A stretch of 64,000 nt of DNA from Oscillospiraceae bacterium (GTDB taxonomy: Bacteria; Bacillota; Clostridia; Oscillospirales; CAG-272). The notes below the pieces were generated by a model. It made no database searches. It saw only the letters and a list, made by a program, of their open reading frames with translations, and was not told where the DNA came from. The DNA lies in contig SVUA01000005.1 of the NCBI GenBank assembly GCA_015063485.1, forward strand, positions 1 through 64,000, in the 5' to 3' direction. Positions 1 to 64,000 of this stretch are shown piece after piece (the first letter of the stretch is position 1; the number at the start of each line of letters is the position of its first letter). The position numbers were made by a program, and so were the translations under genes.

Positions 1-92
1 CCTCACCCGACTTCGTCGTCAGCTCCTCGACGTTTGCTCCGCAAACTCGACTCCGCTTGCGGAAGCTTTACACAAGGGAGCCTCAAGTTCGT
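1..92. repeat. Partial MITE-like intergenic repeat, cut by the window start
   Basis: This stretch is rich in short GC hairpins and codes for nothing credible. It ends in a CACAAGGGAGCCT-type terminus at about 71-83 that resembles the end of a small inverted-repeat element. Downstream it shares a 15-base word (AAACCGCAATTTGTT, 113-127) with the flank of the complete element at 5930-6092 (word at 6132-6146). The left half lies outside the window, so the family assignment rests on this resemblance. Confidence 0.45.
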
Positions 93-169
93 GCAAACAT
101 CAACGCACCGACAAACCGCAATTTGTTAAAAATAATTTTCACCAAAATCCGCAAAATTTCAAAAAAGAC

Positions 170-198
170 TTGACAAGCACTCATGTTTTGCGTATAAT
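170..198 (+). promoter_or_regulatory. Sigma-A promoter for the trpB transcript
   Basis: A consensus -35 TTGACA (170-175) and a consensus -10 TATAAT (193-198) are separated by 17 bp. Transcription should start near 205, immediately before the T-box leader. Confidence 0.85.
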
Positions 199-205
199 AT
201 TTGTA

Positions 206-470
206 TATAAAACCGATGATTAAGAGGAGTAACTGTTAGATTCGGATACAGAGAGTCGCCGTTCGGTGCAAGGCGATTCCGATATTTCAGCGAATGGACT
301 TATGAGGGCGGTCGAACCCACTTTGATTCAAGTGGCAGTAGCAACCGACGGTGACCGAAGCCGTTATATTTCGGAGTCATTACAGATGACGCAGAGTGGG
401 CGCATTGCGCCAATTCGGGTGGTACCGCAGGTTTATTCTCCTGTCCCAGAAATCTTGGGGCAGGTTTTTT
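206..470 (+). promoter_or_regulatory. T-box riboswitch, tryptophan specifier
   Basis: The leader has a Stem I region (from about 230), the conserved T-box GGGTGGTACCGCAG (417-430) that forms the antiterminator, and a competing terminator at 440-470. By alignment with the usual specifier loop, a TGG codon at 295-297, within GAATGGAC, is in the right place just upstream of a GAGGGCGG segment, so uncharged tRNA-Trp would be the ligand. This agrees with the gene controlled, trpB. The T-box class is certain; the specifier is assigned by eye. Confidence 0.9.
440..470 (+). terminator. Regulated intrinsic terminator of the Trp T-box
   Basis: CCTGTCCC and GGGGCAGG form a stem (440-447 with 457-464) followed by six T residues. 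It is mutually exclusive with the antiterminator built by the T-box sequence at 417-430. Confidence 0.85.
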
Positions 471-487
471 GTTTGGAGGGAAACGGT

Positions 488-526
488 ATGTTTACAATGT
501 CAAAGCGATGGCGAGGCTCGGTGTAA
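488..526 (+). CDS. Possible 12-residue leader peptide
   Basis: Between the T-box terminator and trpB there is GGAGGG (475-480) followed 7 bases later by ATG and a short frame ending in TAA. The peptide, MFTMSKRWRGSV, contains one Trp. It would be translated only after T-box readthrough. It may simply be chance; no second attenuator hairpin is seen before trpB. Confidence 0.25.
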   Translation: MFTMSKRWRGSV

Positions 527-586
527 CTCAAATAGAAAAGTATAATATATAATTATAATATAGAAAAGATAAAAAGGAGAAATAAA

Positions 587-1807
587 ATGAAATTAAACGG
601 TGTTGATTTTGATACTTATTTTAACAATTATCCCGACAAGAACGGATATTTCGGCAAATACGGCGGTGTATATATAGACGACAAGCTGAAAGACGCCATG
701 GCTGAGATAACCGAGGCTTATTATTCTATCTGTCAGTCAAGAAAATTTATCGCGGAGTTGCGCAGAATAAGAAAGGAATTTCAGGGCAGACCCACGCCTG
801 TTACACATCTTGAAAGACTTTCGGACGCTCTTGGCGGTAAGGTTCAGCTTTACGCAAAGCGCGAGGACTTGAACCACTCGGGCGCGCATAAGCTCAATCA
901 CTGCATGGGCGAGGCGCTTCTCGCAAAATACATGGGCAAGAAAAAGGTCATAGCGGAGACGGGCGCGGGACAGCACGGTGTTGCTCTCGCAACCGCGGCG
1001 GCGTATTTTGGACTTGAGTGCGACATATACATGGGCTCTGTCGATATTAAGAAACAAGCTCCGAACGTAGCCCGTATGAAGATACTCGGCGCAAATGTCA
1101 TTGAGGTAACTCACGGACTAAAAACTCTTAAAGAAGCTGTTGATGCGGCATTTGACGCATACAGTAAGGAATATAAGGATTGTATCTACTGCATAGGCTC
1201 TGTTTTAGGCCCTCATCCTTTTCCGATGATGGTCCGCGACTTCCAGAGCGTAGTCGGTATAGAGGCAAGGGAACAGTTCATCGAAATGACGGGTCATTTG
1301 CCAAGCGCGATAGTGGCGTGCGTAGGCGGCGGCTCTAACGCGGCAGGACTTTTCGCGGGATTCTTGAACGACCCCATAGATATTTACGGTATCGAGCCTC
1401 TCGGCAGAGGACCAAAGCTTGGCGACCATGCGGCAAGTCTTAAATACGGAACAGAGGGCATTATGCACGGCTTTAACAGTATAATGCTTAAGGACGAGAA
1501 CGGTGAGCCTGCACCCGTATATTCGGTAGCGAGCGGACTTGATTATCCTTCTTCAGGTCCTGAACACGCATTCTTGCAGGAGATCGGTAGAGTAAAATAC
1601 GACGTTATCGACGACGAAGAGACGATAGACGCGTTCTTCAAGCTTTCTCGCCTTGAGGGAATTATCCCCGCGATCGAAAGCTCCCACGCTGTCGCATACG
1701 GTATGAAACTTGCAAAGACCATGGAGCACGGCTCGGTTCTTATCAACCTCTCGGGAAGAGGAGACAAGGATATGGACTACATAATCGAGAATTACGGAAT
1801 AAGATAA
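587..1807 (+). CDS. trpB: Tryptophan synthase beta chain, without a neighbouring trpA
   Basis: This PLP enzyme condenses L-serine with indole to make tryptophan. The 406-residue protein has the usual family length. The PLP-binding lysine lies in HSGAHK (K102), the catalytic Glu in ETGAGQHG (about E124), and the phosphate-binding loop in GGGSNAAG (about 248-255); SGRGDKD is present near the C-terminus. An AAGGAGAA ribosome binding site precedes the ATG. The gene is monocistronic: a Trp T-box lies upstream and a terminator downstream, and the next gene is convergent. No trpA or other trp gene is in the window, so the enzyme may act mainly in indole salvage or with a trpA elsewhere. TrpB identity is clear; whether it pairs with a TrpA cannot be told from here. 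Confidence 0.95.
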
Positions 1808-1814
1808 TAGAAAG

Positions 1815-1848
1815 CACGGCAATTCGTTTGAATTGCCGTGTTTTTTTA
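1815..1848. terminator. Intrinsic terminator after trpB
   Basis: CACGGCAATTC and GAATTGCCGTG form a perfect 11-bp stem with a short loop, followed by seven T residues on the plus strand. On the minus strand it lies just past the DUF896 gene, where the T tract is weaker, so it may work in both directions. Confidence 0.85.
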
Positions 1849-2049
1849 TTTATCCTTCTTCAAAGACTTTCTCGTCCCATCGGGATATTGAATGACCGTG
1901 TTATCAAGCATACCGCCAAAGGAAAGGCGTATCTCCGCGATATATTCATCGCGGAGAGCCTTTTGCTCGGCTAATTCAGCCTCATTAAGAGGCTCGACCT
2001 TGGATTTTCTCGCAAGCTCGTTTATTCTGTCAATTTTAGCTCTTTCCAT
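1846..2049 (-). CDS. DUF896 (YnzC-like) small protein
   Basis: The 67-residue protein starts MERAKIDRINELARKSK and continues with a charged two-helix hairpin (LNEAELAEQKALRDEYIAEI), the signature of the YnzC/DUF896 family. Members are 60-80 residues, cytoplasmic, and of no firmly known function; the Bacillus member is linked to the SOS-regulated yneA region. The gene starts 10 bases after the pheT stop with an AAGGTG ribosome binding site overlapping it, so it is probably the last gene of the pheST transcript. The operon link is inferred from spacing. Confidence 0.8.
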   Translation of the reverse strand: MERAKIDRINELARKSKVEPLNEAELAEQKALRDEYIAEIRLSFGGMLDNTVIQYPDGTRKSLKKDK

Positions 2050-2059
2050 TTATAACACC

Positions 2060-4450
2060 TTAAGCTCTGAGCGAAAGACCAAGCTCTTTTTCAAGGGTCG
2101 CAAGTATCTTTCCCGCAACCTTATCGGCTTCTTCAACGGTCAGCGTACGGTCAGAAGCGCGAAGAACAACACGCAAGGAAACAGACTTCTTTTTCTCACC
2201 AACCTGATGACCTCTGTAAATGTCAAACAAAGATACGCTTTCAACAAGCTTTCCGCCCGCGCGGCTCATTGTCGACTGGATCGTTCCGACCTCAAGCGCT
2301 TCGTCACAAACAAATGAGAAGTCACGCGTGGTAGCGGGGAACTTGGGCAGAGGAGTGTAGAGCTTATGAGCGTTCATCATGTCGAATATCGCGTCAAAAT
2401 CAAGCTCTGCGGCATATACGGGGGTATCAACGCCGTAGTTTGCAAGTGCGAGCGGGTGGACTTGTCCGAAAATACCTATCTGTTTGCCGTTGGCATATAT
2501 TGCCGCGCAACGACCGGGGTGATAAGACGGGTCATTCGAAACAGCCTTGTATTCGATATTTTTAATATCGGCAAGCTTGAAAATGTTCTCGCAAACACCC
2601 TTCAAGGTGTAGAAATCGCAGTCTCCGTACATGCCGACAGAAAGCACCTTGTTTTCATTCGGAAGCTTGTCGGGAGTTGTGGGAATATAGACCGTCGCTA
2701 TCTCAAACAATCTTACGTTTTCATTGTTGAAATTGTAGTTTCTCGTGATAACTTCCATCATAGAGGGCAGAGAAGTCGTTCTCATAACGCTCGTGTCCTC
2801 GCCGAGAGGATTGGAAATAACCACGGAGTTGCGAAGAGCGCTGTCTTCGGGAAGACGTATCTTGTCGTAGTATTTTGGACTGATGAAAGAGAATGTCTGT
2901 ATCTGGTCGAGACCCATTCCGCACATAGCCATCTCAACGTCGACCTCAAACTGCTGCTTTGTGGTGCGTCCGCCTTGAGTAGTCTCTCCCTTTATCTTGC
3001 TTGATACGATATTGTTATAGCCGTAGATTCTCGCGATCTCTTCCGCAACGTCGTTCATGCAACCGATATCGGCGCGGAACGAGGGCGCTATTATCTTGCT
3101 TCCGTCTATCTTAAAATCAAGAGTTGTAAGGATCTTTTTCATTTCTTCTTCGGAAACGTCAGTTCCAAGGAATCCGTTTATAACGTTTACGTCAAGAGGA
3201 AGAACGGTAGGCTCTTTCTTGCCGGGGTAAACGTCGATGATCTCGTTTACGACCTCACCCGCGCCAAGCAATTCAACAAGCTCGCAAGCGCGCTCAAGAC
3301 CTGCATAACAGTTTTCGGGGTCAAGACCCTTTTCGTATCTCGAGGAGCTTTCGGTACGCATACCGTTTTTCTTTGCGGTAACACGAACGGAAGAGCCAAG
3401 GAAACAAGCAGACTCGAAAACTACTGTTTTCGTAGTGTTTTCAATTTCGCTGTTAGCTCCGCCCATAACTCCCGCAAGAGCGACAGCCTTGTTCGCGTCC
3501 GCAATAACGAGCATGGAATTATCAAGTGTGTGATCCTGATCGTCAAGAGACTTGAAGATCTCACCGTCATTCGCGCGGCGAACGACGATAGCCGAGCCGT
3601 CAAGACAGGTGTAATCGAACGCGTGCATAGGCTGACCGTATTCAAGCATTACGTAGTTCGTAATGTCAACGATATTGTTGATAGGACGAACACCGCTTGC
3701 GCGAAGGCGCATACGAAGCCATAAGGGCGAGGGCTCTATCTTTACGTTCTTAACGACTCTTGCCATGTAGCGATGGCAAAGATCGGGAGCGTCTATCTTG
3801 ACAGAGAGATAATTTCCTATCTTGTCTCCGTCGTTTACGCATTTAACAGAAGGAGTGCGCTCCTTGTATTCGCGGCCAAAGGAAACCGCGGTTTCTCTTG
3901 CAAGACCCGTAACAGAGAGGCAATCGGGGCGGTTAGAGGTGATCTCGAACTCAACCACGGTATCACGAAGCATAAGCGCGTCGCGGATATCCATGCCTAT
4001 CTTGTCCGCATACTCCTCGTCGAGTATAAGGATACCGTTGGGCTCTTTGCCGGGCATATCGTGCTCGGTGAGGTTAAGCTCACCCATAGAGCAGAGCATA
4101 CCGTCCGACTGAACTCCGCGGAGTTTGCCCGATTTGATAACAACGTCACCGGGGAGCTTTGCAACGGGAATAGCCGCGGGAACGATAGCGCCCTCGAAAA
4201 CGTTTTGTGCGCCCGTAACTATCTGAACTGTCTTTTCACCGATATCCACCTGACATATCTGAAGATGGTCGCTATTCTCGTGAGGCTTTATTTCAGTAAT
4301 ACGCGCAACGACTACGTTCTCAATGTCCTCGGCAAGAATTTCATATCCTTCGACCTTTGAGCCAGTGTCGGTCATGCGGTCGCAATAATCTTTTACATCA
4401 ATATCCGATACGTCAACGTAATCGGATAACCAATTTTTTGATAAATTCAT
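2060..4450 (-). CDS. pheT: Phenylalanine-tRNA ligase beta subunit
   Basis: This is the large subunit of the alpha2-beta2 phenylalanyl-tRNA synthetase, needed for tRNA-Phe recognition and editing. Its 796 residues match the bacterial family. In order it has the EMAP/OB-type tRNA-binding domain (about 40-150), the B3/B4 editing region (about 210-390), the B5 domain (about 400-470), the catalytic-like core, and a C-terminal anticodon-binding FDX-ACB domain (about 700-796, PKFPATTRDFSFV onward). It lies 21 bases after pheS and should be co-transcribed under the Phe T-box. Confidence 0.97.
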   Translation of the reverse strand: MNLSKNWLSDYVDVSDIDVKDYCDRMTDTGSKVEGYEILAEDIENVVVARITEIKPHENSDHLQICQVDIGEKTVQIVTGAQNVFEGAIVPAAIPVAKLPGDVVIKSGKLRGVQSDGMLCSMGELNLTEHDMPGKEPNGILILDEEYADKIGMDIRDALMLRDTVVEFEITSNRPDCLSVTGLARETAVSFGREYKERTPSVKCVNDGDKIGNYLSVKIDAPDLCHRYMARVVKNVKIEPSPLWLRMRLRASGVRPINNIVDITNYVMLEYGQPMHAFDYTCLDGSAIVVRRANDGEIFKSLDDQDHTLDNSMLVIADANKAVALAGVMGGANSEIENTTKTVVFESACFLGSSVRVTAKKNGMRTESSSRYEKGLDPENCYAGLERACELVELLGAGEVVNEIIDVYPGKKEPTVLPLDVNVINGFLGTDVSEEEMKKILTTLDFKIDGSKIIAPSFRADIGCMNDVAEEIARIYGYNNIVSSKIKGETTQGGRTTKQQFEVDVEMAMCGMGLDQIQTFSFISPKYYDKIRLPEDSALRNSVVISNPLGEDTSVMRTTSLPSMMEVITRNYNFNNENVRLFEIATVYIPTTPDKLPNENKVLSVGMYGDCDFYTLKGVCENIFKLADIKNIEYKAVSNDPSYHPGRCAAIYANGKQIGIFGQVHPLALANYGVDTPVYAAELDFDAIFDMMNAHKLYTPLPKFPATTRDFSFVCDEALEVGTIQSTMSRAGGKLVESVSLFDIYRGHQVGEKKKSVSLRVVLRASDRTLTVEEADKVAGKILATLEKELGLSLRA

Positions 4451-4471
4451 GTATCTTTCTCCTTATCAAAA

Positions 4472-5485
4472 TTAGAATTGATCCAAGAAACGAACGTCGT
4501 TTTCGTACAAAAGACGCATATCGTCAATGCCGTATTGCTTCATTGCAATACGCTCAACGCCAAGACCAAACGCGAAACCGCTATAAACGTTAGGATCTAT
4601 TCCGCAGTTTTCAAGAACGAACGGGTGTACCATACCTGCGCCGAGTATCTCTATCCAACCCTCGTTTTTACAAACTCGGCAACCCTTTCCGCCGCAAACG
4701 AAGCAAGAAACGTCGACCTCTGCGGAGGGCTCGGTGAACGGGAAGTGGTGAGGGCGGAAACGCAAACGAGCGTCCTCTCCAAAGAGAGTTTTAGCAAAGG
4801 TCTCAAGCATACCCTTAAGATCGCCCATCGTGATACCCTTGTCAACGACAAGACCTTCGATCTGGTGGAACAAAGGCGAGTGTGTAGAGTCAACGGCATC
4901 GGAACGGTAAACGCGGCCGGGAGAAATAATGCGTATCGGAGGCTTCTGCTTCTCCATAGTTCTTACCTGAACGGGAGAGGTCTGCGAACGGAGCAGAATA
5001 TTGTCGGTGATATAAAAGGTATCCTGCGTGTCTCTCGCGGGGTGGTTCTCGGGAATGTTGAGCGCCTGAAAATTGTAGTAATCGTACTCGACTTCAGGTC
5101 CTTCAACGATAGAGAATCCCATACCTATAAAGATATCCTCTATATTTCTTTGAATTTGAGTCAAAGGGTGAAGATGTCCCATTCTTGACGCTTTAGCGGG
5201 GAAGGTAACGTCTATTTTTTCTTCCTCAAGCTTCTTTTGCAGGAGCTTTTCTTTTTCTTCCTTCACCTTTTCGCCAAGAGCCTTTTCAATGTCTGCTCTG
5301 ACTTCGTTTGCGATCTGACCGACAACGGGACGCTCCTCTGCGGTCAATGCTCCCATGCCGCGCAATACGGCGGTAAGCTCTCCCTTTTTTCCAAGATAAT
5401 GAATACGGATCTGCTCAAGATCTGCGCCCTCGGTCGCAATAGCCAAAAGCGCTTCTTCTCTGATTTTTTGAAGCTTTTCTTTCAT
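4472..5485 (-). CDS. pheS: Phenylalanine-tRNA ligase alpha subunit
   Basis: This catalytic subunit charges tRNA-Phe with phenylalanine. The 337-residue form starting [13 protein letters not shown] is chosen: an AAAGG site sits about 7 bases upstream (GAAAGGAAAGAAAATG), and the extra 13 residues of the longer frame are unlike the family. An N-terminal coiled coil (about 1-85) binds tRNA. Class II motifs follow: [14 protein letters not shown] with [11 protein letters not shown] (motif 1), [21 protein letters not shown] (motif 2, about 190-212) and [13 protein letters not shown] (motif 3, about 310). A CVCGGKGC-like cysteine cluster ([12 protein letters not shown]) is inserted before motif 3, a common clostridial feature. 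It is preceded by a T-box leader. Confidence 0.97.
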
Positions 5486-5522
5486 TTTCTTTCCTTTCAT
5501 ATATATATGTTTTGGCGTACGC

Positions 5523-5769
5523 AAAAAAATAAGACCCTATCCTGAACTTGACGTTAGGACGGGGCAAAAACTCCGCGGTACCACCTAAATTTCGGCTGCA
5601 AAGCCAACACTTTGACGACGTATAACGGTGTCTGCCGTATCCCGCTACTAAAGTTCACAGGATCTGCTCCGAAGCGAAACGCGTATCTTTTCTGCCGACA
5701 TCGCTCACAGCCAAGGCGACGCTCTCTGAAACGGTTAATGAAAAGACGCAAACTTCATCAATGCATTTA
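5523..5769 (-). promoter_or_regulatory. T-box riboswitch controlling pheST
   Basis: Read on the minus strand, the leader begins near 5769, has a GAGAGCGTCGCCTTGGC-type Stem I start (about 5710-5730), the T-box TAGGTGGTACCGCGG (5573-5587), and a terminator (5523-5565: CCCCGTCCTAAC paired with GTTCAGGATAGGG, then a T run). A TTT (Phe) triplet at 5650-5652 lies near the expected specifier position, but I could not fix the specifier loop by eye. The ligand tRNA-Phe is mainly inferred from the gene controlled. Confidence 0.9.
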
Positions 5770-5776
5770 CCTAAAT

Positions 5777-5805
5777 ATTATATCACACTTTATTTATAAT
5801 TGCAA
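5777..5805 (-). promoter_or_regulatory. Sigma-A promoter for pheST
   Basis: On the minus strand, -35 TTGCAA (5800-5805) and a consensus -10 TATAAT (5777-5782) are 17 bp apart. The start point near 5770 fits the T-box leader. Confidence 0.8.
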
Positions 5806-5929
5806 GAAGTTTTTAAAATATTTTTTAAAATAATACATTAATATAAAAGAATGTGTAACATAATAAGATAGAATACTTTAAATTTTGATTTATCGGTGGG
5901 TTTGATTTGACGAAATGGGTACATTTCCT
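5806..5929. other. AT-rich spacer, nothing recognised
   Basis: This AT-rich segment separates the pheST promoter from the repeat element. I see no open frame, hairpin or promoter of note in it. Confidence 0.6.
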
Positions 5930-6092
5930 AGCCTTCTCCTGTGGGAGAAGGGGGACCGCCGCAGCGGTGGATGAGGAGTTGCTTTGCGTTTAAAGACACC
6001 TCATCCGTCTTTTGCTTCGCAAAATCCACCCAATGTCCGACTTGTCGGACTTGGCTGTTGCTTGCAACAAGATTCTCCCTCAGGAGAAGGCT
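5930..6092. repeat. MITE-like element with 20-bp terminal inverted repeats
   Basis: The left end AGCCTTCTCCTGTGGGAGAA (5930-5949) and the right end TTCTCCCTCAGGAGAAGGCT (6073-6092) are inverted copies matching at 19 of 20 positions. The 163-bp interior is a run of smaller palindromes (for example CCGACTTGTCGG and a GATGAGG/CCTCATC pair) with no coding capacity. This is the structure of a non-autonomous miniature element or similar dispersed repeat. The flank shares a 15-base word with the flank of the partial element at 1-92. Confidence 0.75.
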
Positions 6093-6164
6093 TGGGTTTG
6101 TGCGAACTTTTCGCTTATACTTCTCCCCTATAAACCGCAATTTGTTTGATCTTTCGTTTAATAA

Positions 6165-6194
6165 AAACGGATACCGCGTTTGCGGTATCCGTTT
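6165..6194 (-). terminator. Intrinsic terminator after the oligopeptide-binding protein gene
   Basis: AAACGGATACCGC and GCGGTATCCGTTT form a perfect 13-bp stem. On the minus strand it is followed by a T-rich stretch and lies 11 bases beyond the stop codon at 6206. Confidence 0.85.
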
Positions 6195-6205
6195 GAAATC
6201 TTAAA

Positions 6206-8086
6206 TTATTCTTCTTCAACAGGGACGTACTTGATGTAATCCTTAAGCTTGGTCTTTGTGAAGATGGGAGTTCCGTAATAGGTGTACTTGATCTTCGAAA
6301 GCTCTTTGCTTGTAAGGGTCGCGTTCTGGTTGAAGATGATAGGAATGATAGGAAGATCGTTCATAAGGAGCTGTTCTGCCTCGTGCAAGAGAACCGAACG
6401 CTTAGCGATATCCTTTTCAGCGAAAGCAGCTTCTATCTTAGCATTGTACTCTTCGCTGTTGTAACCCGACTTGTGAGAGGGTATATTGAATTCGATACTG
6501 TTATCGTCAGCAGCCGCGCCGCCCGTGTATGCCTTTGCGAAAGGAGCAAGCATAGAGAAAGCATCTGCGGAGAGAGCGGTGTAATCGATAGCCGCTACCT
6601 CGTATTTTCCTGCTCTGTAATTTTCGTAGAAGATATCGTCCTTAACGCCTTCGATAGCCTCGTTGGTCGTAAGAAGGATATGCTTGTTGTCGATAACGTC
6701 TATCTTGTTAAGAGCAACGTGGAAACCAAGCTCAGTCCAAGCTTCCTGAACCATCTCTGCGATCTTAACGTGAACGTCGTCGTAAGAGGGAACGGAGATA
6801 GCAAACATATAGTCGCCTGCATTTACACCTGCGGAGGAGAGAAGACCCTTAGCCTCGTCAAGATTTGCGTTTGCGGCGAGAATATTTCCGCCAACCTCAC
6901 GGAAGGAAGCCTTCTTAGAGGTGGAGTCAAATACGGGAGCGGGGATCAAACCGCCTGCGGCCTTTGCGAATACAACTGCGTCTGCGATAGCCTGACGGTC
7001 AATAGCAAGAGAAAGTGCCTTGCGAACCTCGGTCTTAGCGAAGATCTTTTCTCCTGCTTCACCCTCAACGAGAGTGTCGTCATAAACAGAAGTGTTTGCC
7101 TTCAATGCCTCAAAGCCTGCCGCGTCATACTTGCGTACGACTGCGTTCTGATTGAGAAAATATGTATGAGTGCTGAGCGCATCTGTAACGGCAGCCTGAT
7201 CCTTCCATTCGCCACGGAGAGAGAGCGGGATATCGCCTACGTAGAAGATCTTTCCTTCGTTGTAAGCAGCCTTGATCTCTTCGTCGGTCATGGTATAGTC
7301 AACTACCAAGCGGTAAGGCGTAACGGACTCATCAATGGGATCGTTTGCGATATCGCGATAGTAGTAAGAGTTTCTCTCAAGGGTAAGACCTGCATCCTCG
7401 GGATCGTAGGATATAGAACGGAGACGGAACGGACCGTTCGTAACCATAGTAGAGGGCTTCTTCGCCCAGTCGATCTCGTATTCTGCGCGTCTGATGATAT
7501 CCTCACGGATAGGAGCAAGAGCGTAAGAGGTCAGGTTAACGAGGAACTGATCGTAATCGATAGGACCGTTGAAGTGGATCTCCAACTGAGTCTCGTTAAG
7601 TGCGTATATACGAACGTCGTCAATGGACATTTCGCCTTCTTTAGCTTCACGCGCATACTTGATATCAAACAGGAGAGAAGCTGCCTCGAAGGAGTTAGAA
7701 ACGTCAAGGATACGCTTCCAAGCATAAACAACGTCATTTGCCGTTACAGCAACGCCGTCCGTCCATGCGGTGTCATTAAGGGTAATGACCATTTTGTATT
7801 CCTGAGCATTTTCGTCCTCAACGATCTTGTAGTCCTTTGCAAGAGATTTCTGAACCTTGCCGTTTTCTCCAAGAACGAAGAGGTTATCAAACATAAGGCT
7901 GACGACCTTGAGAGCCGCTTCGTTGCCATAAGCGTGAGCGGGGTCAAAGTTATAGATCATGTCGTTGATGTACATATAGATGTACGCGCCTTTGTCTTTT
8001 TCGTCTTCATTTTTCTTCGAACAACCTACAAAAACAGTTGCCAACATAACAAGACAAAGCAGAAGTGAAACAATTTTTTTCATCAT
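6206..8086 (-). CDS. Oligopeptide ABC transporter substrate-binding lipoprotein (OppA/SBP_bac_5 family)
   Basis: The 626-residue protein has a lipoprotein signal peptide (MMKKIVSLLLCLVMLATVF) with the lipobox cysteine in FVGC at about residue 22. The mature part has family-5 solute-binding features: YNFDPAHAYG near the N-terminus, LNDTAWTDGVAVTANDVVYAW (about 105-125), and KTEVRKALSLAIDRQAI (about 355-370). It should capture peptides, or less likely another ligand such as nickel, outside the membrane and deliver them to an ABC permease. No permease or ATPase gene is adjacent, so its partner is elsewhere. The ATG is preceded by AGGAGG at good spacing. It has its own promoter and terminator. 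Confidence 0.9.
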   Translation of the reverse strand: MMKKIVSLLLCLVMLATVFVGCSKKNEDEKDKGAYIYMYINDMIYNFDPAHAYGNEAALKVVSLMFDNLFVLGENGKVQKSLAKDYKIVEDENAQEYKMVITLNDTAWTDGVAVTANDVVYAWKRILDVSNSFEAASLLFDIKYAREAKEGEMSIDDVRIYALNETQLEIHFNGPIDYDQFLVNLTSYALAPIREDIIRRAEYEIDWAKKPSTMVTNGPFRLRSISYDPEDAGLTLERNSYYYRDIANDPIDESVTPYRLVVDYTMTDEEIKAAYNEGKIFYVGDIPLSLRGEWKDQAAVTDALSTHTYFLNQNAVVRKYDAAGFEALKANTSVYDDTLVEGEAGEKIFAKTEVRKALSLAIDRQAIADAVVFAKAAGGLIPAPVFDSTSKKASFREVGGNILAANANLDEAKGLLSSAGVNAGDYMFAISVPSYDDVHVKIAEMVQEAWTELGFHVALNKIDVIDNKHILLTTNEAIEGVKDDIFYENYRAGKYEVAAIDYTALSADAFSMLAPFAKAYTGGAAADDNSIEFNIPSHKSGYNSEEYNAKIEAAFAEKDIAKRSVLLHEAEQLLMNDLPIIPIIFNQNATLTSKELSKIKYTYYGTPIFTKTKLKDYIKYVPVEEE

Positions 8087-8148
8087 TATATCAAAACCTC
8101 CTATGGTTTGAAAAACTGTGATACCGTTACAGGTACTTTACTCTAAAC

Positions 8149-8177
8149 ATTATACCATTTTTTTGTTATAAAATCAA
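8149..8177 (-). promoter_or_regulatory. Sigma-A promoter for the oligopeptide-binding protein gene
   Basis: On the minus strand, -35 TTGATT (8172-8177) and -10 TATAAT (8149-8154) are 17 bp apart, about 60 bp upstream of the start codon. Confidence 0.7.
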
Positions 8178-8227
8178 TGTAAAACATAGCAAGATTTTCA
8201 CTTTTGGTTATGTGCACAATTATTTGC

Positions 8228-8256
8228 GAATAAGCTTGTCTAATTTGCCCATAAAA
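8228..8256 (+). promoter_or_regulatory. Possible forespore (sigma-G-like) promoter of gpr
   Basis: GAATA (8228-8232) and CATAAAA (8250-8256), 17 bp apart, partly fit the sigma-G pattern GNATR / CATNNTA; the last positions of the -10 do not fit. No sigma-A promoter is evident before gpr. Family knowledge (gpr is a forespore gene) makes this plausible, but the match is weak. Confidence 0.3.
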
Positions 8257-8276
8257 ATTACAGAAAAGAGTAAAAA

Positions 8277-9128
8277 ATGGAAAAATATATTCGTTCAGAT
8301 CTTCTCGAAGAGAGTTTTTGCGCCGATTTTGGCGGTTCGCAACGCTCGATGAGAGCTCCCGTGACAAAAAATAAAATTTTCAGTCTTTACAGAACACGAG
8401 TTGAAGAAGACGATAACACCCCAAATTTAAGCCATCCAAAAGGAAATTATATAACCTTTTTTTCTTCCGATATCATAAGCCTTTCAAATAAAGATTTCGA
8501 CACGTTGACCGTTGCCGTTTCCCGCGAGTTGAGAGACCTGATGCTATCAAAGGTGAAAAATATCGATTCCGTAATGATCGTAGGACTTGGAAACCCGTCG
8601 ATCACATCGGATTCTCTCGGAGCAAAAACTATCGAAAAAATAAGCGTGTTAAATGAGATAGGAAAAAAGCCTCATGCATATGCTTTTTCGGTAGGAGTAT
8701 CTTCTGTAACGGGAATAGAGACGGCAGAGCATATAAAAGGGTTGAGCGGCGTTTGCCGTCCCGATCTGATATTGGTGATAGATTCTTTGGCGGCAAGAAG
8801 CAGAAAAAGGTTATATTCCACAGTACAGATGTCCGATGCGGGAATTATTCCGGGCGCGGGAATAGGAGATCTCAGATCTCCGATAAACGAGGATACCGTT
8901 GGCGCTCCCGTTATTTCAATAGGTGTTCCTACGGTCATATCCTCATCAACGCTTATTTGCGACACGCTAAAGGACGCGGGAATAGAAAGTATATCCAAGG
9001 AGCTGAAAGCCACGCTTGATTCTGATAAAAGCTTTTTTGTCACGTCGGGATATTGCGACATAGAGATAAAGGGCGCGTCAATGATGCTCTCAAGAGCTAT
9101 CGAGCTTGCATGTTTTGAGAATATATAA
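8277..9128 (+). CDS. gpr: Germination protease (spore small acid-soluble protein endopeptidase)
   Basis: Family A25 protease that starts degradation of DNA-protecting SASPs during spore germination; it is made as a zymogen in the forespore. Family signatures are present: VGLGNPSITSDSLG (about 101-114, with the first conserved Asp), GVSSVTGIET (about 140-150), VIDSLAARS (about 167-175, second Asp), and QMSDAGIIPGAGIGDLR (about 184-200). At 283 residues it is shorter than most GPRs (roughly 330-370), with a short N-terminal propeptide region (RSDLLEES). The ribosome binding site is weak (GAAAAGAG). The stop is 52 bases before spoIIP, a conserved gene order in endospore formers. Confidence 0.9.
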   Translation: MEKYIRSDLLEESFCADFGGSQRSMRAPVTKNKIFSLYRTRVEEDDNTPNLSHPKGNYITFFSSDIISLSNKDFDTLTVAVSRELRDLMLSKVKNIDSVMIVGLGNPSITSDSLGAKTIEKISVLNEIGKKPHAYAFSVGVSSVTGIETAEHIKGLSGVCRPDLILVIDSLAARSRKRLYSTVQMSDAGIIPGAGIGDLRSPINEDTVGAPVISIGVPTVISSSTLICDTLKDAGIESISKELKATLDSDKSFFVTSGYCDIEIKGASMMLSRAIELACFENI

Positions 9129-9180
9129 TATCCTTTGTGAATATTCTTTAATAAATATTTATAAGGAGGAAAGAAGCTTT

Positions 9181-10467
9181 ATGAAATTATTTAACCAAAA
9201 AAATAAAAAAGAGCTTCCGCAAAGCAAAGAGATCCCAAAAATAAGTGATGGAAGATACGGTTATGAAACGGTTCGGATAGACGAGATAAAAATAAGAAGG
9301 ATAAAAAAGATAGCGTCGCTGTATTTTCTGACAGCGGCGATGCTTGTGTTAACTATCATTATTATATGGTCGTCGGGAAGCGTAAGCCCGTATGCCTTGA
9401 GTACGAGATCATTTTTAGGCAGAGGCGCACAGAGTATAGTAAGATTCTTAACGGACGGAGATCTCCTTTGCTTTTCTTTGTCGGATAATTCAAGCGAGAG
9501 TGACGACAAAGCCACAGAAAATAACGTTGATAACGGAGGATATCTTCCTAACATAAAAGATGATGCGTTACATACAAGACCCTCGTCACCGTCAGACGAT
9601 AGTGAAAATAATAAGCTTCCGCCCGTTACTAAAGAAGACCTGTATTTTTTCGACCGCAATTTAGTTCCGAATGGCGAGACGGCTATAATCCCGATGGACT
9701 TGTCACTTACCTCTTACGGAGCTGAATATATCAATAATTCAACGGGATATTCTCCCGATACCGCAAAGCTTCTCGCCGCAAATTTAAAGGACAATATAAA
9801 TATTGAATATCTCGCTTCAAGCGGCGCTCCCATCGTGCTTATAGTCCACACTCACGCGACGGAAGGGTATAGCGCGGACGGCGCGATATCGTATCTTGAA
9901 TCGGGCGGAGAATACGCAAGGAGCGACGATATAAAAAACAACGTCGTAGCGGTCGGAAAGGTTCTTGCCGACGAGTTAAATAAAGCGGGAATATCAACGA
10001 TACACAGTACAGTTTTGCACGACGCCGTTCAATATAAAGATTCATACGCGCGTTCTGAAGAAACTATCCGTCAGTATCTCGAAAAGTATCCGTCGATACG
10101 CCTTGTCATAGACCTCCACAGAGACGCGATAGTAAGGTCAAACGGAGACCTTGTGCGCCCTGTTGCGCTGTCAGATGGCGAGGCGGCGGCACAGGTCATG
10201 TGTGTCGTCGGAAGCGATTGGGGAGGGCAGAAGTGCGCAAATTGGCAAGGCAATCTTGCTCTTGCTCTAAAGCTTCGTGAGACACTCAATTCAAAGACCG
10301 AGGGAATATGCCGACCGCCATATTTAAAATCTTCTACTTATAATCAAGAGCTTTCTCCGTATTCGCTTTTGCTTGAAATGGGAGCGAGCGGAAATAGCTT
10401 GGAGGAAGCAAAACGCTCCGCAAAGCTCGTCGCAAACGCACTTTTGGACTTGATAAAAGAAATTTGA
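9181..10467 (+). CDS. spoIIP: Stage II sporulation protein P, peptidoglycan hydrolase for engulfment
   Basis: SpoIIP is a membrane-anchored amidase/endopeptidase that works with SpoIID and SpoIIM to thin septal peptidoglycan during engulfment. The chosen 428-residue start has an AAGGAGG site 12 bases upstream; the longer frame overlaps gpr and lacks family similarity. It has one N-terminal membrane helix (about 45-65), a Ser/Asp-rich linker (about 95-150), and the catalytic domain with LIVHTHATEGY (about 222), a second region KNNVVAVGKVLADEL (about 255), and YPSIRLVIDLHRDA (about 305). The gpr-spoIIP pairing supports the call. Confidence 0.93.
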   Translation: MKLFNQKNKKELPQSKEIPKISDGRYGYETVRIDEIKIRRIKKIASLYFLTAAMLVLTIIIIWSSGSVSPYALSTRSFLGRGAQSIVRFLTDGDLLCFSLSDNSSESDDKATENNVDNGGYLPNIKDDALHTRPSSPSDDSENNKLPPVTKEDLYFFDRNLVPNGETAIIPMDLSLTSYGAEYINNSTGYSPDTAKLLAANLKDNINIEYLASSGAPIVLIVHTHATEGYSADGAISYLESGGEYARSDDIKNNVVAVGKVLADELNKAGISTIHSTVLHDAVQYKDSYARSEETIRQYLEKYPSIRLVIDLHRDAIVRSNGDLVRPVALSDGEAAAQVMCVVGSDWGGQKCANWQGNLALALKLRETLNSKTEGICRPPYLKSSTYNQELSPYSLLLEMGASGNSLEEAKRSAKLVANALLDLIKEI

Positions 10468-10518
10468 TAAAATTCAACAAAAATATTGCCGAATTCGGAA
10501 AAAATTATCAAAAACCTC

Positions 10519-10547
10519 TTTACAAACTTTCGATAGTGTGATATAAT
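10519..10547 (+). promoter_or_regulatory. Sigma-A promoter of the S24 repressor gene
   Basis: -35 TTTACA (10519-10524) and -10 TATAAT (10542-10547) are 17 bp apart. An inverted repeat ATTCC-N6-GGAAT (10549-10564) lies over the likely start point and CCGAATTCGG (10489-10498) lies upstream; either could be an autoregulatory operator. Confidence 0.75.
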
Positions 10548-10578
10548 TATTCCATAAAAGGAATTTGCGGAGGGCGGC

Positions 10579-11379
10579 ATGAATTATATAGACAGAATAA
10601 AGGCTTTAAAAAGCGAGAGAAAGATAACTAATGATAAATTATCCGAGCTCACGGGAATACCGCTGGGTACTTTAAGTAAGCTTTTAGCGGGTATGAGTGA
10701 TTCGCCGAAATTGTCTAATATGATATCCATAGCAAACGCTTTGGATTGCTCACTTGATTATCTTGTGAGCGGAGCTGTCGAAAATAAAAACAATTATACT
10801 CTCAACCGTCATGAAATAGATATCATCGAGGCGTACAGAGGACTTGACGCTCACGGAAAAGAGATGGCCTCGATAGTTATCGCAAAGGAAGCGGAAAGAT
10901 GCAAGGGAAGCGTATCTTCCGATAACACCTCGGAAATAGCAGAAGTAAAGACGGGCGCAAAGATTTTGCCAACCCTTACGAGCAAGGGCGTAGCCGATGC
11001 GGTAAAAGCAAGACGTTCGGTATTGCTTTATAATCTGCCAGTATCCGCAGGACCGGGTGTTTACCTTGACGATAACGACGCAGAGGAGATAAACATTCCC
11101 GATAATGAAAAGACCGCGATGGCGGATTTTGCGCTTCGCATCAGCGGAAACAGTATGGAGCCTAAATATCACGATGGAGACATCGTTCTCGTTCAGGCGG
11201 CGACCTCGGTGCAGATAGGAGAGCTGGGTATATTTATCCTTGACGGAAACGGATATTTCAAGATGTACGGCGGCGACTGCCTCGTATCTCTCAATCCCGA
11301 GTTCAAAGATATATTGCTCCGCGATTACGCTGAAAACGTATGCTGCGGTAAAGTCGTAGGAAAATTGAAAAAGAAATAA
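10579..11379 (+). CDS. HTH-XRE / S24-peptidase family repressor (LexA- or CI-like)
   Basis: The 266-residue protein has an N-terminal XRE helix-turn-helix (about 4-62, with KLSELTGIPLGTLSKLL), a linker, and a C-terminal S24 self-cleavage domain. The nucleophile Ser is in SGNSMEPKYHDGD (about 192) and the general-base Lys in YFKMYGG (about 233). An Ala-Gly pair in PVSAGPG (about 155) could be the self-cleavage site. Such proteins are repressors inactivated by RecA-dependent or other self-cleavage. No prophage genes are nearby. GGAGGG precedes the ATG. It could be a stand-alone stress regulator; the targets are unknown. Confidence 0.88.
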   Translation: MNYIDRIKALKSERKITNDKLSELTGIPLGTLSKLLAGMSDSPKLSNMISIANALDCSLDYLVSGAVENKNNYTLNRHEIDIIEAYRGLDAHGKEMASIVIAKEAERCKGSVSSDNTSEIAEVKTGAKILPTLTSKGVADAVKARRSVLLYNLPVSAGPGVYLDDNDAEEINIPDNEKTAMADFALRISGNSMEPKYHDGDIVLVQAATSVQIGELGIFILDGNGYFKMYGGDCLVSLNPEFKDILLRDYAENVCCGKVVGKLKKK

Positions 11380-11399
11380 AAACATAATTTTCTTTTTTC

Positions 11400-11427
11400 T
11401 GCCAATACTAATTTCAAGTATCGGCAG
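11400..11427 (+). other. Hairpin immediately before the glycosyltransferase ribosome binding site
   Basis: CTGCCAATACT and AGTATCGGCAG form a stem with one mismatch. No T run follows on either strand, so it is not a clear terminator. The 3' arm abuts the GGGGAGAG site of the next gene and might affect its translation or RNA stability. Confidence 0.45.
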
Positions 11428-11439
11428 GGGAGAGAAAAA

Positions 11440-12597
11440 ATGATAAAGGTTTTAGAGGTCATCAGCGACACGAATATAGGCGGAGCGGGAGTACTTTTAC
11501 ATTCAAGACTCAAGTACACAGACAAAACGCGCTTTTCTACGGCAGTTCTTATGCCAAAGGGAAGCGCGTTATTGACGAGATTATCAAAAGACAATATCAA
11601 ATGTATCGAAATGAACGGCTGTAAAAACACTTCGTTCGATTTTTTTGCGATATTCGAAATGATCGGTATTATAAATAAATATAAGCCCGATATCGTCAAT
11701 ACCCACGGATGTATGAGCGCGCGTATAGCGGCGCATCTTTGCGGAGTTCCCGCGCGTATATATACAAGGCATTGTGCTTTTGATATTCCGAAAATATTTG
11801 AATATTCAATAGTCAAAAAAGTGTTTTCAAGTGCAAATAAGCTCCTTTCACACAGAATCATAGCGGTGGCAAATGCGGCAAAGAAAAACCTTACGGATAT
11901 GGGAATATACGGCAAAGATATAACGGTTATAATTAATGGAGTGGAGGGCTTGAGGTGTCTAAATGCGGAGGAGCGAAGCAAAGTCAGAAAAAGCCTCGGT
12001 CTTTCCGATGACAATATCGTTATAGGCATTTGCGCAAGACTTGAAGAATATAAAGACCATAAATGTTTTTTGAGAGCCGCGGCTCTGCTTTGCAAAAGCT
12101 CCGATAAATACCGTTTTTTGATAATTGGAGACGGAAGTAAAAGAGAAGAGCTTAAAAATTTTGCGAAAACTCTTGGAATAGATAAATTTGTTTATTTTAC
12201 AGGCTTTGCGCAGGACGTCGCTCCGTATATAAATATAACCGATATACAAGTAAATTGCTCTGTTGGAACTGAAACTTCCTCTCTTGCGCTCTCCGAGGGA
12301 ATGAGCATAGGAAAGCCAAGCATAGCGAGTGATTTTGGTGGAAATCCGTATATGATAAGAAACGGTGAAAACGGACTTTTGTATAGAAAAGGAGACTCGC
12401 GCGAATTAGCGAGAGCAATAGAAAAGATATCAAACGACAAAGACTTGTATCAAAAAATGTCGGAGAAAGCCAAAGAGAGATTCAATTCCGAGTTAAATAT
12501 TCAAAAAACGACGACCGAAACAGAAAGCCTGTATTTATCCATATATTATAAAAACAGATCAAAAGAAAAAGCAGAAAAAAAGAGACTCGCGCCGTAA
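11440..12597 (+). CDS. Glycosyltransferase family 4 (GT-B fold)
   Basis: The 385-residue protein has the GT4 layout: an N-terminal acceptor half beginning KVLEVISDTNIGGAG, with DIVNTHGCMSARIAA (about 85-100), and a C-terminal nucleotide-sugar half with ICARLEEYKDHKCFLRAAALL (about 190-210), FLIIGDGSKREEL (about 225) and the acidic E-X7-E region SLALSEGMSIGKPSIASDFGG (about 280-300). It should transfer a sugar from an NDP-sugar to a lipid or polysaccharide acceptor at the cytoplasmic membrane face. The exact substrate cannot be told. It lies alone, 60 bases after the S24 repressor, and the terminator stem overlaps its last codons. Confidence 0.88.
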   Translation: MIKVLEVISDTNIGGAGVLLHSRLKYTDKTRFSTAVLMPKGSALLTRLSKDNIKCIEMNGCKNTSFDFFAIFEMIGIINKYKPDIVNTHGCMSARIAAHLCGVPARIYTRHCAFDIPKIFEYSIVKKVFSSANKLLSHRIIAVANAAKKNLTDMGIYGKDITVIINGVEGLRCLNAEERSKVRKSLGLSDDNIVIGICARLEEYKDHKCFLRAAALLCKSSDKYRFLIIGDGSKREELKNFAKTLGIDKFVYFTGFAQDVAPYINITDIQVNCSVGTETSSLALSEGMSIGKPSIASDFGGNPYMIRNGENGLLYRKGDSRELARAIEKISNDKDLYQKMSEKAKERFNSELNIQKTTTETESLYLSIYYKNRSKEKAEKKRLAP

Positions 12598-12617
12598 TTT
12601 AGCGCGAGTCTCTTTTG
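12580..12617. terminator. Bidirectional intrinsic terminator
   Basis: AAGAGACTCGCGC and GCGCGAGTCTCTT form a 13-bp stem, flanked by A-rich sequence on the left and a T run on the right. It serves the glycosyltransferase on the plus strand (including its stop codon) and khpA on the minus strand. Confidence 0.85.
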
Positions 12618-12627
12618 TGCACTTAAG

Positions 12628-12864
12628 TTATCTGATTTCGACGTTGACGTCACGATTGTCAGCCGAAGCGGCGGCTCTCATAACCGTACGGATAGCTTTA
12701 GCTATTCTTCCTTGCTTACCGATGACCATACCCATATCGTCCTCGGCAACGTGAAGCGTAAGGTTGACCTTTTTGCCCTCAACTCTTTCCTCAACGGAAA
12801 CGGAATCGGGATCGTCAACTATCGCTCTTGCAATACCGCACAGAGTTTCTTTCAAATCCGTCAT
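12628..12864 (-). CDS. khpA: KH-domain RNA-binding protein KhpA (YlqC)
   Basis: This 78-residue KH protein has the RNA-binding GXXG loop in VIGKQGRIAKAIR (about 48-60). KhpA usually forms a dimer with KhpB/Jag and binds many RNAs, affecting cell division and envelope growth. I start at MTDLKETL because AGGTGA lies about 8 bases upstream; the longer frame adds only MHIGEPK. It lies 23 bases after rpsP, the usual order. The expected next genes (rimM, trmD) are absent; a terminator and a convergent gene follow instead. Confidence 0.92.
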   Translation of the reverse strand: MTDLKETLCGIARAIVDDPDSVSVEERVEGKKVNLTLHVAEDDMGMVIGKQGRIAKAIRTVMRAAASADNRDVNVEIR

Positions 12865-12887
12865 TTTTGGTTCACCTATGTGCAAAA

Positions 12888-13127
12888 TCAGTCAACGATG
12901 TTGGACTTCTTGAGCAGAGCCTTAACGGTATCGGTGGGCTGAGCGCCGTTAGCGAGCCACTTTTTAGCTTTTTCAGCGTCGATCTTTACTTCATCGCTCT
13001 TGGGGTTGAAGTGACCGATCTCCTCGATAAAGCGTCCGTCTCTGGGGAAGCGGCTGTCAGCAACAACTACACGGTAGGTAGGAGCTTTCTTCGCGCCCAT
13101 TCTTCTGAGTCTCATTTTAACTGCCAT
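12888..13127 (-). CDS. rpsP: 30S ribosomal protein S16
   Basis: The 79-residue protein begins [19 protein letters not shown] and has [11 protein letters not shown] (about 32-42), typical of S16, which stabilises the 5' domain of 16S rRNA. A GGAGG site precedes the ATG. It is placed between ffh and khpA, as in many Firmicutes. Confidence 0.97.
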
Positions 13128-13189
13128 TTTTTGATTCCTCCAAAAATATATAAATAATTTATTAAAAATCCGCTATAAGCAATTAGCTT

Positions 13190-14530
13190 TTAATTGAACG
13201 GAATTTTCATCTTTTTTCTTCCGAAGCGAGCCATCTGCTTCGGGTTAGAGAATTGCTTCATAAGCTTTCTCGTTTGGTCAAACTGACGTATGAGCTTATT
13301 TACCTCTTCAACGGAAGTTCCGCTTCCCGCGGCAATACGCTTCTTTCTTGACGCGTTCAAAACTTCAGGTTTTTCGCGCTCGTATTTGGTCATCGATTTT
13401 ATGATAGCCTCGGTTCGAGCGATAGCCTTTTCGTCTATTTGAGCGTCCTTAAGCGCACCCGGCTTGACACCCGGCATCATACCGAGAAGCTGGTCGATAC
13501 TGCCCATGTTCTTTATCTGAGCGAACTGCTCAAGGTAATCGTCAAGAGTAAAAGAGGATTCGCGTATCTTTTTCTCAAGCTCCTGTGCCTTTTTCTCGTC
13601 GTACGCCTGTTCGGCTTTTTCGATAAGCGAGAGCACGTCTCCCATTCCAAGAATTCTTGAAGCCATACGGTCGGGGTAGAAAGGCTCGATAGCGTCAAGC
13701 TTCTCTCCGATACCGATAAACTTTATCGGCTTTCCCGTAACGTAACGAACAGAAAGCGCCGCGCCGCCTCTGGTATCACCGTCAAGCTTTGTGAGAATAA
13801 CGCCCGTGATATCGAGAAGCTCGTTAAAGGTCTTTGCGACCGTAACCGCGTCTTGACCGATCATAGCGTCAACAGTCAAAAGTATTTCGGTGGGAGATAC
13901 TTTTTCTTTAATATCGGTAAGCTCCTTCATAAGCTCCTCGTCGATATGCAATCTACCTGCGGTATCGACGAAGACCATGTCGTAGCCTTTTTGTATAGCG
14001 TATTTAACGCCTTCTTCCGCTATTTTTACAGGGGAGACCTTGTCGCCCATGTTGAACACGGGTATAGAGAGCTTTTCTCCAACGACCTCAAGCTGCTTTA
14101 TAGCGGCGGGACGGTAAACGTCGCAGGCGACGAGCAAAGGATTTTTTCCTTGCTTTTTGTACATTCCCGCAAGCTTTCCCGCGTGAGTCGTTTTACCCGC
14201 ACCCTGAAGACCTACCATCATTATAACTGTTGGGGGCTTTGGCGATATGGTAAGCTTTGCCTGAGAGCCGCCCATAAGATTGGTAAGCTCTTCATTAACT
14301 ATCTTAACGATCTGCTGACCTGGGAGAAGCGATTCAAGCACCTCCGTACCGACAGCTCGTTCCGAAACAGTGTTTATAAAGTCTTTAACTACCTTGAAGT
14401 TGACGTCTGCTTCGAGAAGAGCAAGCTTTATCTCGCGCATGCCCGCCTTTATATCGGCTTCGGTAAGTTTACCTTTACTTCTGAATTTTTTGAAGGCATT
14501 TTCGAGCTTTTCACTCAAACTCTGAAACAT
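13190..14530 (-). CDS. ffh: Signal recognition particle protein Ffh (SRP54)
   Basis: Ffh is the GTPase of the signal recognition particle; it binds signal sequences and SRP RNA and directs ribosomes to FtsY and the Sec translocon. Its 446 residues match the family. Domains: N (1-85), G with the P-loop GLQGAGKTTHAGK (about 105-117), DTAGRLHIDEELM (about 188), TKLDGDTRGGAAL (about 247-259), and the Met-rich M domain (about 325-446, ending MARFGRKKMKIPFN). The start has an AAGGTGAT site. It follows ylxM by 43 bases in the same transcript. Confidence 0.98.
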   Translation of the reverse strand: MFQSLSEKLENAFKKFRSKGKLTEADIKAGMREIKLALLEADVNFKVVKDFINTVSERAVGTEVLESLLPGQQIVKIVNEELTNLMGGSQAKLTISPKPPTVIMMVGLQGAGKTTHAGKLAGMYKKQGKNPLLVACDVYRPAAIKQLEVVGEKLSIPVFNMGDKVSPVKIAEEGVKYAIQKGYDMVFVDTAGRLHIDEELMKELTDIKEKVSPTEILLTVDAMIGQDAVTVAKTFNELLDITGVILTKLDGDTRGGAALSVRYVTGKPIKFIGIGEKLDAIEPFYPDRMASRILGMGDVLSLIEKAEQAYDEKKAQELEKKIRESSFTLDDYLEQFAQIKNMGSIDQLLGMMPGVKPGALKDAQIDEKAIARTEAIIKSMTKYEREKPEVLNASRKKRIAAGSGTSVEEVNKLIRQFDQTRKLMKQFSNPKQMARFGRKKMKIPFN

Positions 14531-14573
14531 AATATCACCTTCCTTTTATCGAAAATCTTTGATTTTACAGTAT

Positions 14574-14912
14574 TCAATCCTGACGTACTGCTTGTGTCAA
14601 AAGTTCAATGGTGTCCTTAATATCCTTTGGGAGCTCATGCTCACAAGAAAGAGCAGAGAGCTTGTCGGCAAGGTTTTCTACCTGCTTTAAGCGCTTTGCA
14701 AGACCCAGCTTTTCTTCGAAGAAGAGAAGCTCTTCTTCGGCTTTTTTGATAGTCTCGTGTACGCCCTGTCTTGAAATTCCTATCTCTTGAGATATCTCCG
14801 CAAGCGAGAGATCCTCGTTATAGTACATTTCCATAGCGGATCTCTTTCGTTCCGATAGAAGATCGCCGTAAAAATCCAAAAGATAACCGATATTAAGATT
14901 CTTTTCAAACAT
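14574..14912 (-). CDS. ylxM: YlxM/p13-type helix-turn-helix protein
   Basis: The 112-residue protein has a sigma-70 region 4-like HTH (YYNEDLSLAEISQEIGISRQGV, about 29-50, given here in part) and a C-terminal helix. The YlxM family is almost always encoded next to ffh and is thought to modulate SRP function, as shown in streptococci. It is the first gene of the ylxM-ffh-rpsP-khpA transcript, with a strong promoter directly upstream. Confidence 0.93.
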   Translation of the reverse strand: MFEKNLNIGYLLDFYGDLLSERKRSAMEMYYNEDLSLAEISQEIGISRQGVHETIKKAEEELLFFEEKLGLAKRLKQVENLADKLSALSCEHELPKDIKDTIELLTQAVRQD

Positions 14913-14967
14913 TGTAATAAAGATCCTTTCGCATCAAAATATCGGGTGTAAAGTAAAATGCTTTACA

Positions 14968-14996
14968 AGTATACCACACCTTTTTTGTTTTGTCAA
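14968..14996 (-). promoter_or_regulatory. Strong sigma-A promoter for ylxM-ffh-rpsP-khpA
   Basis: On the minus strand, a consensus -35 TTGACA (14991-14996) and -10 TATACT (14968-14973) are 17 bp apart. Confidence 0.85.
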
Positions 14997-15025
14997 GAGT
15001 TTTTTTTATATTTTTTTATTATTTA

Positions 15026-16648
15026 TTATTCATTAACGTAAACTTTATATAGGCAGTAATTTATACCGCCGTTTTCAAGTACTACTACGTCGGTAGACCA
15101 ATAGACCTTTCCCTTGAAAGCATCATCGTACGTTATGGGAAGAGAAGCATCGTAAGGAGAATCGCCTCTGAAGGATATGAAATACAGATAAGCGTTGCTC
15201 GGAACGTTTGCGGTAAACGTATATACCGAATTTCCGTTTGCATCGGTAGTCACAGCGCCATTTTGGGTCAGCGCTGTCGGATAAAATTGTTGTTCAAGAG
15301 CAAAGCTTGAATCATAAGAGAGCGCGGAGGTCGTATAATAAATATAAGCGGTTACGTTCTTGATATTGGAGGGAACTGTTACTTTTACCTCATAGCTTCT
15401 GCCAAGAGACTTATCTATCTCTTTATCAAGTGTAAAGAAGCTGTTTTCGTTTGAGTATCCGCTGCATACCCATTTACCAAATCGGTATATCTCTGCGGGG
15501 GACGCTCCCTGCTTTTGACCGTGGACAAGATTAGGCTTGATGAGAAGATAAGCATGGGGATTGTTTTTCTTTAACGTGTTATAGGTTCTTGACGATGAAG
15601 ATATGTCAGCAAACGTATCCTTTTGGCTATTGATTATAAGAGTGGGAACTCTGCTGCCTTCAAGCGTAGCCGCGTCTTGCCAGAGATCTGCGGCAAATTT
15701 GTTGAAGCCTGCGTTATAGGAGGACGCACCAAATTTGCCCGTGTTCGTCTGACTGCTTGTAAAGTAACTGAGATATACGGGAACGCAGAAAGCAAGACGG
15801 GAGTCGTAGCAGCTTGCGACCGTTACCGCAAGACCGCCCCACGAGATACCCGTGATGCCGACCTTGTTCTCATCGACACAGTCAAGAGAGCGGAGAACTG
15901 TGTTCATAAACGCGCAGTCCGAGATAACGTAGTACATCCACTGTTTCGTGATCTCGTCTCTTGCGGTAGTGAATTTATCCTTGCCCTTGTGTCCGAGCGT
16001 ATCTACTAAATTGGCTTTAGCTTCGCTCCCGCTTGTCGCGTAGCAACCCTCGGTGTCAAACGCGATAGCCGCAAAGCCGTGGCGTACTGCCTCAAGGCAA
16101 TATTTCGCGTAAGCCTGACCGCTTCCGCCGTGAGTACAAACGATCCCGTTTACCTTATTTTGCGCCGTTGCGCCGTCGGGAATGCCGAGATACGCGAATA
16201 CGCGCATAGCCCCCATGGACTTCAACTGCGCGTCAGTAAACTGCGACGGGTCGTCGTGCATGGGATAATATACGTAGACAGCCTTAATAGAAGCTTCCGC
16301 CTTGTCAGTTGAGTTCGGATAAGCCTTGAAAAGCTCCTGTACCCAAATAGCCTTTTCACCGTCGGCGAGAGTGGGATTGTTTGAATCTCCGCAGTACAGT
16401 ACCTTGTGATCTTTGGTGTTTTCAGTCATAGCGGAGGAAAGCTCCTCTTTGCGCGAGAGCAACAATTTTTGCTCGGCAGTCAAGGGAGGGGCGGAATTTT
16501 CATTTTCGTTAGTAACGTTGGAGGTTGACGGCATAGTAGTTCCGTTTGTTGCCAAAGATCCCGCAGGTGTATGCGGTGTCTTTGCGCAAGCGGTAAGCAG
16601 TATAGCGAAAGTTAATAAAAGTATTATAGGTAACATGGTCTTTTTCAT
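15026..16648 (-). CDS. Alpha/beta-hydrolase lipoprotein, esterase-like
   Basis: The 540-residue protein has a lipoprotein signal (LLTFAILLTAC, lipobox Cys about residue 21) and a Thr/Ser/Asn-rich linker, then an alpha/beta-hydrolase domain. The nucleophile elbow is GITGISWGG (about 260-268). Candidate partners are Asp in NSQKDTFAD (about 348) and His in NLVHGQKQG (about 385). An oxyanion-type THGGSG motif lies near 175. The C-terminal about 130 residues look like a beta-sandwich. Similar domains occur in acetyl-xylan esterases and S9-like peptidases. It probably acts on an ester or peptide at the cell surface; the substrate is not clear. It has its own promoter. Confidence 0.75.
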   Translation of the reverse strand: MKKTMLPIILLLTFAILLTACAKTPHTPAGSLATNGTTMPSTSNVTNENENSAPPLTAEQKLLLSRKEELSSAMTENTKDHKVLYCGDSNNPTLADGEKAIWVQELFKAYPNSTDKAEASIKAVYVYYPMHDDPSQFTDAQLKSMGAMRVFAYLGIPDGATAQNKVNGIVCTHGGSGQAYAKYCLEAVRHGFAAIAFDTEGCYATSGSEAKANLVDTLGHKGKDKFTTARDEITKQWMYYVISDCAFMNTVLRSLDCVDENKVGITGISWGGLAVTVASCYDSRLAFCVPVYLSYFTSSQTNTGKFGASSYNAGFNKFAADLWQDAATLEGSRVPTLIINSQKDTFADISSSSRTYNTLKKNNPHAYLLIKPNLVHGQKQGASPAEIYRFGKWVCSGYSNENSFFTLDKEIDKSLGRSYEVKVTVPSNIKNVTAYIYYTTSALSYDSSFALEQQFYPTALTQNGAVTTDANGNSVYTFTANVPSNAYLYFISFRGDSPYDASLPITYDDAFKGKVYWSTDVVVLENGGINYCLYKVYVNE

Positions 16649-16677
16649 AACGGTATCCTTTCTTAATTATTTTCTAC

Positions 16678-16706
16678 ATTATACCATTTTTTTTGGATTT
16701 TTACAA
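16678..16706 (-). promoter_or_regulatory. Sigma-A promoter of the esterase-like lipoprotein gene
   Basis: On the minus strand, -35 TTGTAA (16701-16706) and -10 TATAAT (16678-16683) are 17 bp apart, about 30 bp from the start codon. Confidence 0.75.
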
Positions 16707-16725
16707 GTATTACATAAAAAGAAAA

Positions 16726-16759
16726 AACCGAAATTTTGTTTTTAAACAAAACTTCGGTT
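16726..16759 (-). terminator. Intrinsic terminator after tRNA-Leu
   Basis: AAACCGAAGTTTTGTT and AACAAAATTTCGGTTT (minus strand) form a long AT-rich stem followed by six T residues. Confidence 0.8.
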
Positions 16760-16760
16760 T

Positions 16761-16847
16761 TGGTGCCGGTGGTCGGGGTCGAACCGACACGGTATCGCTA
16801 CCACTGGATTTTGAGTCCAGCACGTCTGCCAATTCCATCACACCGGC
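16761..16847 (-). tRNA. tRNA-Leu, anticodon CAA
   Basis: The 87-nt minus-strand sequence folds as a type II tRNA: acceptor GCCGGTG pairs with CACCGGC, the anticodon stem CTGGA/TCCAG holds the loop CTCAAAA (anticodon CAA), a long variable arm GGTAGCGATACC is present, the T loop is GGTTCGACC, and CCA is encoded. It reads UUG codons. Confidence 0.95.
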
Positions 16848-16866
16848 GTGTGAAATCACGGTATAT

Positions 16867-16896
16867 ATTATAACATAGGTATGGCAATAAAGTCAA
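16867..16896 (-). promoter_or_regulatory. Promoter of tRNA-Leu(CAA)
   Basis: On the minus strand, -35 TTGACT (16891-16896) and -10 TATAAT (16867-16872) are 18 bp apart, 20 bp upstream of the tRNA. Confidence 0.8.
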
Positions 16897-16935
16897 TACC
16901 TTTGAGCAATTTTCTTTATTCTTTTTTTGAACTTT

Positions 16936-17502
16936 TTAAATCGACGTTGTTTGATAAAAAACATCGTTAATACAATTTTTTAAAGGACCTTCGTATATCA
17001 AAAGCAATTCGGGAAGCTTTGAAAAATCATTTGGAAGCATAAGGCAAGGATCTTTTGGAAAAGAGATCGCATTTGCGTTTTTCAAGGTGTTCGCAACGAA
17101 CTGAGAGCAGGTAAATTTGTTTTTCAGTTTTATCTTTATTCCGAAAGCAAGGGCAAACATTCCGATAAAGCTGTATTTTGAGCGCGCGTAATTGTCAATA
17201 AAATGGTTTATAGTCGTTGAGATAGCTTGATAAGCTTCTTCGGTTACCTCAAGCGAATACAACGCGCTTTTGCAGTCGGGATAATTTCCGAAAACACCCG
17301 AATGGAGATCCTCCGAGACAAATCCCGCGATAAGAGGATTATGTATCCTGCGACGCGCAAAGCTGTAAAACTTATCGGTCGAGGGTTCTATTGCTAAAGA
17401 GACGTGAGAATACCCATCTCCCTTTAATTTGCGTATAACCCTGGCAGGAACGGTTTCTGTTCTCGAAAGCAGAATAAAAACACGTTTTGTATTTGTTGAC
17501 AT
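16936..17502 (-). CDS. Permuted papain-like (YiiX / NlpC-P60 superfamily) protein
   Basis: The 188-residue protein has no signal peptide. It has a His motif near the N-terminus (GYSHVSLAIE, H about 32) and a Cys motif near the C-terminus (FTCSQFVANTL, C about 130). The order His before Cys is the permuted arrangement of the YiiX/LRAT branch of the NlpC/P60 superfamily. Members are amidases, acyltransferases or thioesterases. The target could be a lipid or an amide bond; I cannot choose. AAGGAGG precedes the ATG, and the gene stands alone with a good promoter. Confidence 0.6.
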   Translation of the reverse strand: MSTNTKRVFILLSRTETVPARVIRKLKGDGYSHVSLAIEPSTDKFYSFARRRIHNPLIAGFVSEDLHSGVFGNYPDCKSALYSLEVTEEAYQAISTTINHFIDNYARSKYSFIGMFALAFGIKIKLKNKFTCSQFVANTLKNANAISFPKDPCLMLPNDFSKLPELLLIYEGPLKNCINDVFYQTTSI

Positions 17503-17550
17503 AGCTCCGTTCCTCCTTTTTGAAGTTTTAATTATAAAAATAATAACACA

Positions 17551-17579
17551 ATTATAACATATTGCGACAAATTATGCAA
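17551..17579 (-). promoter_or_regulatory. Sigma-A promoter of the papain-like gene
   Basis: On the minus strand, -35 TTGCAT (17574-17579) and -10 TATAAT (17551-17556) are 17 bp apart. Confidence 0.75.
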
Positions 17580-17716
17580 CCTAAATAATAAAAAAATTTT
17601 TTGAAGAGTATAAAAAATTTTAACGTATAACTATTTTCTTTTTTGCTTTTATGTGATATAATAATAAATATTGAAGGTATAAATGCCGATATTTAGAAAG
17701 GGGGAACAGTGAAAAT

Positions 17717-20038
17717 ATGAAAAGATCTTTGGCTTTTCTTGTTGCTTTCATTATACTTACAGGTATATTGCTCCCCAATTTGTCGCTTTTCGCGTTTGCC
17801 GAGGACATAAGCGTTGATACCGAAGTCAATGCTGAAGAAAAGGTCACAGACATTCGACAGATGAGAAGCGTTTCATTTTCTTGCCATTTTGATTCAACGA
17901 ATTATTCGATAAATCTTGGCGGAACGGTGACCCACGACGCGCTTATCAAATACCGTGATCATGTAATTGAAATATATGCTGTACCTCTTGGAGAAAGCGT
18001 TGAAAAAATAGTATTTGACCCAAATACCTCCGCTATTGCCGAAACTCCTATCGCGGTAAGATTTCAATTTTCAAAAAAAATAACGAGCATCGCAGAAAAA
18101 TATTATTCGTATTGTGTGGTGCTTCGATCACAGGAGGGGGAGCGTATTCTTGCTACCGATCCGAGATATGCAGAGGTGGCTTCTTCGTTTGAATTTGATA
18201 AAGACGCCCGTTCGGGATATAAAGGAATAGAGACCGAGCGCATATCTTCCGCATCAAACGCGGGAGCAGGACGGGTAGTGATACCGATATTTTTGAATAA
18301 GCTGATCTCTGGATCGTCAAGCGGATACGTATATCAAACGTACGCCGAAAACATATATTTTGAAAAAAGCTATATTGAGGAGCTTGATGCAAGAGCGCGT
18401 ACAGCAACCGCATCGGGCGCTCAGGTCTATTTCCGTATACTCGTTGACGGAATTGGAGGCGGTATATCAATAAGATATGACGAAAACCTCACGGACGTTC
18501 GTTATTATATGCCCGACGTATATGATGAAAAAACGCTTACGAGAGTAGAAGCTACGGTGTCCTTTTTGATAGAAAGATACGAGAATATACAAAGCGGTAT
18601 CGTTGACGGTATGATAGTGGGAAGCCGTGTAGACGATGCAGAATTCAATTACATAGAGACAAAAGATGCTACACAGTATCTTGATACGTATGCTTTGTAT
18701 GCGATGGTTATAGCAAATTCTGCTCGAAAGATACGCTCGGACATAGATATAGTAATACCTTTTTCAGACGTTAATATATTTGACGGAAATACGGCAAACT
18801 CGACTATCGAGCTACTTATCGCAAAATTTGACCACGCTCTGTCTTCGGGACTTAATTTTTCTGTTATGATAGAGGGAAGCATATCGCCCGTGTCTTTAAA
18901 GGACGGAAAATTTTCTTTGCTTGAAACAAAAGAACAACTTTATACGCAGAATATAAAGTTGTTCGATGAATATTTAAACAGACTCGCAAAGGACTTTAAA
19001 AGCGCGCCAAGATCGTTTTCGTTTGCTTGGCGCGTTCCGAGCGGACTTAACGCCAACGAGCTTTCAGGAGCGTATGCGTACTCTTATTTAAAGCTTTCAC
19101 AATGTGAAAATATCTCGTCTTTCATTGTGTCTTTTTCCGACGTTGAGGCGAACGGTAAAGATAACTCCTTTAACGCGATGAAAAATATTTTTGAATATAT
19201 AGACACGCCGAAACGAGATAACGTTATTTCAAACGTCCTTGAAATGTTTGGAAAAAATTCGTGGCAGGAGGTGCTCGGCGGCACAGAGCCCCAAGTGCCC
19301 GTTCTCAGAAATGATCTGAACGTACCCGTTCTCAATTCGATCCCAAACGGCTTTAAGGGTGAATTTGCGTATTTTGATTTTTCAAAGTCGGTAGCGCTCA
19401 ATAATTGGTATAAAGGCGTATCGTGCGGATATTTGCGGCTTGATCATACAGGTTTTGGAACGGCTCTTCGTGCGGATATGACCGCTTCTGACGCTCACGA
19501 ATATTCGGAATTGCTCTGCCTTTACGATTATCCCGAAAGCTTTAAATATACTCCGTATCTGGCTTTCAGATTTAAGATAGACAGCGCGGATGCAGAGAAC
19601 TCTCTTTTTGAAATAGTAATAAGCGGCGGACAGGGCGCGGAGCGTCTTTCTGCCTCTCAAACTGTGATTTCGGGCGGGGAAGCGCTTTTAGTGCTCGACC
19701 TTTCGGGTTACGCTAACGAGCTTACGGATTCATGGAAGATAAGCGTTCGATCGCTTGACGGAAGCGCGGAAGAGTTTTTTGTCAGCATATACGATATAGT
19801 GGGTTATAGCATGGAATATGATTCACAAGCACTTGCGTCTAATATAGAAGCTGAACGTTTGCGGATAAGAGATCAAGCAGATATCTCCGCAGACGAATCA
19901 AGCGGATCGACCATAGGTATAATAATAACGATCGCTATTTTGGTAATATCGCTCGGTGTCGGCGTATTCGTCTGTATCCGTCCTAACGATAACGAAAACG
20001 AAAGAGATACCGAAGAAGATACTTCAAATAAAGATTAA
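17717..20038 (+). CDS. Large membrane-anchored extracellular protein, possible TIM-barrel (DUF5722-like) domain
   Basis: The 773-residue protein has a signal peptide (cleavage near AFAED, about residue 27) and one C-terminal membrane helix (about 733-757, GIIITIAILVISLGVGVFV) followed by an acidic cytoplasmic tail. The central part (about 180-480) alternates beta strands and helices, with YFRILVDG, GIVDGMIVGSRVDD and FSFAWRVPSG, as in a glycoside-hydrolase-like TIM barrel. A beta-rich module (about 560-700) could bind carbohydrate. I think DUF5722 is the closest family, but this is from memory and weak. GGGGGA precedes the ATG; dnaE starts 21 bases after the stop and may share the transcript. 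Confidence 0.6.
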   Translation: MKRSLAFLVAFIILTGILLPNLSLFAFAEDISVDTEVNAEEKVTDIRQMRSVSFSCHFDSTNYSINLGGTVTHDALIKYRDHVIEIYAVPLGESVEKIVFDPNTSAIAETPIAVRFQFSKKITSIAEKYYSYCVVLRSQEGERILATDPRYAEVASSFEFDKDARSGYKGIETERISSASNAGAGRVVIPIFLNKLISGSSSGYVYQTYAENIYFEKSYIEELDARARTATASGAQVYFRILVDGIGGGISIRYDENLTDVRYYMPDVYDEKTLTRVEATVSFLIERYENIQSGIVDGMIVGSRVDDAEFNYIETKDATQYLDTYALYAMVIANSARKIRSDIDIVIPFSDVNIFDGNTANSTIELLIAKFDHALSSGLNFSVMIEGSISPVSLKDGKFSLLETKEQLYTQNIKLFDEYLNRLAKDFKSAPRSFSFAWRVPSGLNANELSGAYAYSYLKLSQCENISSFIVSFSDVEANGKDNSFNAMKNIFEYIDTPKRDNVISNVLEMFGKNSWQEVLGGTEPQVPVLRNDLNVPVLNSIPNGFKGEFAYFDFSKSVALNNWYKGVSCGYLRLDHTGFGTALRADMTASDAHEYSELLCLYDYPESFKYTPYLAFRFKIDSADAENSLFEIVISGGQGAERLSASQTVISGGEALLVLDLSGYANELTDSWKISVRSLDGSAEEFFVSIYDIVGYSMEYDSQALASNIEAERLRIRDQADISADESSGSTIGIIITIAILVISLGVGVFVCIRPNDNENERDTEEDTSNKD

Positions 20039-20059
20039 AAACTAACGAAAGGAAAACAG

Positions 20060-23000
20060 ATGTCCGATTTTGTTCACCTTCATTTGCACAGTGAATATAG
20101 CCTTTTGGACGGCGCGTGCCGTATAAAAGATATCCCCAAGCGTGCCGCGGAATGTGGACACAGTGCTGTCGCGCTTACAGACCACGGTAATATGTACGGC
20201 GTAGTTGCCTTTTACCAAGCGTGCGCCGAAAACGGAATAAAAGCGATAATCGGTTGCGAGGTCTACGTTTCATCGGGTTCACGCTTTGACCGTACGGCAA
20301 ATACCGACGGTAACCGAAATACGAATCATCTTGTTTTGCTTTGCGAAAACGAGACAGGGTATAAAAACCTTATATATCTTGTTTCAAAGGGATATACCGA
20401 GGGCTTTTATTCAAAGCCTCGAATAGATCTTGATCTGCTCAAGGATCATTCCGAGGGGCTTATAGCTCTTTCAGCCTGCCTTGCGGGAAGGATACCGTCT
20501 CTCATATCGGCAGGTGAATACGAGGAAGCTAGGGCTTACGCTGTAAAGCTGTCCGAGATATTCGGAAAGGATAACTTTTATATCGAGCTTCAGGACCATG
20601 GACTGAATGAGCAAAGGCAAGTTCTTCCCGAGCTTGTAAGACTTGCCAAAGAGTGCGGTTTGCCGATGGTCGCGACAAACGACTGCCATTATCTCAAGCG
20701 TGAAAACGCGCATACTCAAGCCGTGCTTATGTGCATACAAACGAACTCGGTAATTACCGAGGGGCGTCCTATGGGCTTTGAGACCGACGAGTTTTACTAT
20801 AAGACCACCGATGAGATGAGAATGCTTTTCGGCAAATACGAGGGAGCTATCGAAAATACAAAAAAAATTGCGGACAGATGTAATTTTGAATTTCATTTCG
20901 ATATTCCCAGATTGCCGAAATTCCCGACGCCAAACGGCATATCGTCCTCGGAATATCTCCGTATGCAGACCGAGAGGGGAATGACCGAGCGCGTCAAGGA
21001 CAGGACCTTGGTATTTGAGCCCGAGGGCGAGTCCGTATATCGCGAAAGACTTGATTACGAGCTTTCTGTAATAGAGCGAATGGGATATTCCGATTATTTT
21101 CTTATCGTTCAGGATTACGTTGGCTTTGCTCGGGCAAAGGATATTCCCGTAGGTCCCGGTCGTGGCTCTGGCGCGGGAAGTCTCGTTGCGTTTCTCATGG
21201 GTATCACCGATATAGACCCGATAAAATTCGACCTTCTGTTCGAAAGATTTCTGAATCCCGAACGCGTAAGTATGCCCGATATAGATAGCGATTTCTGCTA
21301 TAACAGACGAGGCGAGGTCGTCGATTACGTTTTCGAGCGTTACGGAAAAGACCGAGTATCGCAGATAATCGCGTTTGGAACTCTTGCGGCTCGCGCGGCG
21401 ATCCGCGACGTTGGAAGAGCGCTCGGAATGTCTGTTTCCGAGGTCGACCCCGTAGCGCGCGCAGTCCCCAGAGAGCTTGGCATGACGCTTGAAAAGGCTG
21501 TAAAGCTTGCGGATATGAAGGCACTTTACGAAAGCTCGCCTCAAATAAAGTCCCTTGTAGATACTGCTATGCAGCTTGAGGGAATGCCGAGAAATATAAC
21601 AGTCCATGCGTCAGGCATAGTGGTTACCGACGAGCCTCTGACGCAGTATCTGCCTTTGGCGGACAGCAAGGGAACTACCGTTACGCAGTTCGATATGGAT
21701 ACGATAGCAAAGCTCGGACTTTTAAAGTTCGATATCCTTGCCATAAGATATTTGAGCGTTATAGACGAGGCTTGTCAGTCTATACGCGAGACCGAGCCGA
21801 GCTTTGACCTTAAAGACGTTTCGTTCGATGATAAAGAGACGTACGATATGATATCGGCTGGAAATACGCTCGGAGTTTTTCAGCTTGAATCCGCGGGAAT
21901 GAGACAGGTCCTTTGCGACCTTGCGCCGAATTGTCTTGAGGATATAATAGCGGCTATCGCGCTATACCGTCCAGGACCCATGGATTCGATACCGCAGTAT
22001 ATCGAAGCAAGGCGCGACCCGAAAAATATAAAATACGCTATCCCCGAGCTTGAGCCTATATTGCGCTCGACCTACGGTTGTACAGTATATCAGGAGCAGG
22101 TAATGAGCATCTTCCGCAAGGTAGCGGGATATACTTACGGTCACGCGGATATCGTACGCAGAGCTATGGCGAAAAAGAAAGCCGACGTACTTGCTTCCGA
22201 AAAGGAGAGCTTTATTTCGGGCGCGGAAAAAAATGGCGTAGATAAAGGTGTGGCGACAAAGCTTTTTGACGATATGGCTTCGTTTGCGAATTATGCTTTC
22301 AATAAGAGCCACGCGGCAGCATACGCCGTTATGTCTTACCGCACGGCGTATCTGAAAGCGCATTATCCTTGTCAGTATATGGCGGCGCTCATGACGTCTG
22401 TTTTGGGCGACCTTTCAAAGCTTAACGAATATATAGGCGAATGCTCGAAATTCGGTATCAGAGTTCTTCCGCCCGATATAAACGAGAGCAGAAAATATTT
22501 TTCCGCAAACGGAAAGGACATTATATTCGGATTACTTGCGCTTAAAGGCGTTGGAGATCAGTTCGTTTCGTCAATGATGATGGAAAGGGAGAGCGGAAAA
22601 TTCAAAAGCTTTGAGGATTTTATCACGCGGGTAGCGCCTTACGATATGAATAAGGTAATGGTAGAATCGCTTATAAAGGCGGGTGCTTTTGACGGACTCG
22701 GAACGTACAGAAGCCGTTTACTTGCATCTTACGAAAAGCTTATCGACATAGTTACTCAAAAGAACAGAAATAATCTCGCAGGACAGCTTGATATGTTTTC
22801 AGCGATCCCCGAAGCCGCGTCAAGCGTACCGTCGTTTGAGTACCCAAATATCCCCGACTTTGATCTCCGTGAGAAATTGCTTTTGGAAAAAGAGAGCGCG
22901 GGAATGTATTTTTCGGGACATCTTATGGACAATTATTCGGATATGTCAAAGCATCTTAAGGCGCAAAGCGTTTCGTCCTTTGCCGAGCTTGGAGAAAGCT

Positions 23001-23581
23001 TTGACAAACAACGCGTAAGGATAGCGGGAATCGTTACCTCGGTCACTCCAAAAACTACAAGAAAGAACGAAAAAATGGCGTTCTTCAAGGTAGAAGACCG
23101 CTACGGTGAGATAGAATGTCTTGCGTTTCCAACACAGTATTCGAGGCATTCTTATAAGATACGCGTAGACGCTCCCCTTTATATAGAAGGAGATCTGTCG
23201 GTGCGCGAGGACGAGGATACCAAGATACTTGTGACGGATATCAGAGAATTGCTCGATAATAAGATGTTTAAAGAGGCGAACAATGAAAAAGAACGCCCCG
23301 TATCCGCACAAAGCGCAAATACGGAGCAAATGATGGGAAGCCCTGAACAAGCAAGACTTGTCAACGTAAAGAAGGTCTATATAAGAGTTCCCGATTTTAA
23401 TTGTGAGCAATTCAAAAAGGCAAGGAATATAGTCGAGATATTCGAAGGCACTGTGCGTGTTATCTTTTATGATAGCTCACGGTCACAAGCCGTCAATTTC
23501 CCTCAGGGAATAGACGCGACACCGTACGTGATATCCGAGCTTGTAAGGCTCTTGGGACAAGAGAACGTCGTTCCGAAATAA
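20060..23581 (+). CDS. dnaE: DNA polymerase III alpha subunit (DnaE type)
   Basis: Replicative polymerase of the DnaE family, 1,173 residues, close to the usual 1,100-1,180. The N-terminal PHP domain begins FVHLHLHSEYSLLDGA (about 4-19) and keeps ALTDHGNMYG. The polymerase core has GRGSGAGSLVAFLMGITDIDP (given in part, about 373) and the catalytic PDIDSDFC (about 413-420); the thumb and fingers include YRPGPMD and NKSHAAAYA. A C-terminal OB domain (RIAGIVTSVTPK, about 990) follows. It lacks the proofreading exonuclease of PolC. Whether PolC is encoded elsewhere cannot be seen. AAAGGAAA precedes the ATG. It ends 1 bp from a convergent gene without a visible terminator. Confidence 0.97.
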   Translation: MSDFVHLHLHSEYSLLDGACRIKDIPKRAAECGHSAVALTDHGNMYGVVAFYQACAENGIKAIIGCEVYVSSGSRFDRTANTDGNRNTNHLVLLCENETGYKNLIYLVSKGYTEGFYSKPRIDLDLLKDHSEGLIALSACLAGRIPSLISAGEYEEARAYAVKLSEIFGKDNFYIELQDHGLNEQRQVLPELVRLAKECGLPMVATNDCHYLKRENAHTQAVLMCIQTNSVITEGRPMGFETDEFYYKTTDEMRMLFGKYEGAIENTKKIADRCNFEFHFDIPRLPKFPTPNGISSSEYLRMQTERGMTERVKDRTLVFEPEGESVYRERLDYELSVIERMGYSDYFLIVQDYVGFARAKDIPVGPGRGSGAGSLVAFLMGITDIDPIKFDLLFERFLNPERVSMPDIDSDFCYNRRGEVVDYVFERYGKDRVSQIIAFGTLAARAAIRDVGRALGMSVSEVDPVARAVPRELGMTLEKAVKLADMKALYESSPQIKSLVDTAMQLEGMPRNITVHASGIVVTDEPLTQYLPLADSKGTTVTQFDMDTIAKLGLLKFDILAIRYLSVIDEACQSIRETEPSFDLKDVSFDDKETYDMISAGNTLGVFQLESAGMRQVLCDLAPNCLEDIIAAIALYRPGPMDSIPQYIEARRDPKNIKYAIPELEPILRSTYGCTVYQEQVMSIFRKVAGYTYGHADIVRRAMAKKKADVLASEKESFISGAEKNGVDKGVATKLFDDMASFANYAFNKSHAAAYAVMSYRTAYLKAHYPCQYMAALMTSVLGDLSKLNEYIGECSKFGIRVLPPDINESRKYFSANGKDIIFGLLALKGVGDQFVSSMMMERESGKFKSFEDFITRVAPYDMNKVMVESLIKAGAFDGLGTYRSRLLASYEKLIDIVTQKNRNNLAGQLDMFSAIPEAASSVPSFEYPNIPDFDLREKLLLEKESAGMYFSGHLMDNYSDMSKHLKAQSVSSFAELGESFDKQRVRIAGIVTSVTPKTTRKNEKMAFFKVEDRYGEIECLAFPTQYSRHSYKIRVDAPLYIEGDLSVREDEDTKILVTDIRELLDNKMFKEANNEKERPVSAQSANTEQMMGSPEQARLVNVKKVYIRVPDFNCEQFKKARNIVEIFEGTVRVIFYDSSRSQAVNFPQGIDATPYVISELVRLLGQENVVPK

Positions 23582-23582
23582 G

Positions 23583-23981
23583 CTAACCCGTATAATCTTC
23601 TATAATAGCAAGAAGTTCTTTTCTTGAATTTACCTTTATACCCTCTCTGAGCAGGTCACGGTCTGCGACAGGGAGGGTTTTTATATGCGTTTCAATAACG
23701 TGAATAAGGACGTTGTCAGCGTTAAAAATACCGATACGCTCCTCATGCTCTCGAACTATCCAACCGTAAGTAGCGCTCGTATCGGGAGCATCATCGGAGG
23801 TGTCTTCGGGAGAAACGTATACGTAGACGTATTCGGTTTGAGATGCCAAAGTATCCGTTTCTTGCCCGTCTATCGATCTTTCGCTTTTTTTTACTGTAAA
23901 AAGAGTCAAAAAAAGTATAGCAAGCATAAGAAGAGAGCAAACGGCGGCATAGAGCGTAAAGGCACTGTCTTCTTTTTTCAT
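23583..23981 (-). CDS. Small membrane protein with a BofC C-terminal-like domain
   Basis: The 132-residue protein has one N-terminal membrane helix (about 10-28) followed by an extracytoplasmic acidic linker and a compact C-terminal domain (about 72-132). The domain pattern is W-V-E-R-IGIFN then TLPVADRDLLREGIKV and ELLAIIEDY. This resembles a recurrent clostridial domain similar to the C-terminus of BofC (the forespore factor that restrains SpoIVB). The function is not established. GGGAGGA precedes the ATG; the gene is convergent with dnaE and divergent from the PBP gene. Confidence 0.55.
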   Translation of the reverse strand: MKKEDSAFTLYAAVCSLLMLAILFLTLFTVKKSERSIDGQETDTLASQTEYVYVYVSPEDTSDDAPDTSATYGWIVREHEERIGIFNADNVLIHVIETHIKTLPVADRDLLREGIKVNSRKELLAIIEDYTG

Positions 23982-24095
23982 ATTCCTCCCAATGTATTAC
24001 GTAAAAAATATTTTGTATTATTATCACTCATAAAAGGTTTATATATTCATTTTAAGAGCAATAATATAATGTATAAATTTATATCGGAGATAAAT

Positions 24096-26594
24096 ATGAA
24101 GAAAAAAAGGGAAAGAAAAAATGACTCGAAAAGACCTAAAGCCATAAGAGTTATTTTACGCATACTGCTCGGAACGCTCTTTATGTTAAGCGTAATAATA
24201 CTGATAGCGGGACTTGCTTTTGCTATTTATGTAGATAAAAAAGTAGAAAAACATATAGATGAAACACTATTTACAATGGTTGGCTCTGATTCGGCAAGGA
24301 TCTATGCTTATGAAACAAGCGAGAGCGGAGAGAGGGAAGCGGTAGAGATGACCGATGCGGCGATATACGGCGGATACAGATGCGTTTATGCCGAATACGA
24401 TACCATTCCCAAGGATTTGATAGATGCTTTTATAAGCATAGAGGATAAAAGATTTTATTCTCACAAAGGCGTGGATTGGTTCAGAACTGCAACTGCGGGG
24501 GTCAATTACTTTCTCAAATTCAACGGAAGCTACGGAGGCTCAACGATAACGCAGCAGTTAATAAAAAACGTTACCGATAAAGCCGACTATTCATTTCAGA
24601 GAAAGATACAGGAAATATTCTGGGCAATAGACCTTGAGACGAAAATGGATAAAAAAGAGATACTCGGTTTGTATCTCAATATAATAAATCTTTCGCAAGG
24701 TTGTTACGGAGTAAGGACCGCGGCGAACTATTATTATTCAAAGGAGCTCTCGGAGCTAACTCTTTCGGAATGCGCTACTATTGCCGCCATAACCAATAAT
24801 CCGTCGTATTATGACCCGATTCGGAATCCCGAAAACAATAAGACCCGCCGTGACCTTATACTTTCGCAGATGCTTGAACAGGAGTATATCACCGCAGACG
24901 AATATAACGAAGCGATAGACGATGAAATATCATTAAACGTAAACGCGGATATGGCAAAGGATAGCGTTAATTCTTGGTACGTCGATATGGTTATAAACGA
25001 CGTTATAAACGACCTTATGGTTCAAAAGGGATACAGTCGGACAATGGCAGGACTTATCGTATATACGGGCGGATTGAAGATATATACGGCGATGGATACT
25101 GACGTTCAGAGGATACTTGACGAATATTATTCAGATCCAAATAATTTTTATAGCGGAATAAGCGGAGAGACTCCGCAAAGCTCAATGATAATAATAGATC
25201 CTATAACGGGCGACGTGCTCGGCGTAGCGGGAGCGATAGGAGAAAAGAATGCAAACCGTATTCAGAATTTCGCAACGCAGACCGTGCGTCCCGCGGGTTC
25301 TGTAATAAAACCTCTTTCGGTATACGCTCCCGCGCTTGAGGACGGAGTGATAACGTGGGCGTCTGTTTACGACGACGTCCCCGTAAATTTCGGAAAATAT
25401 AATTTAGACAAGAGCAAAGGCGAGATAGTCGAGCCTGTCGCGTGGCCTCAAAATTCAAATAAGATATACAGAGGGCTTACGAATATCAATTACGCGATAG
25501 AACACTCGGTAAATACAGTTGCCGTAAAGGTTCTTGAGGATATAGGAATAGACCGCGGATTTGATTTTTTATACAATAAGCTTCACATGAAAAGCCTGAT
25601 AGAAACAAAAACCTTATCAAACGGAAGCGTGTTGACAGATAAGGATTACGCGGCGTTAGCGCTCGGTCAGTTTAATTACGGAGTTACACTAAAGGAAACG
25701 ACGGCGGCGTATTCCATATTTGCAAATAACGGCGTATATAATAAAGCGAGAAGCTATTATAAGGTCACAGACGTAAACGGAAGCGTTATTCTTGAAGACA
25801 GATATTCGGGAGAGGCGGTAATAAAAGAGGAAACGGCTTCGTTGATGACCTTGATGCTTCAAAATGTCGTGAAAAACGGTTCGGCTACCGATATAACGCT
25901 TGACCAAAAAATAGACTGTGCGGGGAAGACAGGAACGACTCAAAAGAATTACGACAAATGGTTCATAGGATATACGCCGTATTTTATAGGCGGAGTGTGG
26001 TGCGGTTACGAATACCCAAAGACTTTGTCCAACGTAAATTCAAACGTTTGTATCAAGGCGTGGGACGATGTAATGACCTTGCTTCATGAAAAATATATAA
26101 AAAGCGGAGAAACAAAAGGTTTTTCAATAGATCCCGATGTTTCTGAATACGAGTATTGTAAGGACTCGGGAATGCTTGCTACTGAAGCGTGTATAAAGGA
26201 CGCGAGAGGGAGTCGCATAGAAAAGGGATATTTTGCGAAGGGAACAGAGCCCTCAGAATATTGTACCTGTCACAGATCAGTAGCGTACGATAAAATCAAC
26301 GGCGGAGTTGCGCTTGACGATTGTCCGAGCGAAAATACAGAGTACGTGGGAATGATCGTAGTGGAAAGAAAATTTCCCATGCAGATATACGTTACCGACG
26401 CGCAATACGTTTTCAGGGATATAGGCAGAGAGATCGCCCCCGAAACGTCCGAAGCACTTCCGTTCTTTAATAATTTGTACGGAGAAAACGAATATAGCGG
26501 AATAAGCAACGTAAAAGCGCAGTACAACCGACTTTGCAGAACTCACTTTAATTATTTTAGCTGGAAAAAGAAAGAAGAAAACTCGTCCGCGTAA
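24096..26594 (+). CDS. Class A penicillin-binding protein (bifunctional transglycosylase/transpeptidase)
   Basis: This enzyme polymerises and cross-links peptidoglycan outside the membrane. I use the ATG at 24096 (832 residues) because GGAGA lies 6 bases upstream; the 137 upstream in-frame residues overlap the opposite gene and are unlike the family. A basic cytoplasmic tail and a membrane helix (about 22-45) precede the GT51 domain: SIEDKRFYSHKGVDW (about 112-126), YGGSTITQQLIKN (about 144), and LYLNIINLSQGCYG. The transpeptidase has SVIK (active Ser, about 400), SVN and KTGTTQ (about 611). The C-terminal region has a Cys-containing tail before the stop. Confidence 0.93.
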   Translation: MKKKRERKNDSKRPKAIRVILRILLGTLFMLSVIILIAGLAFAIYVDKKVEKHIDETLFTMVGSDSARIYAYETSESGEREAVEMTDAAIYGGYRCVYAEYDTIPKDLIDAFISIEDKRFYSHKGVDWFRTATAGVNYFLKFNGSYGGSTITQQLIKNVTDKADYSFQRKIQEIFWAIDLETKMDKKEILGLYLNIINLSQGCYGVRTAANYYYSKELSELTLSECATIAAITNNPSYYDPIRNPENNKTRRDLILSQMLEQEYITADEYNEAIDDEISLNVNADMAKDSVNSWYVDMVINDVINDLMVQKGYSRTMAGLIVYTGGLKIYTAMDTDVQRILDEYYSDPNNFYSGISGETPQSSMIIIDPITGDVLGVAGAIGEKNANRIQNFATQTVRPAGSVIKPLSVYAPALEDGVITWASVYDDVPVNFGKYNLDKSKGEIVEPVAWPQNSNKIYRGLTNINYAIEHSVNTVAVKVLEDIGIDRGFDFLYNKLHMKSLIETKTLSNGSVLTDKDYAALALGQFNYGVTLKETTAAYSIFANNGVYNKARSYYKVTDVNGSVILEDRYSGEAVIKEETASLMTLMLQNVVKNGSATDITLDQKIDCAGKTGTTQKNYDKWFIGYTPYFIGGVWCGYEYPKTLSNVNSNVCIKAWDDVMTLLHEKYIKSGETKGFSIDPDVSEYEYCKDSGMLATEACIKDARGSRIEKGYFAKGTEPSEYCTCHRSVAYDKINGGVALDDCPSENTEYVGMIVVERKFPMQIYVTDAQYVFRDIGREIAPETSEALPFFNNLYGENEYSGISNVKAQYNRLCRTHFNYFSWKKKEENSSA

Positions 26595-26614
26595 ATTTTA
26601 CGCAGACGAGTTTT
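26578..26614. terminator. Bidirectional terminator between the PBP and acetyltransferase genes
   Basis: AAAACTCGTC-CGCGTAAA and TTTACGC-AGACGAGTTTT form a long stem with flanking A and T runs. It includes the PBP stop codon and lies just past the end of the convergent acetyltransferase gene. Confidence 0.8.
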
Positions 26615-26619
26615 CCATA

Positions 26620-27123
26620 TTAAACTAATAATTGATATTGGTCGATATCGATAAATCTACCAAACTTATATCCCGCTTCCTTAACCGTTCCGCAAAGAGT
26701 AAAGCCAAACTTTTGGTGCAGATTTGCACTCGCTTCGTTTCCTTCGGTGATAATGGATATTATCGTATGGATAGTAGGTTCTTTCTTGGCAATATCGATT
26801 ATAACTGATAATAATTTCGATGCGATACCGCATTTTCGATGATCAATGCTTACGTATATCGAAAGCTCGACGGTAGAGTGATAGCCCTCTTTTCTGCGAT
26901 AAGGCGAGAGACAAGCGTATCCGACCACCTTGCCGTCGGTCTCGGCAACTATAAGAGGGTGGTTTCCTACGTTATGCTCGAGCAACCATTCGTGGCGTTG
27001 CTCGGGCGTTTGATAATTTATGTCAAGCGTTGCCGTAGTATGCTCCACCTCGTAGTTGTAAATATCGACGAGATACAAGAGGTCACGGTATTCGGCAGGT
27101 CTTATTACAATATTTTCTGACAT
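26620..27123 (-). CDS. GNAT-family N-acetyltransferase (phosphinothricin acetyltransferase-like)
   Basis: The 167-residue protein matches the Pat/MnaT branch of GNAT: IRPAEYRDLLYLVDIYNYEV (given in part, N-terminus), TPEQRHEWL (about 40), VVGYACLSPYR (about 66), the acetyl-CoA loop VSIDHRKCGIASKLL (about 90-104, in place of Q/RxxGxG/A), and NEASANLHQKFGF (about 125-137). It would acetylate an amino group of a small molecule such as an amino acid sulfone or sulfoxide. AAAGGGA precedes the ATG. It lies 18 bases downstream of the ABC exporter genes and may be on the same transcript. Confidence 0.85.
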   Translation of the reverse strand: MSENIVIRPAEYRDLLYLVDIYNYEVEHTTATLDINYQTPEQRHEWLLEHNVGNHPLIVAETDGKVVGYACLSPYRRKEGYHSTVELSIYVSIDHRKCGIASKLLSVIIDIAKKEPTIHTIISIITEGNEASANLHQKFGFTLCGTVKEAGYKFGRFIDIDQYQLLV

Positions 27124-27141
27124 ATGATCCCTTTCTTCATT

Positions 27142-28911
27142 TTAGTCGTCAGTTGAAGCAAATTGACTTTGATAAAGCTCCGAGTAGAAGCCTTTTTGCG
27201 CAAGAAGCGTGTTATGGTCGCCTTGCTCAATGATATTTCCGTCCTTCATAACGAGTATCATATCGGCTTCCTTTATCGTTGACAGACGGTGTGCGACAAT
27301 AAAGCTCGTACGTCCCTCCATCATGGTTGAGAAAGCCTTTTGAATACGTATCTCGGTTCGGGTGTCAATAGACGAGGTCGCCTCGTCAAGAATAAGCATT
27401 TCAGGGAGACAAAGCATAACGCGCGCAATACACAAAAGCTGTTTTTGACCTTGCGAGAGCGTACCGCCGTCCTCTCCGATGACTGTATCATAGCCCTTCG
27501 GAAGTCTTCTTATAAAGCTGTGCGCGTGAGCAGCCTTTGCCGCCGCGATTATTTCGTCCTCTGAGGCGTCGGGGTCACCGAACGCGATATTGTCGCGTAT
27601 AGTTCCCGCGCAAAGCCAAGTGTCCTGAAGCACCATGCCGTAAGAGCGTCTCAACTGACTGCGCGGAATATCACGTATATCGACACCGTCAAGCTTTATC
27701 GCACCTTCCTTTACGTCATAGAAGCGCATGAGAAGATTTATAAGAGTGGTCTTTCCGCAGCCCGTCGGACCGACGATAGCTATGTGCTGACCTGCGCCAA
27801 CCTTAAGATTGAAATTACGTATAAGAGGACGGTCCTCAGTGTAAGAGAATGAAACGTTTTCAAATTCAATATTTCCGTGCGCTTTTTCGATGGTTTCTTT
27901 TTCGCTATCGGGAGATTGTATCGGAGATTCGATAAGCTCAAATACTCTTGAAGCGCACGCAAGCGCGTTTTGAAGCTCGGTAACTACTCCCGAAATTTCA
28001 TTAAAGGGTTTCGTATATTGCGTTGAGTATGAAAGGAAGCTTGAGAGCATACCAACGGTTATCATCGAACTGCCGTTTATATAAAGGAGAGCACCCGTAA
28101 ACGCGACGAACGCGTAAACGAGTCCGTTTACAAATCGCGTAGATGGGTTTGTAATGGACGAAAAGAATACCGCACGCAGAGAAGCCTTTGAAAGCTTATT
28201 GTTTATATCGTCAAACTTTTCTTGTATCTCATCTTCTTGACCGAAAGCAACGACGAGCTTGTGGTTGCCGACGGCTTCGTCTATAAGCGAGGTCTGCTCA
28301 CCTTGAAGCTCGGAACGAAGCTTGAACATAGAGTAGGTCTTTTTTGCGATAAACGCCGCAACAAAGAGAGACAGAGGAGTAACGAGAACGACGATAAGAG
28401 TGATGGGCGGAGATATAATTACCATGAAAACAAGAGTAACGATAATAGTCATAACTCCGCTGAAGAACTGCGTAAAGCCCATCAGAAGTCCGTCGGAGAA
28501 TTGGTCGACGTCGGTGATAACACGGCTGACTATCTCACCCGAGTGGCGAGAATCAATGAATGAAATAGGGAACTGCTGGATTCGAACAAAAGCTTCTTTT
28601 CGAATATTTTTTACGATCCCGTACGTCATTTTGTTGTTTAAAACGTTTATTATCCATTGAGCTAAAGCGGTTATCAGAATACATACACCTATTTTTACAA
28701 GTATAGCAGAAACACCGTCAAAATCAACTCTTCCTTTGTCAATACAAAGGTCGATAGCCTGTCCGACAAGAATTGGGATATAAAGCGTAAGAGCTACCGA
28801 TAGAGCGGTGAGTAAAAGAGAGACGGCAAAATGTAAGCGATATATCTTGAGGTATTTCAAGACCTTGAGGAAGGTCTTTACAGAGCCTTTGTTAGCATTT
28901 TTCTTTTTCAT
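27142..28911 (-). CDS. ABC exporter half-transporter, second subunit
   Basis: This 589-residue half-transporter has a six-helix ABC membrane domain (about 25-310) fused to an ATPase with Walker A VGPTGCGKTT (about 384), signature LSQGQKQ (about 482), and Walker B MLILDEATSSID (about 502). The start is set at 28911: a GGAGGTG site lies 7-8 bases upstream and ATGA overlaps the stop of the preceding subunit. The pair resembles heterodimeric multidrug or lipid exporters (BmrCD/MdlAB type). The signature of this subunit is LSQGQ rather than LSGGQ, common in such asymmetric pairs. The substrate is unknown. Confidence 0.92.
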   Translation of the reverse strand: MKKKNANKGSVKTFLKVLKYLKIYRLHFAVSLLLTALSVALTLYIPILVGQAIDLCIDKGRVDFDGVSAILVKIGVCILITALAQWIINVLNNKMTYGIVKNIRKEAFVRIQQFPISFIDSRHSGEIVSRVITDVDQFSDGLLMGFTQFFSGVMTIIVTLVFMVIISPPITLIVVLVTPLSLFVAAFIAKKTYSMFKLRSELQGEQTSLIDEAVGNHKLVVAFGQEDEIQEKFDDINNKLSKASLRAVFFSSITNPSTRFVNGLVYAFVAFTGALLYINGSSMITVGMLSSFLSYSTQYTKPFNEISGVVTELQNALACASRVFELIESPIQSPDSEKETIEKAHGNIEFENVSFSYTEDRPLIRNFNLKVGAGQHIAIVGPTGCGKTTLINLLMRFYDVKEGAIKLDGVDIRDIPRSQLRRSYGMVLQDTWLCAGTIRDNIAFGDPDASEDEIIAAAKAAHAHSFIRRLPKGYDTVIGEDGGTLSQGQKQLLCIARVMLCLPEMLILDEATSSIDTRTEIRIQKAFSTMMEGRTSFIVAHRLSTIKEADMILVMKDGNIIEQGDHNTLLAQKGFYSELYQSQFASTDD

Positions 28912-30641
28912 TTGCTGCTCACCTCCTCGGGAAATTGAGAGCGATATATCTCTCGATAGATCTCGCAATTCTCAAGAAGCTCCTCGTGAGTACCTATGCC
29001 TTCGACCATACCGTCATCGAGAACTATAATGGTATCGGCGTGAAGTATAGATGAGGTCCTTTGCGATACGATAAAGGTAGTTGGGGCATAGTTGAGCGAT
29101 TTAAGAGCCTTTCTCAAGCTTGCCTCTGTCGCATAATCAAGAGCGGAAGCCGAGTCGTCGAGAATAAGTATCTGCGGCTTCTTAACAAGCGCGCGGGCAA
29201 TGGTAAGACGCTGACGCTGACCTCCCGAGAAATTTCGTCCGCTTTGAGCCACGGGCTCGTCAAGCTGACCGTCCTTTTCTTTAACGAATCCGTCGGCTTG
29301 AGCAAGAGAGAGAGCCTCCCAAAGCTCGTCCTCCGTGGCGTTTTCGTTGCCCCAGAGAAGATTTGAGCGGATAGTTCCTTTGAAAAGAAGAGCTTTTTGA
29401 GGAACGATACCCACGATATCCGTAAGTTCGTTCTTGTCATACAACGCCGTGTTTTTGCCGTTTATAAAAACGCTTCCGCTTGAAGGGGCGTAAAATGCGG
29501 GGATAAGGTTTATCAAGGTAGATTTACCCGAGCCCGTACCGCCTATGATACCGACGGTCTGTCCTTTTTTTACAGAGAATGATACGTCAGATATAGCCGC
29601 GTCTCCCGTCTCACTGTACTTAAAGGAAACGTTTTCAAAGCAGACCGAATTATCAACGTCAGCCTCGTCCTTTTCGGATACGCGAGGTGTGTCCGAGGGG
29701 GTGTCGAATATGTCGGATATCCTTCGCGCGCTTGCCATAGCCTTTGTCAGAGTAATAATAAGACTTGCAAGCTTTATAAGCTCGACAAGTATCTGCGACA
29801 TATAGTTGTAGAGCGCGACAAGCTCACCCTGCGAGATATTTCCGCTATTCACGCGAATAGCTCCAAAGTGGATAAGAAGAATGACCGCAAAGTTGATAAT
29901 TACGTATGTAAGAGGATTCATAAGCGCGGAGATACGTCCCGCGAATATCTGTATCTTGGTGAGAGCATCGTGCTTTTCATCAAATTCGGTGATTTCGTCT
30001 TGCTCTTTGTTGAACGCGCGGACTACGCGAGTGCCGCCGTAGTTGCCGCGAACCTTACCCACAACTCCGTCAAGTCTGCTCTGGGACTTTTTTAGTATCG
30101 GAATACTTACGAGCATTATCGCAAATACAACGATAGCGAGAACGGGAATCGTTACCGCGAATATGAGCGCAAGCTTTACGTCTATCGTAAACGCCATTAT
30201 CATAGCGCCGAAAACGATAAAAGGGGAGCGCATAAACAGACGGAGGAACATATTTATTCCCGTTTGAACGCTGTTTACGTCGCTTGACATTCTTGTAATG
30301 AGCGTCGACGTTCCTATCTTGTCGGTCATAGAGTAGCTAAAGCTCTGAATGTGAGAGAAAAGAGAGCTTCGAAGCTTTTCGGAAACGCCTACGGCGGCTT
30401 TTGCCGCAAAGAATTGAGCGCAGATAGCGCAAACGAGACCGATAATTCCGAGAGCGATAAGGACACCGCACATTAAAAATACGGTCTTCTTATCACCGCC
30501 GTTTTCCGCCATACCGACATCGATTATCTGCGCCACAGCAAGCGGAACGAAAAGCTCAAAAAGAGCCTCGAGACACTTGAAGAGCGGCGCAAGAATAGAT
30601 TCTTTTTTGTATCCCTTGAGGTAAAAAAGCAGTTTTTTCAA
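28908..30641 (-). CDS. ABC exporter half-transporter, first subunit
   Basis: The 577-residue protein has six membrane helices (about 15-300) and an ATPase with Walker A IGGTGSGKST (about 366), signature FSGGQRQR (about 466) and Walker B ILILDDSASALD (about 490). The residue after Walker B is Asp-Ser (DDSAS) where a catalytic Glu is usual (DEATS), so this subunit probably carries the degenerate ATP site of the heterodimer. The start codon is TTG, with GGAGG 4 bases upstream. It is first in the operon and overlaps the second subunit by 4 bases. Confidence 0.92.
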   Translation of the reverse strand: MKKLLFYLKGYKKESILAPLFKCLEALFELFVPLAVAQIIDVGMAENGGDKKTVFLMCGVLIALGIIGLVCAICAQFFAAKAAVGVSEKLRSSLFSHIQSFSYSMTDKIGTSTLITRMSSDVNSVQTGINMFLRLFMRSPFIVFGAMIMAFTIDVKLALIFAVTIPVLAIVVFAIMLVSIPILKKSQSRLDGVVGKVRGNYGGTRVVRAFNKEQDEITEFDEKHDALTKIQIFAGRISALMNPLTYVIINFAVILLIHFGAIRVNSGNISQGELVALYNYMSQILVELIKLASLIITLTKAMASARRISDIFDTPSDTPRVSEKDEADVDNSVCFENVSFKYSETGDAAISDVSFSVKKGQTVGIIGGTGSGKSTLINLIPAFYAPSSGSVFINGKNTALYDKNELTDIVGIVPQKALLFKGTIRSNLLWGNENATEDELWEALSLAQADGFVKEKDGQLDEPVAQSGRNFSGGQRQRLTIARALVKKPQILILDDSASALDYATEASLRKALKSLNYAPTTFIVSQRTSSILHADTIIVLDDGMVEGIGTHEELLENCEIYREIYRSQFPEEVSSK

Positions 30642-30699
30642 AATGACCTCCGTTTTGAAAAGAGAGTTTTATATAACCGGTAATTTTCTCAATCAGCGT

Positions 30700-30728
30700 A
30701 TTATACCATAAAATCTTTTATTTTTCAA
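30700..30728 (-). promoter_or_regulatory. Sigma-A promoter of the ABC exporter operon
   Basis: On the minus strand, -35 TTGAAA (30723-30728) and -10 TATAAT (30700-30705) are 17 bp apart, leaving a leader of about 55 bases. Confidence 0.75.
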
Positions 30729-30881
30729 CCTTTTTGAAAAATAAAAATAAAAAAGGAAAATATATAAGTTGTTCAATAACAAATATAGTCAAGTTATAAA
30801 TTTGTCAATTTGTAAATCGGAATTTACACCAAACGGTTAAAACATTATAAAACAATTGAAGTTAACGCGAAAAATACAATT

Positions 30882-30904
30882 TTGCGCAACTTTTGGTTGC
30901 ACAA
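30882..30904. promoter_or_regulatory. Inverted repeat, candidate operator of the HTH-mutase gene
   Basis: TTGCGCAAC-TTTTG-GTTGCACAA is a 23-bp inverted repeat with arms matching at 8 of 9 positions. It ends 19 bp before the -35 of the promoter for the HTH-phosphoglucosamine mutase gene. The rest of 30,729-30,881 is AT-rich with no gene. A role as binding site for the HTH domain is inference. Confidence 0.5.
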
Positions 30905-30923
30905 AATAAGTAATAAAAATTGG

Positions 30924-30951
30924 TTGACTTATTAAATATATTTGATATAAT
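30924..30951 (+). promoter_or_regulatory. Sigma-A promoter of the HTH-glmM / nagB pair
   Basis: -35 TTGACT (30924-30929) and -10 TATAAT (30946-30951) are 16 bp apart. The 5' leader is about 70 bases. Confidence 0.8.
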
Positions 30952-31028
30952 AATTATATCTGAATGCATTAGGGCAGCTTGTGCTTGAGAATTTTTATAA
31001 GACATATTAATATAAGTTGGAGGGCGTT

Positions 31029-32645
31029 ATGACAATAGGTGAAAAAATTGCACAACTCAGAACAGATGCAGGACTCTCACAGGAGGAGCTGGCTGAACGA
31101 ATTGATGTATCGCGTCAATCCATTTCCAAGTGGGAGATGAATCAATCAATGCCGCAAATAGATAAGGTTTTGGTATTATGCGAACTTTTTAATATTTCGG
31201 CTGATGAACTTTTACGTGATGAAATTGATTTGAAACGTAAAAATTCAAAGGAATGCGCTGCAAACAAATATTTCGGAACAGATGGTTTTCGTGGTGAGGC
31301 TAATATAAATCTTACGTCTATACATGCGTATAAGATCGGAAGATTTCTTGGATGGTACTATTCTCACAATGAAACAGATAAAGCGGCATACCGTCCGAAG
31401 ATCGTGATCGGAAAAGATACCAGACGCTCAAGCTATATGCTTGAATATTCGATCGTTGCAGGAATTACGGCATCCGGTGCGGACGCTTATATGCTGCACG
31501 TTACGACAACGCCGAGCGTTTCATACGTAACGAAACAAGATGATTTTGATTGCGGGATCATGATCACCGCATCTCATAATCCGTTTTATGATAACGGCAT
31601 TAAAATTATCAACCGTTACGGCGAAAAGCTCGACGATTCTATGACAGCGCTTATAGAGGCATATCTCGATGGAGATATGAATACATTAGGAATTTCGCAG
31701 GATGATATTCCGTTTGCAAAACGTGAAAAAATAGGTCGTATCGTTGATTATGTTTCGGGCAGAAATCGTTATATCGGATATTTGATCTCTCTTGCCTCAA
31801 ATTCTTATAAAAAATTAAGAATTGGAATTGACTGTGCGAATGGAGCTTCATGGATGATTGCCAGAAGTGTGTTTGGCGCTCTTGGCGCACAAATGTTGGT
31901 TATTGGTGATGAGCCGGATGGACTTAACATAAATAACGGTTTTGGTTCTACTCATATTAAAAATCTGTGTTCTCTTGTTAAAGAGAAACATCTTGATTTC
32001 GGATTTGCGTTTGACGGGGATTGCGATAGGTGTATAGCCGTAGACGGCAACGGAAATATTGTGGACGGCGATGTAATAATGTATATTCTCGCCAAGCGTT
32101 TGAAATCGAGGGGAATGCTTAACAATAATACTGTTGTAGCAACAGTGATGTCCAACAGCGGTTTTATCAACAGTCTTAACGAGGCGGGAATTAGCTGCAA
32201 GCAAACAACGGTTGGAGATCGCTTTGTATATGAATGTATGCAAAATAACAATTATAGTCTTGGAGGAGAGCAATCAGGTCATATAATACTTAAGAAGTAC
32301 GCAACAACTGGTGACGGATTGCTTACAGCGATTATGATTTGTGAGGAGATATGTGATACAAAGCTTTCGCTTGCAGAACTTGCTTCTCCTGTAAAATTGT
32401 ATCCACAGTATACAAAAAACGTACGAGTTAAAAACAAAGCGGCAGTATTTAAGGATGATAATGTGCTTGCGGAAGTTGCAGAGGTAGAAAAGCTTATAGC
32501 AGGTAACGGAAGAATACTTCTCAGACAAAGCGGAACAGAGCCTGTTGTTCGAGTGATGTTAGAGTGTGAAACCGAAGCAAAGTGCCAAGAATATGCCGAT
32601 AGAGTTGTTGAGGTTATCTTAAAAGGCGGACATGGCGCAGAATAA
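31029..32645 (+). CDS. XRE helix-turn-helix domain fused to a phosphoglucosamine mutase (GlmM-like)
   Basis: The 538-residue protein joins two families. Residues 1-65 are an XRE HTH: IGEKIAQLRTDAGLSQEELA then VSRQSISKWEMNQSMP, typical of Cro/CI-type DNA-binding domains. From about residue 80 it is an intact phosphohexomutase: YFGTDGFRGE (81-90), the phosphoserine loop TASHNP (S182), metal loop DGDCDR (about 330), sugar loop GEQSGH (about 413, the GlmM form) and phosphate-binding RQSGTEP (about 500). GlmM interconverts glucosamine-6-P and glucosamine-1-P for UDP-GlcNAc synthesis. The start is the ATG with GGAGGG about 6 bases upstream; both domains are in one uninterrupted frame. nagB follows. 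The protein may couple amino-sugar phosphate levels to gene control; that is inference. Confidence 0.85.
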   Translation: MTIGEKIAQLRTDAGLSQEELAERIDVSRQSISKWEMNQSMPQIDKVLVLCELFNISADELLRDEIDLKRKNSKECAANKYFGTDGFRGEANINLTSIHAYKIGRFLGWYYSHNETDKAAYRPKIVIGKDTRRSSYMLEYSIVAGITASGADAYMLHVTTTPSVSYVTKQDDFDCGIMITASHNPFYDNGIKIINRYGEKLDDSMTALIEAYLDGDMNTLGISQDDIPFAKREKIGRIVDYVSGRNRYIGYLISLASNSYKKLRIGIDCANGASWMIARSVFGALGAQMLVIGDEPDGLNINNGFGSTHIKNLCSLVKEKHLDFGFAFDGDCDRCIAVDGNGNIVDGDVIMYILAKRLKSRGMLNNNTVVATVMSNSGFINSLNEAGISCKQTTVGDRFVYECMQNNNYSLGGEQSGHIILKKYATTGDGLLTAIMICEEICDTKLSLAELASPVKLYPQYTKNVRVKNKAAVFKDDNVLAEVAEVEKLIAGNGRILLRQSGTEPVVRVMLECETEAKCQEYADRVVEVILKGGHGAE

Positions 32646-32702
32646 AAATGGAATTAAATGAGATTTTTAAAGGATATAAAAAATATAACGGGGAAAATTT
32701 AT

Positions 32703-33413
32703 ATGAAATTTATTAAAGCAGACACGTATGAGGAACTTAGTAAAATAGCGGCAAATATTATCGCTTCTCAGGTGATAATGAAGCCCGATTGTGTTTTGGG
32801 GCTCGCGACAGGATCGTCACCTTTAGGAACATATGCAAATCTTGCGAAAATGTATGAGGCAGGAGATTTGGATTTTTCAAATGTTACAACGGTAAATCTT
32901 GACGAATACGCAGGGCTTGACGGGACTCACGAGCAAAGCTACAGATATTTTATGAACCGAAATCTTTTTTCTAAGATCAATGTAGATATAGAGAAAACTT
33001 ACGTACCGAACGGCATCGCATCGGATCTTGTAAAAGAAGGCTTGAATTATGATGAGTTGATCCAAAGCCTTGGAGGAATAGATCTGCAACTTCTTGGAAT
33101 AGGAGTAGATGGGCACATAGGATTTAACGAGCCTGACAGTGTATTTGTTGCGGAAACTCATCCTGTAAAGCTTGATGAATCAACGATCGAAGCCAATGCG
33201 CGTTTCTTTGCTACAAAGGAAGACGTTCCGTCTCAGGCGATCACGATGGGTATGCGTTCAATCATGCAAGCAAGAAAAATTCTTCTCGTAGCAAACGGAA
33301 AGAACAAAAAAGCTATATTGGAAAGAGCAATAAACGGTCCTATAGATCCGATGGTTCCGGCTTCAATTTTACAACTTCATTCAGATGTAACGGTGATTTT
33401 TTCTGAGATATAA
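32703..33413 (+). CDS. nagB: Glucosamine-6-phosphate deaminase
   Basis: NagB converts glucosamine-6-phosphate to fructose-6-phosphate and ammonia. The 236-residue form starts MKFIKADTYEEL, as in the family; 15 extra upstream residues are dropped. Active-site elements are present: LGLATGSSPLGTY (phosphate loop, about 32-44), NLDEYAGL (D67), GVDGHIGFNEP (D136, H138, E143). A GGGGA site lies about 10 bases upstream. It follows the HTH-GlmM fusion by 57 bases, so the pair handles the glucosamine-6-P branch point: one enzyme sends it to cell-wall precursor, the other to glycolysis. Confidence 0.95.
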   Translation: MKFIKADTYEELSKIAANIIASQVIMKPDCVLGLATGSSPLGTYANLAKMYEAGDLDFSNVTTVNLDEYAGLDGTHEQSYRYFMNRNLFSKINVDIEKTYVPNGIASDLVKEGLNYDELIQSLGGIDLQLLGIGVDGHIGFNEPDSVFVAETHPVKLDESTIEANARFFATKEDVPSQAITMGMRSIMQARKILLVANGKNKKAILERAINGPIDPMVPASILQLHSDVTVIFSEI

Positions 33414-33430
33414 GCATGTAACCATAATTG

Positions 33431-33466
33431 AAAAAGCACATCTGCATTGCAGATGTGCTTTTTTTG
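33431..33466. terminator. Bidirectional terminator between nagB and tRNA-Val
   Basis: AAAAAGCACATCTGCA and TGCAGATGTGCTTTTT form a near-perfect stem with a T run on both strands. Confidence 0.85.
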
Positions 33467-33541
33467 GTGGAGACAACTGGAATCGAACCAGTGACCTCAT
33501 GCATGTCAAGCATGCACTCTAACCAGCTGAGCTATGCCTCC
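33465..33541 (-). tRNA. tRNA-Val, anticodon GAC
   Basis: The 77-nt minus-strand sequence folds as a tRNA: acceptor GGAGGCA with TGTCTCC, D arm GCTCAGCTGGTTAGAGT, anticodon stem CATGC/GCATG with loop TTGACAT (anticodon GAC), T arm CTGGTTCGATTCCAG, encoded CCA. It reads GUC and GUU. Confidence 0.93.
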
Positions 33542-33553
33542 GTAACGTGTGAT

Positions 33554-33582
33554 ATTATATCACACTTTTTTTATAAATGCAA
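33554..33582 (-). promoter_or_regulatory. Promoter of tRNA-Val(GAC)
   Basis: On the minus strand, -35 TTGCAT (33577-33582) and -10 TATAAT (33554-33559) are 17 bp apart, 13 bp from the tRNA. Confidence 0.8.
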
Positions 33583-33612
33583 TACTTTTTAGAAAAAATA
33601 TTGCTAAATTTG

Positions 33613-33641
33613 TTGAAAAAATTATGGTTATATGATAAAAT
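33613..33641 (+). promoter_or_regulatory. Promoter of the GH78-like gene
   Basis: -35 TTGAAA (33613-33618) and -10 TAAAAT (33636-33641) are 17 bp apart. The leader is about 35 bases. Confidence 0.65.
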
Positions 33642-33680
33642 AATTGCGAATTAATAAAATCATAGAAAAGGATCGCTTTT

Positions 33681-35693
33681 ATGGCACATCAATTTTTCGG
33701 CAAATGGATTTCAAATGATATTCTTGCTTCTCTTGAGCCTCGTAACGTTTTTCATAGACAGCTCCAAAAAGTTTCGTTGGATTGTTCGGAGTACATAAAT
33801 CAACATATTTTATTCAGAAAAAAGTTCGATTTAAAAAATGTGTCTCAAAACGCAAAAATTTATATTTCGGCAGACGATTACTACAAGCTTTACATAAACG
33901 GTAATTTCGTGGCGCAAGGTCCGTCACCCTCTTATCATTTTCAATACAATTACAACGAAATAGATATTGGGAAGTATTTGAAAAACGGGGAAAATCTTAT
34001 AGCTGTTCATACACTTTATCAAGGACTTATAAACCGCGTATGGCAGAGCGGAGATCTTCGCCACGGTCTTATATGCGATATCGTAGTTGACGGTTCGGTC
34101 ATTTTGTCAAGCGGAGAGGATTTTCTTGTAAAAACTCATTCAGCGTATACCGAGATGGGTGTTTGCGGCTATAAAACGCAATTTTTAGAGCGTTACGATA
34201 GCAGTGCGTCGGAGGTTGGATTCGAAAAAGTCGACTTTGACGACAGTACTTGGAAAAACGCAAGTATTTGCCATTTTGACGACCACGTATTGACCGAGCA
34301 AAAAAGCTCCATGCTCGAGTTTGAGGTTATACCTCCCAAGCAAACACGAGTTGAGGGGAATCGAATGTTTTTTGATTTTGGCTCAAACTACGTTGGATAT
34401 CTTGACGTAACAGCGACAGGACAGAGCGGAGATACAATAACCGTTCGTTGCGCGCAGGAGCTGAACGACGACGGCTCTTTGCGCTACGAGCTACGAGCAA
34501 ACTGTGTTTACGAGGAAGAGTGGATACTTTCATCGGGTAAAAGTACGCTCGATTGGTTTGATTATAAATCCTTCCGCTACGTTGAGCTTATTCTTCCTGA
34601 CAACGTCATAATATACAACTGCGCACTTCGCGCAAGGAGATATCCTTTTGCGTTGAAGACTACACCCAAAAGGGAATATTTGAAAGATCCTGAAATGATG
34701 AAGATATGGGAGCTTTGCGTTAATACCCAAAAATACGGTGTGCAAGAGGTCATTCAGGACTGTATGGAGCGCGAAAAGGGATTCTACCTTGGTGACGGCT
34801 GTTATACTGCGCTCACACACATGGCTTTAACCCATGACGATTCCATGGTGCGAAAGCTTATTGACGATGCTTTTGCAACGAGCTTTATAACCGATACGCT
34901 CGTGACGTGTATGGACTGCTCTTTTATGCAAGAGATAGCAGAATTTCCGTTGATACTCGTCAGCCTCGTATTTTGGCATTACCGCTTTACGGGAGATAAA
35001 AAATATCTTCAAACAAATTACAAAAAAGTAACAGCTTTGCTTGATGCATACCGCAGAGATTACGAGAAAGACGGCTTGTTAAGAAATTTGGATAAATGGT
35101 GCGTTGTGGAATGGCCCAAAAATTTCCAACACGGCTACGACGTGGATATCCGTGAGGGTAAAGTTTGTGAGCAGGCTCACGTTTCCATAAATGCGTACTA
35201 TATTAACGCTATCCGTACTGCAAATAAGATGGCGCAGATATTAGGTAAAGACGATTACCGCGATGAAACGCCTCTTCTCAATGCGTTTTATAACGCCTTT
35301 TACGATGCAGAGTGTAAACTGTTTTGCGACGCTGAAAATACCAAGCATAAAAGCTTGGTCGGCAATAGCTTCGTTTATGCCTTTGACCTTTGCCCTAACA
35401 AAGAGGCAAAGCAAAATATCCTTGATATGCTCGACGAAAACGGCATAGACACACTGTCTCTTTTCTGCACGTTCCCGATCTTAATGGGACTCGCCAAGGA
35501 CGGTGACGAGGTTCGTATCAAGGAGGCGCTTTTGCATGACGGCGCATGGAAGCGAATGCTCAAAGAAGAGGCAACAACAACCTTTGAGGGCTGGGGCAAG
35601 GAAACCAAGTGGAACACCTCGTTATTCCATTTGACCATGAGCTATGCGGCGCTTTTTATTGCCGACGTTGACCTGAAAGAGTTGTTTTCTTGA
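33681..35693 (+). CDS. Alpha-L-rhamnosidase-like glycoside hydrolase (GH78 family)
   Basis: The 670-residue protein has no signal peptide and is probably cytoplasmic. The N-terminal half has GH78 beta-sandwich domains: AKIYISADDYYKLYINGNFV (about 57-76, the rhamnosidase N domain) and TRVEGNRMFFDFGSNYVGYL (about 220-240). The (alpha/alpha)6 catalytic domain starts near 330, with VIQDCMEREKGFYLGDG (about 355-371), a variant of the usual DCPQRDE motif, and TTTFEGWGKETKWNTSLFH (about 632), where the general-base Glu is expected. It would remove rhamnose or a related sugar from imported glycans. The divergent acid motif leaves the sugar uncertain. A phosphodiesterase gene follows in the same direction. 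Confidence 0.78.
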   Translation: MAHQFFGKWISNDILASLEPRNVFHRQLQKVSLDCSEYINQHILFRKKFDLKNVSQNAKIYISADDYYKLYINGNFVAQGPSPSYHFQYNYNEIDIGKYLKNGENLIAVHTLYQGLINRVWQSGDLRHGLICDIVVDGSVILSSGEDFLVKTHSAYTEMGVCGYKTQFLERYDSSASEVGFEKVDFDDSTWKNASICHFDDHVLTEQKSSMLEFEVIPPKQTRVEGNRMFFDFGSNYVGYLDVTATGQSGDTITVRCAQELNDDGSLRYELRANCVYEEEWILSSGKSTLDWFDYKSFRYVELILPDNVIIYNCALRARRYPFALKTTPKREYLKDPEMMKIWELCVNTQKYGVQEVIQDCMEREKGFYLGDGCYTALTHMALTHDDSMVRKLIDDAFATSFITDTLVTCMDCSFMQEIAEFPLILVSLVFWHYRFTGDKKYLQTNYKKVTALLDAYRRDYEKDGLLRNLDKWCVVEWPKNFQHGYDVDIREGKVCEQAHVSINAYYINAIRTANKMAQILGKDDYRDETPLLNAFYNAFYDAECKLFCDAENTKHKSLVGNSFVYAFDLCPNKEAKQNILDMLDENGIDTLSLFCTFPILMGLAKDGDEVRIKEALLHDGAWKRMLKEEATTTFEGWGKETKWNTSLFHLTMSYAALFIADVDLKELFS

Positions 35694-35748
35694 CTCTGTT
35701 TTTAAATAACATAAAGATACTAAACAAATGCGAAAGGAAGTGGCTTTT

Positions 35749-36522
35749 ATGAAAGAAAAAGTTATTCTTATATCTATTGACGGAATGCGTCCCGACGGAC
35801 TCAAGCAATGCGGAAATCCGTACCTTGCGGAGCTTGAAAAGCTTTGCACGTATACGTATGAGGCAAGATCTATGGAGCCGTCTGTAACATTTCCGTGCCA
35901 TTTTTCAATGACACACTCGGTTACACCTCAAAGACACGGTATACTTACTAATACTTATGTTCCGCAGGTGCGTCCCGTAACAGGCATTTTTGAAAAGATA
36001 AAAAGTTATGGCGGAGTATCCGCAATGTTTTACGGCTGGGAGCCGCTTCGCGATATCGCCATGCCCGGAACGCTTAAATTTGCTACTTATATCAATGCCT
36101 ACATGAAAGAAAGTAGTGACACCGCGCTTACTGACGAGGCGATTCGCGTTATAGAGGAAAACAAACCGAATTTTGCATTTTTGTATATGGTAGAGACCGA
36201 CGAAAAGGGAGGCCACGATAACGGCTGGATGAGTGAAGAATATCTTCGTAGGATAAATATAGCCATATCGAACGTCAAGCGTGTAATAGAAAAATTCGGG
36301 GACGAATATTCTGTTATTATAATGGCAGACCACGGCGGACACGACCGTTCGCACGGAAGTACACTTCCCGAGGATATGACTATACCGCTCTTCTTCTACG
36401 GATCTGTGTTTGAGGGCGGAAATGTCGTTGACGGCTTGTCGTTGCTTGATATCGCTCCTACTATTGCAAAGCTTTTGGATATCGAGCCCGAAGATGAATG
36501 GGAAGGCCATTCTATTATCTGA
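35749..36522 (+). CDS. Alkaline-phosphatase superfamily phosphodiesterase (nucleotide pyrophosphatase type)
   Basis: The 257-residue protein starts MKEKVILISIDGMRPD; AAAGGAAG lies upstream, and seven residues of the longer frame are dropped. Metal ligands and nucleophile are in order: Asp in ISIDGMRPD (about 10), the nucleophile Thr in EPSVTFPCHFSM (about 46), Asp/His in DEKGGHDNGW (about 157) and DHGGHDRSHG (about 195-204). Family members hydrolyse phosphodiester or phosphomonoester bonds of nucleotides or lipids. No signal peptide is seen. It lies 55 bases after the GH78 gene without a terminator, so the two may be co-expressed; the shared substrate is unknown. Confidence 0.85.
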   Translation: MKEKVILISIDGMRPDGLKQCGNPYLAELEKLCTYTYEARSMEPSVTFPCHFSMTHSVTPQRHGILTNTYVPQVRPVTGIFEKIKSYGGVSAMFYGWEPLRDIAMPGTLKFATYINAYMKESSDTALTDEAIRVIEENKPNFAFLYMVETDEKGGHDNGWMSEEYLRRINIAISNVKRVIEKFGDEYSVIIMADHGGHDRSHGSTLPEDMTIPLFFYGSVFEGGNVVDGLSLLDIAPTIAKLLDIEPEDEWEGHSII

Positions 36523-36538
36523 ATATGATTTTATATTA

Positions 36539-36577
36539 AGCAAAACGAGCTATCAACAGCCCGTTTTGCTTTTTTTC
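36539..36577. terminator. Terminator between phosphodiesterase and spoVB-like genes
   Basis: AGCAAAACGAG and CCCGTTTTGCT form a stem followed by a T run on the plus strand. It overlaps the last codon of the convergent gene at 36553. Confidence 0.75.
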
Positions 36578-38079
36578 ACTCTCTTGAAGATCACCGTCAA
36601 AAGCAAATACAACGACGCGGCGAGAAGCACGTGAGCCGCGACCGAGAGCGTTTCGGTAGAAAAATGACCGAAGCGCCCGATAAAAAGCTTCGTTACAAAA
36701 GTAGATACTATAACGCAGAACACAGGACGTACGACCCAAGGAATTATCTTGGGTCGTATTTTTACGACCGTAAAGAGCCGCGCGATACTGAGCGAGGCGT
36801 TTACTATCTCGGTAAAATAGACGGTCATTACGTAGCCAAGCACCTCAAACCGAGGTATCAAAATTATAACGAGTATCACCGAAAGAAAGGAATCGGCAAT
36901 GTTTATCGCCATGTGATAGACCTGCTGACCAAGACCCTTCAGAATAGAGTCTACCGAGGTGTCAAGATACATAATGGGAACGAGCGGAGCTACCATAAAT
37001 ATAAATTTTGCGGCGTCGGTCTTGGGATATATCGCGCCGCCAAGCTCTTCTGAAAAGCAGATAAGTATTCCAGATACGCCGATGGCGTATGTAAGCACGG
37101 CTTCAAAAACACGCTCGATGGTTTTTATTATCGTCTCGCGGTCGCCTCTCGCGTTCGCTTCGGAAACCTCGGGAATGAGAAGTCCCGCAAAGGACGACGA
37201 AAGCGCGGAAGGGAAAAGCACTAACGGAAACACCATGCTGTGAAGCGTACCGTAGGAGGCAAGAGCGTTCTCGCGTGAGCTTCCGCTTTTTTCAAGTCCA
37301 CGGGGAATAAGAAGATGCTCGATAGTTACGAGAGCCGAGCGCACATACGCGCTGAAAGCCACGGGCAGAGCGATCTTGAGCAGCTTGCCTTCTGTCTTTT
37401 GTTCGGTTGAATCTTTTGCCGCTTCCTTTTCTTTCCGTCTTTCGTAAAGAAACAAAGAGCCGTGTATCAAAAAAGATATAAGCTCTGCGATAACTCCTCC
37501 TATTATAACGGCAAGACAGGCAAACTGAACGTCACCTGGGAGACAAAGCGTGAGCAGAGAAATGCATGAAAATATCCGTATCCCCTCGCCAAGCACTTGA
37601 ACCGCCGCGTTCTTCCATACCCGTCTCATAGCAGTAAAATAGCCGTTAAAGACCGATGAAAGAGCTATCGGAATAAGCGTTATTGACATTATCCGCAAAG
37701 GCAGAACGGTTCGCGCGTCGCGGAGCAGATGAACGCCTATAAAAGAGGACAGAGAGAATAAAAGACAAAAGCTTAACGCCCCGAAAAACAAAGCGTAGCA
37801 GATGCATTTGCTCAACAATTCACGAACGCTTTTCGAGGCGTTTTTTTCGTTTTCTCCGAACGCTTCCGAGATAAGCTTCGTCGTCGCGAGCTGAATGCCC
37901 GACGTGCCTAAAGTCAGCGCAAAGCCGTAGACAGTAGAGATAAGCGCAAATACGCCCATTGCCGTCGCGCCTATCTTGTTCGACAGATAGACCTGAAAGC
38001 TGACCGCGACCGAGCGCATAAGGAGCGATACCGCAGTCAGTAATAAACCGTTAAAAATAAACCTTTTAAATCTTTGCAT
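36553..38079 (-). CDS. SpoVB-like polysaccharide flippase (MATE/MVF superfamily)
   Basis: The 508-residue protein has about 12-14 hydrophobic helices. The N-terminus FNGLLLTAVSLLMRSVAVSFQVYLSNKIGATAMG (shown in pieces) and GTSGIQLATTKLISEA (about 58-73) are typical of SpoVB and related oligosaccharidyl-lipid flippases. A charged insert (about 215-235, RRKEKEAAKDS) separates the two halves. SpoVB-type proteins act in spore cortex synthesis or move lipid-linked sugars across the membrane. AAAGGAAAAG precedes the ATG. Whether this copy is sporulation-specific cannot be told; no clear promoter was found in 38,080-38,190. Confidence 0.85.
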   Translation of the reverse strand: MQRFKRFIFNGLLLTAVSLLMRSVAVSFQVYLSNKIGATAMGVFALISTVYGFALTLGTSGIQLATTKLISEAFGENEKNASKSVRELLSKCICYALFFGALSFCLLFSLSSFIGVHLLRDARTVLPLRIMSITLIPIALSSVFNGYFTAMRRVWKNAAVQVLGEGIRIFSCISLLTLCLPGDVQFACLAVIIGGVIAELISFLIHGSLFLYERRKEKEAAKDSTEQKTEGKLLKIALPVAFSAYVRSALVTIEHLLIPRGLEKSGSSRENALASYGTLHSMVFPLVLFPSALSSSFAGLLIPEVSEANARGDRETIIKTIERVFEAVLTYAIGVSGILICFSEELGGAIYPKTDAAKFIFMVAPLVPIMYLDTSVDSILKGLGQQVYHMAINIADSFLSVILVIILIPRFEVLGYVMTVYFTEIVNASLSIARLFTVVKIRPKIIPWVVRPVFCVIVSTFVTKLFIGRFGHFSTETLSVAAHVLLAASLYLLLTVIFKRVKKSKTGC

Positions 38080-38190
38080 AGCTTTTCCTTTTTCTTTTCG
38101 ATACTAATGTATATGGCAAAATTACGCAAAATAGAAACAAGCTTTGCAAAAGCGGAGATTTTTTAATCAAAACAACTTCTGTTTTCTTGG

Positions 38191-38220
38191 TTGACAAACC
38201 CATCAAAAAAATGGTATAAT
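38191..38220 (+). promoter_or_regulatory. Sigma-A promoter of polA
   Basis: Consensus -35 TTGACA (38191-38196) and -10 TATAAT (38215-38220) are 18 bp apart, giving a leader of about 30 bases. Confidence 0.85.
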
Positions 38221-38256
38221 AATATGGATAAGTTTTGGAGCAAAAAGGAGAATTTT

Positions 38257-40803
38257 ATGAAAAAATTGCTTGTCGTCGACGGAAACAGTATTCTTAACAG
38301 GGCGTTTTACGGCATACGTCTGCTTACTAACAAGGACGGGCTCTATACGAATGCCGTCTACGGAATGGTAACTATACTTTCGCGCCATATCGAAGCGCTG
38401 AAGCCCGACTACTGCGCTGTCGCGTTTGACCTTAAAGCTCCTACCTTCCGCCACAAAATGTACGATCTGTATAAAGCCAACCGCACGGGAATGCCGGAAG
38501 AGCTTGCCGTTCAGCTTCCTTACGCCAAGGAGTGCATGAGTGCTCTCGGCTTTTCGGTCCTGTCTCTTGAGGGCTACGAGGCGGACGATATCCTCGGAAC
38601 GCTTTCGGCACAGGCAAACGAAGAGGGAATTGAAGCCTATATCCTCACGGGCGACCGCGATTCTCTCCAGCTTATTTCCGATAACACCACCGTCCTGCTC
38701 GTCAAGACCAAGGAGACGTTGTCCGTCACCGAAAAGGAATTTGGCGAGATGTACGGAATACACTCTTCGCAATTCGTTGACGTCAAAGCGCTCATGGGCG
38801 ACTCCTCTGATAATATCCCTGGTGTCGCGGGTATTGGCGAGAAGACTGCGCTAAAGCTTATTTCGGAATTCGGAAGCCTTGAAAAGCTTTACGAAGATTA
38901 CGAGGGCGCAAAGCTATCTCCGTCCGTAAAGCAAAAGCTTACCGACGGTAAGGAAAAGGCATTTTTGTCTCAAAAGCTTGCGAGAATAGACAGAAGCGTT
39001 CCGCTTGAAACTTCTATGGAGAATTACGCATACAACGGAGTAAAAAAGCGCGAGCTTCGCGACCTTTTCGTAAAGCTTGAATTCAACGCGCTTATTAGCA
39101 AATTCGGTCTATCGGACATAGATACAGACAATTCGCAAAATAACGCTCCCGCTGCCGAGAAAACCGTTATAAAGGAAGAAGTTCTTTCTGTTGAGCAGAT
39201 ACAGTCTCGTTTTTCGGGCAAAAAAGCCGCTGTAACCTTAAACGGCGAAAAGCTTTCCTTGTGCGACGGAGAAACGTTAGCTTCTATCGATATAAGCCAA
39301 GAAAATGCAAAAATTGTAGAAAATTTACTTTCTTCCATTGAACTTGTCACCTTTGATTGTAAAAAGCTTTATAAAGATATTGAAGCATTTGGTATTCATA
39401 TAAGAAGCTGTGCCTTTGACTGTATGCTCGCGGCGTACGTTCTCGATTCGAACCGTACGGGCGCAAAGCTTTCCGAGCTTCTCGTTCGCTATCTCGGTGT
39501 CACGGCAGATGCAGACTCGTTTGAGTGTTCGCATATCTTCGCGCTTGGAAAAAAGCTTGAAGAAGAAATTCTCGCCGACGGTCAGGAAAAGCTTTTGTAT
39601 GAAATAGAGATACCTCTTGCGGCGGTTCTTGCCGATATGGAGCTTACGGGATTCAGAATAGACGTGGACGGAATTACACGTTACGGTGAAGTGTTGAAGG
39701 AGACTGCAGATGCGCTTCAATCGAGGATATATAGCTACGCAGGGGAGGAGTTTAATATTTCTTCACCCAAGCAGCTTGGAGAGGTGCTTTTTGAAAAGAT
39801 GGCTCTCCCTAAGTCAAAGAAAACAAAAACGGGATATTCGACAGACGCCGAGACTTTGCAAAAGCTGATACCGTATCACCCGATAATCGAGGATATCCTC
39901 GATTACCGCCAAATGACCAAGCTTAAATCCACGTATGCGGACGGTCTTGCAAAGGCGGCAGATGCGGAGGGACGCGTACATAGCGCGTTCAATCAGACGG
40001 GAACGGCTACGGGCAGACTTTCGTCATCTGAGCCGAATCTCCAAAATATTCCCGTAAGGACAGAGGCGGGAAGAGAATTCAGAAGATATTTTATTCCCAA
40101 AAACGACGACTACGTTATCATAGATGCCGATTATTCGCAGATAGAGCTTAGATTGCTCGCGCATATTTCGGGCGACGATACTATGATAGAGTCATATCGC
40201 GAGGGCGTGGATATCCATACCATGACAGCAAGTAAGGTCTTTGGCGTTGAGCCTACGCAAGTAACTCCCGAGCTTCGCAAACGCGCAAAAGCCGTAAATT
40301 TCGGAATCATTTACGGAATAGGCGAATATTCGCTTTCCGAAGACCTCGGAATATCTCGCGCTCAGGCAAAAAGATATATCGATAGCTATCTTGAGGGATT
40401 TCCAAAGGTAAGGGAGTATCTTGATGCGATCAAGAAGACCGCTAAAGATAACGGATACGTTACAACGTACTTTGGAAGAAAGAGATATATTCCCGAGCTT
40501 TCTTCATCAAACAAAAATCTTCAGCATTTCGGTGAGCGCGTTGCAATGAACAGCCCTATTCAGGGAACAGCGGCGGATATTATAAAAATTGCTATGATAG
40601 ACGTTGACAGAGAGATAAAAAAATCGGGTATAGATGCAAGACTTCTTCTTCAGGTGCACGACGAGCTGTTGATAGAGGCGCATAAGGATTGCGCGAAGAA
40701 GGCGTTGGGTATTCTTAAGGAATGTATGGAAAACGCAGTTTCGCTTTCAATTCCGTTGGAAGCGGAGGCAAACTTTGGAAATACGTGGTATGAGGCTAAA
40801 TAA
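38257..40803 (+). CDS. polA: DNA polymerase I
   Basis: DNA polymerase I removes RNA primers and fills gaps. I use MKKLLVVDGNSILNRAFYG (848 residues), with AAGGAG about 8 bases upstream; the 22 residues of the longer frame overlap the promoter. The 5' nuclease domain (1-290) has YEADDILGTL, TGDRDSLQL and GDSSDNIPGV. The 3'-5' exonuclease-like domain (about 300-460) lacks the DXE catalytic motif (VTFDCKKLY in its place), so proofreading is probably lost, as in many Firmicutes. The polymerase domain has DADYSQIELRLLAHISGD (about 623), RAKAVNFGIIYGI (about 673) and VHDELLIEA (about 795). Confidence 0.97.
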   Translation: MKKLLVVDGNSILNRAFYGIRLLTNKDGLYTNAVYGMVTILSRHIEALKPDYCAVAFDLKAPTFRHKMYDLYKANRTGMPEELAVQLPYAKECMSALGFSVLSLEGYEADDILGTLSAQANEEGIEAYILTGDRDSLQLISDNTTVLLVKTKETLSVTEKEFGEMYGIHSSQFVDVKALMGDSSDNIPGVAGIGEKTALKLISEFGSLEKLYEDYEGAKLSPSVKQKLTDGKEKAFLSQKLARIDRSVPLETSMENYAYNGVKKRELRDLFVKLEFNALISKFGLSDIDTDNSQNNAPAAEKTVIKEEVLSVEQIQSRFSGKKAAVTLNGEKLSLCDGETLASIDISQENAKIVENLLSSIELVTFDCKKLYKDIEAFGIHIRSCAFDCMLAAYVLDSNRTGAKLSELLVRYLGVTADADSFECSHIFALGKKLEEEILADGQEKLLYEIEIPLAAVLADMELTGFRIDVDGITRYGEVLKETADALQSRIYSYAGEEFNISSPKQLGEVLFEKMALPKSKKTKTGYSTDAETLQKLIPYHPIIEDILDYRQMTKLKSTYADGLAKAADAEGRVHSAFNQTGTATGRLSSSEPNLQNIPVRTEAGREFRRYFIPKNDDYVIIDADYSQIELRLLAHISGDDTMIESYREGVDIHTMTASKVFGVEPTQVTPELRKRAKAVNFGIIYGIGEYSLSEDLGISRAQAKRYIDSYLEGFPKVREYLDAIKKTAKDNGYVTTYFGRKRYIPELSSSNKNLQHFGERVAMNSPIQGTAADIIKIAMIDVDREIKKSGIDARLLLQVHDELLIEAHKDCAKKALGILKECMENAVSLSIPLEAEANFGNTWYEAK

Positions 40804-40858
40804 AAGCGAAAAAAAGTAAATTTTTCAACAATTTTCAATTAAAAAATAAAAAAACATA

Positions 40859-40887
40859 TAGACATTTTAGAAAAAATATAGTATAAT
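40859..40887 (+). promoter_or_regulatory. Promoter of the ten-gene hydrogenase cluster
   Basis: -35 TAGACA (40859-40864) and -10 TATAAT (40882-40887) are 17 bp apart, with a leader of about 50 bases. No internal terminator is seen until 49,210, so this may drive all ten genes. I did not find a convincing Rex-type operator here. Confidence 0.75.
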
Positions 40888-40945
40888 GTATGTGTATGCT
40901 TTAAAATGTTGTTTTTGTGCGTATCTGTCATTAGGAGGGCTTTGA

Positions 40946-41302
40946 ATGAAAATATCTGAAATTGTTAAACTGCTCGAGGCAAAAGTGCTTTGCGGAGAAG
41001 ATAAGTTGGACGGTATCGTACACTCTGCGTGTGGCTGCGATATGATGAGCGATGTTCTTGCTTTTGTAAAGGAGCAAGCGGTGTTGCTTACGGGATTATG
41101 CAATCCGCAGGTTATAAGAACCGCTATAATGATGGATATGAGATGCGTAGTTTTCGTAAGAGGTAAAATGCCGTCAGCGGATATTTTAACACTTGCAGAA
41201 GAATCTGGTATAGTGGTATTGGCATCTGAAGAAAGGATGTATACTGCTTGCGGAAAGCTATACGTTAACGGTCTTGCGGGCGGAGAGATAGAGCATGAAT
41301 AA
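40946..41302 (+). CDS. DRTGG-domain protein, first copy
   Basis: The 118-residue protein has the DRTGG-domain fold pattern (KISEIVKLLEAKVLCG, then QVIRTAIMMDMRCVVFVRGKMP and SGIVVLAS), although the signature DRxxxGG itself is degraded (VHSACGCDMMSDVL). DRTGG domains occur with CBS domains and in phosphotransacetylase, and may bind nucleotides; their function is not settled. It starts with a strong AGGAGG site and overlaps the next gene by 8 bases. It is first in the hydrogenase-linked cluster, which points to a signalling role; that is inference. Confidence 0.7.
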   Translation: MKISEIVKLLEAKVLCGEDKLDGIVHSACGCDMMSDVLAFVKEQAVLLTGLCNPQVIRTAIMMDMRCVVFVRGKMPSADILTLAEESGIVVLASEERMYTACGKLYVNGLAGGEIEHE

Positions 41303-41720
41303 CAGCTTTGTGAATTTTCATTTTGATATTGACGGAGATAATTTTACCTCTGCGGGCGAAGCTTCCGTAAGAATAAAAAAGCATTTGCGTGAAATGGGGT
41401 TTGCCCCCGATGTTATCCGCAGAGTTTCTGTCGCTATGTATGAGGGCGAGATAAATATGGTCATTCATGCGAACGGCGGAGAGGCTGATGTAAATGTTTA
41501 TGTGGACAGAATAGAAATAATCCTTGCAGATAAGGGAGAAGGGATCTCCGACGTTGAGCTTGCTATGCAAGAGGGATATTCCACAGCTCCCGATAACATT
41601 CGTTCGCTCGGCTTTGGCGCGGGAATGGGTCTGCCTAATATGAAGAGATATACCGATAACATGAGAATAGAATCAGAGGTTGGAAAGGGAACGACTGTTT
41701 ATATGACGGTCAATGTATAA
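41295..41720 (+). CDS. RsbW-like HATPase (anti-sigma or histidine-kinase type ATP-binding protein)
   Basis: The 141-residue protein is a lone GHKL ATPase domain. It has the N box EGEINMVIHA (about 50-59), the G1 box DKGEGISD (about 78-85) and the G2 box GFGAGMGLPNM (about 105-115). There is no dimerisation/phosphoacceptor His domain, which is the layout of anti-sigma kinases such as RsbW and SpoIIAB. It overlaps the first DRTGG gene by 8 bases, implying translational coupling. Its partner is unknown; no sigma factor gene is adjacent. Confidence 0.82.
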   Translation: MNNSFVNFHFDIDGDNFTSAGEASVRIKKHLREMGFAPDVIRRVSVAMYEGEINMVIHANGGEADVNVYVDRIEIILADKGEGISDVELAMQEGYSTAPDNIRSLGFGAGMGLPNMKRYTDNMRIESEVGKGTTVYMTVNV

Positions 41721-41753
41721 AGCTTTCTTTCAAGCCTTGGAAAAGAGGTAATA

Positions 41754-43022
41754 ATGTCGAGTTATAAGCATTCCGTTACACTTGACTTGTCAAAGTGCAA
41801 GGGGTGTACAAACTGCATTAAAAGATGTCCGACAGAGGCTATTCGCGTGCGAGACGGACACGCAATAATAAAAGAGGAAAGATGTATAGATTGCGGCGAA
41901 TGTATAAGAGTTTGTCCGTATCAGGCAAAGAAGGCTATCTTTGATAAATTTGAGGATTTTGCAAATTACAAGTATAAGATAGCTCTCCCCGCTCCTGCGC
42001 TATACGGACAGTTTGATGATATCGACGATAATAATATCGACGAGATACTTACAGCTCTTCTTGAGTGTGGATTTGACGCTATATTTGAGGTGTCGAGAGC
42101 CGCAGAGCTTGTTACCGAATATACACGACGTTATATGAAGCAGGAGGGACTTAACAAGCCTGTTATAAGCTCGGCTTGTCCTGCGATAGTAAGGCTTATC
42201 GCACAGAGATTTCCATATCTTACGGAAAATCTGCTTCCGCTTATGCCGCCTATCGAGTATGCGGCGAGACTTGCAAGGAAAGAGGCGCTCGAAGCGCATC
42301 CCGAGCTTACAAATGACGATATATGCGTATTGTTTTTGTCACCGTGTCCCGCAAAGATAAGCTATGTTAAAAATCCTTTGGGTGTTTCTGAAAGCGCGGT
42401 TACAGGAGCTTTGGCAATAAATGATTTTTATTTCAAGATAAGAGCTAAACGCAAGGAGATATCGGAATCGAAATCAATATTTAACACGGGTATAATCGGT
42501 CTTAACTGGGCAGGCTCGGGCGGAGAAGCAACGTCGTTGCGCTTTGACCGATATCTTGCTGCAGACGGGATAGAGAACTGTATCAATGTTCTTGACGAGA
42601 TCGAAAATGGTACTATACATAATCTTGATTTTGTTGAGTTGAATGCTTGCAACGGCGGTTGCGTCGGCGGAACATTGAACGTAGAGAATCCATTTATTGC
42701 GAAAGCAAGACTCAGGTCTTTGAGAAAGCACTTACCGGTATCAAGAAATCATCCTGATATTTCGAATATTATTCCCGAAGATATGTATTTGAACGACTTC
42801 GACAATATTCTCGGCAACTCCGGAAGCTTGGCTTTGTCGGAAGACAGAATGACAGCTATTGCAAAAATGTCTGAAGTTGAGGAAATATACAAAGCTCTTC
42901 CGCATCTTGATTGCGGCTCGTGCGGAGCGCCAAACTGTCACGCTCTTGCAGAGGATATAATTAAGGGAGAAGCCAAAAACGAAGATTGTCTTATAAAACT
43001 TAGAGATACTTTGGATAAATAA
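41754..43022 (+). CDS. Hydrogenase-like iron-sulfur protein, probably sensory (HydS-type)
   Basis: The 422-residue protein has two 4Fe-4S ferredoxin motifs at the N-terminus (CKGCTNCIKRC, 15-25; CIDCGECIRVC, 44-54), an [FeFe] hydrogenase large-subunit domain (about 75-330), and a C-terminal 4Fe-4S domain with C387, C390, C395 and C412 (CGSCGAPNC, as in RnfB and CO dehydrogenase subunits). The three H-cluster motifs are altered but keep four cysteines: SSACP (C142), SPCPAK (C198), NACNGGC (C299, C303). The first Cys of the usual TSCCP, the proton relay, is Ala. This pattern fits sensory (group C/D) enzymes with little turnover. Its place between an ATPase and DRTGG/PHP genes supports redox or H2 sensing. 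Confidence 0.82.
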   Translation: MSSYKHSVTLDLSKCKGCTNCIKRCPTEAIRVRDGHAIIKEERCIDCGECIRVCPYQAKKAIFDKFEDFANYKYKIALPAPALYGQFDDIDDNNIDEILTALLECGFDAIFEVSRAAELVTEYTRRYMKQEGLNKPVISSACPAIVRLIAQRFPYLTENLLPLMPPIEYAARLARKEALEAHPELTNDDICVLFLSPCPAKISYVKNPLGVSESAVTGALAINDFYFKIRAKRKEISESKSIFNTGIIGLNWAGSGGEATSLRFDRYLAADGIENCINVLDEIENGTIHNLDFVELNACNGGCVGGTLNVENPFIAKARLRSLRKHLPVSRNHPDISNIIPEDMYLNDFDNILGNSGSLALSEDRMTAIAKMSEVEEIYKALPHLDCGSCGAPNCHALAEDIIKGEAKNEDCLIKLRDTLDK

Positions 43023-43044
43023 TTTATCTTTTGGAGGTGCTGTC

Positions 43045-43371
43045 TTGACTGTAAAAGAGCTTGTGTCTGCGTTGAATTTGAAAGTTATATGTATGCCTGA
43101 CGGTGACAGAGAGGTTACGGGCGGATATGCCGGCGATCTTCTTAGCTGGGTAATGGGCAGAGCAAAAGCGGGCGACGCTTGGGTGACAATAATGTCAAAC
43201 GTAAATATCGTTGCGGTAGCAACGCTTGCCGATCCTGCGTGTATAGTGCTTTCGGAAGGAGTATCAGCCGATGAAGGCGTTATTGAAAAAGCCATGTCGG
43301 TTGGTGTAAATATACTTTCAAGTAATGAGGATACCTTTTCGGTTTCCGCAAAAATTTCAAATTTGATATGA
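43045..43371 (+). CDS. DRTGG-domain protein, second copy
   Basis: The 108-residue protein keeps the signature well: GDREVTGGYAGDLLSWVMG (about 18-36) then AGDAWVTIMSNVNIVAVA. It differs from the first copy, where the signature is eroded, so the two probably have distinct roles or form a heteromer. The start is TTG, with GGAGGTG about 6 bases upstream. Its stop overlaps the ATG of the PHP gene (ATGA). Confidence 0.82.
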   Translation: MTVKELVSALNLKVICMPDGDREVTGGYAGDLLSWVMGRAKAGDAWVTIMSNVNIVAVATLADPACIVLSEGVSADEGVIEKAMSVGVNILSSNEDTFSVSAKISNLI

Positions 43372-44108
43372 ATTCATATTATTATGACCTTCATATACAT
43401 TCCTGTTTGTCACCGTGCGCCGACGATGATATGACACCAAATAATATTGCGGGAATGGCAGCTCTTAAAGGGTTGCAAATGATCGCGCTTACCGATCATA
43501 ATTCTTGTAAAAACTGTCCTGCATTCTTTGAAGCGTGTAAACGACAGGGAATTATTGCGATCGCGGGAATGGAACTCTCTACCGCTGAGGATATACATCT
43601 CGTATGTCTTTTTGAGGAGCTTGAACAAGCTATGGAATTTGATGCGGTTGTGAGTGAGCATTTGTTAAATATCAAAAACAGACCCGAAATATTTGGAAAT
43701 CAACTGATACTTAACGGCGAGGACGAGCAGATCGGATGCGAAGAAAAGCTTCTTATCTCTTCAACAGATCTCCTTATTGCCGATGCCGTTGAACTTGCGA
43801 AGAAGTACGGCGCGCATATTCATCCTGCGCATATAGACAGGGAGTCAAATGGAATTATCGCTATTCTCGGTGATATTCCGTCAGAGTATGGCTTCGATTG
43901 TTTAGAATTTAACGATTCAAAAAATATAGATGCCATATCAGAACGATATCCCCATCTGTCCGCTGCAAAGCGTTTGGTTTCGTCCGACGCACATTATTTG
44001 TGGGATATAAGTGAGGCTGATAATTTCGTGCAGCTCGATGATGTGCCGTATAGCTCATCAATGGTTCGCAAAAGATTTTTTGAGTACCTTAAAGGTACGA
44101 ATACTTAA
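43368..44108 (+). CDS. PHP-domain phosphoesterase
   Basis: The 246-residue protein has the four PHP metal motifs: YDLHIHSCLSPCADDDM (about 6-22), ALTDHNSC (about 40), the GMEL motif in IAGMELSTAEDIHLV, and a late SSDAHYLWDI (about 205). This is the layout of trpH/YciV-like phosphoesterases that cleave nucleotides such as pAp or short RNA. A Cys pair (CKNCPAFFEAC) near the second motif is notable. It is translationally coupled to the second DRTGG gene. In this cluster it may degrade a nucleotide signal; that is inference. Confidence 0.85.
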   Translation: MNSYYYDLHIHSCLSPCADDDMTPNNIAGMAALKGLQMIALTDHNSCKNCPAFFEACKRQGIIAIAGMELSTAEDIHLVCLFEELEQAMEFDAVVSEHLLNIKNRPEIFGNQLILNGEDEQIGCEEKLLISSTDLLIADAVELAKKYGAHIHPAHIDRESNGIIAILGDIPSEYGFDCLEFNDSKNIDAISERYPHLSAAKRLVSSDAHYLWDISEADNFVQLDDVPYSSSMVRKRFFEYLKGTNT

Positions 44109-44161
44109 CGTATTTATTTAATTAAAAATAAATAAAAATAAAAACGGAGGAATTTTTCGTC

Positions 44162-44656
44162 ATGAAAAAAAATTTGACCACAGTAATGTTCCGCGGAACA
44201 AAGGCTCAAGAAGAGCAGCTTATCGCTGTCATTGAGAAATATCGCGGAATAGAAGGTGCATTGATGCCCGTACTTCAGGAGGCACAGGAGATCTACGGAT
44301 ATCTGCCCGTTGAGGTTCAGAAGATCATTGCATTGAGAATGGGCATTTCCCTTGAAGAAGTATTTGGAGTAGCAACCTTCTACTCCCAGTTCGTACTTAA
44401 TCCCAAGGGTGAAGTGTCTATAGCCGTTTGCTTGGGTACGGCTTGCTACGTTAAGGGTAGCGGAGATCTTTTGGATAAGATCACTCAGGTTCTTGGACTT
44501 CCCGCAGGTTCTACAACGCCTGACGGTAAGTATTCTCTCGAAGCAACAAGATGTATCGGTGCTTGCGGACTTGCTCCCGTTCTCACTATCAACAATGAGG
44601 TTTACGGTAAGCTTACTGTAAGTGATATCGAAGGAATACTCGAAAAGTATAAATAA
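44162..44656 (+). CDS. hydC: NuoE-like 2Fe-2S subunit of the HydABC-type hydrogenase
   Basis: The 164-residue protein is a thioredoxin-like ferredoxin. It has a helical N-terminal region (ALMPVLQEAQEIYGYLP, about 34-50) and the four Cys ligands in CLGTACYVKG (about 89 and 94) and CIGACGLAP (about 130 and 134). It is homologous to complex I subunit NuoE and corresponds to HydC of NADH-dependent and bifurcating hydrogenases. A GGAGGA site lies 10 bases upstream. The gene order here is HydC, ATPase, 2Fe-2S, HydB, HydA. Confidence 0.92.
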   Translation: MKKNLTTVMFRGTKAQEEQLIAVIEKYRGIEGALMPVLQEAQEIYGYLPVEVQKIIALRMGISLEEVFGVATFYSQFVLNPKGEVSIAVCLGTACYVKGSGDLLDKITQVLGLPAGSTTPDGKYSLEATRCIGACGLAPVLTINNEVYGKLTVSDIEGILEKYK

Positions 44657-44658
44657 TA

Positions 44659-45204
44659 ATGAAAGAACTGTCACTTAATATTCTCGATGTAGCTAAAAAT
44701 TCAGTGGTAGCGGGAGCAGAGAACGTAATAATTTCTTTGTTCACCGATGCTGACGGAATACTTACGCTTACTATCAAGGACGATGGCTGCGGTATGACAG
44801 AGGAAACGGTCAAAAACGTGACTGATCCCTTTTATACCACCCGAACTACAAGAAAGGTAGGCATGGGGCTTCCTTTGCTGAAACTTGCGGCAGAACAGAC
44901 GGGTGGATATCTTAAGCTTGAATCTTCAAAGGCTGAACACGATCATGGAACAACGGTAATAGCGGTGTTTGATACAAAAAGCATTGACTTTATGCCGATT
45001 GGAGATATTATATCAACAATATGTATACTTATCGCGGGAAGCCCAGAGATAGATTTTGAGTTTTCTGATATTACAGATAAACGAGAAGTACGATTACATA
45101 CGACTGAACTGAAGGCAGTTCTCGGTGAAGATATATCTCTCGCAGAACCCGAAGTTCAAACGTGGATGTCGGAATATCTCAGTGAACAGTACAACGAACA
45201 GTAA
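44659..45204 (+). CDS. GHKL ATPase (histidine-kinase-like) inside the hydrogenase cluster
   Basis: The 181-residue protein has the N box LDVAKNSVVAGA (about 9-20), G1 box KDDGCGM (about 41-47) and G2 region TRKVGMGLPLLKLAAEQTGG (about 64-83). There is no phosphoacceptor domain. About 60 residues of unassigned sequence follow. It starts 2 bases after hydC and has no good ribosome binding site, so it probably depends on translational coupling. This is the second lone GHKL ATPase of the cluster. Its proximity to the structural genes suggests it controls them or the enzyme; the partner is unknown. Confidence 0.82.
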   Translation: MKELSLNILDVAKNSVVAGAENVIISLFTDADGILTLTIKDDGCGMTEETVKNVTDPFYTTRTTRKVGMGLPLLKLAAEQTGGYLKLESSKAEHDHGTTVIAVFDTKSIDFMPIGDIISTICILIAGSPEIDFEFSDITDKREVRLHTTELKAVLGEDISLAEPEVQTWMSEYLSEQYNEQ

Positions 45205-45241
45205 AAATAAAATAATCATAATATAAACGGAGGAAAAAATC

Positions 45242-45613
45242 ATGAAATCTTTGGCAGAACTTGCTGCTATCAGAGACAAAATGAAGGACAAAGTCGTTAT
45301 CCGCGAAGGCGAAGGCGCTATCAGAGTAGTTGTTGGAATGGCAACTTGCGGAATAGCTGCGGGAGCAAGACCTGTTCTTAATGCTTTTGTTGATCAGGTG
45401 GCTAAATCCGGACTTTCCGAAAAGGTAACCGTATCCCAGACAGGATGTATTGGCGTATGCCAATACGAGCCCGTAGTTGAAATATTCGAGGACGGCAAGG
45501 AAAAGGTAACTTACGTAAAGCTTGACGCTGATAAGGCGGCAGAAATCGTTGAAAAGCATCTTAAGGGCGGTAAGATCGTAGAGGAATATACGATCGGCGC
45601 TTATAGCAAATGA
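45242..45613 (+). CDS. Thioredoxin-like 2Fe-2S ferredoxin
   Basis: The 123-residue protein has the 2Fe-2S ligands in VGMATCGIAAGA (first Cys about 36; the usual second Cys 4-5 residues later is replaced by Ala) and QTGCIGVCQYEP (Cys about 69 and 73). It is similar to the N-terminal domain of NuoF-like HydB and to HydC. One of the four standard ligands therefore appears to be missing, and the cluster may use another ligand. It would carry electrons between HydC and HydB or act as a regulator. A GGAGGA site precedes the ATG. Confidence 0.8.
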   Translation: MKSLAELAAIRDKMKDKVVIREGEGAIRVVVGMATCGIAAGARPVLNAFVDQVAKSGLSEKVTVSQTGCIGVCQYEPVVEIFEDGKEKVTYVKLDADKAAEIVEKHLKGGKIVEEYTIGAYSK

Positions 45614-45640
45614 TTTGATTTAACGAAAGGAAAATAAACA

Positions 45641-47437
45641 ATGATTAGAACACATGTTTTGATTTGCGGCGGTACAGGTTGTACTTCTTCGAATAGCTTG
45701 AAGATTCAGGAAGCAATGAATAAAGAACTTGTCGCACATGGACTTGAAAATGAAGTCAAGGTCGTACTTACGGGATGCTTTGGTCTTTGTGCTCTCGGTC
45801 CTATTATGATAGTATACCCCGAGGGAACTTTCTATAGCCAGGTTAAGCCCGAGGATGCTGCTGAGATCGTTGAAGAGCATTTCTTGAAGGGACGTCCTGT
45901 TGAAAGACTTGTTTATCACGAAGTAAATGATAAGGACATTCATCACGCAACCTCTCTTTCCGAGACTGCTTTCTATAAGAAACAGAAGAGAGTTGCTCTT
46001 CGTAACTGCGGTGTTATCGATCCCGAGAATATCGATGAGTACATAGCTATGGACGGTTACCAGGCTCTCGGTAAGGTTCTTACCGAGATGACTCCCGATG
46101 AAGTTATTCAAACCGTTCTTGATTCCGGACTTCGCGGACGCGGAGGCGGCGGATTCCCCACGGGTCTTAAGTGGAAGTTCGCTTCGGGTAACAGAGGAAA
46201 CGTTAAGAAGTACGTTGCTTGTAACGCGGACGAGGGTGACCCCGGCGCGTTCATGGACCGTTCTATCCTCGAGGGAGACCCTCATGCTTTGATCGAGGCT
46301 ATGGCTATCGCAGGTTACGCTATCGGTGCTGACGAAGGTTACGTATACGTTCGCGCGGAGTACCCGATCGCTATTCACCGTCTTGAGATCGCTATCAATC
46401 AGGCTCGTAAATACGGCCTCCTTGGTAAAGATATATTCGGAACAGGCTTCAACTTCGATATCGAGCTTCGCTTCGGCGCGGGCGCATTCGTCTGCGGAGA
46501 AGAGACCGCTCTTATGACCTCTATCGAGGGACACAGAGGTGAGCCTCGTCCCCGTCCTCCTTTCCCCGCAGTAAAGGGTCTGTTTGGACAGCCTACCGTA
46601 CTTAATAACGTTGAGACTTATGCTAACATTCCTCAGATCATTCTCAAGGGCGTAGAGTGGTTCACTTCTATGGGAACAGAGAAGTCGAAGGGAACTAAGG
46701 TATTCGCTCTCGGCGGTAAGATCACCAACACCGGACTTGTAGAAGTTCCTATGGGAACGACTCTCCGCGAAGTTATCGAGGAGATCGGTGGCGGTATTCC
46801 TAACGGCAAGACGTTTAAGGCAGCTCAGACCGGTGGTCCTTCCGGCGGTTGTATCCCCGCATCCTTGATAGATACTCCTATCGATTACGATAACCTTATC
46901 GCTATCGGCTCTATGATGGGTTCGGGCGGACTTATCGTTATGGACGAGGATACCTGTATGGTTGACCTTGCTCGCTTCTTCCTTGACTTTACCGTTGATG
47001 AGTCCTGCGGTAAATGTACTCCTTGCCGTGTAGGTACAAAGAGACTTCTTGAGATCCTTGACAAGATCATCGCAGGTAACGGAGAAATGGAAGACCTTGA
47101 CCGTCTTGAAGAGCTTTCAAACTATATCAAGAGCGCATCTCTTTGCGGTCTTGGACAGACTGCTCCTAACCCCGTACTTTCGACGCTTCGTTACTTCAGA
47201 GACGAGTACATAGCTCATATCGTTGATAAGAAGTGTCCTGCGGGCGTATGTAAGAGTCTTCTCCAGTACACTATCGACCCCGATAAGTGTAAGGGTTGTA
47301 CTCTTTGTGCAAGAAAGTGTCCTGTTAACGCTATCAGCGGTACTGTTAAGCAGCCTCACGTTATTGATCCTGCTAAGTGTATCAAGTGCGGCGCTTGTAT
47401 GGAATCCTGCAAGTTCAAAGCAATCTACAAGAAGTAA
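45641..47437 (+). CDS. hydB: NuoF-like NADH-binding subunit of the HydABC-type hydrogenase
   Basis: The 598-residue protein has an N-terminal 2Fe-2S thioredoxin-like domain (1-110), an FMN/NAD domain with GLRGRGGGGFPTGLKW (about 163-178) and NADEGDPGAF (about 195), a SLBB domain, a NuoF 4Fe-4S site CGKCTPCRVG (about 451), and two C-terminal 4Fe-4S ferredoxin motifs (CKGCTLCARKC, CIKCGACMESC). It oxidises NADH and passes electrons to HydA, together with ferredoxin in a bifurcating reaction. Codon use is strongly biased (CTT, GTT, AAG), suggesting high expression. It lies 18 bases before hydA. Confidence 0.95.
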   Translation: MIRTHVLICGGTGCTSSNSLKIQEAMNKELVAHGLENEVKVVLTGCFGLCALGPIMIVYPEGTFYSQVKPEDAAEIVEEHFLKGRPVERLVYHEVNDKDIHHATSLSETAFYKKQKRVALRNCGVIDPENIDEYIAMDGYQALGKVLTEMTPDEVIQTVLDSGLRGRGGGGFPTGLKWKFASGNRGNVKKYVACNADEGDPGAFMDRSILEGDPHALIEAMAIAGYAIGADEGYVYVRAEYPIAIHRLEIAINQARKYGLLGKDIFGTGFNFDIELRFGAGAFVCGEETALMTSIEGHRGEPRPRPPFPAVKGLFGQPTVLNNVETYANIPQIILKGVEWFTSMGTEKSKGTKVFALGGKITNTGLVEVPMGTTLREVIEEIGGGIPNGKTFKAAQTGGPSGGCIPASLIDTPIDYDNLIAIGSMMGSGGLIVMDEDTCMVDLARFFLDFTVDESCGKCTPCRVGTKRLLEILDKIIAGNGEMEDLDRLEELSNYIKSASLCGLGQTAPNPVLSTLRYFRDEYIAHIVDKKCPAGVCKSLLQYTIDPDKCKGCTLCARKCPVNAISGTVKQPHVIDPAKCIKCGACMESCKFKAIYKK

Positions 47438-47455
47438 GAAAGGAGAATGGTGGAC

Positions 47456-49198
47456 ATGGAAAATATTAATGTTAAAATTAACGGCGTAAGCTATGCCGTA
47501 CCGAATGGCTCCACGGTTCTTGAAGCCGCAAGAGCAGCGCAGATCGAAATTCCTACGCTCTGCTATCTTAAGGATATCAACGAGATAGGCGCGTGCCGTC
47601 TTTGCCTTGTTGAAGTTTCCGAAGGCGGAAGACCTTTTAGATTGGTTACCGCTTGCGTATATCCCGTAACAGAGGGAATGGAAATACTTACAAACACCCC
47701 CAGAATAAATCAGTCTCGTAAGACAAACCTCGAGCTTTTGCTCTCCAACCATGACCGTAAGTGCCTTTCTTGTGTACGCAGCACGACCTGCGAACTCCAG
47801 AAGCTTTGCAACGAATACGGTGTTGATGAGGAAGCTTTCAAGGGCGTTAAGAACGAATATCCTATTGATGACGCATCGCCCATTATCCGCGATAACAACA
47901 AGTGTATCCTTTGCCGCCGTTGCGTAGCAGCTTGCCGCAACGTTCAGGGCATTGGAGTTATCGGCGCTAATGACCGTGGATTTGATACTCATATCGGATC
48001 TGCATTTGAAGTTAAGCTTGCTGAAACCTCTTGTGTAAACTGCGGACAGTGTATCGTAGCTTGTCCTGTTGGCGCTCTTTACGAGAGAGACGATACCGAT
48101 AAAGTAAGAGATGCTATCGCAGATCCTACCAAGCACGTATTCGTATGTACCGCTCCTTCCGTACGCGCACAGATAGGTGAGTGCTTTGACTACGCTCCCG
48201 GAACCGATTGCGAGGGCAAGATGGTTGCAGCTCTTAAGCGTCTCGGATTTGACGGCGTTTACGACATGAACCTCACCGCTGACCTTACCATTATGGAGGA
48301 AGCAACCGAGTTCCTTGGCCGTGTTAAGAACGGCGGCGCACTTCCTATGATCACTTCTTGTTCGCCCGGTTGGATCAAGTACTGTGAGCATTACTATCCT
48401 GAATTCACTGAGAATCTTTCTACTTGTAAGTCTCCTCAGCAGATGTTCGGCGCAACTATAAAGACTTATTACGCACAGAAGATGGGCTGGAAGCCTGAGG
48501 ATATCTTCTTCGTATCCGTAATTCCTTGTACCGCAAAGAAGTTTGAGGTAGGCAGACCCGGTCAGTCCGCAGCAGGTGTTCCCGACGTTGACGTTGCGAT
48601 CACCACTCGTGAGCTTGGCAGAATGATCTCCAAGGCTGGTATCAACTTCAAGAACCTTGCGGACGAAGCTTTCGATAATCCTTTCGATATCGGTTCGGGT
48701 GCAGGTGCTATCTTTGGAGCGACCGGCGGCGTTATGGAGGCAGCTCTCCGTACGGCAGCAGAGGTTATTGAAGGTAAGCCTCTTGAGTCTCTTGACTTCA
48801 AGGAAGTTCGTGGTGTTGAAGGCGTTAAGCTTGCTTCTTATAAGCTTGGTGATATCGAGCTTAACGTTGCAGTTGCTTCGGGTACTGCAAACGCAAAGAA
48901 GGTTCTCGATGCAGTTAAGGCAGGCGAGCTCAACGTTCAGTTCATCGAGATCATGGCTTGTCCCGGCGGATGCGTAAACGGCGGAGGTCAGCCTTATCAG
49001 CCCGCAAGCGTTAGAATGACGACTGATCTTAAGTCTGTCAGAGCTGCGGTTCTGTATAACGATGACGTTAACTCCGACCTTCGTAAGTCTCATGAAAACT
49101 CTGCGGTTAAGAAGCTCTACGATGAGTTCTTCGGTGAGCCCAATAGCCATAAGGCACACGAGATCTTGCATACGCACTACGTAAAGCGCGGTCTTTAA
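47456..49198 (+). CDS. hydA: [FeFe] hydrogenase catalytic subunit HydA
   Basis: The 580-residue protein reduces protons to H2. The ATG at 47456 is chosen because AAGGAG ends 10-12 bases upstream. Order: 2Fe-2S domain (C36, C47, C50, C67), His-Cys 4Fe-4S site (NHDRKCLSC to C118), two 4Fe-4S motifs (CILCRRCVAAC, about 150; CVNCGQCIVAC, about 193), then the H-domain. The active-site motifs are TSCSPGW (300-306), IPCTAKKFE (C358), CKSPQQ and ACPGGCVNGGGQP (about 501). The first motif has Ser where TSCCPGW has its second Cys. Codon bias suggests high expression. A terminator follows. Confidence 0.95.
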   Translation: MENINVKINGVSYAVPNGSTVLEAARAAQIEIPTLCYLKDINEIGACRLCLVEVSEGGRPFRLVTACVYPVTEGMEILTNTPRINQSRKTNLELLLSNHDRKCLSCVRSTTCELQKLCNEYGVDEEAFKGVKNEYPIDDASPIIRDNNKCILCRRCVAACRNVQGIGVIGANDRGFDTHIGSAFEVKLAETSCVNCGQCIVACPVGALYERDDTDKVRDAIADPTKHVFVCTAPSVRAQIGECFDYAPGTDCEGKMVAALKRLGFDGVYDMNLTADLTIMEEATEFLGRVKNGGALPMITSCSPGWIKYCEHYYPEFTENLSTCKSPQQMFGATIKTYYAQKMGWKPEDIFFVSVIPCTAKKFEVGRPGQSAAGVPDVDVAITTRELGRMISKAGINFKNLADEAFDNPFDIGSGAGAIFGATGGVMEAALRTAAEVIEGKPLESLDFKEVRGVEGVKLASYKLGDIELNVAVASGTANAKKVLDAVKAGELNVQFIEIMACPGGCVNGGGQPYQPASVRMTTDLKSVRAAVLYNDDVNSDLRKSHENSAVKKLYDEFFGEPNSHKAHEILHTHYVKRGL

Positions 49199-49209
49199 TT
49201 AAAAATATT

Positions 49210-49260
49210 TTGCCACACGGTCGATTATTCGACCGTGTGGCAATTCTTTTTTTCTTTTTT
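49210..49260 (+). terminator. Terminator of the hydrogenase cluster
   Basis: TGCCACACGGTCGA and TCGACCGTGTGGCA form a perfect 14-bp stem with a 4-base loop (49211-49242), followed by a long T-rich run. Confidence 0.95.
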
Positions 49261-49305
49261 CCATAATATTATTTAATAGTTTATAGAAGAAAGAGAGGAT
49301 ATATC

Positions 49306-50496
49306 ATGCCAAAAAAATTAAAAAGTTTAGTTAGAAAGTTTCGGAGAATAAGTGCGTTTGTTTTGTCTGTCGTTATAATTGTTGGAGTTGCTATTATTCC
49401 GATAGAGGCACTTCCGTCCAATGAGGCGGAACAAGGCAATATGAGATTTAATTGCAGATCTGCATTATTGATGGAAGCAGAGACAGGGAAGGTCTTGTTT
49501 GAGCAGAATGCAGATGAAGCATTACCTCCTGCATCAGTCACGAAAATAATGACGCTTCTGCTCGTAATGGAGGCTATCGACAGCGGCAAGATAGGATATG
49601 CAGACATGGTCACCGCAAGTGCACATGCGTGTTCAATGGGAGGCTCACAGATATATTTAAAAGAAGGTGAGCAGATGAGTGTTGAGGATATGCTAAAAAG
49701 CGTTGTAATAGCTTCGGCAAATGATGCGGCTGTTGCTCTTGCAGAGTACGTTTTGGGAACGGAAGAAGCGTTTGTGGCTCGTATGAATGAAAGGGCGAAG
49801 GAACTTGGCATGAGTTCCACAAATTTTGAAAATACTAACGGACTTGACGATACGGCAACGAATCATTTGATATCGGCGCGTGATATCGCTATTATGTCAA
49901 GGGAGCTTTTGAAGCACGAAAAGATAACGGAATATAGCTCTATTTGGATGGATACCATAAGAAACGGAGAGTTTGGACTAACGAATACAAATCGTTTAGT
50001 AAGATTTTATAAAGGCGCAACGGGACTTAAAACGGGCTCTACGTCAAAAGCGGGTTTTTGTATCAGCGCGACGGCCAAAAGAGATGGCGTGACGTTAATA
50101 TGCGTTATTATGGGAGCAGAAAGCCGCGATATCAGAAATGCGGCAGCTACCTCTTTATTGGACTTTGGTTTTGCAAATTATGCATTGTTTGAAGATGCGC
50201 CGAAAACTATGGAAAAAATAAAGGTAAGAGGCGGAGTAGAAGCGGAGTGTGAAATTATAACAAAAGGATTTTCAGAGGTTATAAATAAATCCAATTTAGG
50301 TAAAATAGAAACGGTTACAGAGCTTCCTGAAAATTTAGAAGCACCTATAAAAAAGGGCGATGTAATAGGAAAAATAATTTATAAAATTAATGGAAATTAT
50401 ATAGGCGAAAGTCAAATTTTGGCTAATGAAAGTATAGAAAAAATTGATTTTTGGGGTGTTTTTAGGAGCGTTTTTATAAGAATGTCAATGTTATAA
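49306..50496 (+). CDS. D-alanyl-D-alanine carboxypeptidase (peptidase S11, PBP5/DacF type)
   Basis: The 396-residue protein trims the terminal D-Ala of peptidoglycan stem peptides outside the membrane. A basic N-terminus and signal helix (about 17-36) are followed by SVTK (active Ser, about 77), SAN (about 137) and KTG in GLKTGST (about 244). A C-terminal beta domain (about 290-380) follows, with a hydrophobic amphipathic end that probably anchors it. DacF and DacB homologues can be sporulation-related; this copy cannot be assigned. GAGAGGA precedes the ATG. Upstream 49,261-49,305 shows no clear promoter. Confidence 0.93.
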   Translation: MPKKLKSLVRKFRRISAFVLSVVIIVGVAIIPIEALPSNEAEQGNMRFNCRSALLMEAETGKVLFEQNADEALPPASVTKIMTLLLVMEAIDSGKIGYADMVTASAHACSMGGSQIYLKEGEQMSVEDMLKSVVIASANDAAVALAEYVLGTEEAFVARMNERAKELGMSSTNFENTNGLDDTATNHLISARDIAIMSRELLKHEKITEYSSIWMDTIRNGEFGLTNTNRLVRFYKGATGLKTGSTSKAGFCISATAKRDGVTLICVIMGAESRDIRNAAATSLLDFGFANYALFEDAPKTMEKIKVRGGVEAECEIITKGFSEVINKSNLGKIETVTELPENLEAPIKKGDVIGKIIYKINGNYIGESQILANESIEKIDFWGVFRSVFIRMSML

Positions 50497-50608
50497 AATT
50501 TAAAATAAAAATGTTATAAAAAAGTCACAATTTATTATATAATTGTTATTAAAAATGTTGTATAATGAAATTCAAAATTTTTAGCAATGTTATGGGGGAA
50601 AAAGGGGA

Positions 50609-51949
50609 ATGACAGTCAGATTGAATGACACTTACATGAAGCCGTTTGTGGATGAAAAAGAGTTGGCTTCTATTAAGGACGAGGTTCTTGATGCACACAA
50701 AAGCCTGCTTGCAGGTAACGGAGAAGGAAGCGATTTTCTCGGTTGGATAAACCTTCCGAATGATTATGACAAGGAAGAGTTTGAAAGGATCAAGAAGGCT
50801 TCGTTGAAGATCCGAAAGAGCTGTGATATTTTTATAGTTATCGGTATCGGCGGATCGTATCTCGGTGCACGCGCAGTGGTGGAGTTTTTAAAATCTCCGA
50901 TGTATAATAATTTGAAAAAGGAAACCCCCGATATTTATTTTTCGGGTTGTAATATAAGCGCACAGGCTCTTAACGACCTTCTTTCCATTTGTGAGGGTAA
51001 GGATATTTGTATCAACGTTATTTCTAAGTCGGGTACGACTACCGAGCCAGCTGTTGCGTTCAGAGTGTTCCGTGAGCTTCTTGAAAAGAAATACGGTAAA
51101 GAGGGCGCAAAGGAAAGAATATTCGTAACCACCGACAAGTGCAAGGGTACACTTAAAAAATTCGCGACCGAGGAAGGCTATGAGACCTTCGTCGTTCCTG
51201 ATAATGTAGGCGGACGCTTCTCGGTTTTGACTGCGGTAGGTCTTTTGCCTATAGCTGTTTCGGGTATCGATATTTCCGCGCTTATGCAGGGTGCTTCTGA
51301 TGCGGCGGAATTTTACACAAAGACCGATGATGTTGATAAAAATGATGCTTTGAAATACGTAGCACTTCGTAACATAATGTATCGTCACGGTAAATCGACA
51401 GAGATACTCGTAAGCTACGAGCCTTACGCGACAATGTTTAACGAATGGTGGAAGCAGCTTTACGGTGAGAGCGAAGGAAAAGACGGTAAGGGGTTGTTTC
51501 CCGCGTCTGTTATCTTCTCTACCGATCTTCATTCGCTCGGACAGTTTATACAAGACGGAAGTCGTAATTTGTTCGAAACGATAGTTTCGGTAAAGGAACC
51601 AGATGAAAAATACGCAGTTCCTTATGATGAGGCGAATGTAGATGGATTGAATTTCCTTGCAGGCGTTGATCTTAACGAGATCAATCAAAAAGCTATGAAG
51701 GGAACTATACTTGCTCATATCGACGGAGGCGCTCCTAACATTCTTATAGAGCTTAAGAAGAGAGATGAATATTCGCTTGGATATCTTTTGTACTTCTTTG
51801 AGTATGCTTGCGGTGTGTCTGGATACGTTCTCGGAGTAAATCCTTTCAACCAGCCTGGCGTAGAAGCGTATAAAAAGAATATGTTCGCGCTTCTTGGAAA
51901 ACCCGGTTATGAGGCGGAAAAGAAGATTTTGGAAGAAAGATTAAAATAA
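50609..51949 (+). CDS. pgi: Glucose-6-phosphate isomerase
   Basis: Pgi interconverts glucose-6-P and fructose-6-P. The 446-residue length matches the shorter Firmicutes form. Motifs: [16 protein letters not shown] (about 77-92), [15 protein letters not shown] (about 138-152), [15 protein letters not shown] (about 198-212), the active-site Glu region [14 protein letters not shown] (about 283-296) and the final Lys region [12 protein letters not shown] (about 410-422). GGGGAA precedes the ATG. Only a TATAAT (50561-50566) without a good -35 is seen upstream. Confidence 0.97.
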
Positions 51950-51973
51950 TTTTATATTTTTTCCAAATTACTC

Positions 51974-52002
51974 TTGAAAAATCCGATAAAATGTTATATA
52001 AT
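51974..52002 (+). promoter_or_regulatory. Promoter of the small P-loop gene
   Basis: -35 TTGAAA (51974-51979) and -10 TATAAT (51997-52002) are 17 bp apart; the leader is about 38 bases. Confidence 0.75.
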
Positions 52003-52047
52003 AAATATGGGCATATAAAAGCTCAATAAAATTATCGGAGGTCCCGA

Positions 52048-52455
52048 ATGTTAAAGTTAATTATTGGCGTTAAAGGTACAGGAAAAACTAAGGCTCTTAT
52101 CAGCATGGTCAACACGGCTGTCGACCATTCTCACGGCGATGTAGTTTGCATAGAAAAAGGCGTAAAGCTTCGCTATGACGTAAAATATCAGGCGAGACTA
52201 ATTGATACCAATGAATATTTTGTTTCTGATGCACAGTCTCTTTATGGCTTCGTCGCAGGTATTTTTGCAAGCAACCATGACGTTACCGACTTGTTTATAG
52301 ATTCTGCTCTTAAGATCTGTAACAACGATGCGGAAGCATTTGATATTTTTGTTGAAAAGACAAATACATTGGCAACCAAGCTCAATATCAATATAGTCAT
52401 GACTTCTTCTATTCCCGTTGAAAACGCTTCTGAAACTGTAAAGAAGTATATTTGA
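52048..52455 (+). CDS. Small conserved P-loop ATPase-like protein, function unknown
   Basis: The 135-residue protein has a Walker A motif at its N-terminus (GVKGTGKTKAL, about 7-17) and hydrophobic strands that fit a minimal P-loop fold: VVCIEKG (about 32), LIDTNEYFV (about 50), VTDLFIDSALK (about 79, where Walker B should be) and INIVMTSSIP (about 115). There is no second domain. It has its own promoter and terminator. GGAGG precedes the ATG. I do not recognise a function; binding of ATP or GTP is the only inference. Confidence 0.7.
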   Translation: MLKLIIGVKGTGKTKALISMVNTAVDHSHGDVVCIEKGVKLRYDVKYQARLIDTNEYFVSDAQSLYGFVAGIFASNHDVTDLFIDSALKICNNDAEAFDIFVEKTNTLATKLNINIVMTSSIPVENASETVKKYI

Positions 52456-52475
52456 CATACCTAATTTTTATAGTT

Positions 52476-52512
52476 AAAAGCCTTCGGCGGATATTGCCGA
52501 AGGCTTTCTTCA
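52476..52512 (+). terminator. Intrinsic terminator after the small P-loop gene
   Basis: AAAGCCTTCGGC and GCCGAAGGCTTT form a perfect 12-bp stem followed by a T-rich stretch. Confidence 0.85.
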
Positions 52513-52552
52513 AATCTTTATTGTTTACAAGAGTCGCATATAGAGGTTTATT

Positions 52553-54676
52553 ATGATACTTATTATAGCCGAAAAGCCAAGTCTTGGGAGAAATATTGCG
52601 GCGGGAATAGGAAATTTTAAAAAGTGTAACGGTTTTTTGCAGGGAGACGGTTGTATTATAACGTGGGCATTCGGTCACTTGTTTTCACTCGCGGATATAG
52701 AGCGATACAATCCGCTGCCTGACGGAACTCGAAATTGGACGATGAAAAATCTCCCGTGCTTTCCCGAAAAATTTGAATACGAGCTTCGCAAAGGGAACGA
52801 TAAAGGACTTGATGACGGTGTAGTTCGCCAATTTAAGATAATAGAGGAGCTTTGCAACCGCGACGACGTAGACCTTATCGTAAACGCGGGAGATGCCGAT
52901 CGCGAGGGAGAGATAATAGTACGCACTTGTATCGAAAAAGCATTGAAGACCCCGAAAAACGTAAAAAGATTGTGGCTTCCCGACCAGACTCCGCAAACAG
53001 TTGCGGCGGCATTTGCAGATATGAAAAACGATTCGGAGTACGAATGTCTTGCCGCAGAGGGCTATGCAAGAACGTATATAGATTGGCTTTACGGAGTAAA
53101 TCTAACGCGTTATGCAACACTAAAAACGGGAACGCTGTTAAGAGTGGGACGAGTGATAGTTCCTATCGTAAAAGCAATTTACGATCGCGATATGGCAATA
53201 CGCAATTTTGTTCCCGAAAAATACTATTCTATCGTGAGCAAGGAAGAAACTAACGGAGAGACGGTAGAGCTTCAAAGCAAACAAAAGTTTAAGGGAAACG
53301 AATTGTATAAGGCTCAAGAAGCATGCGCGCGTTATAACGCGCAAAAAGCGACTGTTATATCCGTCAAGCGCAAAAAGGACACGCTTTCCTCGGGTAAGCT
53401 TTATTCACTTTCAAAGCTTCAGAACGTATTAGGTAAAAAGTATAAAATGTCGATGGCTGAAAGCCTTGAGATAATTCAAAGGCTTTATGAATCGGGATAT
53501 CTTACGTATCCTCGTACCAATTCCGAATATTTGGCTACAGCCGAAAAGGATAAGGTTAAAAAGATACTCGATAACTGCGCTAAAATAGGCTATCCCGTTG
53601 TTTTTAAGGACAAGAAAACAATCTTTGACGACTCAAAGATAGAGTCGCATTCAGCTATAACCCCTACGTATAAGATACCTGATAAAAGCCGTCTTTCCGA
53701 AAAGGAAATGCAGGTGTATTCTACTGTTTTCAGACGCTTTATAGCTGTATTTTGCGCGGAGGATTGTCTTGTCGAGAAGATCGAGATAACGATAAGCGTA
53801 GGAGACCTTGAGGAGTTTGCACTAAAGGGAATGGCTATTAAAGAAAAGGGTTGGATGAAATACGATGATTCAACTCAAAAGGACAAAATATTACCCGACT
53901 TAAAAAAAGGAGACGAGGTAAATATAAATTTCGTTCCTAATGAAAAGGAAACCACTCCGCCAAAGCATTATACGATAGAAACGCTCAACAATTACCTGAA
54001 AAATCCCTTTAGAGAAGAAAAAGCCGCCATTGACGATACCGTCGGAGCAGATGATGCCGAGGAGTACAGAGCGATGTTTGAGGGCGTGGAGCTTGGTACG
54101 GAGGCGACCCGAACGGGAATTATCGATAACGCAAGAAAAAGCGGATATATACAATTAAAAAAAGATGTATATACTATATTACCCGACGGAATATATTTTA
54201 TAGAGTCCTTGCAACGCATGGAGATATGTATGGACAAGTATAAAACGTCTGAAATGGGTAAGGCGTTGAAGAAGGTCTTCAGAGGGGAAATACAGATACA
54301 GGATAGTGTAGATCTTGCGGTAAACGAGATAGCAAGGTATTTCCAAGCTTCGACAGAAGCTCCTCTTGAAGAGGATAGGGACATAGGCTTTTTCGGTGAC
54401 ATCGTAGGGGAGTGTCCTATATGTAAGGCTGACGTGAAGCGCAACAAATTCGGATACGGTTGTTCGGCTTATAAAAGCGGTTGTAAATTCAGCATAAATT
54501 CTTATATTTGCGGCAGAGCAATATCCGCAAGAAACGTAAAACTGTTGCTCAAGGAAGGAAAGACTTCAAAAATAAGAGGATTTACTTCCAAAAACGGTAA
54601 AAATTTTGATGCAGTATTAAAGATTGCGGATGGAAGATGCGTTTTTGATTTTGACGCTCCAAATCCGTCTAATTAA
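52553..54676 (+). CDS. topB: DNA topoisomerase III
   Basis: Type IA topoisomerase, 707 residues. The TOPRIM domain begins LIIAEKPSLGRNIA (about 3-16, active Glu in AEKPS) and has NAGDADREGEII (about 114-125, DXD metal site). The catalytic Tyr is in GYLTYPRTNSEYL (about 318-330). A gate region with ATRTGIIDNARKSGYI (about 520) follows, and a short C-terminal Cys domain (CPICKADVKRN to about C645) is present. TopB decatenates DNA; plasmid and conjugative-element copies exist, but the neighbours here are chromosomal. The 5' side is separated by a terminator. Confidence 0.93.
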   Translation: MILIIAEKPSLGRNIAAGIGNFKKCNGFLQGDGCIITWAFGHLFSLADIERYNPLPDGTRNWTMKNLPCFPEKFEYELRKGNDKGLDDGVVRQFKIIEELCNRDDVDLIVNAGDADREGEIIVRTCIEKALKTPKNVKRLWLPDQTPQTVAAAFADMKNDSEYECLAAEGYARTYIDWLYGVNLTRYATLKTGTLLRVGRVIVPIVKAIYDRDMAIRNFVPEKYYSIVSKEETNGETVELQSKQKFKGNELYKAQEACARYNAQKATVISVKRKKDTLSSGKLYSLSKLQNVLGKKYKMSMAESLEIIQRLYESGYLTYPRTNSEYLATAEKDKVKKILDNCAKIGYPVVFKDKKTIFDDSKIESHSAITPTYKIPDKSRLSEKEMQVYSTVFRRFIAVFCAEDCLVEKIEITISVGDLEEFALKGMAIKEKGWMKYDDSTQKDKILPDLKKGDEVNINFVPNEKETTPPKHYTIETLNNYLKNPFREEKAAIDDTVGADDAEEYRAMFEGVELGTEATRTGIIDNARKSGYIQLKKDVYTILPDGIYFIESLQRMEICMDKYKTSEMGKALKKVFRGEIQIQDSVDLAVNEIARYFQASTEAPLEEDRDIGFFGDIVGECPICKADVKRNKFGYGCSAYKSGCKFSINSYICGRAISARNVKLLLKEGKTSKIRGFTSKNGKNFDAVLKIADGRCVFDFDAPNPSN

Positions 54677-54696
54677 AATTAAAAAGGAGATATCTT

Positions 54697-56379
54697 ATGA
54701 AAAAATCTACGCGATGGATATTGGCAAGTGTTATAACCGCGGTTATTTCCGCACTTGCATACTACGTTGTTTTGCCACCATTAAATTTTTACAGCTCAGC
54801 TTTTTGGGGCGCGCTTCTATTTGTGATAGTTGTTTTTGGTCTCGTGTTTAGTTTTTTAGGAGCAAAAGAAGGCTTGAATAAACTTTTTCAAGGTCAATTG
54901 AAAAAGAAAAAATTCAAAGAGAGCAACTCATACACAAAAATTTTTATTATAATAGCGGCAATTCCCGTTGCGGTTCTTATAGTTGGACATCTTATATCTT
55001 CAACCTTCTTTAATGCAACGGCATATGCAAATATAATTACCGTTCCCGAAGCGGTCTTTGAAGAGGATATGCCCGAGAATGACCTTGTTACCAATATTCC
55101 TCTTATGGACTCGGAATCGGCAAACATCATAGGAAACAGAACGCTTGGCGCATTGTCTGATGTTGTATCACAGTATCAGGTAAACGGCTCATATGCGCAG
55201 ATAAATTATCAAGGAACACCTAAAAAGGTTTCCACGCTTGAATACGTAGACTTCTTTAAATGGCTCAATAATCGTAATAACGGTATTCCGGGATACGTAA
55301 TGGTAGACCCCGTAAACAGCTCTGCGGATTATATTAAATTCAGTACACCCATAAAATATACCGATAGCGCGTATTTCGGTGATGACCTTATGAGAAAATT
55401 GAGATTCGATTATCCCACAAAAATATTCGGCTCTATTGCTTTTGAGCTTGACGAGGCTGGAAATCCGTATTATATCGTTTCCTGCATGAAGCCGAAGATA
55501 GCGCTCTTTGGAGGAATGGACGTAAATGAGGTCATTATATTCAATCCTTGTGACGGTACGTCAACTTTACACGCTCTTGCGGATACGCCAAGCTGGGTCG
55601 ATAATGTATTTACCGGTTATCTTGCGTCGCAAAAATACGATTGGCACGGAACGCTTCAAAACGGCTTTTGGAACAGTGTTATCGGAAACAAGGACTGTAA
55701 GGTCACTACCGACGATTTCGGTTATATAATCATCGGCGACGACGTTTGGTTCTTTACGGGTGTTACCTCGGTCAGCAGCGACGAAAGTAATATCGGATTT
55801 ATAGTAAGCAACGCGAGAACGGGTGAATATAAATTCTATCCTGTAATCGGTGCGGAAGAGTATTCCGCGATGGGCGCGGCTCAAGGTGAGGTTCAGGAAA
55901 AGGGATATGTGGCATCATTCCCGTCGCTTATAAACGTTTCGGGTGAAGCGACCTATATCATGGTGTTGAAGGATGCTAACGGGATCGTAAAGATGCACGC
56001 TCTCGTCAACGTAGAGAATTACAGTATCGTTGCCACGGGAACGACACAGACCGACGCAAAACAGGCTTATATCAAGTTGTTAATGCAAGAGGGAATTATC
56101 AAAGAGGAAGAAGCCCCCTCAATAATATCGCCCGAGATCGAGACAAAATCATCGACAATAACTGTAAATGAAATACGCATAATAACGGTAGACGGAAATT
56201 CTGTCATGTATCTGACGGGTGATGACGGCAATCTGTATAAGCAAAATATTTCTGCTGATGAGGCATTACTGCTTCTCAAGCAAAACGACCGTTTGACAGT
56301 AAACTACCACGATACAGACGTTGAAAAGATACGTCAGATAGTCAGTTGGTCCTTTGCACAAGCCGAAGGGAATAGTTGA
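54697..56379 (+). CDS. Membrane protein of unknown function
   Basis: The 560-residue protein has three N-terminal membrane helices (about 9-28, 35-55, 80-105) with a short basic loop (QLKKKKFKE) between the second and third, then about 450 residues outside the third helix. The soluble part is beta-rich with recurring Asp/Gly turns (for example PKIALFGGMDVNEVI, about 270; VIGNKDCKVTTDDFGYIIIGDD, about 328) and a C-terminal small domain (about 480-560). I do not recognise a family. AAGGAG precedes the ATG. It is 20 bases after topB, and the deoC ribosome binding site overlaps its stop, so the three genes look like one operon. Confidence 0.65.
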   Translation: MKKSTRWILASVITAVISALAYYVVLPPLNFYSSAFWGALLFVIVVFGLVFSFLGAKEGLNKLFQGQLKKKKFKESNSYTKIFIIIAAIPVAVLIVGHLISSTFFNATAYANIITVPEAVFEEDMPENDLVTNIPLMDSESANIIGNRTLGALSDVVSQYQVNGSYAQINYQGTPKKVSTLEYVDFFKWLNNRNNGIPGYVMVDPVNSSADYIKFSTPIKYTDSAYFGDDLMRKLRFDYPTKIFGSIAFELDEAGNPYYIVSCMKPKIALFGGMDVNEVIIFNPCDGTSTLHALADTPSWVDNVFTGYLASQKYDWHGTLQNGFWNSVIGNKDCKVTTDDFGYIIIGDDVWFFTGVTSVSSDESNIGFIVSNARTGEYKFYPVIGAEEYSAMGAAQGEVQEKGYVASFPSLINVSGEATYIMVLKDANGIVKMHALVNVENYSIVATGTTQTDAKQAYIKLLMQEGIIKEEEAPSIISPEIETKSSTITVNEIRIITVDGNSVMYLTGDDGNLYKQNISADEALLLLKQNDRLTVNYHDTDVEKIRQIVSWSFAQAEGNS

Positions 56380-56387
56380 GGTGCTTG

Positions 56388-57056
56388 ATGGAGATAAAAG
56401 AGATAATGTCTCACGTAGACCATACCTTGCTAAAGCAAGAGGCAACGTGGGAGGATATAAAGGTAATATGTGACGATGCGTGCAGATACGGAACGGCATC
56501 TGTCTGTATCCCCGCAGCTTTCGTAAAGAGCGCAAACGAATATCTGGGTGAAAAAATGCCCGTTTGTACCGTTATCGGCTTTCCAAACGGCTACGCAACG
56601 ACCGCAACAAAATGTTTTGAAACCGATGATGCTTTAAAAAACGGCGCAAAAGAGATAGATATGGTCATTCATATCGGCGCGCTTAAGGAAAAGAGATATA
56701 ATGATATTTTATCGGAGATACGCTCTATTAAGGAAGTATGCGGTAAAAATATTTTAAAGGTCATTATCGAGACTTGTTTGCTTACCGACGAAGAAAAGAT
56801 TGCTATGTGCAAAATAGTCGGAGAAGCGGGCGCGGACTATATAAAGACCTCAACGGGCTTTTCAAGCGGCGGCGCGACGTTCGATGATATACGTCTTTTC
56901 AAAAAAAACGTGCCTGAGGGACTTTTGATAAAGGCGGCGGGCGGTATAAAGACCTTTGATGATGCAAGAGAGTTCATTTCTCTTGGGGCTGACCGCCTTG
57001 GCACTAGCCGACTCGTATCTATTTTAAAGCAAGAAAAGATAATGCAAAAATATTAA
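56388..57056 (+). CDS. deoC: Deoxyribose-phosphate aldolase
   Basis: DeoC splits 2-deoxyribose-5-P into glyceraldehyde-3-P and acetaldehyde. The ATG at 56388 (222 residues) is used because GAGGTG lies 6-7 bases upstream. Features: VDHTLLKQEAT (about 9-19), VCIPAAFV (about 39), VIGFPNG (about 61), the proton relay Asp/Lys region, the Schiff-base Lys in ADYIKTSTGF (about 148) and KAAGGIKT (about 178-185). The stop of the preceding gene lies 8 bases upstream. A terminator follows. Confidence 0.95.
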   Translation: MEIKEIMSHVDHTLLKQEATWEDIKVICDDACRYGTASVCIPAAFVKSANEYLGEKMPVCTVIGFPNGYATTATKCFETDDALKNGAKEIDMVIHIGALKEKRYNDILSEIRSIKEVCGKNILKVIIETCLLTDEEKIAMCKIVGEAGADYIKTSTGFSSGGATFDDIRLFKKNVPEGLLIKAAGGIKTFDDAREFISLGADRLGTSRLVSILKQEKIMQKY

Positions 57057-57064
57057 ACGTTAAA

Positions 57065-57103
57065 CGAAAAAGCTTTCTCGCAATTTGCGAGAAAGCTTTT
57101 TCG
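57065..57103. terminator. Bidirectional terminator between deoC and potD
   Basis: CGAAAAAGCTTTCTCGCAA and its complement form a perfect stem of about 18 bp, with A and T runs serving both the plus-strand deoC and the minus-strand pot operon. Confidence 0.9.
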
Positions 57104-57113
57104 TTATTATTTA

Positions 57114-58352
57114 TTAATCGTAATATTTAGCGCGTCTGCGCTTTTTTACCGTGTGAACTACCACAAGAACGACTAACGTGCCTAAAATTATCCAACAAAG
57201 CACGGTAACGCCCGTTCCTATACTGCTTTCGACCTTAAGCTCTTCCCAAAGCTCGTTAACGAACGAAAGGCGTTCGGGGGAAAGATTCATATAAGGAGTA
57301 GCCTTTACGTTTTCCGCGTTGTTGTAAAGAATATCCATAGCATCGGGGTGGACTTCTTCCATACAGCTTTGATATTCTGGGTCATTCCTTACGGTCTTCA
57401 TCGGCGAAGCGTAATACGTGTATTCGGCGTTGGCGATCGCAATTTCTTTTGAGCACATAAAGTTTATATACTCGGTGGCAAGATCGTAATTCTCCGAATT
57501 TTTTGGAATACACATAGCGTCAACGTATCTGTTCGTGCCCTCCGCAGGATAGTAAAACGCAAGTGAGTCGTTGTCCTCGTACATGGAGAGGAAGTCTCCC
57601 GCGTAGTATGCGGCAACGGCGGCAGAATTGCTCTTCATTTTGTTGAAGATCTCGTCCATAACGTAGCCTTGCACAAGGTCTTTTTGACCTTTGAGAGTAG
57701 AAAGAGCTTCTATCCACTGTTCATCTGTTGCGGTATTTACGTCGTAGCCAAGCTTGTAGAGAGCAGTTCCGAATGCATCGCGGCTATTGTTGAACTGAAG
57801 GATATCACGTGAATAGTTTTCGTTCCACATAAGATCCCAGCTTTGCGCGGCGATGTCTTCTTCAGAAACAATATCGGAATTGTATATGATACCGACCATT
57901 CCGTAAAAATAGGGAACAGAGTAGATATTGTCCGAATCGTCCTCATAGTAAACATTTTCACCCTTGAAGGCTTCATCAACGTTTTCGTAATTAGGTATCT
58001 TACTGATATCAAGCGGTGCTAACATATCCTCGACCACCATGCGTTGTATCATGTAATCCGAAGGAATGATAACGTCGTAGACCGCAGCTCCGCTGCTGAT
58101 CTTTGCGTACATATCCTCATTACTTGAATAGGTCGAATAGTTTACCGTTACATTGAGTCCAAGCTCTTCAAGACAGTATTTTTCAAATTCCTCGTTTACG
58201 TTCAATGATTCTTCAGAGCCGTCCGAAATGTATTCTCCCCAGTTGAAAACGTAAAGCGTAGAGCTTTCATCAGAACCGCAAGACGATAGTATCGGACACA
58301 AAAGAAGAACAAGAGTCGATAATAAAACGATATAAGAAACTGTTTTTTTCAT
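57114..58352 (-). CDS. potD: Spermidine/putrescine-binding lipoprotein PotD, with an extra C-terminal membrane helix
   Basis: The 412-residue protein captures polyamines for the PotABC transporter. It has a lipoprotein signal (lipobox Cys in LSSCGSD, about residue 25), then LYVFNWGEYIS (about 33-43), YDVIIPSDYMIQRM (about 92-105), IPKNSENYDLATEYINFM (about 280-297) typical of PotD. Unusually, the C-terminus has a hydrophobic helix (about 380-402, VTVLCWIILGTLVVLVVV) and a basic tail. I start at the ATG at 58352, with GGAGGT 8 bases upstream; a TTG one codon earlier is possible. ATG overlaps the potC stop (TGATG). Confidence 0.92.
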   Translation of the reverse strand: MKKTVSYIVLLSTLVLLLCPILSSCGSDESSTLYVFNWGEYISDGSEESLNVNEEFEKYCLEELGLNVTVNYSTYSSNEDMYAKISSGAAVYDVIIPSDYMIQRMVVEDMLAPLDISKIPNYENVDEAFKGENVYYEDDSDNIYSVPYFYGMVGIIYNSDIVSEEDIAAQSWDLMWNENYSRDILQFNNSRDAFGTALYKLGYDVNTATDEQWIEALSTLKGQKDLVQGYVMDEIFNKMKSNSAAVAAYYAGDFLSMYEDNDSLAFYYPAEGTNRYVDAMCIPKNSENYDLATEYINFMCSKEIAIANAEYTYYASPMKTVRNDPEYQSCMEEVHPDAMDILYNNAENVKATPYMNLSPERLSFVNELWEELKVESSIGTGVTVLCWIILGTLVVLVVVHTVKKRRRAKYYD

Positions 58353-59176
58353 CAACGCTTACCTCCTTTCAACCTTTTTGCTTTTTCTGCGCGGTCTTTT
58401 TTGCCGCCCGCTACGTTTACCGCTATAAGCAAAAGCAGAATAGCAAATATCATAAGCGTACAAAGTGCATACATACTGAATTTTACTTCGTGCGCGGTCT
58501 GGTTGTATATGTAAAGGGGAAGGGTCTTAAAATCGGGAGAACTTACAAAGTGGCTGATAACGAAGTCGTCAAGAGAGAGAGTAAAGCTCATCATAAGACC
58601 CGATATGATTCCTGGAAGTATAGAGGGAAGCTCTATACGGAAAAAGGTCTGTGTAGGCGTACAACCAAGGTCAAGAGCCGCTTCGATAAGGTGTTTGTCC
58701 ATCTGTTTGAATTTCGGTAGGATAGAAAGGATAACGTACGGCAGGTTGAACGTAGTATGCGCGATAAGCATAGTCCACATACCAAGCACGTCTCCTAGTC
58801 CTATCATGGCGGCAACGCCAACGAAAAGGAGCATCATGGAAACACCCGTAACGATATCGGGATTCATCATGGGAATGTTCGAAACCGAACGCATGATACC
58901 TTGATAATATTTGTTTTTTGAATGAGCAATGCTAAATGCGGCAAGTGTACCGAAAATAGTCGCAAGCAAAGACGAGGATACCGCAAGGATCAGCGAATTT
59001 TTTAACGCCGTGATAGCTTCTGCGTTTCTGAACAGATCCTTGTACCAATAAAGCGAAAAGCCCGAAAAATGACTCAAGCTTCCCGAAGCGTTAAAGGAAA
59101 AGAGGATAACGAGAAGTATCGGAGCGTAAAGAATGGCGAAAATAATGAAGATGTAAAATCTTGAAAGAAATTTCAT
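58352..59176 (-). CDS. potC: Spermidine/putrescine ABC transporter permease PotC
   Basis: The 274-residue protein has six predicted membrane helices and the permease EAA loop EAALDLGCTPTQTFFRIELP (about 164-183), which contacts the PotA ATPase. The N-terminus ILYAPILLVILFSFNASGSL is typical of PotC. Its gene is joined to potB by a 4-base overlap and to potD by 1 base. Confidence 0.95.
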   Translation of the reverse strand: MKFLSRFYIFIIFAILYAPILLVILFSFNASGSLSHFSGFSLYWYKDLFRNAEAITALKNSLILAVSSSLLATIFGTLAAFSIAHSKNKYYQGIMRSVSNIPMMNPDIVTGVSMMLLFVGVAAMIGLGDVLGMWTMLIAHTTFNLPYVILSILPKFKQMDKHLIEAALDLGCTPTQTFFRIELPSILPGIISGLMMSFTLSLDDFVISHFVSSPDFKTLPLYIYNQTAHEVKFSMYALCTLMIFAILLLLIAVNVAGGKKDRAEKAKRLKGGKR

Positions 59177-59994
59177 ACGATCATGTCCTCCTCGCTGTCA
59201 GAGAAGTGATTCATTATCGCAAGAGAGATAAGAATGAGTATCATCATTACAAGGGATATAGCCGCGCCTGTGTGATAAGTTACAGCGTTCTGGAATTGAC
59301 GCTCGATAGTATCACCGATAAGGTCAAACGATCCGCCGCCAAGCTTTTGCGAGATGTAGAACGTACTTATCGATGGAACGAATACCATGGTGACACCCGA
59401 AATAATACCCGGAACGGTAAGCGGAAGAACTACCTTAAACATGGTTTGAACACTGTTACAGCCAAGGTCGTAAGCCGCTTCGAGATAACGCTTGTCAAGC
59501 TTTATGAGCGTGGTGTAGATAGGAAGGACCATGTAAGGCAGAAAATCGTATATCATACCGAGAATGACCGCCGCGTCAGTTCCTATAAACGTAAGCTTTT
59601 CAAAGCCGAGCTTCGTTAAGAACGTGCTGACAAGTCCGCCGTTATCAAGAAGAGCCATAAGAGAGTAGGTTCTTATGAGTAAGCTTATCCACATGGGAAG
59701 CATCAGAAGGACGAGAAGTATATTGCGCGTTCTTTCGGAGGTTCGAGACATACAATAAGCCAAAGGAAATCCGATAAGAAGGCAGATAGTCGTAGCTATC
59801 AAGGAAAATCCGAGGGACATAACGAACGTCTCTGAATAAGAAGAAAGCGAAAGGATATTTTCAAAGGTAAAGCTTCCGCTTCTGTCCGTAAACGCAAAAT
59901 ACATTACGAAAACGAGAGGAGCGATAATAAACAGGGCAGACCAAATAATGTAAGGAGAGCCTGAAACTCGCTCGAAAACAGAACGCTTTTTCAT
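59173..59994 (-). CDS. potB: Spermidine/putrescine ABC transporter permease PotB
   Basis: The 273-residue protein has six membrane helices and the EAA loop [20 protein letters not shown] (about 172-191). It forms the transport channel with PotC. Its frame overlaps both potA and potC by 4 bases (ATGA type), so the operon is translationally coupled throughout. Confidence 0.95.
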
Positions 59995-61115
59995 TCCTTT
60001 TCGTCCTCCTCTGTAACATCCGAGAGGTGATCGATCTCATCGGAGAACGAGGAATAGTCTCCGAACATATTAGAGAATTCGGATTTTTTCATTATATGTA
60101 TCGCATCGGGCTCGATATATACGCCGATCTTTTCGTCGGGCGCGACGTAGTCGGTGGATTGGATCATCCACTTAAAACCGTCTATATCAACGATTATCTC
60201 ATAGTGAACGCCCTTGAAGGTAACCGAAGTAACAGTTCCCGAAAGCATACCCTTTTCAACGGGCACGACATCAACGTCCTCGGGACGAACGACAACGTCA
60301 ACCGCCTCGTCCTTGTCAAAGCCCTTATCGAGACATTCAAAGATGGTAGATGCAAATTTAACTTTATAGTCTTCAAGCATGATACCGTCAAGAATATTAG
60401 ACTCTCCGATAAAATCGGCAACGAAAGCGTTTACAGGCTCATTGTAGATATCGATAGGCGTGCCTATCTGCTGTATCTTGCCGTTAGCCATAACGACTAC
60501 GGTGTCGGACATTGAGAGTGCTTCCTCTTGGTCGTGCGTAACGTATATAAAGGTAATACCAGTTTTCGTCTGAATATTTTTAAGCTCGACTTGCATATCC
60601 TTGCGGAGCTTGAGGTCAAGCGCGCCCAAGGGCTCGTCCAAAAGAAGAACCTTCGGGTGATTTATAAGCGCGCGCGCGATAGCGACTCGCTGCTGCTGAC
60701 CGCCTGACAAAAGAGTAACGTCTCTGCGCTCAAAACCTTTAAGGTTAACAAGCTCAAGCATTTCGGTAACTCGCTTTTTGATATCTGTCTCCTTTACCTT
60801 TGCAACGCGAAGACCGAAAGCTATGTTGTCATAAACGTTGAGATGAGGGAAGAGCGCGTATTTTTGAAATACGGTATTTACGTTTCTCTTGTAGGGAGGA
60901 ACATCGTTTATTTTTGCCCCATCAAAATATACCTCTCCTTCATCGGGAGTCTCAAAACCGCCGATTATACGAAGCGTGGTGGTTTTTCCGCAGCCCGACG
61001 GACCTAACAGAGTAATAAATTCTTTGTCATTGATATAAAGATCAACGTTTGCAAGAACAGGCTCACCGCCAAAAGCTTTACAAATATTTCTCAGTTCTAT
61101 CAGTTTTGTTTTCAT
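59991..61115 (-). CDS. potA: Spermidine/putrescine ABC transporter ATPase PotA
   Basis: The 374-residue ATPase powers polyamine import. It has Walker [10 protein letters not shown] (about 38-46), the Q loop FQKYALFP, signature LLSGGQQQR (about 137), Walker [12 protein letters not shown] (about 158), the H loop VTHDQEEAL (about 195), and a C-terminal TOBE domain (about 285-350, [12 protein letters not shown]) that regulates the complex. AAGGAG lies 12 bases before the ATG, longer than usual. It is first in the operon, behind a structured leader. Confidence 0.95.
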
Positions 61116-61152
61116 TCCGCATAAAAACTCCTTTACAGTTAAAATACTGGAA

Positions 61153-61199
61153 CGAGGGCAGGATAAAACGCCTCAAAAAAGGCGAAAAACACTGCCCCG
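61153..61199 (-). promoter_or_regulatory. Nested hairpin in the potABCD leader RNA
   Basis: In the minus-strand leader, an outer stem (GGGGCAG with CTGCCCT) encloses an inner stem (CGCC-TTTTTT-GAGGCG region). A T tract follows the inner stem only loosely, so it is not a clean terminator. It lies between the promoter and the potA ribosome binding site. Confidence 0.55.
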
Positions 61200-61215
61200 A
61201 AAACCCATTGGGAAT

Positions 61216-61244
61216 ATTGTAACAGATAATAAAGAAAAATGCAA
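61216..61244 (-). promoter_or_regulatory. Sigma-A promoter of potABCD
   Basis: On the minus strand, -35 TTGCAT (61239-61244) and -10 TACAAT (61216-61221) are 17 bp apart, giving a leader of about 94 bases. Confidence 0.75.
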
Positions 61245-61394
61245 TATGTTTTTTATAAATTTCTTAAAAAAATGTCGAAAATTTCAATTATTCGCGTTTG
61301 TCGGCGTTAAAATGGAGTTATTTAACAAAAAACTGTGTTTTCCTTTGATTTACTTTAATAATCTCCCGATTCTGTAAAATATATTGCTAAAGAA

Positions 61395-61970
61395 TTAACA
61401 GTCGTTCAAAACGAAAAGTTTTGCGAAAAGAGAACAGGAAAAAACGAATAAAGATAGTGAAGAAGAGGCTTTTATAAGGAAATATAATGATAGTGTCCAA
61501 AGCGCAAATATAAGGATAAAGGAAGATATGTAAAGAACGTTTTTTGCAAGCTTGAATGAGAATATCGATTCAATAACGCAAAACAGTATTCTGCCACCGT
61601 CAAAGCTTGAAATCGGAAGCAGATTTAATATTCCGAGAAAAAGAGAAGATAAAATAAATAGCTCTCCAAAAGCAAACGAACGCAAGGGCGTTAACAGAGC
61701 TATCAACGCGCATAAAAGATTTATAGCAGGTCCTGCGGCGCAGATAAATATTTCATTCGAGAAAGAGCCAAGATTTGTATTTGGCACGAGAGATGCCCCG
61801 AACGGCGATAACCTCATTTCTTTGAATCTTACGTTAGATATGCGCGCGGCGGCTATATGCCCAAGCTCATGGATAAAAGCAGATAAAAAGCATGCAAGAG
61901 CCTCAAAGGAATGGGTAATAATAAGCGCAAACGTCAAAGCGATCGCAAAAAAGCCTATTTTGATCTTCAT
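61395..61970 (-). CDS. M50 family membrane metalloprotease (site-2 protease, SpoIVFB-like)
   Basis: The 191-residue protein is very hydrophobic, with about five or six helices. The zinc site HELGH (34-38) is in the first part, and the third-ligand region NLLPISSFDGGRIL (about 115-128) lies in a later helix. This is the core of S2P intramembrane proteases. SpoIVFB, which activates sigma-K, has this size range, but no spoIVFA or CBS domain is present, so another substrate is possible. The gene is alone; the flanks 61,245-61,394 and 61,971-62,062 show no clear elements. Confidence 0.85.
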   Translation of the reverse strand: MKIKIGFFAIALTFALIITHSFEALACFLSAFIHELGHIAAARISNVRFKEMRLSPFGASLVPNTNLGSFSNEIFICAAGPAINLLCALIALLTPLRSFAFGELFILSSLFLGILNLLPISSFDGGRILFCVIESIFSFKLAKNVLYISSFILIFALWTLSLYFLIKASSSLSLFVFSCSLFAKLFVLNDC

Positions 61971-62062
61971 AAATATCCTCTCAATAAAAATATCGTCTTG
62001 AAATTATATGAATATCGTGTTATAATAATGAAAAAGATATTTTTGATTACATAGGAGTCGGT

Positions 62063-62596
62063 ATGAAAAAACAAATTATAGCAAATGCAGTTATCTATCT
62101 TATTTGTATGATAGCGGCAAGTCTTTTAAATCTTGCGGTCAGTGCGCTTGCCGTGAAAATAGTAGACGCACTTGTATTGCCCGAATTTTTTATTCTTGCC
62201 ATAGTTCGCGCGGTAGCGGGAATTTTAACGGGGTGTGTTGTGATAGGAGCAATATTTTTCTACGAGGGATATAAAACGGTGTCATTTTCGTTGTGGAAAG
62301 TAGTTTTGCCTATGCTATTAGCTGCCGCCGTACACTTCATAATTGCTTTTGTTTTCAAATTTTATCCATTCATTGCGGGTGGAACGCATTATCTTGGCGG
62401 ACTTATAGAAAACGGAGACGGCTTTTCTTCTTTTGACTCTGTCTCGGACGTTAGACTTTGGGCGTATATCGCGGCATTTTGGATAGCGAAAGCCGCTGAG
62501 ATAGTAGTCGCACCCATATGTTGCTTGTTGGGAAAGAGAGTTCGTATAAAGAACAGAGAGTCTTTAGTTGGATACAATAATTCGGAAGAAAAATAA
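62063..62596 (+). CDS. Small multi-helix membrane protein, unknown function
   Basis: The 177-residue protein has about four membrane helices (about 5-30, 40-70, 78-102 and 128-152) and a basic C-terminal tail (GKRVRIKNRESLVGYNN). I recognise no domain. It lies alone between the divergent M50 gene and tRNA-Leu. A TAGGAG site precedes the ATG. The frame is well formed, and its reading direction is supported by the ribosome binding site. Confidence 0.7.
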   Translation: MKKQIIANAVIYLICMIAASLLNLAVSALAVKIVDALVLPEFFILAIVRAVAGILTGCVVIGAIFFYEGYKTVSFSLWKVVLPMLLAAAVHFIIAFVFKFYPFIAGGTHYLGGLIENGDGFSSFDSVSDVRLWAYIAAFWIAKAAEIVVAPICCLLGKRVRIKNRESLVGYNNSEEK

Positions 62597-62633
62597 TACC
62601 GAAAAATTTTTAAAAAAACTTTCGAAAAAGGTA

Positions 62634-62661
62634 TTGACATTTTGAAAAAAAGTGGTATAAT
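62634..62661 (+). promoter_or_regulatory. Promoter of tRNA-Leu(GAG)
   Basis: Consensus -35 TTGACA (62634-62639) and -10 TATAAT (62656-62661) are 16 bp apart, about 31 bp before the tRNA. Confidence 0.85.
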
Positions 62662-62692
62662 ACTATATGTTGCCGCGAGCGGTAACATATAT

Positions 62693-62776
62693 GCGAGAGT
62701 GGCGGAACTGGCAGACGCGCACGTTTGAGGGGCGTGTGGTTACACCGTACGGGTTCAAGTCCCGTTTCTCGCACCA
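62693..62776 (+). tRNA. tRNA-Leu, anticodon GAG
   Basis: The 84-nt sequence folds as a type II tRNA: acceptor GCGAGAG with TTCTCGC, anticodon stem CACGT/GCGTG with loop TTGAGGG (anticodon GAG), a variable arm TGGTTACACC, T loop GGTTCAAGTCC, encoded CCA. It reads CUC and CUU codons. Confidence 0.93.
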
Positions 62777-62777
62777 A

Positions 62778-62815
62778 AAAAAAGATGGTACGAAAAAGCG
62801 TACTGTCTTTTTTTT
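62778..62815 (+). terminator. Terminator after tRNA-Leu(GAG)
   Basis: AGATGGTACG and CGTACTGTCT form a stem with two G-T pairs, preceded by A residues and followed by eight T residues. Confidence 0.85.
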
Positions 62816-62859
62816 ATAAGTATATTCTATTTTTATGCCGCTAAATATATGCCAAGTGC

Positions 62860-62888
62860 TTGCAATATTTGTAATATTATGATATAAT
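62860..62888 (+). promoter_or_regulatory. Promoter of the Asn-rich lipoprotein gene
   Basis: -35 TTGCAA (62860-62865) and -10 TATAAT (62883-62888) are 17 bp apart, with a leader of about 50 bases. Confidence 0.8.
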
Positions 62889-62942
62889 AATTATGCAAGG
62901 TATTTCCTTGAACGATTTACTACATTAAGAAAGGCTATCTAT

Positions 62943-64000
62943 ATGAAAACTATTAAAAAAACTATCTGTGTAATATTTTGTTTTTGTATGTTAATTACGG
63001 TACTTTCGTCTTGTACTGAAAAAAATAGCAGCAATGATACTTCAAACTCAGAACAAGATAAAAATTCTGTTATTCAAAACAATACAAACAATACTAACAA
63101 CAACAATAATACCAATTTTAATGCCGTCGCATACAGTGATATGAGGGTATCACTGTATGATTTTTATAAAGAGAGTATTGGATTTGTAAAGAGTGACTAT
63201 AATGCTAACGGAAATCTTGTTAGAGAAACATTTTTTAATGAAACATGGTCGTATTTGCCTGCACTATACATAGAGTATATTTATAATTCGGCTGGCAGAC
63301 TTGAAAAATCCGTTATGTATGATGCTGAGGATGACTACGACATTGCAGCATTTAATTTTGATTGCAAAGAAAAATCTCATATCATTTACACATATGGAAT
63401 TGATGGCAAACTTGCATCTGGCGTTTTATATGAAAATAACAAAATAACCGATGTAAATGTAAAGTTTGAATATCACTTAAATGGAACGATAAAAAAGAGA
63501 ACTTTTTATGAAGATAATTATTTAATATTTTATAATGAGTATGATGAAAAAGGCAGATGTATAACCGAATCGGATTTAGACGATGAGAACGCAACTCTGT
63601 TTATGACATACGAGGGCGATAGCCGAGAGGTAAAAACCACATCTTTGAAATATAACGATAATGACAGCCTATATCCAATAAACTTAACTTATACAAACGG
63701 ATATATATCTAAATCTATTGTGGATTTAGGGGATATGGTTGTAACAATGAATACCGAATACAACGAAAAATACAACCCGATATCAATAGAGCAAACCATA
63801 GAAAAGGTTGGAGAGTCTCCCGAAACGATAAAATATAATTACACATACAATTCAGATTCTTTTGTTGAAAAGTTCAGTGGTACATATGGCAACGCTCAAT
63901 ATACTGAAAAATATGAATTAACAGTCAAATATAACGAAAATAAGAAAATCTGTGTCTATGAAGAATCAGAGTATGAGGATGACAAGCTAATATATGTATA
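62943..64000 (+). CDS. Lipoprotein with YD-like repeats, truncated by the window end
   Basis: An open frame runs from the ATG at 62943 to the last base with no stop (352 codons visible). AAAGG precedes the ATG. The signal peptide (MKTIKKTICVIFCFCMLITVL) ends in a lipobox (SSCTEK, Cys about 24). A low-complexity Asn/Thr linker follows (about 40-64). The rest has tandem units of about 20-25 residues of the form Y-Y-(x)-G-R/K-L (IYNSAGRLEKS, TYGIDGKLASG, EYHLNGTIKKR, EYDEKGRCITE), like RHS/YD repeats. It is probably a cell-surface protein; its AT-rich, Asn-rich coding differs from the neighbours. Confidence 0.75.
   Translation, partial: MKTIKKTICVIFCFCMLITVLSSCTEKNSSNDTSNSEQDKNSVIQNNTNNTNNNNNTNFNAVAYSDMRVSLYDFYKESIGFVKSDYNANGNLVRETFFNETWSYLPALYIEYIYNSAGRLEKSVMYDAEDDYDIAAFNFDCKEKSHIIYTYGIDGKLASGVLYENNKITDVNVKFEYHLNGTIKKRTFYEDNYLIFYNEYDEKGRCITESDLDDENATLFMTYEGDSREVKTTSLKYNDNDSLYPINLTYTNGYISKSIVDLGDMVVTMNTEYNEKYNPISIEQTIEKVGESPETIKYNYTYNSDSFVEKFSGTYGNAQYTEKYELTVKYNENKKICVYEESEYEDDKLIYV

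Follow-up and report, generated by a model that had tools for sequence, protein, structure and literature searches.

The GlmM step is needed by bacteria that build a wall. In the Oscillospiraceae contig studied here, the GlmM protein carries an XRE helix-turn-helix (HTH) domain at its N terminus. Does this mutase also bind DNA, where would it bind, and what would the binding do? Our comparison makes it probable that HTH-GlmM is both a working phosphoglucosamine mutase and a repressor of its own UDP-GlcNAc operon. The binding, the repression rather than activation, the catalysis and any tuning by sugar phosphates are what we infer from sequences. Below, the window means the whole 64,000-nt stretch analysed.

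The fused protein and the palindrome before its gene

The fusion is a single open frame with its ATG at 31029 and its stop at 32643-32645, encoding an XRE HTH and a complete GlmM (Table 1). All four active-site loops are present, namely TASHNP (with S182), DGDCDR, GEQSGH and RQSGTEP, and with them the phosphoserine, metal, sugar and phosphate loops. The uninterrupted frame with four intact loops that the initial annotation described is thus borne out by the ORF and by its Pfam and NCBIfam TIGR01455 matches. With an enzyme and a DNA-binding domain assigned by Pfam to one chain, the window protein has the architecture of a trigger enzyme.

Table 1. Features of the HTH-glmM locus, in positions of the window
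Feature	Position	Strand	Basis
Candidate operator O1, GCAACTTTTGGTTGC	30886..30900		GCAACNNNNNGTTGC matches exactly nowhere else in the 1.97-Mb genome; conserved 5' of fused glmM
Candidate half-site O2, AATTGGTTGA	30918..30927	+	starts 32 bp after O1 start; overlaps -35 box
-35 box TTGACT	30924..30929	+	promoter scan, 11/12 matches; from consensus alone
-10 box TATAAT, TG before it	30946..30951	+	promoter scan
Ribosome-binding site GGAGG	31019..31023	+	read off the sequence
HTH-GlmM fusion gene, 538 aa	31029..32645	+	open frame; Pfam and NCBIfam; alignment of 59 homologous fusions of full or near-full length
XRE HTH domain, residues 1-65, SRQSISKWE at residues 28-36	31029..31223	+	HTH_3 at residues 7-61, 57.6 bits, cut-off 23 (Pfam)
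Variable linker, residues 66-79	31224..31265	+	mean pairwise identity 0.17; 9 to 25 residues elsewhere
GlmM part with four active-site loops	31266..32642	+	PGM_PMM I, II, III and IV between residues 80 and 528, each above cut-off (Pfam); TIGR01455 glmM, 500.7 bits, cut-off 447.55
nagB, 236 aa from likely start 32703	32703..33413	+	TIGR00502, 278.6 bits, cut-off 236.9

The window protein shares the four PGM domains and the active-site loops with bacterial GlmM (TIGR01455; solved relatives 7ojr, 3pdk and 6gyz) but adds the HTH and linker as residues 1-79, and the PDB GlmM chains align only from about residue 74-80. With the XRE (HTH_3) regulators, among which the ICEBs1 Xre regulator 7t8i has the nearest solved HTH, it shares residues 1-62 together with the SRQSISKWE helix. 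The partner of the HTH is here an essential enzyme, however, and not an oligomerisation or peptidase domain.

Among 58 aligned fusions, the HTH has a mean pairwise identity of 0.62 and its recognition region (residues 26-40) one of 0.77. The value is 0.67 in GlmM and 0.17 in the linker, whose length ranges over 9-25 residues. S28, R29, W35 and E36 are kept in 100%, and Q30, S33 and K34 in 97-98%. The HTH, with a conservation close to that of the enzyme, is by this measure under selection.

The fused protein is the sole TIGR01455 match in 34 of the 38 fused genomes searched, 12 of these 34 being at least 95% complete. Since no other GlmM is found in them, the fusion is probably the essential, catalytically active GlmM of most carriers. 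All four strict active-site motifs are kept in 48 of 59 fusions; the other 11 deviate from at least one, mostly by a single letter, with one protein truncated and one (G451) degenerate.

Two TIGR01455 matches occur in 4 of the 38 genomes (G000, which is the window genome, G012, G065 and G166). A search of the window genome for a second, stand-alone glmM, as suggested earlier, did find a canonical gene of 451 aa on contig C33. Contamination was considered for this contig and rejected, as its tetranucleotide correlation with the window is 0.81-0.89 against 0.75-0.85 among the window quarters. Its conserved 3.7-kb ABC-transporter pair has no copy of similar length elsewhere in the genome among the matches listed. 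C33 is probably native, short of proof.

The initial annotation proposed 30,850-30,960 as the stretch for DNA binding. It holds a conserved palindrome, O1, and a half-site, O2, over the -35 box, which together make a putative operator. The palindrome GCAAC(C/T)nnn(A/G)GTTGC was spotted by eye in the 59 fused upstream regions, which were also the first test set. Scored against GCAACC-n-GGTTGC with 10 of 12 or more taken as good, it is good in 53/59 fused regions and 1/54 unfused ones, while dinucleotide shuffles expect 0.8/59. Seven or eight of the 53 best matches fall outside the usual place. With the spacing of 3 and a position 85-180 nt upstream, the counts are 51/59 and 1/54. The sole unfused region with a good O1, that of G414, sits within the fused clade, as expected if O1 has been retained after a recent HTH loss.

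Named-genome loci served as a separate set that was not used in motif discovery; its clostridial fusions were less than 97% identical to the earlier ones, and three loci with less than 120 nt upstream were dropped. O1 at 10 or more is found in 22/25 clostridial fused, 4/11 Bacilli fused and 0/36 unfused loci, so that a good O1 is missing from 3/25 of the clostridial and 7/11 of the Bacilli fusions. The four Bacilli matches come from close relatives and lie about 30 nt before the ATG, not upstream of the promoter; no such palindrome was found at the remaining seven of the 11 Bacilli loci. One clostridial fusion (L219) follows the end of a glmS-like frame and is without O1 near its start. Its best palindrome (11/12) lies about 365 bp upstream, inside the glmS-like coding stretch, and was not counted.

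By a strict pattern, a second half-site resembling AGTTGGTTGA lies over the -35 box in 33/59 fused regions, and its distance from the O1 start is 30-33 bp in 32 of the 33. A combined O1 and O2 matrix scores 56/59 fused loci, these being the same sequences as in motif discovery and so not an independent sample. Only three independent pairs on supported tree branches bear on the association of HTH with O1 (sign test p 0.5), and the association may partly reflect shared descent.

The sign of the control and the place of NagB

GlmM is known to form a dimer (PMC6368335). The two N-terminal HTH domains of such a dimer, on their flexible linkers, would grip the palindrome O1. The same HTH-GlmM would also contact O2, about three helical turns on and overlapping the -35 box. 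At a high HTH-GlmM level, transcription of glmM and the downstream amino-sugar genes would be shut off. As the linker is free and variable, the enzyme level, more than the enzyme shape, would set the operator occupancy, and tuning by a ligand is possible.

The same binding could have the opposite sign, with HTH-GlmM bound upstream of the promoter to activate the operon. In the window, O1 sits 24 bp upstream of the -35 box, a position that activators use, and O2 would then be the contact proximal to RNA polymerase. However, O2 overlaps the -35 box itself, which makes repression the simpler reading, and the window promoter, with a -35/-10 spacing of 16 bp, is already close to consensus (11/12). 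In the four closely related Bacilli MAGs, O1 at about 30 nt before the start codon is where a repressor is expected. Moreover, an essential enzyme that activates its own gene would be difficult to keep in balance. Activation is thus an unlikely outcome of the binding.

The initial annotation placed nagB beside the fusion, and the TIGR00502 match confirms it in the window. Within the longest ORF the match begins only at residue 16, which makes 32703 the likely start rather than 32658. Beyond nagB lie a minus-strand tRNA (33468-33541) and then alpha-L-rhamnosidase-like and phosphodiesterase/sulfatase-fold proteins (33681-36522).

Elsewhere, the gene after fused glmM encodes a hexapeptide (GlmU-C-like) transferase in 40 of the 58 loci with a called next ORF. 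In the 31 genomes searched for bifunctional GlmU, no match exceeds the curated cut-off. In an operon-like block, nagB is one or two genes downstream in 9/59 fused loci, and glmS is nearby in 6/59. The order HTH-glmM, hexapeptide gene and nagB is seen in three of the four Bacilli loci inspected. The window locus is without the hexapeptide gene, a copy of which precedes the canonical glmM on C33.

In 34 of the 59 genomes, the window genome among them, no GlmS above cut-off was found. A NagB-family match is present in 33 of these 34 and in 17 of the 25 GlmS-bearing genomes (Fisher p 0.003, kinship ignored). With NagB counted only above cut-off, the numbers are 28/34 and 15/25 (p 0.078, kinship ignored), and GlmS and NagB as clean alternatives were rejected on these.

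The glmS ribozyme exerts feedback where UDP-GlcNAc synthesis is entered. One (RF00234, 83.5 bits) lies in the window genome at C33:15242-15416 (locus L070), directly 3' of the canonical glmM; it is not followed by a glmS gene, and the search of this genome found no glmS either. In G001, the order glmM, ribozyme and glmS is intact. The orphan ribozyme looks like the trace of a lost glmS. Near the fusion, from 28000 to 36000 of the window, no RF00234 match was found and the only RNA found is the tRNA. The feedback at the UDP-GlcNAc entry is the likeness predicted for the fusion, whereas the ribozyme is RNA-based and acts on glmS and the window system would be a protein control at glmM.

With no GlmS detected in the window genome, NagB may supply GlcN-6-P to GlmM and not compete for it. 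Akkermansia is also without GlmS, and PMC5902328 reports that its NagB is unable to make GlcN-6-P at physiological conditions and that GlcNAc is needed. The alternative for the window genome would be GlcNAc scavenging with a catabolic NagB, as described there for Akkermansia.

These observations bear on the switch that the initial annotation envisaged, in which a ligand or the phosphoserine state gates the DNA binding and thereby divides GlcN-6-P between GlmM for the wall and NagB for glycolysis. For it speak the nagB that follows in the window and in the 9/59 loci and the O1-O2 layout at free-standing nagB in two other genomes. However, nagB is not the usual neighbour of fused glmM, and the NagB-family match in 33/34 GlmS-less genomes fits a supplier equally well as a drain. 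The undetected glmS, with NagB possibly feeding GlmM, weakens the supposed competition further, and the variable linker of 9-25 residues argues against a tight coupling of the HTH to the active site. We consider this switch improbable.

Other sites and other readers of the palindrome

The pattern GCAACYNNNRGTTGC was searched across 60 genomes, 53 of them fused, and found at 62 sites, 37 at fused glmM and 25 elsewhere. The reversed control gives 14, so many of the 25 would be chance, and several fall within coding frames. Eight of the 25 adjoin XRE genes, most of which encode SRQ[AS]VSKWE-like helices. A further two are found at free-standing nagB (G015 and G477), and another two at Gfo/Idh-type genes. 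The last are oxidoreductase genes behind the palindrome (L298 in G504 and L299 in G439), and Gfo/Idh-like genes also occur near some glmM loci. A wide regulon was rejected, as one mismatch or fewer gives 41 forward matches and 46 in the reversed control in the window genome.

Counted among the eight XRE genes are two of another XRE-enzyme fusion, an HTH with an ADP-ribosylglycohydrolase (L282:1738-3363 in G012 and L284 in G025), with the palindrome 96 nt upstream. The L282 protein has 542 aa and matches PF03747 and PF01381.

G015 and G477 have the complete O1-O2-promoter layout at a free-standing nagB, and G139 has it at glmS. An O1-O2 score of at least 16 (null maximum 11.9) is reached by 3/33 free-standing nagB (G015, G477 and the weaker G591) and 1/14 glmS upstream regions (G139) in fused genomes; in other genomes the layout was found at 0/7 nagB and 0/3 glmS. 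On the 3/33 and 1/14, operators at free-standing nagB or glmS were rejected as a rule. The nagB on C34 of the window genome is over the 99% line at -0.1 and was not counted as a site.

Because other O1 sites adjoin XRE genes with similar helices, O1 is apparently a site for XRE proteins of this class. This supports the candidate binding by the GlmM-borne HTH and allows for cross-talk. It also fits another free-standing XRE regulator reading O1, with the HTH of GlmM being a leftover, a spacer or a protein contact, as the eight XRE genes among the 25 other sites would suggest. Against such a division stand the HTH, nearly as conserved as the enzyme and its recognition helix above all, the O1 that tracks the HTH and not glmM as such, and the exact O1 arms that occur once in the window genome, at the fusion gene. 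We give this regulator little chance.

Far less probable still is the palindrome acting as an RNA hairpin or terminator instead of a protein site. A scan does call it a terminator-like stem, on the minus strand. However, it lies upstream of the -35 box and outside the predicted transcript, and its arms are fixed in sequence. At positions 6 and 10, the sole pair that varies, base pairing is not maintained (CG 15, CA 14, TA 5, TG 4, others 2).

Descent of the fusion and its meaning

That the fusion is an assembly or gene-calling artefact, for which only the draft state of the window genome speaks (65 contigs, 87.2% complete, 5.61% contamination), is refuted by the recurrence of the same kind of fusion in many independent genomes. 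The suspected frameshift or join between the two domains is excluded by the same recurrence at full length, and the fusion is not confined to one contig. It is found at full length in 5/30 genomes of the genus, in 35/246 of the family, plus one truncated by a contig end, and in at least 31/394 of the order, the last being a lower bound from matches at E 1e-150 or better only. The 59 aligned proteins with HTH and PGM_PMM in one chain come from seven families of one order.

Among the best 80 of 590 matched stretches in named genomes, 40 are full fusions and one is cut at a contig end. Ruminant-gut MAGs with a Clostridia or Oscillospiraceae label make up most of the fused loci, and 12 loci bear the label Erysipelotrichaceae, Bacillales, Bacilli or Acholeplasmatales. 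The HTH-GlmM loci in MAGs labelled Bacilli are L220-L226, L230 and L232-L235. The taxonomic mapping suggested earlier thus gives seven families of one order and the Bacilli-labelled MAGs.

On a tree built from the GlmM part of 55 fused and 53 unfused rows, the fusion trait needs 6 changes compared with 36 in shuffles. The 12 Bacilli fusions form one clade amid the clostridial ones, so the pattern fits a single fusion event with later losses and a transfer into Bacilli, with the root and direction unproven. Unfused relatives within the fused clade (e.g. G009, G011 and G414) have their start a few residues N-terminal to the shared NKYFGTDGFRGE, in keeping with a loss of the HTH.

The fusion matched 59 plasmid records, all at less than 60% identity, and none of the five matches listed has the HTH, their alignments beginning at residue 71-80. 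PADLOC matches of the protein are to the HTH only. A GlmM-HTH fusion was not found among the open-licence PMC titles and abstracts listed, and it may be described elsewhere.

The enzymes BirA and PutA each repress genes of the pathway in which they work (PMC6978683, PMC8249747). PMC8249747 names five E. coli trigger enzymes, BirA, NadR, PepA, PutA and PyrH, and GlmM is not among these five. An enzyme with its own DNA-binding domain repressing its pathway operon, as in the BirA and PutA type (PMC8249747, PMC6978683), is what is predicted for HTH-GlmM, and so is PutA's essentially single target beside its own gene. HTH-GlmM differs in its enzyme family, its HTH class and its essential cell-wall step, so the likeness is functional and no homology is claimed. 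Of the moonlighting or trigger enzyme first proposed, what now reads best is a bifunctional enzyme that binds DNA, resting on the conserved HTH and the candidate operator.

A bolder and doubtful extension, for these Clostridia and Bacilli of the gut, is that the UDP-GlcNAc feedback has moved from the glmS ribozyme to GlmM, which would have captured an XRE domain and an operator and become a ligand-sensing repressor of a small operon. In GlmS-less species, an aminating NagB would then be the first enzyme of this small operon or of a second operon with the same operator.

In summary, HTH-GlmM is a real domain fusion of wide occurrence, and the comparative evidence that it autoregulates is strong. 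The candidate operator is defined well enough for one gel-shift or reporter experiment. If the autoregulation is true, dozens of gut species would possess a GlmM acting as its own transcription factor, which would add a new trigger enzyme to cell-wall synthesis. It would also bear on the control of the amino-sugar supply in bacteria that lack glmS and hence the usual role of the glmS ribozyme.
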